NCBI GenBank assembly: GCA_019119365.1
Contig: DWXD01000010.1
Coordinates: forward strand, 1-41,335
Reading direction: 5' to 3'
Length of the DNA: 41,335 nt
Origin: Candidatus Gemmiger stercoripullorum
GTDB taxonomy: Bacteria > Bacillota > Clostridia > Oscillospirales > Ruminococcaceae
In this document: positions 1-41,335 of the stretch, piece by piece
Layout: each line of letters begins with the position of its first letter
How positions within the stretch are numbered: the stretch's first letter is position 1
Notes under the pieces: generated by a model
Databases searched by the model: none
Seen by the model: the letters and a program-made list of their open reading frames with translations, nothing else
What the model was told of the DNA's origin: nothing
Position numbers and translations under genes: made by a program

Positions 1-6
1 ATCTCT

Positions 7-24
7 GCGGCGCGCCGCTTTTTT
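7..24 (+). terminator. Partial intrinsic terminator at window edge
   Basis: GC-only palindrome GCGGCGCGCCGC is followed directly by six T residues on the plus strand. It probably is the end of a terminator for a plus-strand gene lying to the left of the window, facing the convergent MATE gene. The upstream arm may extend beyond the window, so the exact stem cannot be drawn. Confidence 0.4.
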
Positions 25-38
25 CTGCCCAAAAGTTT

Positions 39-1400
39 TCAGATCACCTTGTGCTCCATCCAGCGGCCGCGCGCAAAGCGGATGCCAAACAGGAGGCTGC
101 GGCAGATCCAGTCAATGAACATGCCCATCCACACGCCCAGCAGGCCAAAGCCCAGGCGGCCGACGAAATAATAGCACAGCAGCACGCGGAACAGCCACAT
201 GCTGATGATGCTGACGATCATTGTAAATTTGGCGTCGCCGCCCGCGCGCAGGGCGTTGGGCAGCGTAAAGCTGGTGGACCAGAAAAAGATGCTGAGCACG
301 GCGAACCAGTGCAGCACCTGCTCGCACATGGCGGTGGACACGGCCGAAAGGTTGTACAGCCTGCACATGAGCGGCGCGGTCAAAAACAGCGTGATGTTGG
401 TCACGGCCATCCCGGCCACGGCTACGCCCAACAGCAGCAGGGCGTAGCGCTTGGCCTGCTTTTTCTCCCCGGCCCCCAGGCACCGCCCCACGACCGGGAT
501 CATCGCCAAACTCATCGTATTGCCGGGGATGGTCGCCAGGCTGGTGATCGAGTTGGCGACCGCGTTGGCCGCGATGGCCGAAGTGCCAAGCGTCGAAGTC
601 AGGCTGCTCACGCACAGCTTGCCGATCTGGAACATGCCGTTTTCAAGCCCCGAGGGGATGCCGATGTTTAAGATGCGCAGGATCATCTCTTTTTCGGGCC
701 GCATCTCCGCCAGGCTGCCGATGCGCAGCGGATTTTCAAACTGCTGCTGTTGGCGGAACACCCACACAGCCGCAAAGATGCGCCCCACCAGCGTCGCCAG
801 CGCCGCGCCCAGCACGCCCATGCCGAACCCGTAGATCAGCAGCGCGTTGCCGCAGATGTTGATGACGTTCATGACCAGGCTGGCCAGCATGCTGATGCGG
901 CTGTTGCCCTGGGCGCGGAACAGCGCGGCCCCGGCGTTGTACGCGCCGATGAACGGGTAGGAGATGGCGCTGACAATAAAATACTGCTGCGCATACCGCA
1001 TCACATCGTCGTCGATCTGCCCGAACACGCCGCGCAAAATCGGCCGGCAGAAAGCCAGCGACAGGACCATCACCGCCACGGTGCTGACCGCCAGCACGGT
1101 ATAGAGCTGCGCAGCGCTGCGGCGGGCGTTTTCTGCGTCCCGGCGGCCAAGATACTGGCTGCCGATCACCGCGCCGCCTGTGGCCAGCGCGGCCAGGATC
1201 TGAATGATGAGGATGTTGATGCTGTCCACAAGGCTGACGCTTGAGACGGCGGCTTCGCCCACGCCGGATACCATCAACGTGTCCGCCATGCCCATCGTTA
1301 CGCTCAGCACCTGTTCCAGCAGCATCGGCAGGACCAGATTGACCAGATTGCGCCGCCCGAATAAAGGATGTTCGGGCGCGCTTGTTTGTGCGGCTGTCAT
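39..1400 (-). CDS. MATE family multidrug/toxin efflux transporter
   Basis: 453-residue polytopic membrane protein, the usual length of MATE (multi antimicrobial extrusion) transporters, which export cationic drugs or metabolites in exchange for Na+ or H+. It shows about twelve hydrophobic segments arranged as two similar halves, with a NLVLPMLLEQVL opening helix, an early GMADTLMVS segment and a GMADT/GNAL-type set of conserved glycines and asparagines typical of the DinF/NorM-like clostridial branch. The start follows a perfect minus-strand promoter with about 50 bases of leader. It stands alone: the next gene on its 5' side runs the other way. The substrate cannot be told from sequence. Confidence 0.93.
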   Translation of the reverse strand: MTAAQTSAPEHPLFGRRNLVNLVLPMLLEQVLSVTMGMADTLMVSGVGEAAVSSVSLVDSINILIIQILAALATGGAVIGSQYLGRRDAENARRSAAQLYTVLAVSTVAVMVLSLAFCRPILRGVFGQIDDDVMRYAQQYFIVSAISYPFIGAYNAGAALFRAQGNSRISMLASLVMNVINICGNALLIYGFGMGVLGAALATLVGRIFAAVWVFRQQQQFENPLRIGSLAEMRPEKEMILRILNIGIPSGLENGMFQIGKLCVSSLTSTLGTSAIAANAVANSITSLATIPGNTMSLAMIPVVGRCLGAGEKKQAKRYALLLLGVAVAGMAVTNITLFLTAPLMCRLYNLSAVSTAMCEQVLHWFAVLSIFFWSTSFTLPNALRAGGDAKFTMIVSIISMWLFRVLLCYYFVGRLGFGLLGVWMGMFIDWICRSLLFGIRFARGRWMEHKVI

Positions 1401-1451
1401 AGCTCAGTACACTTCCTACACCAGATAATAAAGCAAAACACTTTTGCGGGT

Positions 1452-1480
1452 ATTATACTTCCACGGCGCAGGGATGTCAA
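1452..1480 (-). promoter_or_regulatory. Consensus sigma-A promoter of the MATE gene
   Basis: Read on the minus strand, TTGACA (1475-1480) and TATAAT (1452-1457) are separated by exactly 17 bases, a perfect housekeeping promoter pointing at the MATE start at 1400. The rest of the 1401-1700 gap is AT-rich and shows only a weak CATAAT (1616-1621) that might serve the plus-strand aminotransferase gene. Confidence 0.85.
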
Positions 1481-1700
1481 TATTTGCATGTAACAGCGTG
1501 AATTTTGCGCTTATATGGCAAAATATCCGCCCGGCGGCCGCCGGAATGTGAAAATCACACAAAAAGGCTGCGCATATTTTGCTTTTCCCGAACTTCCCTT
1601 TTTCCGCCGTCTGTGCCATAATGATACAAAACGGCAAAAAAGGCGCGCAGCGCCGCCCGCGCATGCCTAAACAGGCAAAAGGCGAAAGGAGTTTTCAGCG

Positions 1701-2909
1701 ATGAAGTTTGATTTTACCTCGATCATGGACCGCCATGGGATGGACGCTATTGCGGTGGACGGTCTCGGCCAGGGGTTTGCCCCGGCGGCGCCCAAACCCG
1801 GCTTTGATGTGATCCCGATGTGGGTGGCCGATATGAACTTCCCCACGGCGCCCTCCATCCCGGAAGCGATCATCCGCCGCGCCTCCCACCCGGCCTACGG
1901 CTATTTCAGCCCCACGCCGGAATACTACGACGCCATCATCCGCTGGCAGAAGGAGCGCAACGGCGTCGATGGCGTGCTGCCCGAACATATCGGCTATGAA
2001 AACGGCGTGCTTGGCGGCGTGATCAGCGCGCTGACCGCCTTTGCGGCCCCCGGCGACGGCGTGCTGCTGCACAGCCCGACCTATATCGGCTTTACCGGCT
2101 GCATCACCAACAACGGTTACAAGATCGTTCATTCGCCGCTGTACCTTGACGAGCAGGGCGTCTGGCGCATGGACTTTGAGGATATGGACCGCAAGCTGAA
2201 GGAAAACCACATCCATGTGGCGGTCTTCTGCAGCCCGCACAACCCGACCGGCCGCGTGTGGGAGCGCTGGGAGATCGAGAAGGCGATGGAGGTCTACAAA
2301 GCCAACGACTGCCTTGTCATTTCGGACGAAATCTGGTCCGACCTGATCCTCAACGGGTATAAGCATGTTCCCACCCAGAGCGTCAGCGCCGACGCGCGCG
2401 AGCGCACGGTGGCGCTCTATGCGCCCAGCAAAACCTTCAACCTGGCCGGGCTTGTCGGCAGCTACCACATCATTTACAACGCGTACCTGCGCGACCGTGT
2501 CACGGCAAAATCCTCCAAGTCGCATTATAATTCGATGAACGTGCTGTCGATGCACGCGCTCATCGGCGGCTACAGCGCCACCGGCGCGGCCTGGGTCGAC
2601 GAACTCTGCGGGGTGCTTTCCGGCAACGTTGATTTCGCCTGCCGGTACATTGCAGACCATTTCCCGGGTGTACGCCTGAGCAAACCGCAGGGCACCTACA
2701 TGCTGTTCCTTGACTGCAGCGAATGGTGCGAAAAGCACGGCAAAACGATCGACTGGGTCGAAAAAGCGGGCTGGGACGTCGGCGTGGCCTGGCAGGACGG
2801 CCGCATGTTCCACGGCCCCTGCGCGATCCGCATGAACCTTGCCCTGCCGCTCTCCCGCGTGCAGGAAGCCTTTGACCGCCTGGACCGGTATGTGTTCAAC
2901 GCCCAATAA
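1701..2909 (+). CDS. MalY/PatB-type PLP-dependent aminotransferase (C-S lyase)
   Basis: 402-residue fold-type I PLP enzyme of the MalY/PatB branch, which usually cleaves cystathionine or other cysteine S-conjugates by beta-elimination (giving pyruvate, ammonia and a thiol) and may also transaminate. Seen: IPMWVADMNF near the N-terminus, the hallmark of this branch; HNPTGR in the middle; ISDEIWSDL with the aspartate that binds the pyridine nitrogen; and APSKTFNLAGL with the Schiff-base lysine. AAAGGAG lies nine bases before the ATG. No partner methionine or cysteine gene adjoins it, so the physiological substrate (cystathionine versus other thiol conjugates) is open. A strong hairpin follows the stop. 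Confidence 0.9.
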   Translation: MKFDFTSIMDRHGMDAIAVDGLGQGFAPAAPKPGFDVIPMWVADMNFPTAPSIPEAIIRRASHPAYGYFSPTPEYYDAIIRWQKERNGVDGVLPEHIGYENGVLGGVISALTAFAAPGDGVLLHSPTYIGFTGCITNNGYKIVHSPLYLDEQGVWRMDFEDMDRKLKENHIHVAVFCSPHNPTGRVWERWEIEKAMEVYKANDCLVISDEIWSDLILNGYKHVPTQSVSADARERTVALYAPSKTFNLAGLVGSYHIIYNAYLRDRVTAKSSKSHYNSMNVLSMHALIGGYSATGAAWVDELCGVLSGNVDFACRYIADHFPGVRLSKPQGTYMLFLDCSEWCEKHGKTIDWVEKAGWDVGVAWQDGRMFHGPCAIRMNLALPLSRVQEAFDRLDRYVFNAQ

Positions 2910-2926
2910 TACGCAATAAACGCCCC

Positions 2927-2969
2927 GCGCCCGGCGCACTGGCAGCCAAAAGCCAGCTGCGCCGGGCGC
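2927..2969 (+). terminator. Hairpin after the PatB-like gene
   Basis: GCGCCCGGCGCA (2927-2938) pairs perfectly with TGCGCCGGGCGC (2958-2969) and the stem extends inward through TGGC/GCCA. The T-run behind it is weak (GCTTTGCTTGA), so termination may be partial and the downstream PBP gene may share this transcript. Confidence 0.6.
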
Positions 2970-3045
2970 GCTTTGCTTGAATTACGCAAAACGGGCATAC
3001 CGCGCCGCTTTTTTCGCATATGCTGGGCGGAAGGGGGGCGGCGTG

Positions 3046-5103
3046 ATGGCTGGACGAAAACGGGGGGAGGGCGGCGCGCCGCGTGCGGTGCTGCCGGGGC
3101 TGGACCGGCACATCCGCGCCCGCACGCGGGTGTTTGCCGCAGCGGTGGCGGCCTTGTGCTTTGGTGGGCTGTTGGTGCGTCTGTTTGTTTTGCAGGTGAC
3201 GGACCCCGGCGGCTATGCCGAACGCGCGGCGGACCAGCAGCTGCGCGATACCGTCATCCCTGCGCCGCGCGGCGAAATTTATGCCGCCGACGGCACGCTG
3301 CTGGCGGCCAGCGAGACCTGCTGGACCATCCGCGCCGCCCCGCGGGAGCTGGAGGATGCGCTTGTCGCCCCGGCGGCCGCCGCACTCAGCGAGATTCTCG
3401 AACTGGACGAGGCGGAGGTGCTTGAAAAACTCAGCCAGCGCAGCTCGAACGACTGCCTTCTGCGCCGCCGCGTGGACCGTGCGACGGCGGACGCCGTGCG
3501 CAGCTGGTGCCGGGAAAACGGGGCCGAGGGCATCCAGATCCGCCAGGACACCCGCCGCGTCTATCCCGAAGGCGATTTCATGGGCTGCCTGCTCGGCTTT
3601 ACCGATGTGGACAACGCCGGGCTCTGGGGGCTGGAACTTGAATACGACGAGGTCCTGACCGGGCAAAACGGCCGTGTCCTGACCGCCAAAAACGCCTGGG
3701 GCTACGATATGCCGGAGCATTACAGCACCCTGATCGAAGCGCAGCCCGGCAGCCGCCTGACCCTGACCGTCGACGCCAACATCCAGCATATTCTTGAAAG
3801 CGCCGTCGCTGCCGCTGTGGACGAACACCACGTTGCCGCGCGCGCTGTCGGCATTGTCATGGACGTCAACACCGGGGCGATTTTGGCAATGACCACCCAA
3901 CCCGACTATGACCCCAACGACCCGCGCACGATCATTGACGAAGAACAGCGCGCCGCCGTGGACGCGCTGACCGGCGAGGAGCGCAGCGCGGCGCTGCAAA
4001 CTGCCCAGCAGGCCCAGTGGCGCAACAAGGCCATCAGCGACCTGTATGAGCCCGGCAGTGTGTTCAAGCTCATCACCTGTGCGGCGGCACTGGACGCGGG
4101 CGTGGTAACGGCGGACAGCCGTTTTGTCTGCGCGGGCAAGATCAGCGTGGCGGGCACGCGGTTTCGCTGCGCCAACGGCCACATCCACGGCAGCGAAACG
4201 CTGGCCCAGGGGCTGGCGGCCTCCTGTAACCCCTACTTTATCCAGGTGGGCGCGCGGCTGGGCAAGCAGGCGTTCTGCGACTATTTCGCTGCGTTCGGCC
4301 TGCGCGAGGCCACCGGCATCGACCTGCCCGGCGAGATCAGGCGCAGCGAATATTATACGGCCGACGCCATGGGCCCGGTCGAACTTGCCAGCTGCTCGTT
4401 CGGCCAGAGCAGCAAGGTCAGCTATCTGCAGATGCTCACGGCCGTGGCGGCCGTCGTCAACGGCGGGCGGCTGCTGCAGCCCTATATTGTCGCCGAGATT
4501 GCTGCCCCGGACGGTGAGACCGTTTACCGCGCAGAGCCGACGGTCAGGCGGCAGGTCGTTTCGGCGCAGACCTCCGAGACGATGCGCGCGCTGATGGAGG
4601 GCGTTGTCACCGACGGCACCGGCAAAAACGGCGCGGTGGCCGGCTACCGTGTCGGCGGTAAGACCGGCACGAGCCAGAAGCTGGACAGCAGCGACCCCGC
4701 CGCCCGCATTGCCAGCTACGTCGCGGTCGCGCCGATCGACGACCCGCAGATCGCCGTGCTTGTCTGTCTGGACGAACCCCACAGCTGGACGACAAGCGGC
4801 GGCGCGTTGTCCGGCCCGGTCTGCGCGCAGGTGCTTGCGCAGGTCCTGCCGTACCTTGGCATCGAGCCGGACTATACGGCGGAAGAACAGGAAAAGCTGT
4901 TTGCCGCCGTGCCCGATGTGACCGGCTGGCGCACGGACGCCGCGCGCCAGAAACTGGCCGAATATGGCTTTGAAGCGGCCTTTGTGGGCGGGAATGAACG
5001 TGTGGCGAGCCAGTACCCGGCGGCGGGCGTCACCGCGCGTAAGGGTTCGGCGATCACACTGGACACGACCGGCGCCTACGACGCGGCCGCCGACGCCGGC
5101 TGA
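3046..5103 (+). CDS. PBP2-type D,D-transpeptidase with PASTA domain (SpoVD/PBP2x-like)
   Basis: 685-residue class B penicillin-binding protein that cross-links peptidoglycan outside the membrane. Order: short basic cytoplasmic tail, one membrane anchor (about residues 27-50), a PBP-dimerisation region, the transpeptidase domain and one C-terminal PASTA domain (about 612-680, PDVTGWRTDAARQKL). The three active-site motifs are present: SVFK with Ser338 and Lys341, SCN at 393-395 and KTGT at 539. Length and the single PASTA domain fit the SpoVD/FtsI group; which of the two it is cannot be decided because no mraY or division genes adjoin. ATG 3046 is chosen because GGAAGGGGGG precedes it; the open frame extends upstream to 2977 only through the preceding hairpin region. 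GTG 3043 is an equally placed alternative. Confidence 0.9.
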   Translation: MAGRKRGEGGAPRAVLPGLDRHIRARTRVFAAAVAALCFGGLLVRLFVLQVTDPGGYAERAADQQLRDTVIPAPRGEIYAADGTLLAASETCWTIRAAPRELEDALVAPAAAALSEILELDEAEVLEKLSQRSSNDCLLRRRVDRATADAVRSWCRENGAEGIQIRQDTRRVYPEGDFMGCLLGFTDVDNAGLWGLELEYDEVLTGQNGRVLTAKNAWGYDMPEHYSTLIEAQPGSRLTLTVDANIQHILESAVAAAVDEHHVAARAVGIVMDVNTGAILAMTTQPDYDPNDPRTIIDEEQRAAVDALTGEERSAALQTAQQAQWRNKAISDLYEPGSVFKLITCAAALDAGVVTADSRFVCAGKISVAGTRFRCANGHIHGSETLAQGLAASCNPYFIQVGARLGKQAFCDYFAAFGLREATGIDLPGEIRRSEYYTADAMGPVELASCSFGQSSKVSYLQMLTAVAAVVNGGRLLQPYIVAEIAAPDGETVYRAEPTVRRQVVSAQTSETMRALMEGVVTDGTGKNGAVAGYRVGGKTGTSQKLDSSDPAARIASYVAVAPIDDPQIAVLVCLDEPHSWTTSGGALSGPVCAQVLAQVLPYLGIEPDYTAEEQEKLFAAVPDVTGWRTDAARQKLAEYGFEAAFVGGNERVASQYPAAGVTARKGSAITLDTTGAYDAAADAG

Positions 5104-5140
5104 GGCACGGCGTTTTTAACAAAAACTTCACGGATATTTA

Positions 5141-5168
5141 TTGTTTGTTTTTATTTTCATGGTATACT
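5141..5168 (+). promoter_or_regulatory. Promoter of the ABC/FtsX operon
   Basis: TTGTTT (5141-5146), 16 bases, TATACT (5163-5168), in an AT-rich stretch about 40 bases before the ATPase start. The positions and the sudden drop in GC content support it. Confidence 0.65.
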
Positions 5169-5208
5169 AAACATGTGTTAAAACAAACAACCATAAAAGG
5201 AGCCATCC

Positions 5209-5925
5209 ATGGATCGGGAACGCCAGCCGTATGTTGTGTTTGACAACGTATGCAAATATTATCAGATGGGGGAGACTCGCATCGCCGCGGCCGACCATGT
5301 CAGCTTTACGATCGAAAAAGGGGAATTCTGCGTGATCCTCGGCCCTTCCGGCGCAGGCAAGACGACCGTGCTCAACATGCTGGGCGGGATGGATACCTCC
5401 GACGAGGGCAAGATCTGGCTGGACGGCGAGGAGGTCAGCGCGTTTGACCAGAAGCAGCTCACCCGCTACCGCCGCTACGACGTCGGCTTTGTTTTCCAGT
5501 TTTATAACCTTGTACAGAACCTGACGGCGCGGGAAAACGTCGAGCTGGCCTCGGAGATCTGCCGCGACCCGCTGGACGCGGACCTTGTGCTGGAGGAGGT
5601 GGGCCTGTCCCACCGCCGCAACAACTTCCCGGCGCAGCTTTCGGGCGGCGAGCAGCAGCGCGTGTCCATCGCGCGCGCGCTCGCCAAAAACCCGAAGATC
5701 CTCCTGTGCGACGAGCCCACCGGCGCGCTGGACTACAAGACCGGCAAACAGGTGCTGGCGCTGCTGCAGGCCACCTGCCGCGAAAAAGGCCGCACCGTCA
5801 TCGTGATCACCCACAACAGCGCCCTGGCCGCCATGGCGGACCGTGTGATCCGCATCAACAGCGGCCGCGTCGTTGACATGCAGTGCAACCCGGCGCCGAC
5901 CCCGGTCGAAAGGATCGAGTGGTAA
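5209..5925 (+). CDS. ABC transporter ATP-binding protein, MacB/LolD type
   Basis: 238-residue nucleotide-binding subunit. Walker [10 protein letters not shown] begins near residue 45, the signature LSGGEQQR lies near 144-151, Walker [13 protein letters not shown] near 162-173, and the H-loop is in VITHNSALA. The GALD ending and the short length are typical of the MacB/LolD/FtsE family, whose ATPases drive conformational change in FtsX-fold permeases rather than classical import. Its stop TAA is immediately followed by the ATG of the giant permease, so the two are translationally linked and form one transporter. AAAAGGAG precedes the ATG. Confidence 0.95.
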
Positions 5926-8900
5926 ATGAACAGGACATACCAGAAGAATATCCTGCGCACCCTGGCCAGCAGCCGGGGGCGTTTCCTTTCGATTTTTTCC
6001 ATCGTGGCGCTCGGCGTCGGTTTCCTTGCGGGGCTTGTCTCCTCCACGCCCAACATGCGCCTTTCGGTGGAGACCTATCTGGACAGTGCGGATTTTTATG
6101 ACCTGCGCGTGCTGGGCACGCTGGGCCTGACCGACGACGACGTGCAGGCATTGGCCGCTGTGGAGGGCGTTGAATCGGTGCGCCCGGCGTATTCGGCCGA
6201 CCTGCTTGTGGATACCCGCGAGGCGGACAGCGTTGTGGCCCGCGTTCACAGCCTGCCGGAAGGCGGCGACGGGGCGCAGGGCGCTTGCGTCAACCGCCTG
6301 CAGCTGACCGAGGGCCGCTGGCCGCAAAGCTCCGGCGAATGTGTGGTCGAAGCGGGCGCAGGGGATCTGGCCCGGGGGCTGGAGATCGGCGATGTGATCA
6401 CGGTCCCGGCGGAGGATAACGAGGACCTCGGGGACAAGCTCGCCGTGACGCAGTTCACGGTGGTGGGGGCTGTCCACGACGCGACGTATTTTTCATTCGA
6501 GCGCGAGCCCGCCAGCGTCGGCAGCGGCGCGGTGCAGACCATCTTTTACATATTGCCGCAGGATTTTTCCTACGAGTCCTATACCGAAATTTACCTGACC
6601 GCCGCGGGCGCCAAAGAGCTGGACAGCCTGGACACTGCGTATGAGGATACGGTGCAGGCGGTCTCGGATGCGGTCGAAGGCATCTCCGGCGCGCGCTGCG
6701 AAGCGCGGTATACCGAGCTGACCTCCGATGCGCAGAAAGAGATCGACGACGCCTGGGACGAATACAACGAGGCGGCGGAAGAAGCGCAGACCGAACTGGC
6801 CGACGCCGCCAGGGAACTGGCGGACGGGCGCGAAGCGCTGGCCAACGGCGCGCAGGAGCTCGCTGACGGCGAGCGGGAATACCAGGACGGCTTGGCCGAA
6901 CTGGCCGACTATGAACAGCAGCTGGCCGACGGCGAGGAAGCTCTCAACGCCGGGGAAGCGGAGCTGATCGAAGGACAGGCGGAATGGGACAGCGGCTGGC
7001 AGCAGATCGTTGACGGCGAAAAGCAGCTTTCCGACGCCAAAAAGCAGCTGGACGACGCCCAGGCCCAGTATGACCAGGGCGCGGCCGCCTATGCGGACGC
7101 GCTGGCCCAGCTGGAAGCGGGAGAAAAAGAGCTGGAGGACGGCCGCGCGCTGCTGGAACAGTCCCAAAAGCAATATGAGGACGGTCTGGCCCAGTGGGAG
7201 CAGGGCAAAGAGCAGCTGGACCAGCTGCGGCAGCTGCAGCAGGGCGAAGCCGCCTATTATGACGGCATCCGCCAGCTGGCCGAACAGCTGCAGCAGGCGG
7301 GGCTGCCCGTCACTGAAGAACAGCTCCAGGAGCTGATCGCCGAACTGGCCGCGCAGGATGAAGAGATGCCCACCGAGGAAGAATTCCTGCAGATGGTGCT
7401 GGACTGGATGCTCGACCGCGAACAGGGGGAGGAAGACGCCGCCGTCGCCGCTGTGCGGCAGGCGCTTGCGGCGCTGCGCGCGGCGCAGGAAGCCGCGCAG
7501 CCCTCCACACCGGAAACGGCGGCGCTGGATATGGCGCCGCTGGCCGAAATCGACGCGGCGGCCGACGAGGGCGCGGCCAGCGAACTGTGGCAGCAGATCC
7601 TGGATGAACTGCGCGGGATGGAAGACGAAGTCCCGGAGGAAATGCGCCCGTATTATGAGGAGCTGCTCGAAGCCATCGAGCAGCTGCCGCAGCGCCCAGA
7701 CCTGACCGACCCGGTGCGCCAGCTGTATGAAGGCGTCCGCCAGCTTGTGGAGGCGCGGCGTCAGCTTGACGCGGGCATCCAGGCCATTATAGATACCTAT
7801 GCGGAGATGGGCGAGACCCTGACCTGGGAACAGGCGCAGGCGCTCTACTCCGAAGAAAGCCTGGCCGCGCTGCAGGAGCAGCTCGACGAAGCCAAGGTTG
7901 ATTTGGACGAAGGCAAGGCGCAGCTGGACGCCGGCTGGGCCGAATATGAAGCCGGGGCCGCCGAGCTCGCCGAGGGGCGGCGTCTTCTGGAAGAAAACGC
8001 CGCGGTGCTGCAGAGCGCCAAGGAACAGCTGGACGCCGGCTGGAGCCAGTACGAGGAGCAGGGGACTGCCTTCTATGAAGGCCGCAACCAGCTGCTTGAC
8101 GCGAAAAAGACGCTGGATGAAGGCTGGGCCACGCTGGCTGACCGCAAGCTCGAACTGGCCGACGCCCGCGCCGAGATCGAGGACGCCCGCGCCACGCTGG
8201 CCGATGCCCGTGCCGAACTGGAGGATGCCCGCCGCACCATTGAGGAAAAGACGCAGGAACTGCGCGACGGCGAGATCGAATATGAGGACGCCAAAGCCGA
8301 GGTCGAGCAGGAGCTGGCCGACGCCCGTGCCGAGATCGAGGACGCCGAAGCGCAGCTTGCCGACCTTGAGACCGGCGAATGGTATGTCTGGGACCGCAGC
8401 CGTAACGTCAGCTTTGCCTCCTTCGATTCCAACTCCAGCAAGCTGGCGGCGCTGGCCAAGGTATTCCCGGTGTTCTTCTTCCTGGTGGCGGCGCTCGTCG
8501 TTTCCACCACCATGACCCGCATGGTCGAGGAAGAGCGCCTGCAGATCGGCACAATGAAGGCGCTGGGTTACACCCGGGCGGCCATCATACAGAAATATCT
8601 GCTCTATGCCATGACCGCGGCGGTGGCCGGGGCCCTGTTCGGGCTGTGCGTGGGCTTCTTTGTGTTCCCGCGCGTGATCTGGTCGGCGTACTCGATCATG
8701 TACTGGGTGCCGAAATTCTACGCGCCCTGGCGCGTCGGCGTCAGCCTGCTCTCGGCCGGTTCGCTGCTGCTGTGCACGCTGGCGGCCACCTGGGCCTCCT
8801 GCCGCGCCACGCTGCACGAGACCCCGGCCGCCCTGATGCGCCCGCGCGCGCCCAAAGCGGGCAAGCGCATTCTGCTCGAGCGCGTCGGCTTTATCTGGCG

Positions 8901-10059
8901 GCGGCTGCCCTTTACCTATAAAGTCACCTGCCGCAACCTGCTGCGCTACAAGCGCCGCTTCTGGATGACCGTCATCGGCGTGGCGGGCTGCACGGCGCTG
9001 CTTGTCACCGGTTTCGGCATCTCGGACTCGCTCAACTCGATCGTCACCAAGCAGTTTGGCGAAATTTACCGCTATGACCTGCTCACGGCCGTGACCGACG
9101 CGCAGGACACGCAGCAGGGCCCGGTCCATGATCTTCTGTTCGGGCAGCAGGGAAAAGATCTTGTCGACGATTCGCTGGTCATCTACACCCGCCAGGTGGA
9201 GCAGGAGCTGGACGACGGCGGCACGATCGACTTCTATTATATGATTCCGCAGGATACGGCGGCATTCGCCGGTTTTGCCGACCTGCACGAGCGCGTTTCC
9301 GGCGCGCCCACACCGCTTACGGACAACGGCGTGGTCCTGACCGAAAAGATGGCCGCAACGCTCGGCGTGCAGGCCGGGGACACCGTCACGCTGGACGACG
9401 GGGACGGCGAACTGGCCGAATTCACAGTCACCGGCGTGTGCGAACATTATGTATACAACTATGTCTATGTCAGCGCGGCGGGCTATGCGGCCGCGTTTGG
9501 CAGCGAACCGGAGTGGAACGCCGTCATGAGCCGCCTGACCGAAGACAGCCAGCAGGCGCGGGATACGCTTTCCGCCAGGCTGCTGGCGCTGGACGAGGTG
9601 GCCAGCCTCAACTTCACGCAGGACAGCAAGGACATGGTGCTCAACATGCTCGGCGCGATCGACGCGGTCGTGGCGCTGATCATCATCTGTGCGGCCAGCC
9701 TGGCCTTTGTGGTGCTGTATAACCTTACCAACATCAACATTGCCGAGCGCGTCAAGGAGATCGCCACCATCAAGGTGCTGGGCTTCTACGACCGCGAGGT
9801 GGACGCCTATGTCAACCGCGAGAGCGTGGCGCTGACCCTGATTGGCGCGCTGTTCGGGCTTGCGGGCGGCGTGGTGCTGCACCGTTTTGTAATCTTGACC
9901 GTGGAGGTGGATGCCGTTATGTTCGGGCGGGATATCGAACCGCTCAGCTTTGCGTATGCGCTGGCACTGACGTTTGTGTTCAGCCTGATGGTGAACCTTG
10001 TCATGGGCCGCAAGCTCAAGCATATCTCGATGGTCGAAAGCATGAAAGCGCCCGAATAA
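5926..10059 (+). CDS. FtsX-family ABC permease with giant extracytoplasmic coiled coil
   Basis: 1377-residue permease. Seen in order: N-terminal membrane helix (about 20-45); an extracytoplasmic domain to about 260; about 550 residues (267-815) of charged heptad-like sequence built from repeats such as ELADGREAL, QLDDAQAQY and ADARAEIEDA; then an FtsX domain with three helices (about 845-960), a further membrane helix near 1015 (GVAGCTALLVTGFGI), a second outside domain and a second FtsX domain (about 1235-1370). A region at about 459-655 breaks the heptads, is very acidic and contains a PSTPETAA linker; it may form the tip of a folded-back coil. The family is known from clostridia and actinobacteria, but the transported substrate is not. 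It is coupled to the preceding ATPase. A hairpin follows the stop. Confidence 0.9.
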   Translation: MNRTYQKNILRTLASSRGRFLSIFSIVALGVGFLAGLVSSTPNMRLSVETYLDSADFYDLRVLGTLGLTDDDVQALAAVEGVESVRPAYSADLLVDTREADSVVARVHSLPEGGDGAQGACVNRLQLTEGRWPQSSGECVVEAGAGDLARGLEIGDVITVPAEDNEDLGDKLAVTQFTVVGAVHDATYFSFEREPASVGSGAVQTIFYILPQDFSYESYTEIYLTAAGAKELDSLDTAYEDTVQAVSDAVEGISGARCEARYTELTSDAQKEIDDAWDEYNEAAEEAQTELADAARELADGREALANGAQELADGEREYQDGLAELADYEQQLADGEEALNAGEAELIEGQAEWDSGWQQIVDGEKQLSDAKKQLDDAQAQYDQGAAAYADALAQLEAGEKELEDGRALLEQSQKQYEDGLAQWEQGKEQLDQLRQLQQGEAAYYDGIRQLAEQLQQAGLPVTEEQLQELIAELAAQDEEMPTEEEFLQMVLDWMLDREQGEEDAAVAAVRQALAALRAAQEAAQPSTPETAALDMAPLAEIDAAADEGAASELWQQILDELRGMEDEVPEEMRPYYEELLEAIEQLPQRPDLTDPVRQLYEGVRQLVEARRQLDAGIQAIIDTYAEMGETLTWEQAQALYSEESLAALQEQLDEAKVDLDEGKAQLDAGWAEYEAGAAELAEGRRLLEENAAVLQSAKEQLDAGWSQYEEQGTAFYEGRNQLLDAKKTLDEGWATLADRKLELADARAEIEDARATLADARAELEDARRTIEEKTQELRDGEIEYEDAKAEVEQELADARAEIEDAEAQLADLETGEWYVWDRSRNVSFASFDSNSSKLAALAKVFPVFFFLVAALVVSTTMTRMVEEERLQIGTMKALGYTRAAIIQKYLLYAMTAAVAGALFGLCVGFFVFPRVIWSAYSIMYWVPKFYAPWRVGVSLLSAGSLLLCTLAATWASCRATLHETPAALMRPRAPKAGKRILLERVGFIWRRLPFTYKVTCRNLLRYKRRFWMTVIGVAGCTALLVTGFGISDSLNSIVTKQFGEIYRYDLLTAVTDAQDTQQGPVHDLLFGQQGKDLVDDSLVIYTRQVEQELDDGGTIDFYYMIPQDTAAFAGFADLHERVSGAPTPLTDNGVVLTEKMAATLGVQAGDTVTLDDGDGELAEFTVTGVCEHYVYNYVYVSAAGYAAAFGSEPEWNAVMSRLTEDSQQARDTLSARLLALDEVASLNFTQDSKDMVLNMLGAIDAVVALIIICAASLAFVVLYNLTNINIAERVKEIATIKVLGFYDREVDAYVNRESVALTLIGALFGLAGGVVLHRFVILTVEVDAVMFGRDIEPLSFAYALALTFVFSLMVNLVMGRKLKHISMVESMKAPE

Positions 10060-10071
10060 AACGGGGCGCAT

Positions 10072-10116
10072 CAACACGAAAGGAGCCTTGCCGAAAGCAG
10101 GGCTCTTTTCGCGTTG
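10072..10116 (+). terminator. Long hairpin terminator of the ABC/FtsX operon
   Basis: CAACACGAAAGGAGCCTTGC (10072-10091) is complementary, with a few G-U pairs, to the 20 bases ending at 10116; the loop is about CGAAA. The 3' arm contains CTCTTTTC, giving the U-rich part. A second GC hairpin (GCGG AAAAA CCGC inside CGGCCC/GGGCCG) follows at about 10120-10155. Confidence 0.65.
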
Positions 10117-10215
10117 TGAGCGGCCCACCGCAAGCGGAAAAACCGCAGGGCCGGGACAGGGCAGAATAGACAATCACCGGGGAAAACTTTTGGGCAAAGT
10201 TTGTAAAATGATGGG

Positions 10216-10244
10216 TTGACAGCCTTGGCTGCAATGCTTATAAT
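10216..10244 (+). promoter_or_regulatory. Perfect sigma-A promoter of the MarR/ABC exporter operon
   Basis: TTGACA (10216-10221), 17 bases, TATAAT (10239-10244). The leader to the MarR gene is about 85 bases. An AAACTTT-TGGGC-AAAGTTT inverted repeat (10184-10202) sits just upstream of the -35 and could be an operator, though nothing proves it. Confidence 0.85.
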
Positions 10245-10335
10245 GAATCTGTACGCAATCAAACAGTTAGGCTGCGAACTATCGCGCGCAGGGCCCGCCG
10301 GTCATGCGCCGCCCACGGCCTGACGCCGGAAGGAG

Positions 10336-10839
10336 GTGGTTGCAACGGAGGATAAAAAAGACCTCAATGTACGCCATGTCGGGCGTGAGCTGAGCCAGAC
10401 ATCCCAGCAGATCAACCGCGCGCTGGACAGCTGCATCGCCCTGATGGTCAGCCCGGAACTGACCGGCGTTCGGTGCTTTGTGCTCGGGTATATCGTGCGC
10501 ATGCACCGCGGCGGCCAGCCGATTTACCAGCGCGACCTGGAGCGCCGGTTTCAGGTGCGCCGGTCCAGCGTGACGGCCATGCTCAAAAGCATGGAGAGCG
10601 CCGGTTTCATCTCCCGTGCGCCGGTCCAGCAGGACGCCCGGCTCAAAAGCCTGGCGCCCACCGGCAAAGGGGTGGCCTGCTACGACCAGATGGTGCGTTG
10701 CATCGAAGCGTTTGAAACGCACCTTCTGCAGGACGTGGACGAAGCGGAGCTCGAAATGCTGCAGACTGTTTTGGGCAAATTACAAAGCAATGCGCACACT
10801 GCCGCCGGGGCGCTGGCCGGGCCGGAACAAAAGACCTGA
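10336..10839 (+). CDS. MarR family transcriptional regulator
   Basis: 167-residue winged helix-turn-helix protein. A dimerisation helix opens the protein, the recognition region is YQRDLERRFQVRRSSVTAMLKSM (read as two pieces), the wing carries the family's DAR (QQDARLKSLAPTGKG) and a C-terminal helix closes the dimer. It directly precedes two multidrug ABC half-transporters, the usual arrangement for a local repressor released by the drug. The start is odd: the only standard start codon in the open frame is GTG at 10336, which overlaps the AGGAGG site (10331-10336). Eight bases behind that site stands ACG (10345), which would give a natural-looking MEDKKDL N-terminus. The function call is firm, the start is not. 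Confidence 0.88.
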   Translation: MVATEDKKDLNVRHVGRELSQTSQQINRALDSCIALMVSPELTGVRCFVLGYIVRMHRGGQPIYQRDLERRFQVRRSSVTAMLKSMESAGFISRAPVQQDARLKSLAPTGKGVACYDQMVRCIEAFETHLLQDVDEAELEMLQTVLGKLQSNAHTAAGALAGPEQKT

Positions 10840-10873
10840 CGGCATGTTTTCCGCGTATTGCTGAAAAGGAGAG

Positions 10874-12649
10874 ATGACAGATCATATGATAAAGACACTC
10901 TACAAACAGATCGACGGGTTCAAGCTCGTTTCGGTCCTGACGCCGCTGTGCATGCTGGGCGAGGTCGTCATGGAAATGATTGTGCCGCGCCTGATGTCGT
11001 CCATCATTGACGACGGCGTTACGGCGGGCAACATGCAGCACATCTATACGACAGGCGGCTGGATGATCGTCGCCGCGCTCGTGGGCCTGGCCTTCGGCGT
11101 GGGCGGCGCGGTGTTCGGCTCCAAGGCGGCCACCGGCCTGGCCCGCAACCTGCGCAAGTCGATGTTCCGCAACATCCAGACCTTCAGCTTTGCCAACATC
11201 GACAAATACTCCACGGCCGGTCTTGTCACCCGCATGACCACCGACGTGACCAACATCCAGAACGCCTACCAGATGATCCTGCGCATGGCGATCCGCGCGC
11301 CTTCCAGCATGATCATCGCCATGATCATGTCCTTTACGATCAACCGCGAGCTGGCCACGATCTACCTGGTGGCCGTTATAGCGCTGGGCGGCGTGCTCAT
11401 GTACATCATGTCCCATTCGACCCGCTATTTCACCGAGGCTTTCCGCAAGTACGACGACCTCAACGAGAGCGTGCAGGAAAACGTCAGCGCCATCCGCGTT
11501 GTCAAGGCGTATGTGCGCGAGCGCTTTGAGGGCGAAAAGTTCCAGAAAGCCAGCGAGAACGTCCGCCGCCTGCTGCTGCGCGCCGAGCTGCTGCTGTCCT
11601 TCAACGCCCCCGCCATGCAGCTGACCGTGTACTCCTGCATCCTGCTGATCTCCTGGCTGGGCGCGCGCCTGATCGTTTCCTCCGGCGCGACCGCTTTCAC
11701 GACCGGCGAACTCATGAGCATGCTGGCCTACTGCATGAACATCCTCATGAGCCTGATGATGCTGTCCATGGTGTTCGTCATGATCTCCATGTCGGCTGCT
11801 TCCGCCCGCCGTGTGGCCGAAGTCCTCAACGAGGAGACCAGCCTGAGCAACCCCGAGCACCCCGTCACCGAAGTCAAGGACGGCTCGGTCGAATTCGAGC
11901 ATGTCGGCTTCCGCTATAAGCGCGACGGCCGCGAAGTCCTTTCGGACATCGACCTGAACATCCGCTCGGGCGAGACCGTGGGCATCATCGGCGGCACCGG
12001 CAGCGCCAAGACAAGCCTTGTGCAGCTGCTGCCGCGTTTGTATGATGTCAGCGCCGGCACCGTGCGCATCGGCGGCGTCGATGTGCGCAAGTATGACCTG
12101 GAAGTGCTGCGCAACAGCGTGGCCATGGTGCTGCAGAAGAACGAGCTGTTCAGCGGAACCATTGCCGAAAACCTGCGCTGGGGCAATGAGAACGCCACCG
12201 ACGAAGAGCTGCAGGACGCCTGCCGTCAGGCCTGCGCCGATGAATTCATCGAGCGCTTCCCCGACAAGTACGAGACCCACATCGAGCAGGGCGGCACCAA
12301 CGTTTCCGGCGGCCAGAAGCAGCGTCTGTGCATTGCGCGCGCGCTGCTCAAAAAGCCCAAGATCCTGATCCTCGACGACTCTACCAGCGCCGTCGATACC
12401 GCCACCGACGCCAAGATCCGCAAGAGCTTTGCCGAAAAGATCCCCGGCACCACCGTCTTCATCATCGCCCAGCGCATCTCCAGCGTGCAGAACGCCGACC
12501 ATGTGCTCGTGCTGGAAGGCGGCCGCATCAGCGGCTGGGGCACGCCGGATGAGCTGCTCAAGACCAACAAGATCTACCAGGAAGTCTACAACAGCCAGAA
12601 CCAGGGCGGCGGCGAAGGCGACTTTGACCGGAAAGGAGATGAGGCATAA
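10874..12649 (+). CDS. Heterodimeric ABC exporter, subunit with degenerate ATPase site
   Basis: 591-residue half-transporter: six-helix exporter domain (about 15-310) followed by an ATPase domain. Walker A reads GGTGSAKTS, with Ala where Gly is usual; the signature is VSGGQKQR. The residue after Walker B is Asp502 instead of the catalytic Glu (LILDDSTSAVD), and the H-loop His is replaced by Gln533 (IIAQRIS). This Asp/Gln combination marks the non-catalytic partner of heterodimeric exporters such as TM287/288, BmrCD and LmrCD. The next gene, overlapping by one base, encodes the canonical partner. Two starts are possible, ATG 10874 (AAGGAG only two bases away) and ATG 10886 (fourteen away). Confidence 0.93.
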   Translation: MTDHMIKTLYKQIDGFKLVSVLTPLCMLGEVVMEMIVPRLMSSIIDDGVTAGNMQHIYTTGGWMIVAALVGLAFGVGGAVFGSKAATGLARNLRKSMFRNIQTFSFANIDKYSTAGLVTRMTTDVTNIQNAYQMILRMAIRAPSSMIIAMIMSFTINRELATIYLVAVIALGGVLMYIMSHSTRYFTEAFRKYDDLNESVQENVSAIRVVKAYVRERFEGEKFQKASENVRRLLLRAELLLSFNAPAMQLTVYSCILLISWLGARLIVSSGATAFTTGELMSMLAYCMNILMSLMMLSMVFVMISMSAASARRVAEVLNEETSLSNPEHPVTEVKDGSVEFEHVGFRYKRDGREVLSDIDLNIRSGETVGIIGGTGSAKTSLVQLLPRLYDVSAGTVRIGGVDVRKYDLEVLRNSVAMVLQKNELFSGTIAENLRWGNENATDEELQDACRQACADEFIERFPDKYETHIEQGGTNVSGGQKQRLCIARALLKKPKILILDDSTSAVDTATDAKIRKSFAEKIPGTTVFIIAQRISSVQNADHVLVLEGGRISGWGTPDELLKTNKIYQEVYNSQNQGGGEGDFDRKGDEA

Positions 12650-14580
12650 TGGCAGAACAGAAAGCGAAAGAGGTCCATGTGGGCGGACGCCGCCAGCAGG
12701 GACCGCGCCCCAAGGTCAAGAACCCGGGCAAGATCCTCAAGCGCATCCTGGCATATGTCATGAAGTATTACAAGCTGCATGCCATTATCTCTCTCGTCTG
12801 CATCTTTGTCAGCGTCTTTGCCAACGTGCAGGGCACCTTGTTCATGCAGACGCTGATCGACGGCTACATCATGCCGCTGCTCAATGAACAGAGCAATGAT
12901 TTCTCCGGCCTGCTGTTTGCGATTCTGCGAACGGCCGCGTTCTATGGCGTCGGCATCATTGCGGCGTTCGTGCAGGCCCGCCTGATGGCCTACCTGACCC
13001 AGGGCACCATGAAGCAGATGCGTGACGAACTGTTCACCCATATGCAGACGCTGCCCATCAAGTATTTCGACACCCACGCCCACGGCGATATCATGTCGGT
13101 GTATACCAACGACATCGACACGCTGCGCCAGATGGTCAGCCAGAGTATCCCGCAGATGCTCAACTGCCTGATCACGATCATCAGCGTGCTGGCCTCCATG
13201 ATTTCGCTGAGCATCCCGCTGACCATCCTCACCCTTGTGATGGTCGCCGTCATGCTGCTCTGCAGCCGCTACTTTGTCGGCAACTCCGGCCGCTTCTTCA
13301 TCGACCAGCAGCGTGAGCTGGGCCGCGTCAACGGCTATATCGAGGAGATGATGAACGGCCAGAAGGTCATCAAGGTTTTCTGCCACGAGCAGCAGGCCAT
13401 CGAAGAGTTCGACGAACTCAACGACAGCCTTTACCACAGCGCCAACAGGGCCAACACCTACTCTCTGGTCGCCATGCCGATCAACGGCCAGCTCGGCAAC
13501 TTGAGCTATGTGCTGTGCGCCATTGTCGGCGGTATGCTGGCGCTGTCCGGCGTGACCGGGCTGACGCTGGGCAAGCTGGCCAGCTTCCTGACCTTCAACC
13601 GCAGCTTCAACCAGCCCATCAACCAGATCTCGATGCAGTTCAACTCCATCGTGATGGCTCTGGCGGGCGGCCAGCGTATCTTTGCCATGCTGGATGAGCA
13701 GCCCGAAGTGGACGAGGGCAACATCACGCTGGTCAACGCCAAGCGCGAAGCGGACGACAGCATCACCGAGACCAAAGACCGCACCGGCCTGTGGGCCTGG
13801 AAGATCCCCGGCGAAAACGGCAACGCCCCCCGCTATGTCGAACTCAAGGGCGATATCGTTTTCAAGGATGTTGACTTCGGCTATGATCCCGAAAAGATCG
13901 TCCTGCACAATATCAACCTCTTTGGCCGTCCGGGCCAGAAGATCGCCTTTGTCGGCTCCACCGGCGCGGGCAAGACGACCATCACCAACCTGATTAACCG
14001 CTTCTACGATATCCAGAAGGGCTCCATCCTGTATGACGGCCTCGATATCAAGCAGATCAAGAAGGACGACCTGCGCTCCTCGCTGGGCATCGTTCTGCAG
14101 GATACCCACCTGTTTACCGGTACGGTCATGGACAACATCCGCTACGGCCGCCTGGACGCCACCGACGAAGAATGCCGTGCGGCGGCCCGCCTGGCCAATG
14201 CGGAGCTGTTCATCCGCCGCCTGCCGGATGGCTTCAACACGATGCTGACCGGCGACGGCACCAACCTCTCCCAGGGCCAGCGCCAGCTGCTTGCCATTGC
14301 GCGTGCGGCGGTGGCCGACCCGCCGGTGCTGATCCTTGACGAGGCGACCTCCTCCATCGACACCCGCACCGAGATTTTGGTCCAGCGCGGTATGGACGGC
14401 CTGATGTACGGCCGCACCACCTTTGTCATTGCCCACCGCCTGTCCACGGTACGCAACTCCGACTGCATCATGGTCCTTGAGCTGGGCCATATCATCGAGC
14501 GCGGCACCCACGACGAGCTCATTGCCCAGAAGGGCAAGTACTACCGCCTGTACACGGGCAATTTTGCAGAAAATTCCTGA
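12649..14580 (+). CDS. Heterodimeric ABC exporter, catalytic subunit
   Basis: 643-residue half-transporter with a basic N-terminal extension of about 35 residues, six-helix exporter domain and ATPase domain. Here the motifs are canonical: Walker A VGSTGAGKTT, signature LSQGQRQL, Walker B LILDEATSSID with the catalytic Glu, and H-loop IAHRLSTV. Between the two domains lies an insert of about 40 residues (EADDSITETKDRTGLWAWK region), longer than in many relatives. Its ATG shares one base with the stop of the preceding subunit, so 1:1 production is expected. Together they should form a drug exporter under the upstream MarR protein; substrate unknown. Confidence 0.94.
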   Translation: MAEQKAKEVHVGGRRQQGPRPKVKNPGKILKRILAYVMKYYKLHAIISLVCIFVSVFANVQGTLFMQTLIDGYIMPLLNEQSNDFSGLLFAILRTAAFYGVGIIAAFVQARLMAYLTQGTMKQMRDELFTHMQTLPIKYFDTHAHGDIMSVYTNDIDTLRQMVSQSIPQMLNCLITIISVLASMISLSIPLTILTLVMVAVMLLCSRYFVGNSGRFFIDQQRELGRVNGYIEEMMNGQKVIKVFCHEQQAIEEFDELNDSLYHSANRANTYSLVAMPINGQLGNLSYVLCAIVGGMLALSGVTGLTLGKLASFLTFNRSFNQPINQISMQFNSIVMALAGGQRIFAMLDEQPEVDEGNITLVNAKREADDSITETKDRTGLWAWKIPGENGNAPRYVELKGDIVFKDVDFGYDPEKIVLHNINLFGRPGQKIAFVGSTGAGKTTITNLINRFYDIQKGSILYDGLDIKQIKKDDLRSSLGIVLQDTHLFTGTVMDNIRYGRLDATDEECRAAARLANAELFIRRLPDGFNTMLTGDGTNLSQGQRQLLAIARAAVADPPVLILDEATSSIDTRTEILVQRGMDGLMYGRTTFVIAHRLSTVRNSDCIMVLELGHIIERGTHDELIAQKGKYYRLYTGNFAENS

Positions 14581-14596
14581 TAATGCCGGAGTTTTG

Positions 14597-14628
14597 CCGG
14601 GATGGTTTGCGCCATCCCGGTTTTTTTT
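14597..14628 (+). terminator. Intrinsic terminator of the ABC exporter operon
   Basis: Perfect 9-bp stem CCGGGATGG/CCATCCCGG, loop TTTGCG, followed by eight T residues. Confidence 0.95.
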
Positions 14629-14667
14629 GTGCAAGCTGCCGGTAAATTGCGTTGCTTTGTATATAAC

Positions 14668-14696
14668 TTGACGAAATGGAAGAACTTGGCTATAAT
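14668..14696 (+). promoter_or_regulatory. Strong sigma-A promoter of the lectin-like gene
   Basis: TTGACG (14668-14673), 17 bases, TATAAT (14691-14696), preceded by AT-rich sequence that could act as an UP element. Only one base departs from consensus. Confidence 0.85.
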
Positions 14697-14705
14697 AATC
14701 ACATA

Positions 14706-14782
14706 GAGACGGCAATTGCCGTTTCTTCACTTGACTGCCGAGGGTATAAAAATGCGTGCACAGACACGCAGGCAGCCGAAAC
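14706..14782 (+). promoter_or_regulatory. Structured leader of the lectin-like gene
   Basis: The untranslated leader (about 110 bases) begins with a palindrome, ACGGCAATTGCCGT (14709-14722), located at the expected transcription start. It is followed by a nested stem: GTTTC (14721-14725) with GAAAC (14778-14782), CTGCC (14735-14739) with GGCAG (14771-14775), and TGCGTG (14753-14758) with CACGCA (14765-14770). The structure ends about 30 bases before the start codon and leaves the AGGAGGGG site free. It matches no riboswitch class I recognise; a stabilising 5' hairpin or an operator is possible. Confidence 0.5.
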
Positions 14783-14813
14783 TTGTACAGTACCTTTTAG
14801 GAGGGGTATCCAA

Positions 14814-15647
14814 ATGGCAGCAAAGAAAGTTGCTCAGACTGTGATCAAAGAGGATAAGTTCTATACCATCAGCGCCGCCAACGGCAAGGTCGTGGAAGTG
14901 GCGGATTATAACATCGACAACGGCGCGCGCGTCCAGCTGTGGGACAACGCCAATGCCGAATGGCAGCAGTGGGGCTTCGTCCGTGCGGGCGAGGGCGTCT
15001 ACCGCATCAAGAACCGTTTCACCGGCAAGATGCTGGACCTGTACCAGGGCGGCGTCGGCGACGGCACCGCTGTCCATCAGTGGGAAGGCGCCCCCGCCAG
15101 CAGCCAGCTGTGGATCGTTGAGCCGGGCAATGACGGCCGCGTCAAGATCAAGTCGAACCTCGCGGGCAAGTGCCTGGATGTGGTCGGCATGGCGACCGAC
15201 AATGGTGCCGGCCTGCAGATCTGGGCTGACGTCAACGGCGACAACCAGTTCTGGACCATCGCCGAAGTGACCCGCAAGCCCAAGGCCAGCGCCAAGGCCG
15301 CCGCCGCGAAGGCGAAAGCGGAAGCCCCCGCCGAGGAGAAGAAGGCGGCCCCGGCTGCCGCGGAAAAGCCCGCGCCGAAAGCTGCCAAGAAAGCGCCTGC
15401 CAAAAAGACCGCCAAGACCGAGGAAAAGAAGGCGGCCGTCAAGGCCGAGCCCGCCAAGAAGCCCGAAGTGAAGGCGGAGCCCAAACCCGCCGCCAAGACC
15501 GTTGAGGTCAAGGCGGAGCCCAAACCCGCCGCCAAGGCTGCCGAAGTCAAGGCCGAGCCTGCCAAGAAGCCGGAGGTGAAGGCCGAGCCGAAGCCTGCCG
15601 CCAAAGCCCCGGCCAAGAAGGCCCCCGCGAAGAAGGCTTCCAAGTAA
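14814..15647 (+). CDS. Cytoplasmic ricin-type lectin with histone H1-like tail
   Basis: 277 residues. Residues 12-152 form a ricin B-type beta-trefoil: the three repeats each end in a QxW motif (QQW 51-53, QLW 98-100, QFW 145-147), spaced 47 residues apart. The rest (about 155-277) is almost only Lys, Ala, Pro, Glu and Val, with repeats of VKAEPKPAAK and AKKAPAKKA, like eukaryotic histone H1 tails and bacterial H1-like DNA-binding proteins. There is no signal peptide or membrane segment, so it should stay in the cytoplasm, which is unusual for a ricin-type lectin. ATG 14814 is fixed by AGGAGGGG seven bases upstream. The consensus promoter suggests high expression. I know no named family for this combination; binding of nucleic acid by the tail and of a glycan by the trefoil are inferences. 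Confidence 0.85.
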   Translation: MAAKKVAQTVIKEDKFYTISAANGKVVEVADYNIDNGARVQLWDNANAEWQQWGFVRAGEGVYRIKNRFTGKMLDLYQGGVGDGTAVHQWEGAPASSQLWIVEPGNDGRVKIKSNLAGKCLDVVGMATDNGAGLQIWADVNGDNQFWTIAEVTRKPKASAKAAAAKAKAEAPAEEKKAAPAAAEKPAPKAAKKAPAKKTAKTEEKKAAVKAEPAKKPEVKAEPKPAAKTVEVKAEPKPAAKAAEVKAEPAKKPEVKAEPKPAAKAPAKKAPAKKASK

Positions 15648-15744
15648 GGCCGCCGTTTACCGGCTGCGCGGGTCCTGCGCAAGCGCTTCGCTTTCCCGGT
15701 GTACCCGCGTGTATCCCATGCAAATTTTGTGTTCGTCTGATCTG

Positions 15745-15772
15745 CGCCCCGGTCTGCCTGACCGGGGCGTTT
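15745..15772 (+). terminator. Intrinsic terminator of the lectin-like gene
   Basis: Perfect 10-bp stem CGCCCCGGTC/GACCGGGGCG with loop TGCCT, followed by TTT. The T-run is short but the stem is very stable. Confidence 0.75.
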
Positions 15773-15786
15773 GCTGTTGCGCGCAC

Positions 15787-15815
15787 TTGCGCCGGGGCGG
15801 GCTTTGGGGTACAAT
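15787..15815 (+). promoter_or_regulatory. Promoter of the HAD/exonuclease operon
   Basis: TTGCGC (15787-15792), 17 bases, TACAAT (15810-15815), about 30 bases before the HAD start. Confidence 0.6.
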
Positions 15816-15846
15816 AGGAAAAAAGCAGAGAAAAGGAGCGGCAAAC

Positions 15847-16674
15847 ATGACGCAGTACAAGGTTGTAGCGCTGGACCTCGACGGTACGTTGACGAACAGC
15901 GACAAGGTCATCACCCCGCGCACACAGGCGGCGCTCGAGGAAGCCGCCCGCCAGGGCGTGCGCATCGTTCTGGCCAGCGGCCGCCCCACAGTGGGCATCC
16001 AGCCGCTGGCGGACCAGCTGCGTCTGGGCGAAAACGGCGGCTGCATCCTGAGCTATAACGGCGGTAAGATCATCGACTGCCAAACCGGCGAAGTCCTGGT
16101 CCAGCACGAGTTCCCGCCCGAGCTGATCGAGACGGTGTGCACCTATGCGCGGTATTGGAACGTTGTGGCGCTGACCTATGACCAGACCGGCATCGTCACC
16201 GAAGAACCGGAAAACCGCTATGTACTGGAGGAAGCCCGCATCAACGGTATCCCAGTGCGCGGTGTGCCGGACCTGCCCGGGGCGATCACCTGGCCCATCA
16301 ACAAACTGCTGCTGGTCGGCGACCCTGTGGACATGCCGCATGTCGAGGAATTGATGCAGCAGGAATTTGCCGGGCGGCTGTCCATCTACCGTTCGCAGCC
16401 GTTTTTCATCGAAACCATGCCGCTGGGGGTGGAAAAGTCCGCCTCGCTGGCCAAACTGCTCAAGGTCCTCGGCCTGCAGGCTGAAAATTTGATGGCCTGC
16501 GGCGACGGCTGGAACGACCTGCCGATGATCGAATACGCCGGGCTTGGCGTGGCGATGGGCAACGCGGTGCCGCCGGTGAAAGCCGCCGCGGATGTGGTGA
16601 CGGCGGACAACGACCACGACGGGGTCGGTCTGGCGGTGGAAAAATATATCCTGGGCCGGGAGGACCATGCATGA
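15847..16674 (+). CDS. Cof-type HAD family phosphatase
   Basis: 275-residue haloacid dehalogenase hydrolase of the Cof/YidA group (IIB cap), which dephosphorylates sugar phosphates or cofactor phosphates. Motif I is ALDLDGTLTNSD with the nucleophilic and acid-base aspartates, motif II is the Ser in VLASGRP, motif III the Lys in GVEKSASLAKLL, and motif IV GDGWNDLPMIE with the magnesium-binding aspartates. ATG 15847 follows AAAAGGAG. It overlaps the next gene by four bases (ATGA), indicating an operon. The specific substrate is not predictable. Confidence 0.93.
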   Translation: MTQYKVVALDLDGTLTNSDKVITPRTQAALEEAARQGVRIVLASGRPTVGIQPLADQLRLGENGGCILSYNGGKIIDCQTGEVLVQHEFPPELIETVCTYARYWNVVALTYDQTGIVTEEPENRYVLEEARINGIPVRGVPDLPGAITWPINKLLLVGDPVDMPHVEELMQQEFAGRLSIYRSQPFFIETMPLGVEKSASLAKLLKVLGLQAENLMACGDGWNDLPMIEYAGLGVAMGNAVPPVKAAADVVTADNDHDGVGLAVEKYILGREDHA

Positions 16675-17645
16675 ACCTGATCGTATTTGACCTGGAATGG
16701 AATATCGGCTACAAGCCCAAAACATTCCGCTACCACGGCGCGGAGCTGACGCTGCGCGGCGAGATCATCCAGATCGGCGCCGTGCGCATCAACGAGCGCG
16801 CCGAGGTGCTGGATACCTTTGAGATGACGCTGCGCCCGCGCATCTTCCGCAAGCTGCAGCACCATATTGCCAAGGTGACGGGGCTGACACAGGGCGACCT
16901 GGAATCCGGCGTGCCGATCGCCGAAGGCCTGGCCCGCTTTGTGCAGTGGGCCGGGCCGGACGCTGAATTTGCCGAGTGGGGTCTTGACGACGTGCCGGTG
17001 CTCAAGCAGAACCTGTTTCTGTGCGGGCTGGACGAAAGCTGGCCCGCGCGCTGGTACGACCTGCAGCGCCTGTTCCTGCAGGCGTACCCGCGCAGGGAAG
17101 GCGAGGGCATGACGCTGGAAAGCGTGGTGGACCGGCTGGGCATCCCCAAGGAAGAGCCTTTCCACAATGCGCTGGACGATGCGCTGTATACAGTCAAGGT
17201 TTGCCGCAAACTGCCGCTGGCCGAGGGCCTGGCCGCTTACCCCAGCGAAAAAGAACTGCTCAAGGAGGCCCTGCTGACCGACCCGGATGCGGAATATCAT
17301 GATGTACACACCTGGTTCGGCCTGATGGAGCACGACGCCTACAAGGAAGACCCGCAGCTCTGCACGCCCGCCTGCCCGCTGTGCGGCGCGCCGCTGCAGC
17401 TGGGGGATATCTGGCTCAAACGCGGCAACACAGGCTATTATACCGAGGCCGTCTGCCCGCAGCACGGACCCTGGTTCGTGCGCTTCAAGCTTTCGCGCAA
17501 AGACGGCCTGCACTGGAACTTTGCCCGCTGCACCGAGACGGTCCGCCCGGCCGCCTATGCCCGCTGGAAACGCCAGGAGGCGGCCCAGCGCGAGCGGATG
17601 CGCCGCCGCGCCGAGCGGGAAGCCGCTGCCGCCCCGGGCGAATAA
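16671..17645 (+). CDS. DEDDh 3'-5' exonuclease with zinc-ribbon tail
   Basis: 324 residues. The N-terminal half is a DnaQ-like exonuclease: Exo I is IVFDLEWN (Asp and Glu metal ligands), Exo II lies around EFAEWGLDDVPVL, Exo III is HNALDDALYTV with the general-base His. A C-terminal part has CTPACPLCGAP and, some 35 residues later, AVCPQHG, a likely CxxC/CxxH zinc ribbon that could bind nucleic acid. The ATG sits in the overlap with the HAD gene. Similar stand-alone exonucleases occur in clostridia; whether this one acts on RNA or DNA ends is unknown. An intrinsic terminator follows, shared with convergent ackA. Confidence 0.88.
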   Translation: MNLIVFDLEWNIGYKPKTFRYHGAELTLRGEIIQIGAVRINERAEVLDTFEMTLRPRIFRKLQHHIAKVTGLTQGDLESGVPIAEGLARFVQWAGPDAEFAEWGLDDVPVLKQNLFLCGLDESWPARWYDLQRLFLQAYPRREGEGMTLESVVDRLGIPKEEPFHNALDDALYTVKVCRKLPLAEGLAAYPSEKELLKEALLTDPDAEYHDVHTWFGLMEHDAYKEDPQLCTPACPLCGAPLQLGDIWLKRGNTGYYTEAVCPQHGPWFVRFKLSRKDGLHWNFARCTETVRPAAYARWKRQEAAQRERMRRRAEREAAAAPGE

Positions 17646-17657
17646 CGCTGAACAAGA

Positions 17658-17702
17658 AACCGCCCTGACATGGACTTCTGTCTGTGACAGGGCGGTTTTT
17701 AT
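17658..17702 (+). terminator. Intrinsic terminator between the exonuclease gene and ackA
   Basis: AACCGCCCTG (17658-17667) pairs with CAGGGCGGTT (17688-17697), followed by TTTTTAT. The A-rich flank on the left (AACAAGAAA) may let it work for ackA on the minus strand too. Confidence 0.85.
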
Positions 17703-17720
17703 AAGGGGGCGAGGGGGAAT

Positions 17721-18944
17721 TTATTCGGCGGGTTCTTCCTGCTTGTCCAGCACCTCTTTGGTATCGCGTGCGATCATCAGTTCCTCGTTGGTCTCAATGA
17801 TCAGCGTGCGCACGCGCGCACCCCAGGCGGTGATCTCCACAACGTCCTTCTTCTGGTTGTGGGCGTCGCGGTTCTTGTCGGTGTCGATGCGGATGCCGAG
17901 CCAGTCCATATGGTGGCAGATCTTGGCGCGGGAATCGGCGTCATGCTCGCCGATGCCGCCGGTAAAGATGATGGCGTCCACGCCGCCCATCGCGGCAATG
18001 TAGCTGCCGATCGTCTTTTTGATCTGGTAGTTCAGCATATCGCTGGCCAGCTGGGCGCGCGGGTTGCCTTCCTTGGCGGCCTTCTCCACATCGCGCTTGT
18101 CGCTGGAAACGCCGGAAATGCCCAGCAGGCCGGACTTTTTGTTGAGGATCTCGTCCAGCTGGTGGCCGGTGATGTTCAGCGTGTATTTGAGGTAGTTAAC
18201 CACCGAGGGGTCCAGGTCGCCGCAGCGGGTGCCCATCATCAGGCCGGCCAGCGGGGTCATGCCCATTGAGGTATCCACCACGCGGCCCTGGTCGACAGCG
18301 GCGATGGAGGAGCCGTTGCCCAGGTGGCAGGTGATCAGCTTCAGGCGCTCGATCGGTTCGTCCAGGAACTCGGCCGCGCGGTGGCTGACATATTTGTGGC
18401 TCGTGCCGTGGAAACCGTAGCGGCGCACGCCGTATTTTTCATAGTATTCGTAGGGGATCGCGTACATGTAAGCCTTGGGCGGCATCGTGCTGTGGAACGA
18501 GGTGTCGAACACCGCGACATTGGGGATGTCGCCGAACACTTTGCGTGCGGCCTCAATGCCCAGGATACCGGCCGGGTTGTGCAGCGGCGCCAGCGGGCTC
18601 AGCTCGCGGATGGCGCCGATGACTTCGGGGGTGATCAGGCAGCTGGCCTTGAACTTTTCGCCGCCGTGGACGATACGGTGGCCGATCGCGTCGATCTCGG
18701 AAGGGTTGTCAATGACTTTGCCTTCGCCGGTGGTCATCTTCTTGATGACTTCCAAAAACGCCTCGGTATGGGTGGGGAAGATGGCGGGGGTGGTGGCCTT
18801 GTGGCCGTTGGCCTCGTGCGTGATCATGCTGCTCTCCATGCCGATGCGCTCGCACAGACCTTTGCACAGAACATGCTCGCCTTCCATATCGATCAATTGA
18901 TATTTCAGGCTCGAGGAACCACAGTTGATAACCAGAACTTTCAT
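17721..18944 (-). CDS. ackA: Acetate kinase
   Basis: 407 residues, the usual AckA length. It converts acetyl phosphate and ADP to acetate and ATP, the ATP-yielding last step of acetate fermentation. Seen: VLVINCGSSSLKYQL at the N-terminus (phosphate-binding), FDTSFHSTMP, RYGFHGTSHKYVS with the catalytic-region His, and MGMTPLAGLMMGTRCGDLDP. The start at 18944 is chosen over an in-frame ATG two codons upstream because AAGGAG lies seven bases before it and only one before the other. No pta (phosphotransacetylase) is adjacent. It has its own promoter and is divergent from tmcAL, another acetate-linked gene. Confidence 0.97.
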   Translation of the reverse strand: MKVLVINCGSSSLKYQLIDMEGEHVLCKGLCERIGMESSMITHEANGHKATTPAIFPTHTEAFLEVIKKMTTGEGKVIDNPSEIDAIGHRIVHGGEKFKASCLITPEVIGAIRELSPLAPLHNPAGILGIEAARKVFGDIPNVAVFDTSFHSTMPPKAYMYAIPYEYYEKYGVRRYGFHGTSHKYVSHRAAEFLDEPIERLKLITCHLGNGSSIAAVDQGRVVDTSMGMTPLAGLMMGTRCGDLDPSVVNYLKYTLNITGHQLDEILNKKSGLLGISGVSSDKRDVEKAAKEGNPRAQLASDMLNYQIKKTIGSYIAAMGGVDAIIFTGGIGEHDADSRAKICHHMDWLGIRIDTDKNRDAHNQKKDVVEITAWGARVRTLIIETNEELMIARDTKEVLDKQEEPAE

Positions 18945-19004
18945 GTGCATTCTCCTTCGGCTGTTTTTGTCGGGGCGCGTGGCCCCATAACTCTCATTAA
19001 GATT

Positions 19005-19033
19005 ATTATAGTATGGGTGCGGCGTTTTTTCAA
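19005..19033 (-). promoter_or_regulatory. ackA promoter
   Basis: On the minus strand TTGAAA (19028-19033), 17 bases, TATAAT (19005-19010), about 60 bases before the ackA start. Confidence 0.8.
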
Positions 19034-19173
19034 GCGCCTGTATGCGCGCCGCAGCCGCTGTTTTGCGCCTTTTTCCGCGGCGGAAAGGGCAGGCGTTCCC
19101 CGCCGTTGTGGGACTTGATAAAAACAGGTGTCCTGTTTTGTTAACTTTGCTGCGCGGCCCTCTTGTGCGGCTG

Positions 19174-19182
19174 TGGTATAAT
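19174..19182 (+). promoter_or_regulatory. Extended -10 promoter of tmcAL
   Basis: TGG followed by TATAAT (19177-19182) forms an extended -10 element; no good -35 is present at the right spacing. It lies about 40 bases before the tmcAL ATG. Confidence 0.65.
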
Positions 19183-19224
19183 AAAAGAAGATTGGGAACA
19201 TCAGCAGCTACAGAAAGGCAGTTT

Positions 19225-20412
19225 ATGAACTTTGTCGGCATCATTACGGAATATGACCCCTTCCACAACGGCCACGCGGCCCAGCTGGCCATGCTGCGCG
19301 CCCGCGGGGCGCAGACCATCGCCGTGTGCATGAGCAGCGGGGCGGTGCAGCGCGGCGGTGTGCCGCTGCTGCCGGAGCCCGTGCGGGTGCAGGCGGCGCT
19401 GCAGGCCGGGGCAGACCTGGTTGTGGCGCTGCCCGGGCCGTATGCCAGCGCCGGGGCGGAGGATTTCGCCGCGGCCGGGGTACATCTTCTCGGCGCGCTT
19501 GGCTGCGATACGCTGGCGTTCGGCGCCGAGACGCCCGACGCCGCCCGCCTGCTGGAAGCTGCCCGCCAGCTGGACCAGGCGGCGCTGCAGCCGGAACTGC
19601 GCCGCCGTCTGGCGCAGGGCCAGACTTTTGCGGCGGCCCGGGCGGCCGCCCTGCAGGCAGTGCTGCCGGGGGGCGGGGAACTGCTGCGCAGCCCCAACAA
19701 CATCCTGGGGATTGAGTACTGCAAAGCGCTGCTGCGCCAAAAAAGCAATATGCAGCCCTGCCCGCTGCCGCGGCTGGGGGCCGGGCATGGGGCGCAGGTG
19801 CCCGGCCGGGCCGGGCAGATACAGATCGCTTCGGCCAGTTTCCTGCGCGCTGCGGTGCAGAAAAACGGCATGGCCGGTATGGAAGCCTATGTGCCCTGTG
19901 AAGCGAAAGAGCTTTACAAGGATGCAGCGGCACGCGGCCTGCTGCTCTCGCCGCAGCGGTTCAGCACGGCGCTGCTGGCGCTGCTGCGCAGCCGCCGCGC
20001 CGAAGAATTGGCCGCCGTGCGTGGCTGCAGCGAGGGGATCGAGAACCGTCTGCGCGCAGCCATCCGCACCGCAGACAGCGCCGAAACGCTTTATGGGCAG
20101 ATGAAAACCAAGCGCTACCCCCATGCCCGCCTGCGCCGCCTGGCGCTGGACGCTGCGCTTGGCGTGCGGGCCGGGGCACTGCCGCCGCTGCCGCCGTTCT
20201 TGCATGTGCTGGGGGCGCGCCGCGCCGCGCTGGGGCGCCTGCAGCAGGCCCGGCTGCCTGCGTCGCCCTCGCTGGCCAGGCTCGAGCGCGCGCTGCCGGA
20301 CCAGGGCGAAGTTTTCCGCCTGTATCAGGCGTTTGTCGATTTCTCTGCGCTCTGCCGGGAAACGCCGCAGCCGATGGGCCTGGCCTGCACCCAGAAACCG
20401 GTGCTGCTGTAA
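19225..20412 (+). CDS. tmcAL: tRNA(Met) cytidine acetate ligase TmcAL (YlbM family)
   Basis: 395 residues. The opening GIITEYDPFHNGHAAQL carries the nucleotidyltransferase HxGH motif (His14-His17) and is diagnostic of the YlbM/UPF0348 family; CMSSGAVQRGG, LPEPVRVQAALQAGADLV and SPNNILGIEYCKAL are further family blocks. In Bacillus subtilis TmcAL activates acetate with ATP and acetylates cytidine 34 of elongator tRNA-Met (ac4C). The ATG at 19225 follows AGAAAGGC. It faces away from ackA across a 280-base region with two opposite promoters. In many clostridia ylbM and ackA are neighbours, so the pairing fits, though here they diverge. Confidence 0.92.
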   Translation: MNFVGIITEYDPFHNGHAAQLAMLRARGAQTIAVCMSSGAVQRGGVPLLPEPVRVQAALQAGADLVVALPGPYASAGAEDFAAAGVHLLGALGCDTLAFGAETPDAARLLEAARQLDQAALQPELRRRLAQGQTFAAARAAALQAVLPGGGELLRSPNNILGIEYCKALLRQKSNMQPCPLPRLGAGHGAQVPGRAGQIQIASASFLRAAVQKNGMAGMEAYVPCEAKELYKDAAARGLLLSPQRFSTALLALLRSRRAEELAAVRGCSEGIENRLRAAIRTADSAETLYGQMKTKRYPHARLRRLALDAALGVRAGALPPLPPFLHVLGARRAALGRLQQARLPASPSLARLERALPDQGEVFRLYQAFVDFSALCRETPQPMGLACTQKPVLL

Positions 20413-20487
20413 GGCGCAGGGGGCGGACACATTTCGTTGACATTCGTATGGCATACTGGCGGCAGAGACGACAGGGAGGCGAGCCGG

Positions 20488-21762
20488 ATGAAAAAACATC
20501 TTGCCGTTTTGTGCCTGACTGCCGTGCTGGCGGCCGCCTTGCTGCTGGCAGGCTGCGGAAAAAAGCCGGAAGCGGCCGGCGCCGCAGCCGGAACGCCGCC
20601 CACGGCAGCGACGCCGTCCCCAGCGCCGCTGCCGCTGCGGGTGCTGCAGCCGTACAACAGCCGCGCCTGGTATGTGAAAAAAATCGATATGGAGCAGGAC
20701 AAGTGGGTGCTGCACCGGTATGATTTCGCATCCGCCGCTGTCTCGGTCCTGCCGCTGCCGCGGGCGAATGAATACCCGGTCGTGCTGGCAGACGGACAGG
20801 ACCTCTACGCCTTTTATATGGGCGGGGCGATGGCCGGGGCCGCCGTCTACCGCGGCGACCCCGATACCGCCGCATGGGACTGCCTGCTCGCGCTGCCCGA
20901 AGGAAATTACATTGACGCGCAGGACCCGGTCGCCTCCGATGGCCAGGCCCTCTATTTCGGCTATTGTACCGTCTCTTCCGACCCACACGCCGTTGACCCG
21001 GTCCAGCTTGTACGCTTTGATCTCGCCACCCGCGAGCTGACAACGCTGACAGACTGGGAAGGACCGTTCCGCGGCCGCCTGTACGGTGTCTGGCAGGAAC
21101 GGGGCAAGCTGCTGTATACCCGCCGTGTGCTGGCCGAAAACTGCCCGGTTGAGCCGGAAATCGGGTGTTATAAAGTCGAAAACACGCAGGAACTTGCGCC
21201 GTGGCTGGCGACCGTCCTCTATGCGTTTGACCCCCAAACCGGCGAAACGGCCGAGCTGCTGCGCGAGGAAGGGGCGGTCCCGACCCTGACCTGGCAGCTG
21301 TTTGCGGACACGCTGTACCGCACGGTCCCGCAGCACGACGGCGGCGCCGCCCTGCAGTGGCGCGCCCTTGGCGCGGACACGGCCGGGGAGAAGGCGTTGG
21401 ATGTGCCGGTCAGCCTCAGCGCCGTTTATGCGGAAGACATCTTCCTTTTCGGCGCGCCGGAAGGGAAGGATACGCTCTATGTCTGCGACCGCGCGGCCGG
21501 TACGCTGACCCCCAGCCCGCTGCGCTGCCTGCGCAAGGGGGAGGACAGCTGCATTGACGTGGTTTGCCCGGCCGGGCCGGGGGAGTATCTTGTCGTCCGC
21601 GACCGCACGATCCGCGAGGAACTGCGCCGCGGCATGACCGAATGGGATTTTTACACGGCGACCGTCTATCCCGAAGAATACGAGATCATATCCCGCGCCG
21701 GTCTGCTTGACGAAACGATCCCCGGCCGCCCGCTCACCCAGCCGGAGGGGTGGTATAACTGA
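20488..21762 (+). CDS. Lipoprotein of unknown function
   Basis: 424 residues with a clear lipoprotein signal: MKKHLAVLCL, a hydrophobic core and LLAGC with the lipidated Cys23. A Pro/Ala/Thr linker follows (to about residue 50). The mature part is beta-rich with repeated aromatic and Asp/Gly patterns (for example DGQDLYAFY, DGQALYFGY, RLYGVWQERGKLLYT), which looks like a six-to-eight-bladed propeller or other beta-repeat fold, but I do not recognise a family. It should be anchored outside the membrane. ATG 20488 is preceded by AGGGAGG. It lies 75 bases behind tmcAL and may be cotranscribed. An intrinsic terminator follows. Confidence 0.85.
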   Translation: MKKHLAVLCLTAVLAAALLLAGCGKKPEAAGAAAGTPPTAATPSPAPLPLRVLQPYNSRAWYVKKIDMEQDKWVLHRYDFASAAVSVLPLPRANEYPVVLADGQDLYAFYMGGAMAGAAVYRGDPDTAAWDCLLALPEGNYIDAQDPVASDGQALYFGYCTVSSDPHAVDPVQLVRFDLATRELTTLTDWEGPFRGRLYGVWQERGKLLYTRRVLAENCPVEPEIGCYKVENTQELAPWLATVLYAFDPQTGETAELLREEGAVPTLTWQLFADTLYRTVPQHDGGAALQWRALGADTAGEKALDVPVSLSAVYAEDIFLFGAPEGKDTLYVCDRAAGTLTPSPLRCLRKGEDSCIDVVCPAGPGEYLVVRDRTIREELRRGMTEWDFYTATVYPEEYEIISRAGLLDETIPGRPLTQPEGWYN

Positions 21763-21809
21763 ACTGCCCGCCATAGAAGGCACACCTGTAAAGCAAAAAC
21801 ACTATACAC

Positions 21810-21848
21810 AAAAGCTGCCGTTCCCAAGCAGGGGACCGGCAGCTTTTT
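21810..21848 (+). terminator. Intrinsic terminator of the lipoprotein gene
   Basis: AAAAGCTGCCG (21810-21820) pairs with CGGCAGCTTTT (21837-21847), and TCCC/GGGGA can pair inside the loop; the 3' side ends in five T residues. Confidence 0.9.
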
Positions 21849-21863
21849 GCGTGCGGGCAGAGC

Positions 21864-21924
21864 GGATACAGTTTGGATGCAGTACGGATACATCTTGGAT
21901 ACGGCTCGGATGCGCCCCGGATAC
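21864..21924 (+). repeat. Array A: six GGATRC direct repeats with exact 11-bp period
   Basis: GGATAC or GGATGC occurs at 21864, 21875, 21886, 21897, 21908 and 21919, each 11 bases apart, i.e. one helical turn, so all copies face the same side of the helix. The order is AC, GC, AC, AC, GC, AC: two AC-GC-AC triplets. The five bases between copies vary. The last copy starts 16 bases before TATCCT (21935-21940), a plausible -10 preceded by TGT. This is the layout of an OmpR/PhoB-type activator site; it lies between the preceding terminator and the GT-C-like gene. Confidence 0.85.
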
Positions 21925-21934
21925 AAAAACCTGT

Positions 21935-21940
21935 TATCCT
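21935..21940 (+). promoter_or_regulatory. Putative -10 element behind array A
   Basis: TATCCT, four of six consensus bases, in the context GTTATCCT. There is no recognisable -35 at 17 bases; the last array repeats occupy that position, as in activator-dependent promoters. The start codon is about 55 bases further on. Confidence 0.5.
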
Positions 21941-21995
21941 TCGTAACAAAGCGCCGCTTTCCTGCGGGATGCGGGGAGCAGCAAGGAGGAAACAG

Positions 21996-24080
21996 ATGAA
22001 TACGGCGGCAATGTGTACTGTACGCCCGGTGTGCGCAAGGCCCAGGCGGGGGCAGTGGGCTCCGGCCTGCACAATCCTGCTGCTTGCCGGGTATCTTGCC
22101 GTTGCGGTGATCTGCGGCGCGGACCTGCTGGCCATGCCGCGTTTTTTCCTGGCGGCGGTGTTCTGGCTGTGCCTGCCGGGGCGAACACTGGCGGCGGCGC
22201 TGGCCCCGCGCCATGCGCCGCGCGGTGTGTATGCGGCGGTGTATGGCTGCGGGCTGCTTGCGGCGGTACAGTGCGTTTCGGCCCGGTTGGGGGCTTACTG
22301 GCTGCTGTTTTTGCTGCCGCCTGTGGTTGGGTTGGCTGGCTGTGTGCGGCGTCCGCTGCCCTGGCGTCAGGCGCGGCGGCGTCTGGTATTCTGGCTCGGC
22401 CACCCGCGCGTGATGCTGTGGGCCGGGCTGTGCCTGGCGTATGTGCTGGGGTGCAGCGCTGTCAACCCGCACCCGCAGCAGGCCGGGGCGGCGGTGCTGG
22501 ACCGCGACTTTTTGTGGAACATTGGCAATGCGGCGGCGCTGGCCCGCCATTTTCCGGCAGAGGATATGCGGTTTTCCGGCGTGCGGCTGGCGTACCACTA
22601 TCTGACCGAACTGCTGTCTGCGGCGCTGGCCCGGGTCAGCGCTGCGCCGCTGTATGACGTCTATTTTGTGTTCGCCGGGCCGGTTTTCCTTTTTGGGGAA
22701 CTGCTGGCCCTGCGGGCGCTGGCCCGCTGCTGCTGGCCGGGGAACCGCAGGGCGGAACGCCGTGTGCTGGCGCTTGTGTTCGGCTTTTCCTGCGCGACGA
22801 TGTGGAAAGTGCTGTGGGACGGGCAAAGCCTGTTCGGCAATACGCTGCTTGCGCATCTTGTCACCAATGTCAACGCGCAGGCGACGGCACTGCCGTTTTT
22901 GGCCGGGACGTTCTGCGCCTTTGCCGCGCTCATGCGCGGCAAAGGCCGGGGCGGCTGGCGGTGGTGGTGGGCGCTGTTTGTCTCCTTTGCGTTGCTTTGC
23001 GTCGCCAAGGGGCCGCAGGCCGCGCTGCTCTTGTGCGGCGTGGCGGCGGCGCTGGCGCTGCTGGTTCTGCTGCGCCGTGTGCGGTTTCTGCCCGCGCTTG
23101 GCTGCCTGGCGGGGATGGGTGCGATCTTCGCGGCGCTCTATCGCTTTTTGTACGCGGCCGGGGTCGGCAGTATGGAGTTTTCCATCTTTGCCATGCAGGA
23201 GACGGTCGTCTACCGCCTGTTCAGCCCGCTGACCGACCGGCTCTGCGCGCTGCTGCCCGGCAGCGGATATTTCTGGCTGATAGCCATCGGCGTATGCAAT
23301 GTATTTTGCATGCTGCCGTTTCAGTGCGTTCTCTGCCTGTACGCGCTGCCTGCGGCCCTGCGGGGGCTGCTTCGGCCGGACCCGGCCCGGCTGCTGGCCG
23401 CGGCGCTCGCGGGCGGCGGCATGCTGGCTTACCATCTTTTCAGCCACACAAGCTCGAGCCAGATCTATTTTGCGCTGTTGGCGATGCTCTGCCTTTCGCT
23501 GCTGGCAGTGGGGGCGCTGGATTATCTGCCGCCCTGCCTGCCGGGGCGTATCCCTGCCATCCTGGCCGGCGCGGCCGCGGCGCTGACGACCCTCTGCCTG
23601 GCGGTCAGCGTTGCTGTGCAGGCGGCCGCGCCGCTTGGCGCCTGCCTGGGGCCGGCTGCGCCGCCTGCCGGTGTGAGCGGTTCGGGTACGCTTGTCACCG
23701 CGGCCGACGAGGAAGCCATGCGCTGGCTGGCGGACAACAGCGCGCCGGACGATGTCTTCGCCACCAACCGCACCTCCGGCACACCGGAAATGATCGACGC
23801 GATCAGCAACGTCTACACGGCTTTCAGCGGGCGGCAGGCTTATCTCGAAGGCTGGACCTACGCCATGACCAATATGGGCGTCGACCCGGATACGCTCGGC
23901 CGGCAGTGGTGGATCAACGACCAGCTCACCGGCGGAACGCTCCCGGCGGCCGAAGCCCGTGAGCTGGCCGCGCAGGAAGGCGTCGCCTGGCTGGTGCTGG
24001 CCAAAGATTGGCCCGGCGCGCCGCCCACAGGCATGACCCCGGCCTACGAGAATGAAGACGTCGCGATCTACCGCTTTTGA
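21996..24080 (+). CDS. Polytopic membrane protein, probable GT-C-type glycosyltransferase
   Basis: 694 residues with about a dozen or more hydrophobic helices up to residue 550, then an extracytoplasmic C-terminal domain of about 130 residues (DEEAMRWLADNSAPDDVFATN to the end). The TADEEAMRWLxxN..pddV.atn pattern after many helices is what one sees in GT-C enzymes that use polyprenyl-phosphate sugars, and in YfhO-like proteins; I infer transfer of a sugar on the outer face. An acidic motif in the first outside loop (LDRDFLWN, about residue 167) could be the catalytic Asp region. ATG 21996 is fixed by AAGGAGG seven bases upstream. Its promoter is preceded by repeat array A. Confidence 0.75.
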   Translation: MNTAAMCTVRPVCARPRRGQWAPACTILLLAGYLAVAVICGADLLAMPRFFLAAVFWLCLPGRTLAAALAPRHAPRGVYAAVYGCGLLAAVQCVSARLGAYWLLFLLPPVVGLAGCVRRPLPWRQARRRLVFWLGHPRVMLWAGLCLAYVLGCSAVNPHPQQAGAAVLDRDFLWNIGNAAALARHFPAEDMRFSGVRLAYHYLTELLSAALARVSAAPLYDVYFVFAGPVFLFGELLALRALARCCWPGNRRAERRVLALVFGFSCATMWKVLWDGQSLFGNTLLAHLVTNVNAQATALPFLAGTFCAFAALMRGKGRGGWRWWWALFVSFALLCVAKGPQAALLLCGVAAALALLVLLRRVRFLPALGCLAGMGAIFAALYRFLYAAGVGSMEFSIFAMQETVVYRLFSPLTDRLCALLPGSGYFWLIAIGVCNVFCMLPFQCVLCLYALPAALRGLLRPDPARLLAAALAGGGMLAYHLFSHTSSSQIYFALLAMLCLSLLAVGALDYLPPCLPGRIPAILAGAAAALTTLCLAVSVAVQAAAPLGACLGPAAPPAGVSGSGTLVTAADEEAMRWLADNSAPDDVFATNRTSGTPEMIDAISNVYTAFSGRQAYLEGWTYAMTNMGVDPDTLGRQWWINDQLTGGTLPAAEARELAAQEGVAWLVLAKDWPGAPPTGMTPAYENEDVAIYRF

Positions 24081-24095
24081 TGACTTTTACAACAG

Positions 24096-24134
24096 CGATA
24101 CAGCTTGGATACAACTTGGATGCGTCTGGGATAC
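24096..24134 (+). repeat. Array B: four GGATRC direct repeats with exact 11-bp period
   Basis: CGATAC at 24096, GGATAC at 24107, GGATGC at 24118 and GGATAC at 24129, all 11 bases apart; a degenerate TTTTAC fits the same phase at 24085. The last three copies repeat the AC-GC-AC order seen in array A. The last copy starts 16 bases before TATTTT (24145-24150), the same distance as in array A. It lies between the GT-C-like gene and the GT2-GtrA gene. Confidence 0.82.
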
Positions 24135-24144
24135 AAGGCTCGGT

Positions 24145-24150
24145 TATTTT
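24145..24150 (+). promoter_or_regulatory. Putative -10 element behind array B
   Basis: TATTTT in the context GGTTATTTT, at the same distance from the last repeat as TATCCT in array A. Shared context: GGATACAA, eight variable bases ending in GTTAT. About 40 bases before the start codon. Confidence 0.45.
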
Positions 24151-24189
24151 GGTATCAACCGATGACTCTGCAAAACGAAAGGGGTAACC

Positions 24190-25290
24190 ATGGACAAGCA
24201 ACAGGCCGTGGCCATTGTGATCCCGGCGCTGAACCCCGGGCCGTTGCTGCTCGACCAGCTGCGCCAGCTGCAGCAGGGCGGGCTGACAGCCATTGTTGTC
24301 GTTGATGACGGCAGCGCGGAGGCAGCACAGCCGGTCTTTACCCGCGCGCACGGCATGGGGGTGACGGTGCTGCATCATGCCGTCAATCTTGGCAAAGGGG
24401 CGGCACTCAAAACAGGTTTTGCGCACTGCCTGCGCAGTTGGCCGGAATTGATTGGCTGTGTTACGGCGGATGCCGACGGGCAGCACACCGTGCGGGATAT
24501 CCTGCGCATGGCCGCGGCGCTGCGCGGCTGTCCGGGGGCGCTGTGGCTTGGCGTGCGGAATTTCTCTGCCCCGAACGTCCCGCTGCGCAGCCGCTGGGGC
24601 AACTGCCTGAGTGCGGCGGCGCTGCGTCTGGGCGGTGTCAAGGTACAGGACAGCCAAACGGGTCTGCGCGCTATCCCGGCTGCGCTGCTACCGCTGCTTA
24701 TGCGCCTGCCGGGTTCACGGTATGAATACGAGACCACGATGCTGCTGGCTGCCCGGCGTGCAGGTTGGCCGTTGGAAGAGCTGGAGATCGAGACCGTCTA
24801 CACGGACGGCAATCGCGGTTCGCATTTCCATCCGCTGCGCGACAGCCTGCGTGTCATTGGCGTGCTGCTGCACGGCATAAGCAGTATGGCGGTACGCTTC
24901 GCCGCGTCTTCGCTGGCATCGGCGGGGGTGGACCTTGGCCTGTTTGCTTTGCTTGCACCGCGGCTGGCTCCGTGTGGCGGCTGGCGGATGGCAGCTGTGG
25001 CGCTGGGGGTGCGTGTTGCGTCGGCGGGGGTCAATTTTGTCCTTAACCGCACACTCGTTTTTGGCGTTCGTCGCGCCGTTGCACGCCCGGCTGTGCGCTA
25101 TGCGCTGCTGTGCGCCGGTCAAGCGGCCGCCAGCGCCGGGCTGACGTCGATACTGTATGCGGTTGTGCAATGGCCGGCCGTTGGTTGCAAAGCGCTTGTG
25201 GACGGGGCGCTGTTTATTATCAGCTTCTTCCTGCAGCAGCGTTGGGTCTTCCGTGTGCCTGCCGTGCGAGAGGAGGAAGCGAACATATGA
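24190..25290 (+). CDS. GT2 glycosyltransferase fused to GtrA-type flippase domain
   Basis: 366 residues. Residues 5-230 are a family 2 glycosyltransferase of the dolichyl/undecaprenyl-phosphate type: VIPALNPG, VVVDDGS, NLGKGAALKTGF and TADADGQH with the DxD aspartates 94 and 96. Residues about 233-358 hold four membrane helices of the GtrA family (VRFAASSLASAGVDLGLF; FVLNRTLVFG; SFFLQQRWVF), which is thought to flip or present the lipid-linked sugar. The enzyme should charge undecaprenyl phosphate with a sugar inside the cell and help move it outside, to be used by the flanking membrane glycosyltransferases. It overlaps the next gene by four bases (ATGA). Transcription probably starts behind array B. 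Confidence 0.92.
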   Translation: MDKQQAVAIVIPALNPGPLLLDQLRQLQQGGLTAIVVVDDGSAEAAQPVFTRAHGMGVTVLHHAVNLGKGAALKTGFAHCLRSWPELIGCVTADADGQHTVRDILRMAAALRGCPGALWLGVRNFSAPNVPLRSRWGNCLSAAALRLGGVKVQDSQTGLRAIPAALLPLLMRLPGSRYEYETTMLLAARRAGWPLEELEIETVYTDGNRGSHFHPLRDSLRVIGVLLHGISSMAVRFAASSLASAGVDLGLFALLAPRLAPCGGWRMAAVALGVRVASAGVNFVLNRTLVFGVRRAVARPAVRYALLCAGQAAASAGLTSILYAVVQWPAVGCKALVDGALFIISFFLQQRWVFRVPAVREEEANI

Positions 25291-27209
25291 GCGCACTGTT
25301 TCTTTTTTTGCTGTTGATGCCTGCTGCGGCTGGGGTCTGTGCCTGGCTTGGCTGCCGCATGGAAGAAGGAATTCTGCTTTCTGTGCTGGGGCTGATCACG
25401 GCCGGGTATATTCTGGTATTGAGTGGGGGAGTGCTATGGCTGGGCCTGTTGCCGTGGGTGGCGGCGGCCGCAGGCGGTGCTCTGGCGCTACAACGTTTTA
25501 GTAAAAATGCAGAGGACTGGCGTGCGCTGGCACAGGGGATGCTACTGTTTTTTGCTTTTTCGATGCTGTATTGGTGGCTGTGCTGCGGACGCAGTTTCTG
25601 CGATTGGGACGATTTCTCCCACTGGGGCCGGGCGGCTAAGTGGATGTTCACGACGAATACAATGTACACGTCGCCGGATTCCGGCGACGCTTTCAAGTCT
25701 TATCCGCCTGCAACAGCTGTCTGGCAGGTGATGCTGCTCAAGGCAGGGCGGTTTGGCTTCCGGGAAGATATCGTCCTCTTTGGCAATGCGCTGCTCACGG
25801 CCGCTTTGTCGGTAATGCCGTTTCGCTGCGTGGGGATGTGGCAACGGCCGTTTGGCGTGGCGGTGACGGCGTTTCTCGCCGCCTTTGTGCCGCTGATTGT
25901 CTACCCGACTTATTTCGCCCGTGCCAGCGTTGACGGTTTGCTTGGCGTGTTCTGCGCGGCGCTGCTGGTCTCGGCGTTCGCGCCGGGGCGCAGCGCAGCC
26001 ACGCCGGTGTGCGAGGCGTTCGGCTGCTTCGTGCTCGCGCTTGTCAAATCGTCCGGCACTGGGCTGGCAATGCTGGCGGCGCTTGTGTTACTGGCGGCGC
26101 GCCTGGGCGGTGTGAGACATCGGCAGGGAAAGGCGCGCATGGCTGCGCTGGTATGCGCCTTGGCCCCGCTGGCTGCCACAGGCATCGCCAAGTTGAGCTG
26201 GACGCTTCATTTGGCGCAGGCAGGGGTGGCCGAGCGCTGGCAGGGCGAAAACCCGCTGCGCAACCTATGGAGTCTGATCATTGGCAACATCCCGGATTGG
26301 CGCGGCGTTACGCTGACAAACTTTATTGCAACGATCTTCACGCAGGGCAACTACGGCGCGGCGCGCACGCTTCCATTCTTTGCCTGGCCTCTCGCGTTCT
26401 GTGTGTTGGAGGCGGGGGCGGTATGTCTGGCGCGGCGGGATAGATTCGGCGCCCAGCTGCGTGCACTGCCGTTGACCGCCGCAACGCTGGGGATAACGGT
26501 GGCGTTTACGGCTTCACTCTTGTATACATATCTCTTTCTGTTTGAACCGGCCGAGGCTGTTATACTTGCTTCGCTCTACCGATATCTCGATAGCTGTGTA
26601 CTGCTGCTTGCGCAGGTGGCTGTCTTTGCGGTGGGGTTAAGCGCTTGCCGTGCTGCGCCGCGGTGGCAGGCGGCCCCAGCAGCTGTCGCACTGGCATGGG
26701 CGTTTCTGTTCCCGTTCGGGTACAGCGTGCAGGCAGTGGTTGAAGCGCCGTTGCTTGCGGCCGAATCCGGCGCGGACCGCGTACTCTCCCGCCATGCGGC
26801 TGCACGCATCCGCGCGCTTGGCGTCGAGGACCCGCGCCTCTGGCTCATCACGGCAAACGACGGCGGCGCGGCTCAGCAGCGCATAGAGTTTGACCTTTTG
26901 CCCGTCACGCTGCCGCCGCAGGCGACGATTCTGATGGCCGACGCCACTGGTGTTTTGTGGGCGAGGCAGATCACACCGGAGGCGTGGAGCCGCGAGCTTG
27001 CCGAAGACTACGACTATGTATATATCTACTGCCCCGAGGACCAGTTTGTGCGCGACTTTCTCGAAGTGTTCGAGACTGGCAGCCAGAGCGAGGTGGTCGC
27101 CGACCGCATGTTTGAAGTGGTCCCCCAACCTGATGGGAACGCCCGCCTGCGTTGTCTCGACGCCCCCGACGCCGGGGAACTCGTGCCGGTACCGGGGGAG
27201 GGCAAATAA
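25287..27209 (+). CDS. Polytopic membrane protein, possible GT-C-type glycosyltransferase
   Basis: 640 residues with about a dozen hydrophobic helices to residue 500 and an extracytoplasmic C-terminal domain of about 140 residues (ESGADRVLSRHAAARIRALG onward). An early outside loop reads CDWDDFSHWGRAAKWMF with clustered aspartates and aromatic residues, like the acidic catalytic loop of GT-C enzymes such as PMT/ArnT relatives; YTSPDSGDAFKSYPPATAVWQ follows. I do not recognise a named family. It is translationally coupled to the GT2-GtrA gene, so it probably uses that enzyme's lipid-linked sugar. Codon use is slightly less G/C-ending than in the flanks, a weak hint of separate ancestry. ATG 25287 follows GAGGAGG. 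Confidence 0.72.
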   Translation: MSALFLFLLLMPAAAGVCAWLGCRMEEGILLSVLGLITAGYILVLSGGVLWLGLLPWVAAAAGGALALQRFSKNAEDWRALAQGMLLFFAFSMLYWWLCCGRSFCDWDDFSHWGRAAKWMFTTNTMYTSPDSGDAFKSYPPATAVWQVMLLKAGRFGFREDIVLFGNALLTAALSVMPFRCVGMWQRPFGVAVTAFLAAFVPLIVYPTYFARASVDGLLGVFCAALLVSAFAPGRSAATPVCEAFGCFVLALVKSSGTGLAMLAALVLLAARLGGVRHRQGKARMAALVCALAPLAATGIAKLSWTLHLAQAGVAERWQGENPLRNLWSLIIGNIPDWRGVTLTNFIATIFTQGNYGAARTLPFFAWPLAFCVLEAGAVCLARRDRFGAQLRALPLTAATLGITVAFTASLLYTYLFLFEPAEAVILASLYRYLDSCVLLLAQVAVFAVGLSACRAAPRWQAAPAAVALAWAFLFPFGYSVQAVVEAPLLAAESGADRVLSRHAAARIRALGVEDPRLWLITANDGGAAQQRIEFDLLPVTLPPQATILMADATGVLWARQITPEAWSRELAEDYDYVYIYCPEDQFVRDFLEVFETGSQSEVVADRMFEVVPQPDGNARLRCLDAPDAGELVPVPGEGK

Positions 27210-27210
27210 T

Positions 27211-27258
27211 AAAGCGCCGCTTTCGGCCGGGGATGTCCGGCTTGAAAGCGGCGCTTTT
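27211..27258 (+). terminator. Bidirectional terminator at the end of the glycosylation locus
   Basis: AAAGCGCCGCTTTC (27211-27224) pairs with GAAAGCGGCGCTTT (27244-27257), flanked by T-rich sequence to the right and A-rich on the left, so it can also end the convergent GNAT gene transcript. Confidence 0.85.
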
Positions 27259-27274
27259 GGTTTTTTGGGGGAGT

Positions 27275-28276
27275 TCACCCCAGGTTCGGCCGGTCCTGGT
27301 CGCCGTCGGCTTTGAACAGGACGAAGTTTTCGGGGCGGTTCGTAAAATAGAAATATTCGGTGTTGTCATGCAGCGGCGGCGTCAGGTAGTTGGGGATGAC
27401 GACGCCGTCGCCGGGCAGGCGTTCGCGCAGCCCGGCGGCCTGCCAGACAGCAGGGGCGATCCCGGCGTTGTAGCAGTCGAGATACTCGGCCCCGCTGCGC
27501 TGCAAAAGCGCATCCAGCGCCTTTCCCAGGCGCGGCAGCACTTCGTCCGCGCCGATGAAATCCACCAGCCGCAGCACCGGCGCGCAGCCGGTGTCGGCGG
27601 CGCTGACCGTGCGGGTCACGGCATAGGCCAGCAGGCGGCCCTGCTCGCGCGCGGCCCAGACGTCGTAGCGGAAATAAGGGAAGGCGAAATACCGCCGCTG
27701 CAGGTACCACAGGTCTTTGCGCGGCGTGTGCGGGCTGGGCGGCAGCCCCAGCGCGGTAAGGGCTTCGGCGCCGGGCACGGGTTCCAGCGTCAGGTCGCCG
27801 CCCACCGGCAGCGGTTCGGCCGCCCCCGGCTGCGCCAGCGTCCAGCCGCCCGCGCCGGGGCGGCCCAGGCGGTAATAGTGGCGCAGGCGCTCGGCCTGCC
27901 AGCCCAGGAAATGGTACAGCTTGCAGGTGTTTTCGCGGATGTTGTTGCAGGCCAGCACCTGCGCGCCCAGCAGCCCGGGCAGCGCGTCCATCAGTTCAAG
28001 GCCGACGCCGTTGTGCCCCCTGGCGGCCACCCAGATGGACACCCAGACGTCCGCGCCGGGGGCTTTCGCGGCGGGGATATACCCGGCTGCGCTCAGCAGG
28101 CGGCCGTCCGCTTCGGCCACCGCAAAGTGCGGCGCGCCGCCGTGCCCGGCAAAATAATATTCATACAGCTCCGGCCGGTTCAAAAGCGGCAGGCGCATGT
28201 CAAAATGTTCGTTGATGAACGCCGTGATGGCAGGCCCTTCGCCGGGGCGTGCCAGGCGGAAGACCGGCTCAGACAA
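27275..28276 (-). CDS. GNAT family N-acetyltransferase, two-domain
   Basis: 333 residues. The N-terminal half has the GNAT fold: the acyl-CoA pyrophosphate loop is the R-G-H-N-G-V-G stretch in VWVSIWVAARGHNGVG, followed by ACNNIRENTCKLYHFLGW, the C-terminal GNAT helix-strand. The second half (about 150-333) is probably a divergent second GNAT-like domain (RLVDFIGADEVL, GAEYLDCYNAGI). It overlaps the SDR gene by eight bases and is last in an operon that starts with an acyl carrier protein, so its acyl donor could be an acyl-ACP instead of acetyl-CoA. Acceptor unknown; a sugar amine or amino acid is my guess. Confidence 0.85.
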   Translation of the reverse strand: MSEPVFRLARPGEGPAITAFINEHFDMRLPLLNRPELYEYYFAGHGGAPHFAVAEADGRLLSAAGYIPAAKAPGADVWVSIWVAARGHNGVGLELMDALPGLLGAQVLACNNIRENTCKLYHFLGWQAERLRHYYRLGRPGAGGWTLAQPGAAEPLPVGGDLTLEPVPGAEALTALGLPPSPHTPRKDLWYLQRRYFAFPYFRYDVWAAREQGRLLAYAVTRTVSAADTGCAPVLRLVDFIGADEVLPRLGKALDALLQRSGAEYLDCYNAGIAPAVWQAAGLRERLPGDGVVIPNYLTPPLHDNTEYFYFTNRPENFVLFKADGDQDRPNLG

Positions 28277-29006
28277 TGGCGGACCCCCCTGTGACAGGCA
28301 GCGTCACGCCGGTGATGAAACGCGCTTCCTCCGAAAGCAGGAACGCCATGGCGGGCACGACGTCGGCCGGGGTGGCGTTGCGGCCCATCGGGTTGTCCGC
28401 CGCCGCGGCCTGCACGATCAAATCGGGCGTGTCCTTCAAAAAGTTTGTCTCCATCATACTCGGCGCCACGCAGTTGACCGTGATGCCAAACCGCGCGTAC
28501 TCGACAGCCAGGCTCTTGCACAGCTGGCCCAGCGCGCCCTTGGCCATCACATAGGCGGCCGTGTTTTTGGGCGGGGCGCCCAGCGTGTAGCTGGTCTGGA
28601 TGAACAGCACGCGGCCGAAGCGCGCTTTGCTCATGGCGGGCAGCACCGCCTTGCACAGCTTGACGGCGCTGTGTACCTGGATTTCCCAGTCCTTGGCGAA
28701 GCGCGCTTCGTCAAAGCCCTTGAACCGGGTGTTGACGACCGGCAGCGCGGGCAGGTGCACAAAGTGCGTGGGCGCGGGCTGCCCGGCCAGCAGCTGGCAG
28801 AAAGTGTCGACCTTGTACGGGTCGGACAGATCGACGTCAAACGGGCGGATGCGGCCCGGATGGGCCGCGACCAGCGGCGCGAGCTTGTCCAGGTCGCCGC
28901 AGCCCTGCGCAAGGACCAGCGCATCCGCATCGGCGGCCAGCAGCCGCTCGATCAGCGCGCGGCCGACATCGCTGGTCGCGCCGGAGATGAGATATGTATA
29001 GGCCAT
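28269..29006 (-). CDS. SDR family oxidoreductase (FabG-like)
   Basis: 245-residue classical short-chain dehydrogenase. Cofactor loop SGATSDVGRALIERL at residues 8-22, catalytic Ser139 (FIQTSY) and Tyr152-x3-Lys156 (YVMAKGAL). The C-terminus TGVTLPVTGGSAIV follows the FabG pattern, suggesting a 3-oxoacyl-ACP or similar keto reductase. The usual NNAG segment is altered (HLPALP). Its gene overlaps the GNAT gene by eight bases and follows the MaoC gene by 12, so the three enzymes are made together. A GGAGG site precedes the ATG. Confidence 0.9.
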   Translation of the reverse strand: MAYTYLISGATSDVGRALIERLLAADADALVLAQGCGDLDKLAPLVAAHPGRIRPFDVDLSDPYKVDTFCQLLAGQPAPTHFVHLPALPVVNTRFKGFDEARFAKDWEIQVHSAVKLCKAVLPAMSKARFGRVLFIQTSYTLGAPPKNTAAYVMAKGALGQLCKSLAVEYARFGITVNCVAPSMMETNFLKDTPDLIVQAAAADNPMGRNATPADVVPAMAFLLSEEARFITGVTLPVTGGSAIV

Positions 29007-29018
29007 GGGGTGCCCTCC

Positions 29019-29435
29019 TTATTTTGCCAGCCCGGCTTTGATGACGCCGCGCGTCACCTTTTTACCATCCTGGTTTGTGATGACCGCCTTGATCTCGGCT
29101 TCGGCCACCGCCTCGCTGACGTTTACCACGGTGCCGGTCACGGTCAGCGTATCGCCGATGAAGACCGGCCGGGCAAATTTACATTCAACGCCGTGCAGCA
29201 GGCAGTGTTCGCCGGGCAGGTAGACGCCGGCCAGCGTGGAGAAAAAGCTCGCCCCCAGCATGCCGTACACGACCCGGCCGCCGTAGCCGCGGGCTTTGGC
29301 GTAGGTTTCATCCACATGGATGGGGGAGCAGTCCCCGGTCAGGCGCTCAAACGCCTGCATCATCTCCTCGGTCACGGTCACGGTAAAGCTTTCGGTCAGC
29401 CCCGGCGTCATTTCCGCCAGTGTGTAATGGTTCAT
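29019..29435 (-). CDS. MaoC-like (R)-hydratase/dehydratase
   Basis: 138-residue single hot-dog domain. The hydratase-2 motif is RLTGDCSPIHVDETYA, with the catalytic Asp35 and His40 (the usual Asn is Ser here). The protein should interconvert a 2-enoyl thioester and an (R)-3-hydroxyacyl thioester. In the same operon as an ACP and a FabG-like reductase it would act on an ACP-bound chain. The start is placed at 29435 because AGGAGG lies just upstream; an upstream in-frame ATG at 29462 lacks such a site. An intrinsic terminator separates it from the ACP gene. Confidence 0.9.
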   Translation of the reverse strand: MNHYTLAEMTPGLTESFTVTVTEEMMQAFERLTGDCSPIHVDETYAKARGYGGRVVYGMLGASFFSTLAGVYLPGEHCLLHGVECKFARPVFIGDTLTVTGTVVNVSEAVAEAEIKAVITNQDGKKVTRGVIKAGLAK

Positions 29436-29463
29436 GGCAGCCTCCTGTGCGGTCAGATACAAT

Positions 29464-29509
29464 AAAAAACGGGCGCCGCCGCACTTGGCAACAAGGCAGC
29501 GGCCGCCCG
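29464..29509 (-). terminator. Intrinsic terminator between ACP and maoC genes
   Basis: On the minus strand a GC-rich stem (CGGGCG/CGCCCG, a bulged G, then CCGC/GCGG) is followed by six T residues and ATT. It lies inside the operon, after the ACP gene and before the other three. No promoter is evident in the 30 bases that remain before the maoC start, so read-through is probably needed. Confidence 0.8.
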
Positions 29510-29529
29510 GCGGGATGCTGTGCGCGGCT

Positions 29530-29772
29530 TTACGCGGTCATACGCGCGACCAGGTCCAGCAGGTCGCCCACATCCTTTAAGTCGCGGACGTCGGCGAGCT
29601 TGAACTTGATCGCAAACTTTTTCTCGATCGCCGTCAGCAGGTTGATCTGCTCCAGGCTGTCCCAGTCCTCGATATCGTCGGCGCAGGTGCTGCGGGTGAT
29701 CACGAGGGTGTCGTCGTCAAAATTATCGCGGAAGATCTCCTGCACGGCGTCCAGGATCGCTTGCTCGGTCAT
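29530..29772 (-). CDS. Acyl carrier protein
   Basis: 80 residues, acidic, with the phosphopantetheine attachment site IEDWDSLEQINL (Ser39). It differs from housekeeping AcpP, which typically reads DSLD(T/V)VELV; the DSLEQINLL form is typical of dedicated ACPs in small biosynthetic or surface-modification loci. It is first in a minus-strand operon with MaoC, SDR and GNAT genes. It has its own promoter and is followed by an intrinsic terminator, so more ACP than enzyme should be made. Confidence 0.93.
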   Translation of the reverse strand: MTEQAILDAVQEIFRDNFDDDTLVITRSTCADDIEDWDSLEQINLLTAIEKKFAIKFKLADVRDLKDVGDLLDLVARMTA

Positions 29773-29809
29773 GGTGGGTCGCTCCTTTATCCATAAGGTT
29801 TACACCTGC

Positions 29810-29838
29810 ATCATACCACAAAACGCGCCCCGCCGCAA
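29810..29838 (-). promoter_or_regulatory. Promoter of the ACP operon
   Basis: On the minus strand TTGCGG (29833-29838), 17 bases, TATGAT (29810-29815), with TG one base before the -10 (extended -10). It lies about 40 bases from the ACP start. Confidence 0.75.
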
Positions 29839-29842
29839 GGCT

Positions 29843-30160
29843 TCACAGCCCGTAATCTTCCAGCCGCTGCTGCAGTTCGGCTTCGTCCTGTACCGGCACG
29901 CCCTGCTGCAGCGCCAGCACGTCCTGTTCCGGCAGCAGCCGCGTCAGCAGGTCGTACTGGGCCAGCGGCCCGCGGCCGTCGGCCGTGTACAGCGATACAT
30001 ACCCGCCGGTATCCTTGAGCAGGTAGCGGGGCTGCGGCCGCTGCGCGTTTTCCAGCGCCGCCTGGGCAAACCAGACGCACGCCGCCGCGATGCCCAGCAC
30101 CGCCAGCGCCCCCAGCAGCGTCAGGTAACGCCGCGCCCATTTTGGCAGTTTGGTTTCCAC
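29843..30160 (-). CDS. Small single-pass membrane protein, unknown
   Basis: 105 residues. Basic N-terminus (ETKLPKWARRY), one membrane helix (about 12-32), then an outside domain of about 70 residues with YLLKDTGGYVSLY, PLAQYDLLTRLLPEQDVLALQQGVPV and an acidic end ELQQRLEDYGL. Small clostridial proteins with this layout and the L..GI/V.....EL...LEDY ending are common and unnamed; a distant likeness to BofC C-terminal domains is possible, unproven. The start is GTG 30160, seven bases after AAAGGAGG; upstream codons in frame have no such site. It is just upstream of the ACP gene on the same strand. Confidence 0.75.
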   Translation of the reverse strand: METKLPKWARRYLTLLGALAVLGIAAACVWFAQAALENAQRPQPRYLLKDTGGYVSLYTADGRGPLAQYDLLTRLLPEQDVLALQQGVPVQDEAELQQRLEDYGL

Positions 30161-30312
30161 AATACCGCCTCCTTTCCCAGTTTTTTGTGACAAAACGGTA
30201 AAACAGCGCAAAAAATCATACGATGCTAAAACAAGTATGGCCGCCCGGCGCGCCCAAAAATCAAAAACTTGTGAATTTTACATTTGCCGTCTGTACTTTT
30301 GGCTGCGGTTTG

Positions 30313-30321
30313 TGTTATAAT
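30313..30321 (+). promoter_or_regulatory. Extended -10 promoter of the class A PBP gene
   Basis: TGT followed by TATAAT (30316-30321), a perfect -10 with TG extension; no clear -35. Leader to the proposed start is about 90 bases. Confidence 0.7.
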
Positions 30322-30416
30322 TCAATCTATGGTATTGTCATATCCTGTGTGACGCCGCCGGCGCCGCACCCGTTTATGGTTTATAGAAGTTAAGACCCCA
30401 AAAGGAGGCGGTCCCC

Positions 30417-32996
30417 ATAGACCCCAAAAAGCAACGGCACCTGACCACCCAGGACGCAAAAGCGCCCGAGACCGGCCGTAAAGGCAAAGGCGCCGGCAAA
30501 CCCAGAAAAAAACGCCGCAGCATTTTCGGCTATATCATCCGCTTTATCGGCTGTGTGTTCTGCCTGGGGATCATGGCCTGCAGCGTGGCGGCCGTGCTGC
30601 TCTCGATGTATGTCGTGCAGGTCACGGCCGACCCCGAAGGCCTGCTGGATATCGAAAGCCGCCGCACCGCGCAGTCGACCATCCTCTTCGACCGCAACGG
30701 CAACGAATACGATACCCTTACCTCCGGCAACAGCAGCTCGATCTGGCGGGCGCTGACGGATATCCCGGAAAACCTGCAGCATGCGGTCATCGCCATCGAG
30801 GATAAGGACTTCTATGACGAGATCGGCGTCAACTTCAAGCGCACGATCGCCGCGGCCCTCAACGAGCTGACAGGCCAGCGCCTGCTCGGTTCGCAGCAGG
30901 GCGCTTCCACGCTGGAACAGCAGCTGGTCAAGAACCTGACGGAGGACGATGCGGTCGACTATGGCCGTAAGTTCCGCGAGATCTTCCGCGCCATCGGTAT
31001 GAGCAACCGCTACAGCAAGGAGACCATCCTGGAAGCCTACCTCAACACCGTGCCGCTGACCGGCGTGATCGAGGGCGTGGAAGCGGGCGCGCGCACCTAT
31101 TTCGGCAAGAGCGTCGAAGAACTGACTTTGGCCGAGTGCGCCACGCTGGCCTCCATCTCCAAAAACCCGACCGGCTACAACCCGGCCACCAACCCGGAAA
31201 ACCTCCTCACCCGCCGCAACCATGTGCTGTGGGAGATGCTGGACCAGGGCTATATCACCCAGGAGGAGTATGACGCCGCCACCGCCGAGACGGTGACGCT
31301 GGTCGAAAACCCGGCCGCGACCGAGGACGTGGCGGTCAGCTCCAACTATTCCTATTTCACCGAAGCGGTTATCGAGGAGCTCACGCGCGACATCCGCGCG
31401 GCTTACGGCTATGAATCGGACGCCGAGGCCCAGAATTATATCTTCACCGCCGGCCTGCGCGTGTATACCACCGTGGACCCCGCCGTGCAGAGCGCGGTCG
31501 AAAACCTGATGCTCAACGAGCCGGACGAGTACGGCAACGAGCTGTTCCCGGCGCTGTGGCATGAGGAAGAACTGGAAACAAGCATCCCCGCCGGTTCGGA
31601 ATATACGACCGATGAAAACGGCCTGCCGCTGAACCCGGCCGATGAAAACGGCAACGCCAAAGCCGTGTTCCTTGACGAGGACATCCCGATCTATAATAAC
31701 GACGGCACGCTCAAGACCGGCACCTACCAGACGACCGACGAAAACGGCAACGTGACCGGCGAGTATATGACCTTCTACCGCAACGTGCGCACGCAGGCGG
31801 CCATCGCCGTCGTCAGCAGCGACCTTGAGCACAAGGGCGAGGTCATCGCCGTGGGCGGCGGCCTGGGCGAAAAGACGGTCGACCGCGGCACCAACCGCGC
31901 GATGCTGCCGGACCAGACCGGTTCTTCGATGAAGCCGATCGCGGCTTACTGCCTCGGCATCGACGAAGGCTGGATCAACTTCTCCTCCCCGCTGGAGGAC
32001 GGACCGCTGTATTCCAAGGAGAGCAAAAAGATGCTGGACGAAGACCGCGTGCGGGCGCTCGGCCTGCCGCTTGACCCGTACAGCCCGCTCAACCAGGCGC
32101 GCAGCGATGTCTGGCGTGACTGGCCGACAAACTTCGACGGCATGGGCGGCAAAGGCGATATCATGCTCGTGTATGACGCCATCCGCCAGTCCTTCAACAC
32201 GATCGCGGTCAAGGTCGGCACAATGGTCGGCGCCGATGCCATGTACGACTTTGTCACAGAGACGCTCGGCCTGCGCCATATCGACGAAAGCGACGCCGAT
32301 CTCGCCCCGCTGGTGCTCGGTTCGCAGTACCAGGGCCTGACCGTCGTCGAGCTGGCCAACGCCTACACGATGTTCACGGACGGCAACTATTCGACCGCGC
32401 ACTTCTACACCCGCGTGGAGGATATGAACGGCAACCCGGTGCTGGATATGACCAAGATCGTCTCCAACACCCAGGCCATCGAACCCGAAACCGGCGTGAT
32501 CATGAACCGCCTGCTGTCCAACGTCTGGAGAAGCCCCGGCACGGCCAACGGTATGAAGCCGGAGACCGAGGGCATCGACGCCGTCGGCAAGACCGGTACG
32601 ACCACCGACTTTAAGGACTTCACGTTCGCCGGTCTTACGCCGTACTATTCGGTCGCTGTCTGGTGGGGCTATGACCGCCCGTATGACATGAGCGCGGTCA
32701 AGTACAATGTGGACGGCGAACCGACCCAGCGCGCCTTCAAGTATCTGATGGAGGAAGTGGAAGCCGGGCTGCCCGCCAAGGAGTTCTACACGAACGACAA
32801 TGTCATCAAAGCCCAGTTCAACACCTCTACGGGTTCCATCATCTCCTCCGGCGGCATGACCGGTTACTACACGGCCGACAACATGCCGGACGAGCGCACC
32901 GGCGCGCTTTTGAGCGACGCGAACGACCCGTATGCCCAGCAGGCGCAGGAAGCCAACCAGCTTGCGCAGCAGAACGCTGTCGACCCGGCTGCCTGA
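30417..32996 (+). CDS. Class A penicillin-binding protein (PBP1A family)
   Basis: 859 residues if begun at 30417. Bifunctional: basic cytoplasmic tail (KPRKKRRS), membrane anchor (about 42-66), a GT51 glycosyltransferase (IAIEDKDFY with Glu128; GASTLEQQLVKNL) and a transpeptidase with SSMK (Ser503, Lys506), SFN (592-594) and KTGT (725). It polymerises and cross-links peptidoglycan. The start is unusual: AGGAGG (30403-30408) is placed eight bases before ATA (30417), and no ATG, GTG or TTG occurs in frame until GTG 30555, which lies inside the membrane anchor. The residues between read as a normal PBP N-terminus, so translation very likely begins at AUA, or the base is wrong. Confidence 0.9.
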   Translation: MDPKKQRHLTTQDAKAPETGRKGKGAGKPRKKRRSIFGYIIRFIGCVFCLGIMACSVAAVLLSMYVVQVTADPEGLLDIESRRTAQSTILFDRNGNEYDTLTSGNSSSIWRALTDIPENLQHAVIAIEDKDFYDEIGVNFKRTIAAALNELTGQRLLGSQQGASTLEQQLVKNLTEDDAVDYGRKFREIFRAIGMSNRYSKETILEAYLNTVPLTGVIEGVEAGARTYFGKSVEELTLAECATLASISKNPTGYNPATNPENLLTRRNHVLWEMLDQGYITQEEYDAATAETVTLVENPAATEDVAVSSNYSYFTEAVIEELTRDIRAAYGYESDAEAQNYIFTAGLRVYTTVDPAVQSAVENLMLNEPDEYGNELFPALWHEEELETSIPAGSEYTTDENGLPLNPADENGNAKAVFLDEDIPIYNNDGTLKTGTYQTTDENGNVTGEYMTFYRNVRTQAAIAVVSSDLEHKGEVIAVGGGLGEKTVDRGTNRAMLPDQTGSSMKPIAAYCLGIDEGWINFSSPLEDGPLYSKESKKMLDEDRVRALGLPLDPYSPLNQARSDVWRDWPTNFDGMGGKGDIMLVYDAIRQSFNTIAVKVGTMVGADAMYDFVTETLGLRHIDESDADLAPLVLGSQYQGLTVVELANAYTMFTDGNYSTAHFYTRVEDMNGNPVLDMTKIVSNTQAIEPETGVIMNRLLSNVWRSPGTANGMKPETEGIDAVGKTGTTTDFKDFTFAGLTPYYSVAVWWGYDRPYDMSAVKYNVDGEPTQRAFKYLMEEVEAGLPAKEFYTNDNVIKAQFNTSTGSIISSGGMTGYYTADNMPDERTGALLSDANDPYAQQAQEANQLAQQNAVDPAA

Positions 32997-33032
32997 GCGG
33001 GAAGGCTGCAGCAGCCAGTATAAAGCAAAAGT

Positions 33033-33066
33033 TCCGCCCCCGGGCACAGTGTCGCCCGGGGGCGGA
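33033..33066 (+). terminator. Strong hairpin after the PBP1A gene
   Basis: Perfect 13-bp stem TCCGCCCCCGGGC/GCCCGGGGGCGGA with loop ACAGTGTC. Only CATGTTTGA follows, so it lacks a proper T-run; it may act as a weak terminator or mRNA 3' end stabiliser. Confidence 0.5.
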
Positions 33067-33183
33067 CATGTTTGACGGACAAAAACACCCCGCCCTTTCC
33101 GTGATTCAGCCGAATGAGGGCGGAGCAGACCCGGGAACGCCTGTGCAAAACAACCAAAAACAAGAAAAAACTCTGTGCAAGAC

Positions 33184-33212
33184 TTGCAACAACGGCGGCT
33201 CTGTGCTATCAT
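33184..33212 (+). promoter_or_regulatory. Promoter of the threonine operon
   Basis: TTGCAA (33184-33189), 17 bases, TATCAT (33207-33212) with TGC before it (extended -10). No T-box, leader peptide or attenuator is visible between it and the first gene. Confidence 0.7.
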
Positions 33213-33255
33213 AATCCTTGTTGCAAACACAAATGTTTTTGGGAGGGATACAACG

Positions 33256-33684
33256 ATGGCGGAGCGACGTTTCCTGCTGGTGGACTCCGAAGTGCTGCCC
33301 GATGTGTTTCTGAAGGTGCTGGAGGCCAAGCAGCTGCTGGCCTCCGGTACGGTCAGCAACATTTCGCTGGCGGCCCGCCAGGCCGGGATCTCCCGCAGCG
33401 CGTTCTATAAATACAAAGATTATGTTTTTGACGCCGAGAGCGGCCGCGAGACCATTACGGTCATTGCCACGCTGCTGGACAAGACCGGCGCGCTGCAGGG
33501 GCTTTTGTCCGGCATTTCGGCGGCCGGGGCGTCCATTGTCACCATCACCCAGTCGCGGCCGGAAAACGGCACGGCCCAGGTGGAGGTCACGGTGCGCACC
33601 GGCATGATGCAGATGACGGTCGAGGAGATGCTGCTGCGCCTGGCGCGCCAGCCCTTTGTGGTGGACGTGCACCGCGGCGCCTGA
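33256..33684 (+). CDS. ACT domain protein (PheB/UPF0735 family)
   Basis: 142 residues. The first 65 residues include a short helix-turn-helix-like stretch (AARQAGISRSAFYKYKDYVF), followed by an ACT domain (RETITVIATLLDKTGALQGLLSGIS to VVDV). This is the PheB/UPF0735 family, small ACT proteins that stand next to amino-acid genes and probably sense an amino acid. It heads the operon before hom (27 bases apart). The hom product here has a poorly conserved C-terminal ACT region, so this protein may supply ligand sensing. ATG 33256 follows GGGAGGG. Confidence 0.88.
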   Translation: MAERRFLLVDSEVLPDVFLKVLEAKQLLASGTVSNISLAARQAGISRSAFYKYKDYVFDAESGRETITVIATLLDKTGALQGLLSGISAAGASIVTITQSRPENGTAQVEVTVRTGMMQMTVEEMLLRLARQPFVVDVHRGA

Positions 33685-33711
33685 GGGGCATAACAGGGGA
33701 GGAGAAAGAAT

Positions 33712-34941
33712 ATGGCCAAAATAGCGATCCTGGGGTTCGGCACGGTCGGCAGCGGCGTGCTGGAGGTTTGCCGCCGCAACGCCGCGTCGGTCGCCCGCCG
33801 CGCCGGGGAACCGGTCAAAGTCAAGTATATCCTGGATGTCCGCGATTTTTCCGCATCGCCGGATGCCGCCCTCTTTGTCAAAGATCTGGATGTCATTCTG
33901 GCGGACCCGGAGGTCCGGGTCGTGGTCGAGACGATCGGCGGCACGCGGTTTGCGTACCCGTATGTACGCCGCTGCCTGGAAAGCGGGCGCAGCGTCTGCA
34001 CCTCCAACAAGGAGATGGTGGCGACGTATGGCGCCGAGCTGCTGGCCCTGGCGCGCGAACACGGCGCGGCCTTCCTGTTTGAAGCCAGCGTCGGCGGCGG
34101 CACGCCGATCATCACGCCGATGCACCAGTGCCTTGCGGCCAACCACATCAGCCGCATCGAGGGCATTGTCAACGGCACCACCAATTTCATGCTGACCAAA
34201 ATGAAGCGTGAAAACATGGAGTTTGCCGACGCCCTCAAGATCGCCCAGCAGCTCGGCTACGCCGAAACCAAAGACCCGGGCGACGATGTCGACGGGCGCG
34301 ACGCCTGCCGCAAGATCGCGATCCTCGCTTCGCTGGCCTGCGGCCATGCCGTCTACCCGGACAATATCCCCACGCGCGGCATCCGCGCGATCACGGTCGC
34401 CGATATCCAGGCCGCCGAACGCCTGGACTGCGCGGTCAAGCTCATCGCCTGGTACCGCGAGCTGCCCGGGGGCGGCGTGGCCGCCGGGGTTGAGCCGATG
34501 CTCATCCCGCACGAAAACCAGCTCGCCGGGGTGGACGATGTTTTCAACGCCGTGCTCATGCGGGGCGACATGCTTGGCGACGTCGTCTTTTACGGCAAGG
34601 GCGCGGGCAAACTGCCTACCGCCAGCGCGGTGGTCGCCGATGTGATCGACGCGCTGAAAGAGGGCGCGCACATCCATGACAGCCTGTTCTGGCTGCCGGC
34701 CGAAAAACAGGAGGGCCAGCTTGCGGACCCCGGGTGCTACGCCTGGTACCTGCGCGCGGCCGGTGTGCGCCTGGCGGTGCTGGCCGAACTGGCCGGGGCG
34801 GGCGAACCGCTCGCCGAAACCGCGCAGGGCGCGGCCTGCCTGGTCCGTTCGGCCACGGCCGCACAGATGCAGGCGCTTTGCGAAAAGATCCGCCTGCTGG
34901 GCGGCGAGCCCGCGCTGCTGCTCAAGCAGCTGGCCGATTGA
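33712..34941 (+). CDS. hom: Homoserine dehydrogenase
   Basis: 409 residues. It reduces aspartate 4-semialdehyde to homoserine with NAD(P)H. Seen: the Rossmann loop ILGFGTVGSGVL at the N-terminus, CTSNKEMVATYG, FEASVGGGTPII, GIVNGTTNFMLTKM and LGYAETKDPGDDVDGRDACRK with the catalytic Asp/Lys. Relatives with a regulatory ACT domain are about 430 residues; here the last 80 residues keep a trace (YAWYLRAAG, LAVLAELAG) but lack the clear ligand-binding loop, so feedback by threonine could be lost or moved to the separate ACT protein upstream. GGAGGAG precedes the ATG. Confidence 0.95.
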   Translation: MAKIAILGFGTVGSGVLEVCRRNAASVARRAGEPVKVKYILDVRDFSASPDAALFVKDLDVILADPEVRVVVETIGGTRFAYPYVRRCLESGRSVCTSNKEMVATYGAELLALAREHGAAFLFEASVGGGTPIITPMHQCLAANHISRIEGIVNGTTNFMLTKMKRENMEFADALKIAQQLGYAETKDPGDDVDGRDACRKIAILASLACGHAVYPDNIPTRGIRAITVADIQAAERLDCAVKLIAWYRELPGGGVAAGVEPMLIPHENQLAGVDDVFNAVLMRGDMLGDVVFYGKGAGKLPTASAVVADVIDALKEGAHIHDSLFWLPAEKQEGQLADPGCYAWYLRAAGVRLAVLAELAGAGEPLAETAQGAACLVRSATAAQMQALCEKIRLLGGEPALLLKQLAD

Positions 34942-34965
34942 CACCGCACAGGGGGAACGCATACA

Positions 34966-35859
34966 ATGGTAACAGTCACCGTACCGGCCACCAGCGCCAA
35001 CGTTGGCGCCGGGTTTGACGCTTTGGGCCTGGCGCTTTCAATGCACAACGTTTTCACGTTCGAACAGGCCGACCGCATCCACATCACCTCGGTGGACGAC
35101 ACCCACGTCCCGGGCGGGCCGAACAACCTCGTCTACCGCAGCGCCCGCGCAGTCTACGACCAGCTCGGCGTGCCGCTCAAGGGCCTGCGCATCACCCAGC
35201 GCAACGATATCCCCATGGCCCGCGGCCTTGGTTCCAGCTCCGCCTGCATCGTGGCGGGGCTGCTCGGGGCAAACGCCCTGCTGGGCCGCCCGCTGACCCA
35301 GCGCCAGATGCTGACCCTGGCCACCGCCATCGAAGGCCACCCCGACAACGTGGCCCCGGCCATGCTCGGCGGCTTTGTGTCCAGCGTTTATGACGAGGGG
35401 CTTGTCTACACCGTCAAAAAGGACATCGACCCGGACCTGGCCTTTGCGGCCTTCGTGCCGGATTTCCGCCTGCTGACATCCAAGGCGCGCGCGGCGCTGC
35501 CCGAGATGGTCTCGCACAAGGATGCGGTCTACAACCTCTCCCGCGCGGCGCTGGCGACGGCTGCTTTCTGCGACGGCGACTACGGCCTGCTCGGCGTGGC
35601 AACCAAGGATGCGCTGCACCAGCGCTACCGCCTGCCGCTGATCGAAGGCGGCGAGGAGGTCTTTGAGCTGGCGCAGGACCTTTGCGCCCAGGCGGTGTAC
35701 ATCTCGGGCGCGGGCCCGACCATCATCGCCGTCGTCCACAAGGAGGACGATGACTTTTTCGAGCGCGCCCGGCAGGCGCTGCCGCAGAACGAAAAGCTGC
35801 GCCACTTCACGCTCTACCGTCTGCTGGCGGACAACACCGGCGCGACGGTTCAAGAATGA
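34966..35859 (+). CDS. thrB: Homoserine kinase
   Basis: 297-residue GHMP kinase that phosphorylates homoserine for threonine synthesis. VTVPATSANVGAGFDALGLAL is split across the N-terminal substrate region, the ATP loop is PMARGLGSSSACIVAGL, and the third GHMP motif is AVYISGAGPTIIAV. It lies 24 bases after hom and 23 before lysC. No thrC (threonine synthase) is in the window. Confidence 0.96.
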   Translation: MVTVTVPATSANVGAGFDALGLALSMHNVFTFEQADRIHITSVDDTHVPGGPNNLVYRSARAVYDQLGVPLKGLRITQRNDIPMARGLGSSSACIVAGLLGANALLGRPLTQRQMLTLATAIEGHPDNVAPAMLGGFVSSVYDEGLVYTVKKDIDPDLAFAAFVPDFRLLTSKARAALPEMVSHKDAVYNLSRAALATAAFCDGDYGLLGVATKDALHQRYRLPLIEGGEEVFELAQDLCAQAVYISGAGPTIIAVVHKEDDDFFERARQALPQNEKLRHFTLYRLLADNTGATVQE

Positions 35860-35882
35860 GGCAAAGGGGAGGAAAGTAACCA

Positions 35883-37088
35883 ATGGCATTGATCGTACAG
35901 AAATTCGGCGGTACTTCGGTCAAGGACCGCAGCCGCATCTTCAACGTGGCCCGCATCGTGGCCAACACCCGCAACGCGGGCAACGACGTCGTCGTCGTGG
36001 TCTCGGCGCAGGGCGATACCACCGACGACCTCATCGCCAAAGCGCAGGAGATCACGAACAGCCCGTCCAGCCGCGAGATGGATATGCTGCTGGCCACCGG
36101 CGAGCAGATCTCCATCGCCCTGCTGTCCATGGCCCTGCAGGAGATCGGCGTCTCGGCCATCAGCCTGACCGGCTGGCAGGCCGGTTTCGTCACCGACCGC
36201 GCCTATTCCCGCGCGCGCATCAAGCGCCTGGACACCGAGCGCGTCGAAAGCGAACTCGCCCGCAACCGCGTGGTTGTTGTGGCCGGGTTCCAGGGCCTCA
36301 ACCGCTCGGACGATATCACCACGCTCGGCCGCGGCGGCAGCGATACTTCGGCCGTGGCGCTGGCCGCGGCGCTGCACGCCGACCGCTGCCAGATCTATAC
36401 CGATGTCGAGGGCGTCTTTACGGCAGACCCGCGCAAGATCCCCAAGGCCACCCGCCTCAAGGAGATCACGTTTGACGAAATGCTTGAACTCGCCTCGCTC
36501 GGCGCGCAGGTGCTCAACAACCGCAGCGTGGAGCTGGCCAAAAAATACGGCGTCGAACTGGAGGTCCTCTCCAGCATCAACCCGATCCCGGGAACCATCG
36601 TGAAGGAGGAAACGAAAGTGGAAGGTATGCTCATCAAAGGCGTCGCCAAGGACGACAACGTCGCAGTCATCTCGATCCTGGGGGTGCCGGATGTGCCCGG
36701 CATGTCCTTCAAGGTGTTTAGCCTGCTCGCGCAGCGCAACATCAACGTGGATATCATCCTGCAGAGCTCCGGCACCGACGGCGCCAAGGACCTGATCTTC
36801 ACCGTCCCGCTCGACGACGCCGAAAGCGCGCTCTCGCTTTTGCAGGAGCACAAGGGCCGTTTTGGCGGCGGCGAGATCAAGGTCGACAAGAACTGTGCGA
36901 AGGTCAGCGTTGTCGGCGCAGGCATGCAGAGCCACCCGGGCGTGGCTTCCCGCATGTTCGAGGCCATCGGCAGCCAGAACATCAACATCCACATGATCTC
37001 CACCAGCGAGATCAAGATCAGCGTCATCATCGACAAGGCGGACGCCGACCGTGCCGTTGCCGCCATCCACGACGCCTTTATCCAGTAA
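35883..37088 (+). CDS. lysC: Aspartate kinase (AKII type)
   Basis: 401 residues. It phosphorylates aspartate, the first step toward lysine, threonine and methionine. KFGGTSVKD opens the kinase domain; VSAQGDTTDDL, DMLLATGEQIS and GRGGSDTSAVALAAAL follow. Residues about 260-401 form two ACT domains (VISILGVPDVPGMSFKVFSLL; VSVVGAGMQSHPGVASRMFEAI), the lysine/threonine sensing part. Length matches Bacillus AKII (about 408). As there, an internal ribosome-binding site gives a likely separate beta subunit starting at codon 246 (see next entry). It ends the operon and is followed by a run of hairpins. Confidence 0.96.
   Translation: MALIVQKFGGTSVKDRSRIFNVARIVANTRNAGNDVVVVVSAQGDTTDDLIAKAQEITNSPSSREMDMLLATGEQISIALLSMALQEIGVSAISLTGWQAGFVTDRAYSRARIKRLDTERVESELARNRVVVVAGFQGLNRSDDITTLGRGGSDTSAVALAAALHADRCQIYTDVEGVFTADPRKIPKATRLKEITFDEMLELASLGAQVLNNRSVELAKKYGVELEVLSSINPIPGTIVKEETKVEGMLIKGVAKDDNVAVISILGVPDVPGMSFKVFSLLAQRNINVDIILQSSGTDGAKDLIFTVPLDDAESALSLLQEHKGRFGGGEIKVDKNCAKVSVVGAGMQSHPGVASRMFEAIGSQNINIHMISTSEIKISVIIDKADADRAVAAIHDAFIQ
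36603..37088 (+). other. Internal start: aspartate kinase beta (regulatory) subunit
   Basis: Inside lysC, AAGGAGG (36603-36609) is followed eight bases later by GTG (36618), in frame at codon 246; ATG follows three codons later at 36627. Translation from here gives about 156 residues with just the two ACT domains. In Bacillus subtilis AKII the beta subunit is made from an internal start at nearly the same codon. The site is seen; its use is inferred. Confidence 0.65.
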
Positions 37089-37112
37089 AACGATCCCGAT
37101 AAATTCAAAAAC

Positions 37113-37147
37113 GTCGCCGTCGGCGGACATGCGCCGACGACGGCGAC
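37113..37147 (+). repeat. Bulged hairpin after lysC
   Basis: GTCGCCGTCGGCG (37113-37125) pairs with a 16-base arm ending at 37147, leaving a three-base bulge. No T-run follows. It is the first of several hairpins in the 377-base gap 37089-37465. Confidence 0.6.
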
Positions 37148-37160
37148 ACCGACAGGGAAA

Positions 37161-37218
37161 TGTCACGGCAAATTGTGTGCGAGGAGCGTTAGCGACGAGT
37201 GCGCGATTTGCCGTGACA
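37161..37218 (+). repeat. Large inverted repeat, 20-base arms
   Basis: TGTCACGGCAAAT (37161-37173) is the exact reverse complement of ATTTGCCGTGACA (37206-37218); with G-U pairs the stem extends to 20 base pairs around an 18-base loop that contains AGCGTTAGCG. A further stem, CAAAGGGGG (37237-37245) with CCCCCTTTG (37284-37292), lies behind it. It may be a REP/MITE-like repetitive element; copies elsewhere cannot be checked here. Confidence 0.7.
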
Positions 37219-37290
37219 TTTTGTCGAAGGGGACTCCAAAGGGGGAAATAGTCGCGTTAGGCGATTGCCGTGCGCGGCTGTTGCCCCCTT

Positions 37291-37321
37291 TGCATCGTGT
37301 CGAGGAACTCGACACGATGCA
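37291..37321 (+). repeat. Perfect 14-bp inverted repeat with 3-base loop
   Basis: TGCATCGTGTCGAG, loop GAA, CTCGACACGATGCA. It directly abuts the following terminator stem. Such a long perfect stem with a GAA loop could be a protein site, an RNA end or the edge of a small mobile repeat. Confidence 0.75.
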
Positions 37322-37354
37322 GCGGTCCCGCCCAAGCGGCGCGGACCGCTTTTT
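37321..37354 (+). terminator. Intrinsic terminator of the threonine operon
   Basis: AGCGGTCC (37321-37328) pairs with GGACCGCT (37343-37350), followed by TTTTT; more pairs are possible inside. A second T-run (seven Ts) follows at about 37361. Confidence 0.85.
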
Positions 37355-37375
37355 GTGACATTTTTTTGACCTGCC

Positions 37376-37404
37376 TTGCCCGAATTGCCCGCGGGTGGTA
37401 TAAT
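37376..37404 (+). promoter_or_regulatory. Promoter of the vanZ-folC unit
   Basis: TTGCCC (37376-37381), 17 bases, TATAAT (37399-37404), with TGG before the -10 (extended -10). Confidence 0.8.
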
Positions 37405-37465
37405 TCAGAGGAAATTCCGCTTTTGACCACATTACATTTTGATAGAATAAAGGGGACTGCGAACC

Positions 37466-38062
37466 ATGCAAACTGAAAAAACAAGCCCCTGGCTGATCGC
37501 TTTCCGTATCATCTTCACGATCGCCCTCATCGCCTGCGTTGCCTTTATCTTCAAAAATTCGCTGGAAGCGGGCGCGCTCTCCTCGGCCCGCAGCCAGGCC
37601 ATCATGGCGCGGATCAACGCCTTCCTCGCGCATCTCAACCTTGGCCCGCTGTCGGAGCACACCGTGCGCAAGCTCGCGCATTTTGCCGAGTTCACGCTCG
37701 AGGGCTTCCTCCTGATGCTCTGCCTGCGTGTGTATACCGCGCATTTTGTGCGGCATATCAGCTGGCCGCTGCTGGGCGGTATGACCACGGCACTGCTGGA
37801 TGAGACGATCCAGCGCTTCATACCCGGCCGGTCGTCCCAGGTCACGGATGTCTGGATCGATATGGCCGGTGTCGTGAGCGGGGCACTCATCTCGCTGATC
37901 CTGCTGCTGATCGTGCGCGGGCTGGTCGCTTTCCACCGCGTCAAGAAAGAGAACCGCCGCCTGCGCGCCGAAAAAGCCGAGCTTTTGCGCCAGCAGGAGG
38001 CTGACCGTCTCGACGCGGCCCCGCTGCGCAACGAACAACCCGACAGGAGGGAACTGCTGTGA
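37466..38062 (+). CDS. VanZ family membrane protein
   Basis: 198 residues with four membrane helices and the family marks: TVRKLAHFAEFTLEGFLL (R-K-x-x-H-F-x-E-F), LLDETIQRFIPGRSSQVTDVWIDMAGV (D-E-x-x-Q, PGR, D-x-x-x-D). After the last helix comes a charged cytoplasmic tail of about 45 residues, probably coiled (KKENRRLRAEKAELLRQQ). VanZ gives low-level teicoplanin resistance in enterococci; chromosomal homologues have no agreed role. It overlaps folC by four bases (GTGA), so the two are coupled. AAAGGGG precedes the ATG. Confidence 0.92.
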   Translation: MQTEKTSPWLIAFRIIFTIALIACVAFIFKNSLEAGALSSARSQAIMARINAFLAHLNLGPLSEHTVRKLAHFAEFTLEGFLLMLCLRVYTAHFVRHISWPLLGGMTTALLDETIQRFIPGRSSQVTDVWIDMAGVVSGALISLILLLIVRGLVAFHRVKKENRRLRAEKAELLRQQEADRLDAAPLRNEQPDRRELL

Positions 38063-39354
38063 CAGAGAAGCAAGCCATTGAGGCCATCCATGCGCTGCCG
38101 CGCCTGCAGGGCGCCCCAACGCTGGAACGCATGCGGGCGCTGCTGGCGGAGCTGGGTAACCCGGAAAAAGACCTCAAGTGCATCCACATTGCGGGCACAA
38201 ACGGCAAAGGGACGCTGGCAGCCATGACGGCGTCCATCCTGACCCATGCAGGCTACAAAACGGGGCTGACCATCAGCCCCTATGTTTTGCATTTCCGCGA
38301 GCGCTTTCAGATCAACGGTGAAATGATCCCGCCGCGCACACTGGCCGCGCTGACCGGCAAGGTGCTGGCTGCCTGCGAACGCCTGCGGGAAAAAGGCCTG
38401 CCCTGCCCGGTAGAGTTCGAGGCGGTCACGGCCATTGCCCTGCTCTGGTTCGCTGCGGAGAAATGCGACCTTGTCGTGCTCGAGACCGGCCTGGGCGGGC
38501 GGTATGACGCCACGAACGCCATCCCTGCGCCGCTGGTGGCGGCCATCACAAAAATAGGGCTTGATCACACCGAATTGCTGGGGGATACCCTTGAGAAGAT
38601 CGCCGCCGAAAAAGCAGGTATCATCAAGGAGGGGTGCGCGGTCGTCTGCTATCCGGACCAGCCCCCGGAAGCGATGGGCCCGCTGCTGGCTGCGGCGGCC
38701 GAAGCGCACACAGCCATCGAGATGCCGGAGCTGCGGGATATCCAGACCCTCAAAAGCCGCCCGCTGCAGAACTACATCGACTATGGCGGTTATCGCGTGA
38801 TGCTGCCCTTCCCGGGCCGGCACCAGGCCAACCACGCGGCCATGGCGATCGAAATTGCGCTGCTTCTCTGGCGGCGCTATGGCTATGAAATCGCCGACGA
38901 AGCGATCGAGGCGGGCCTGCGGGAGGCAAAGATGCCCGCCCGCATCGAGATTTTGCGCCGCCGTCCGCTGCTTTTGCTTGACGGCTGCCACAACCCGGAC
39001 GGAGCCGCCGCGCTGGCGGCGACCTTGACGGAAGCCGGGTATGAGGGCAGCCTCGTCGGCGTGCTCGGCCTGCTGGCCGACAAGCGCCACGAGGAGATGC
39101 TGAAAGCGCTGTCCCCCTGCTTTGAAAAGGTATACACCGTCACGCCGGATTGTCCGCGCGCCATGGCGGCCGAGGAACTCCAGCAAGAAGCGCGCTTCCA
39201 TATGGATGCCGAAGTTGGCGGTACGGTGCGCCAGGCCATCCAGAAAGCGATCCGCTATGCAGACGACCATAACCTGCCCGGCGTCGTGGTCTGCGGCAGC
39301 CTCTACCTGGCCGCCGAGGCCCGCCCGATCCTGCTCAAGGAAGCGGAAAAGTAA
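38059..39354 (+). CDS. folC: Folylpolyglutamate synthase / dihydrofolate synthase
   Basis: 431 residues, Mur-ligase fold. It adds glutamates to folate (and may join dihydropteroate with glutamate). Seen: HIAGTNGKGTLAAMTASIL (ATP loop), TGLTISPYVLHFRERFQING, FEAVTAIALLWFA, VLETGLGGRYDATN, ITKIGLDHTELLGDTLEKIAAEKAGIIK and the C-terminal LDGCHNPDGAAAL. It begins with GTG at 38059, inside the vanZ stop, and has AGGAGGG just before. No other folate genes adjoin. Confidence 0.95.
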   Translation: MTEKQAIEAIHALPRLQGAPTLERMRALLAELGNPEKDLKCIHIAGTNGKGTLAAMTASILTHAGYKTGLTISPYVLHFRERFQINGEMIPPRTLAALTGKVLAACERLREKGLPCPVEFEAVTAIALLWFAAEKCDLVVLETGLGGRYDATNAIPAPLVAAITKIGLDHTELLGDTLEKIAAEKAGIIKEGCAVVCYPDQPPEAMGPLLAAAAEAHTAIEMPELRDIQTLKSRPLQNYIDYGGYRVMLPFPGRHQANHAAMAIEIALLLWRRYGYEIADEAIEAGLREAKMPARIEILRRRPLLLLDGCHNPDGAAALAATLTEAGYEGSLVGVLGLLADKRHEEMLKALSPCFEKVYTVTPDCPRAMAAEELQQEARFHMDAEVGGTVRQAIQKAIRYADDHNLPGVVVCGSLYLAAEARPILLKEAEK

Positions 39355-39412
39355 ACGATAAGCGCTGCCGCCGCATTTCGTCATACTTTTTGCCCAAAGT
39401 CCTGTATACTGG

Positions 39413-39439
39413 CTGTAAAGCCGGTTTACAGGGCTTTTT
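39413..39439 (+). terminator. folC terminator with an overlapping alternative hairpin
   Basis: AAAGCC (39417-39422) pairs with GGCTTT (39432-39437) and runs into TTTTT, a short terminator. An alternative hairpin, CTGTAAA (39413-39419) with TTTACAG (39425-39431), uses the same bases, so the two exclude each other. A TATACT (39405-39410) just upstream could be a -10 for spoIIAA, which would place this switch in that gene's leader. Confidence 0.45.
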
Positions 39440-39465
39440 GTTTTCAGTGATCGAGGTGGACAAGC

Positions 39466-39762
39466 GTGGCGAAAATCTGTTTTGTGCCGGCCGGCGGCAC
39501 GCTGGCGGCCTATCTTTCCGGGGAGATCGACCATCATGCGGCGCAGGGCCTGCGGCGCGAGATCGACGCCCAGGTCGATGCGCGCATGCCGGAACTCCTG
39601 ACGCTGGATTTTTCCGGCGTGACCTTCATGGATTCCTCCGGCGTGGGCCTGATCCTGGGGCGCGGCCGCTATATGAGCTCGCTGGGCGGCAGGCTGACCG
39701 TGCAGAACCCGCCAGCCTCGGTGCGGCGGATGCTGGACCTGGCGCGCATCGCTTACGTTTGA
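39466..39762 (+). CDS. spoIIAA: Anti-sigma F factor antagonist SpoIIAA
   Basis: 98-residue STAS-domain protein. FMDSSGVGLILGR carries the Ser58 that SpoIIAB phosphorylates in Bacillus; here the pair is Ser57-Ser58, same numbering. Unphosphorylated SpoIIAA frees sigma F from SpoIIAB in the forespore. GTG start with GAGGTGG six bases before. First gene of a complete spoIIA operon. Confidence 0.94.
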   Translation: MAKICFVPAGGTLAAYLSGEIDHHAAQGLRREIDAQVDARMPELLTLDFSGVTFMDSSGVGLILGRGRYMSSLGGRLTVQNPPASVRRMLDLARIAYV

Positions 39763-39775
39763 AGGGGGAAATACC

Positions 39776-40210
39776 ATGAAGATGGTCAATCAGGTCAAGT
39801 TCACCTTTATGAGCCGCAGCGTCAACGAGAGCTTTGCACGCGCGGCGCTGGCGGCGTTTCTGGCGCAGGCGGACCCGACGGTCCCGCAGCTGGCCGATAT
39901 CAAAACGGCGGTCTCGGAGGCTGTCACCAACTGTATCGTACATGCATATCCGCAGCAGGTCGGGCAGATCACGCTCACGGCGGCGCTCTACGAAAAAGGC
40001 CTTGTGCGTATCACGGTCAGCGACCGCGGCGTCGGGATTGAAGACATCGCCAAAGCCATGGAACCGATGTACACCTCCGGCGATCCGGATGAACGCGCCG
40101 GGCTTGGCTTTGCCGTTATGCAGAGCTTTATGGACAAGGTCAAGGTCAGTTCCACCCCCGGGCGCGGTACGCGCGTGACCATGTCCAAACGTCTGGAGGA
40201 AAAGCAGTGA
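39776..40210 (+). CDS. spoIIAB: Anti-sigma F factor SpoIIAB
   Basis: 144-residue GHKL-type kinase and anti-sigma factor. N box EAVTNCIVHAY, G1 box DRGVGI, G2 box RAGLGFAVM. It binds sigma F with ATP and phosphorylates SpoIIAA. It lies 13 bases after spoIIAA; AAGGGGG precedes the ATG. Confidence 0.95.
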   Translation: MKMVNQVKFTFMSRSVNESFARAALAAFLAQADPTVPQLADIKTAVSEAVTNCIVHAYPQQVGQITLTAALYEKGLVRITVSDRGVGIEDIAKAMEPMYTSGDPDERAGLGFAVMQSFMDKVKVSSTPGRGTRVTMSKRLEEKQ

Positions 40211-40243
40211 CCCCTTTACATATACGGTAAGGGAGGGGTCTTT

Positions 40244-40969
40244 GTGTCTGCATCGTCTGCATCTGTACAGCTGCCCGGCGCCGGCAACACCACCGCGCTA
40301 TATGATCAGCTGCCGCGCGAGGAGTTCATCCAGCGCAACCTTGGCCTTGCACGCACCTGCGCGGGGCGGTTCACCGGCCGCGGTATCGACTATGAAGATC
40401 TGTATGCGGCGGGATGTCTGGGGCTGGTCAAGGCGTGCGACGGTTTTGACCCGGCCCGCGGCGTCTGTTTTTCGACCTATGCGGTGCCGGTCATCCTCGG
40501 GGAGATCAAAAAGCTGTTCCGCGACGGCGGAGCGGTCAAGGTCAGCCGTTCGATCAAGGAGCTGGGGCTCAAAATCAACGCGGAGCGGGAACGACGCCTC
40601 AAGCAGAGCGGTGTGGAACCCAGCGTGAACCAGCTGGCCCAGGCGCTGGGCAGTACGCCGGAGCAGGTGGCCATGGCGATCCAGGCGGCCATGCCGGTCG
40701 TATCGCTCACGCCCGCGGAAAACGAGGACGGAAACAGAGAGTGGGATGTCCCGGTCGAGTCTCCGGAGGAAAAACTGTCGGAGCGCATCAGCCTGCGGGA
40801 AGTCATTGACCGCCTGCCGCCGCAGGACAGGCTCTTGATCCGTCTGCGCTTTTTTGGCGGCAAGACCCAAAGCGAAACAGCGCGCGTACTGCACACGACA
40901 CAGGTACAGATCTCACGCAGAGAGCGCAAGATCCTGCAATGGATGCGGCGGGAATTGACAGGGGAATAG
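40244..40969 (+). CDS. sigF: RNA polymerase sigma-F factor (SpoIIAC)
   Basis: 241 residues. Region 2 is GIDYEDLYAAGCLGLVKACDGFDPARGVCFSTYAVPVILGEIKKLFRD (read in pieces), region 3 around EPSVNQLAQALGSTPEQV, region 4 RLPPQDRLLIRLRFFGGKTQSETARVLHTTQVQISRRERKIL, all typical of sigma F/G. It directs early forespore transcription. GTG start behind GGGAGGGG. With its two regulators the operon is intact, so the genome at least keeps the core of sporulation commitment. Confidence 0.95.
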   Translation: MSASSASVQLPGAGNTTALYDQLPREEFIQRNLGLARTCAGRFTGRGIDYEDLYAAGCLGLVKACDGFDPARGVCFSTYAVPVILGEIKKLFRDGGAVKVSRSIKELGLKINAERERRLKQSGVEPSVNQLAQALGSTPEQVAMAIQAAMPVVSLTPAENEDGNREWDVPVESPEEKLSERISLREVIDRLPPQDRLLIRLRFFGGKTQSETARVLHTTQVQISRRERKILQWMRRELTGE

Positions 40970-41021
40970 AATTTTCGGCAAATTGAACAGAGCGGGCGCT
41001 CCAAACACAGCAAAGCGACAA

Positions 41022-41041
41022 ATCTTCGCTACAGCGAAGAT
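41022..41041 (+). terminator. Hairpin after sigF
   Basis: ATCTTCGC, loop TACA, GCGAAGAT, 50 bases behind the sigF stop. There is no T-run (CGAATGTTGACA follows), so termination strength is doubtful; it abuts the first rRNA promoter. Confidence 0.4.
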
Positions 41042-41047
41042 CGAATG

Positions 41048-41077
41048 TTGACAGCACTGACAATAATATGGTATGAT
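41048..41077 (+). promoter_or_regulatory. rRNA operon promoter 1 (upstream)
   Basis: TTGACA (41048-41053), 18 bases, TATGAT (41072-41077) with TGG before the -10. Its -10 lies exactly 94 bases before that of the next promoter. Confidence 0.65.
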
Positions 41078-41142
41078 AATTTCACCGCCAAAGAGCTTAC
41101 GGCTTCTTGAACTGCTTTTTTCAAACTTTTTTCAAAAAAGTG

Positions 41143-41171
41143 TTGACAAAGGCGGGTCGTGGTGGTAAACT
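41143..41171 (+). promoter_or_regulatory. rRNA operon promoter 2
   Basis: TTGACA (41143-41148), 17 bases, TAAACT (41166-41171), TGG before the -10, and an A/T-tract region (ACTTTTTTCAAAAAAGT, 41127-41143) directly upstream that can act as an UP element. The first transcribed bases include AAGCTGTCCCGC (41176-41187). Confidence 0.8.
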
Positions 41172-41236
41172 AATCAAGCTGTCCCGCGAGGCAGCGCCGC
41201 CGGGAGGCGGCGGGCAAAAAAATCTCAAAAAAGTGC

Positions 41237-41265
41237 TTGACAAAGAGTGCTCGATGAGATATAAT
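41237..41265 (+). promoter_or_regulatory. rRNA operon promoter 3
   Basis: TTGACA (41237-41242), 17 bases, TATAAT (41260-41265): full consensus. An A-rich stretch precedes the -35. The same AAGCTGTCCCGC starts five bases after the -10 (41270-41281). Every element is 94 bases downstream of its counterpart in promoter 2. Confidence 0.9.
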
Positions 41266-41335
41266 AAATAAGCTGTCCCGCAAGGGGCGGCGCCCAGCAG
41301 GACCTTGAAAATTGAACAAACCTGAAACTTGTGGA
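41266..41335 (+). promoter_or_regulatory. Start of rRNA leader (16S upstream region)
   Basis: Behind the last promoter come a small GGGC/GCCC hairpin and GACCTTGAAAATTGAACAA, the leader motif (CTTTGAAAACTGAACA type) that Firmicutes carry ahead of 16S rRNA and that serves RNase III processing and antitermination. The 16S gene itself must begin just beyond the window; none of it is present. Confidence 0.75.

Follow-up and report, generated by a model that had tools for sequence, protein, structure and literature searches.

Two repeat arrays in a membrane glycan locus

The window, by which we mean the whole 41,335-nt stretch of DNA analysed here, is contig C45 of a Candidatus Gemmiger stercoripullorum genome (G000; 2.2 Mb in 70 contigs, 90% complete). 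It carries a gene for a large membrane protein followed by a gene for a glycosyltransferase fused to a membrane domain and a gene for a second large membrane protein, and arrays of hexamers repeated at 11-bp steps precede the first and the second of these genes (Table 1). A preliminary description of the sequence had called this a glycosylation locus. That name is firm for the GT2–GtrA protein, whose paired domains are those of a membrane glycan synthase, but the other two, both membrane proteins, match no family. A PDB search by sequence matched none of the three proteins, and on the question of a GT-C fold neither large membrane protein had a Pfam, NCBIfam or PDB sequence match. Homologues of the 640-residue protein (51–52% identical) lie behind the GT2–GtrA gene in G007 and G024.

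Table 1 Features of the locus, in window coordinates
Feature	Position	Strand	Basis or remark
Terminator-like hairpin and T-tract behind upstream gene	21810..21848	+	by eye
Array A, six GGATRC units at 11-bp steps	21864..21924	+	sequence reading, unit scoring
−10-like TATCCT, TG at −15/−14 (TGtTATCCT)	21935..21940	+	by eye
694-aa membrane protein, 13 hydrophobic segments	21996..24080	+	behind array A; no family match
Array B, TTTTACAA, CGATAC, GGATAC, GGATGC, GGATAC at 11-bp steps	24085..24134	+	sequence reading, learned motif
−10-like TATTTT	24145..24150	+	by eye, consensus scan
GT2 glycosyltransferase fused to GtrA/DPMS membrane domain	24190..25290	+	Pfam PF00535 (3.6e-10), PF04138 (6.4e-11)
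640-aa membrane protein, 12 hydrophobic segments, 4-nt overlap with GT2–GtrA gene	25287..27209	+	no match by Pfam or PDB sequence search

Array A consists, as first described, of six exact copies of GGATRC, with starts at 21864, 21875, 21886, 21897, 21908 and 21919. Array B, in the 109-bp gap separating two same-strand genes, had been credited with four; because the copy at 24096 reads CGATAC, three are exact, and a motif derived from other genomes adds a fifth unit at 24085. The remaining details of the preliminary description hold: both arrays end in the order GGATAC-GGATGC-GGATAC, the last copy of each begins exactly 16 bases before the TAT inside a GTTAT (21935 and 24145), and the spacer bases differ while the hexamers are kept. 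The last copy reads GGATACAA in both arrays and, in unit scoring of array A, is perfect, next to a weak fifth unit (GGATGCGC at 21908, 4 of 7). Self-match at lag 11 is 0.62 in array A and 0.58 in array B, with lag 22 about equal, and does not exceed 0.38 at the remaining lags from 5 to 24. The pair GGATRC-N5-GGATRC occurs seven times in the window, always inside the arrays, compared with a mean of 0.06 and a maximum of 1 in 100 dinucleotide shuffles.

Each array holds a fixed place next to a −10-like hexamer, in the place of a −35. The −35 positions at 17-nt spacing read GCGCCC for the array A promoter and GCGTCT for that of array B, neither of them −35-like, and a consensus scan of 21700–24250 found no sigma-70 hexamer pair. 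Array A lies downstream of the hairpin seen by eye, which is absent from the forward-strand list of a terminator scan; a short inner stem is listed on the reverse strand (21831–21815). A weak terminator-like stem of 5 pairs with a T-rich tail (24126–24143) overlaps the last unit of array B and its −10. In the 90% complete genome of the organism, the exact three-copy pattern matches nowhere but in arrays A and B, and the same is true when a TAT is added and up to 3 mismatches are allowed; three-copy arrays stand in promoters only.

A response regulator gene carries the same box

The 11-bp repeats had been taken to indicate an OmpR/PhoB-type regulator, for which no candidate was seen. None is encoded in the window, but one lies on contig C21 of the same genome, and its promoter supports the inferred regulator type. 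A scan for arrays with one mismatch matched 5 of 396 family genomes, and in two of them (G286 and G383) the match, a three-unit array, stands directly before the gene of a related response regulator, with a kinase gene next in G286. Among the 19 matches to PF00486 (Trans_reg_C) in the Gemmiger genome, the closest to the G286 regulator (65.3% over 219 residues) is a 219-residue OmpR/PhoB-type response regulator (G000:C21:5360–6016), behind which lies a gene for a kinase with HAMP, HisKA and HATPase_c domains. The helix RTLDLHIQRLRKKL is common to the C21 regulator and its relative in G286, the one read. Between the C21 regulator and kinase genes, whose G286 counterparts overlap, lie about 840 bp (L290:6020–6862) that contain no obvious gene and appear rich in repeated GC-rich words.

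In the C21 promoter, GGATACAACGCCGATACAATGCGGGGGTATACT begins 57 bp before the start of the regulator gene, and the box, GGATAC-N5-CGATAC-N10-TATACT, has the step and the −10 distance of the arrays. A pattern written after this promoter had been seen, SGATAC-N5-SGATAC-N10-TATNNT, matches the genome 22 times at up to 3 mismatches, compared with 15 times for the reversed pattern; the sole match without mismatch is the C21 promoter, the sole matches with one mismatch are arrays A and B, and two of the 19 others are further registers of the arrays. The link between this Trans_reg_C protein and the arrays is one of shared motif rather than of binding. The C21 regulator passes no NCBIfam cut-off among the 25 of 108 matches listed (PhoB 182.9 bits against 296.2, MtrA 182.7 against 300, YycF 145.5 against 340), and in the PDB it is closest to MtrA and RegX3.

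The same one-mismatch scan also matched G170, apparently by chance, and G069, a distant family member, in which AGATAC-GGATAC-GGATAC-N10-TATAAT (L172, minus strand, about 9065; G069:C63:14035–14075) has the same geometry and a perfect −10 and precedes an open reading frame resembling that of a secreted protein.

The box is kept before orthologues of the regulator

A search of 73 genomes for orthologues of the regulator led to 28 loci (own included, 67–100% identical) whose upstream sequence was read. The typical orthologue box is TGTTACAA-N3-SGATACAA-N8-TATNNT. Scored leave-own-out, 25 of the 28 loci have a box of at least 12 bits, a value reached by 0.18% of shuffles; related species in this count are not independent, and near-identical boxes remain in each leave-own-out matrix. 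Below that value, L230 (11.6 bits) and L241 (8.4) have the box geometry and L243 (5.3) has it by eye alone. No clear box was seen by eye before the G044 regulator (61%). Two orthologues, L242 and L243 (G016 and G005), have a recognition helix changed to LRTVDTHIARLRKKL, with half-sites changed to GTCACAA/GGAAACAA and ACACAA/GTAACAA, which looks like a joint change of regulator and box.

A matrix was made from 14 of the orthologue promoters, hand-picked from the 28 for the clarity of their box, with the Gemmiger genome itself contributing none. Its six highest scores in the window, 14.4, 14.1, 11.8, 11.8, 11.6 and 8.3 bits, all fall in the arrays, and the next is 6.9, in line with the early remark that the motif precedes no other gene of the window. 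The best site is an upstream pair of array B (24085), and the pairs adjoining the −10 score 14.1 in array A and 11.8 in array B. Because 9 of 300 shuffled windows contain a site of at least 14 bits, one array alone is weak evidence by the matrix. The exact three-copy pattern is absent from 119 other genomes, 34 of them of the genus; exact patterns miss arrays elsewhere because the half-site differs between species.

Boxes across the genus outline a probable envelope regulon

With up to 2 mismatches, the pattern KNTACAAN4GATACAAN8TATNNT has 98 matches in 31 of 35 genus genomes (5 when reversed), 16 of them without mismatch and 28 with one (44 together, by hand count). Controls in which either distance was lengthened by one base gave 20 matches for a 12-bp step (reversed 10) and 26 for a −10 one base further away (reversed 6), none of them with 0–1 mismatch. 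The good matches depend on the 11-bp step and on the exact −10 distance, as expected of the direct repeats of an OmpR/PhoB-type operator. Boxes with 0–1 mismatch beyond the regulator's own occur in 14 of the 26 genomes with an orthologue (identity at least 75%, G032 partial) and in 0 of 9 others (Fisher 0.004; hand counts, phylogeny ignored), and some of these boxes may belong to paralogues. The Gemmiger genome itself counts there as one without a further box, because its arrays need more mismatches.

In the 19 stretches whose downstream genes were read, the boxes are followed by genes for lipoprotein-like proteins (by eye), an M23 peptidase, Amidase_3 proteins, the regulator itself, a DUF6056 protein as second gene and, judged by eye, a beta-lactamase-like enzyme together with ABC components. 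On contig C56 of the Gemmiger genome, an Amidase_3 gene has a 23.3-bit box that outranks both arrays among the fetched stretches; the regulon, or a sister regulon, would thus include a murein hydrolase. The half-sites of that box (L289, minus strand, 9054; G000:C56:22022–22054) read GAAACAA/GACACAA.

Boxes also precede homologues of the window's own genes in some species. Homologues of the 694-residue protein are present in 15 other genus genomes, and in seven of these a box-like pair was seen by eye upstream, strong in G014 (23.8 bits) and G030 (14.0) and weaker or diverged in G011, G015, G007, G024 and G025; the homologues in G032, G027, G028, G018, G017, G033, G008 and G023 have no upstream box. 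Before the GT2–GtrA homologues of G007 and G024, a three-unit array lies about 160–190 bp ahead of the homology start, the exact −10 spacing being absent, and the other three of five genus homologues (G012, G019 and G030, partial) have no upstream match of at least 7 bits. Box-like arrays before homologues of both glycan genes, in some other species if not in all, again support a regulator of the inferred type. In G007 and G024 these two homologues are on separate contigs, so shared control there would be no by-product of neighbourhood. The pairs before the 694-residue homologues of G015, G024 and G007 (L303, L304 and L305) have drifted to TGCNRCAT half-sites and still keep the 11-bp step and the −10 distance.

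The number of units varies between sites. Two is the number at most sites read: of 39 distinct sites with 0–1 mismatch, 36 have no further unit, L218 has one weak unit, and two sites in G011 (L265 and L282) have about four units each. The window has five and six, although array lengths can be compared only loosely, since the same unit rule puts the GGATGC units of array A (21908) and array B (24118) below threshold.

The same mechanism could have a paralogue of the subfamily as its main reader (C44, C26 or C9), or several could share the sites, which we think rather unlikely. Identity to the G286 regulator is 62–63% for C44 and C26 and 51% for C9, compared with 65% for C21; a box-like pair, TGTAAC-N5-CGATAC, was seen by eye before C9, the own promoter of C26 scores 11.8 bits, level with the −10-adjacent pair of array B, and in several species an amidase gene with a related box lies about 6–7 kb from a paralogue gene. 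However, the half-sites of both arrays end GGATACAA like the C21 promoter, whereas the C26 half-site is GGAAACAA; C44, the paralogue of the same genome whose recognition helix was read, has RTLDTH in place of RTLDLH; and the C21 promoter alone matched the consensus perfectly. We consider the C21 regulator a reasonably good candidate for the main reader of the arrays on this comparison of sequences.

Comparison with known systems

The architecture itself is already known from ArcA, PhoB/PhoP and WalR, and the arrays appear to fit the plan of ArcA, PHO and PhoP sites, including a weak GGATGC beside a perfect last unit; the candidate regulator and the outline of its targets are the new part. Passages of PMC3798270 describe Escherichia coli ArcA sites as direct repeats, two to five in number, whose centres are mostly 11 bp apart, with cooperative binding and a per-repeat conservation that falls as repeat number rises. 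The window resembles this in having weak GGATGC units beside perfect ones, but with six and five units, another half-site, another regulator and an envelope-type set of targets, whereas ArcA is a global redox regulator.

PHO boxes, as portions of PMC4415409 and PMC3348028 describe them, are 11-nt direct repeat units that vary in number and order and overlap the −35. Our arrays share these properties, but the C21 regulator scores below the PhoB cut-off and no phosphate genes are among the targets read. At phoA, too, the last unit is 10 bp from the −10. Mycobacterium tuberculosis PhoP, in an excerpt of PMC4832192, binds as a cooperative dimer to 7-bp direct repeats with a 4-bp spacer.

In sections of PMC9210968 and PMC4168254, the WalR/VicR box of Bacillota is TGTWAH-N5-TGTWAH (TGTWAHA-N4-TGTWAHA for Streptococcus mutans VicR) and its targets are envelope and murein-hydrolase genes. 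The 11-bp step, the kind of target described there and the very similar half-site of the orthologue promoters (TGTTACA-N4-SGATACA) make this a close relative in plan. However, the window's units are GGATRC and the orthologue promoters match the WalR box in the first half-site only, the C21 regulator lies well short of the YycF cut-off, and its gene carries the box itself, whereas wal operons are reported in a section of PMC9210968 as not autoregulated. SARP- and MerR-type sites were also considered and set aside. A search of the open-licence PMC literature by guessed genus names found no description of such a system.

Discussion

Very probably (we would put it at about 0.9, judging from motif and geometry), the arrays are the operator of a regulator of this subfamily. 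Taken together, the sequences suggest that these tandem sites probably serve a two-component regulator that controls envelope genes and its own expression and acts as an activator. Once phosphorylated, the regulator would form a head-to-tail row of dimers along one helix face at 11-bp steps; the unit adjoining the −10 would make up for the lack of a −35, and the additional units, some of them weak, would contribute cooperative binding. By these two features together, the promoters with a −10 at 21935 and at 24145 would be switched in concert with the gene of the regulator itself. The controlled genes would make or modify an envelope glycan, as part of a wider envelope regulon.

ArcA, whose sites are similar arrays, is mainly a repressor. 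Bound dimers might likewise cover the window's promoters and repress them, an arrangement found at many ArcA sites: no more than 10 bp separate the last unit from the −10, each array covers the −35 region, and the ArcA sites in the passages of PMC3798270 share the 11-bp step. We think repression unlikely, since neither promoter has a recognisable −35, so that an activator would be needed more than a block, and PhoB sites overlapping the −35 activate, according to a portion of PMC3348028. Activation by the regulator is the likely mode.

Many unrelated public genomes, too, contain three GGATRC at 11-bp steps (at least 120 stretches, many of them simple, near-uniform tandem repeats, with a TAT at the right distance flagged in none of the foreign matches listed), and a scan for this plain pattern is of little use without the −10. 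It is nevertheless highly improbable that the window's arrays are only a minisatellite of the ordinary kind, grown by slippage and without any part in regulation: their spacers differ while the hexamers stay, both end at equal distance from a −10, in their own genome they are found in promoters only, and their geometry is found again before the regulator gene and before its orthologues.

Paralogous, autoregulated regulator–kinase pairs of this genus may even have split one WalR-like box into several near-identical envelope regulons, with unit number as a dial, an idea that we hold tentatively and consider somewhat doubtful. If it were true, these regulons would cover lipoproteins, amidases, M23 peptidases and membrane glycan proteins, and repeat number would set how switch-like each promoter is. 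For this organism, an oddity of sequence becomes a testable regulon in which one two-component system would control two glycan units as well as its own promoter. The coexistence, seemingly under one regulator, of two-unit promoters with others of five and six units would suit the study of how repeat number shapes an OmpR-type response.
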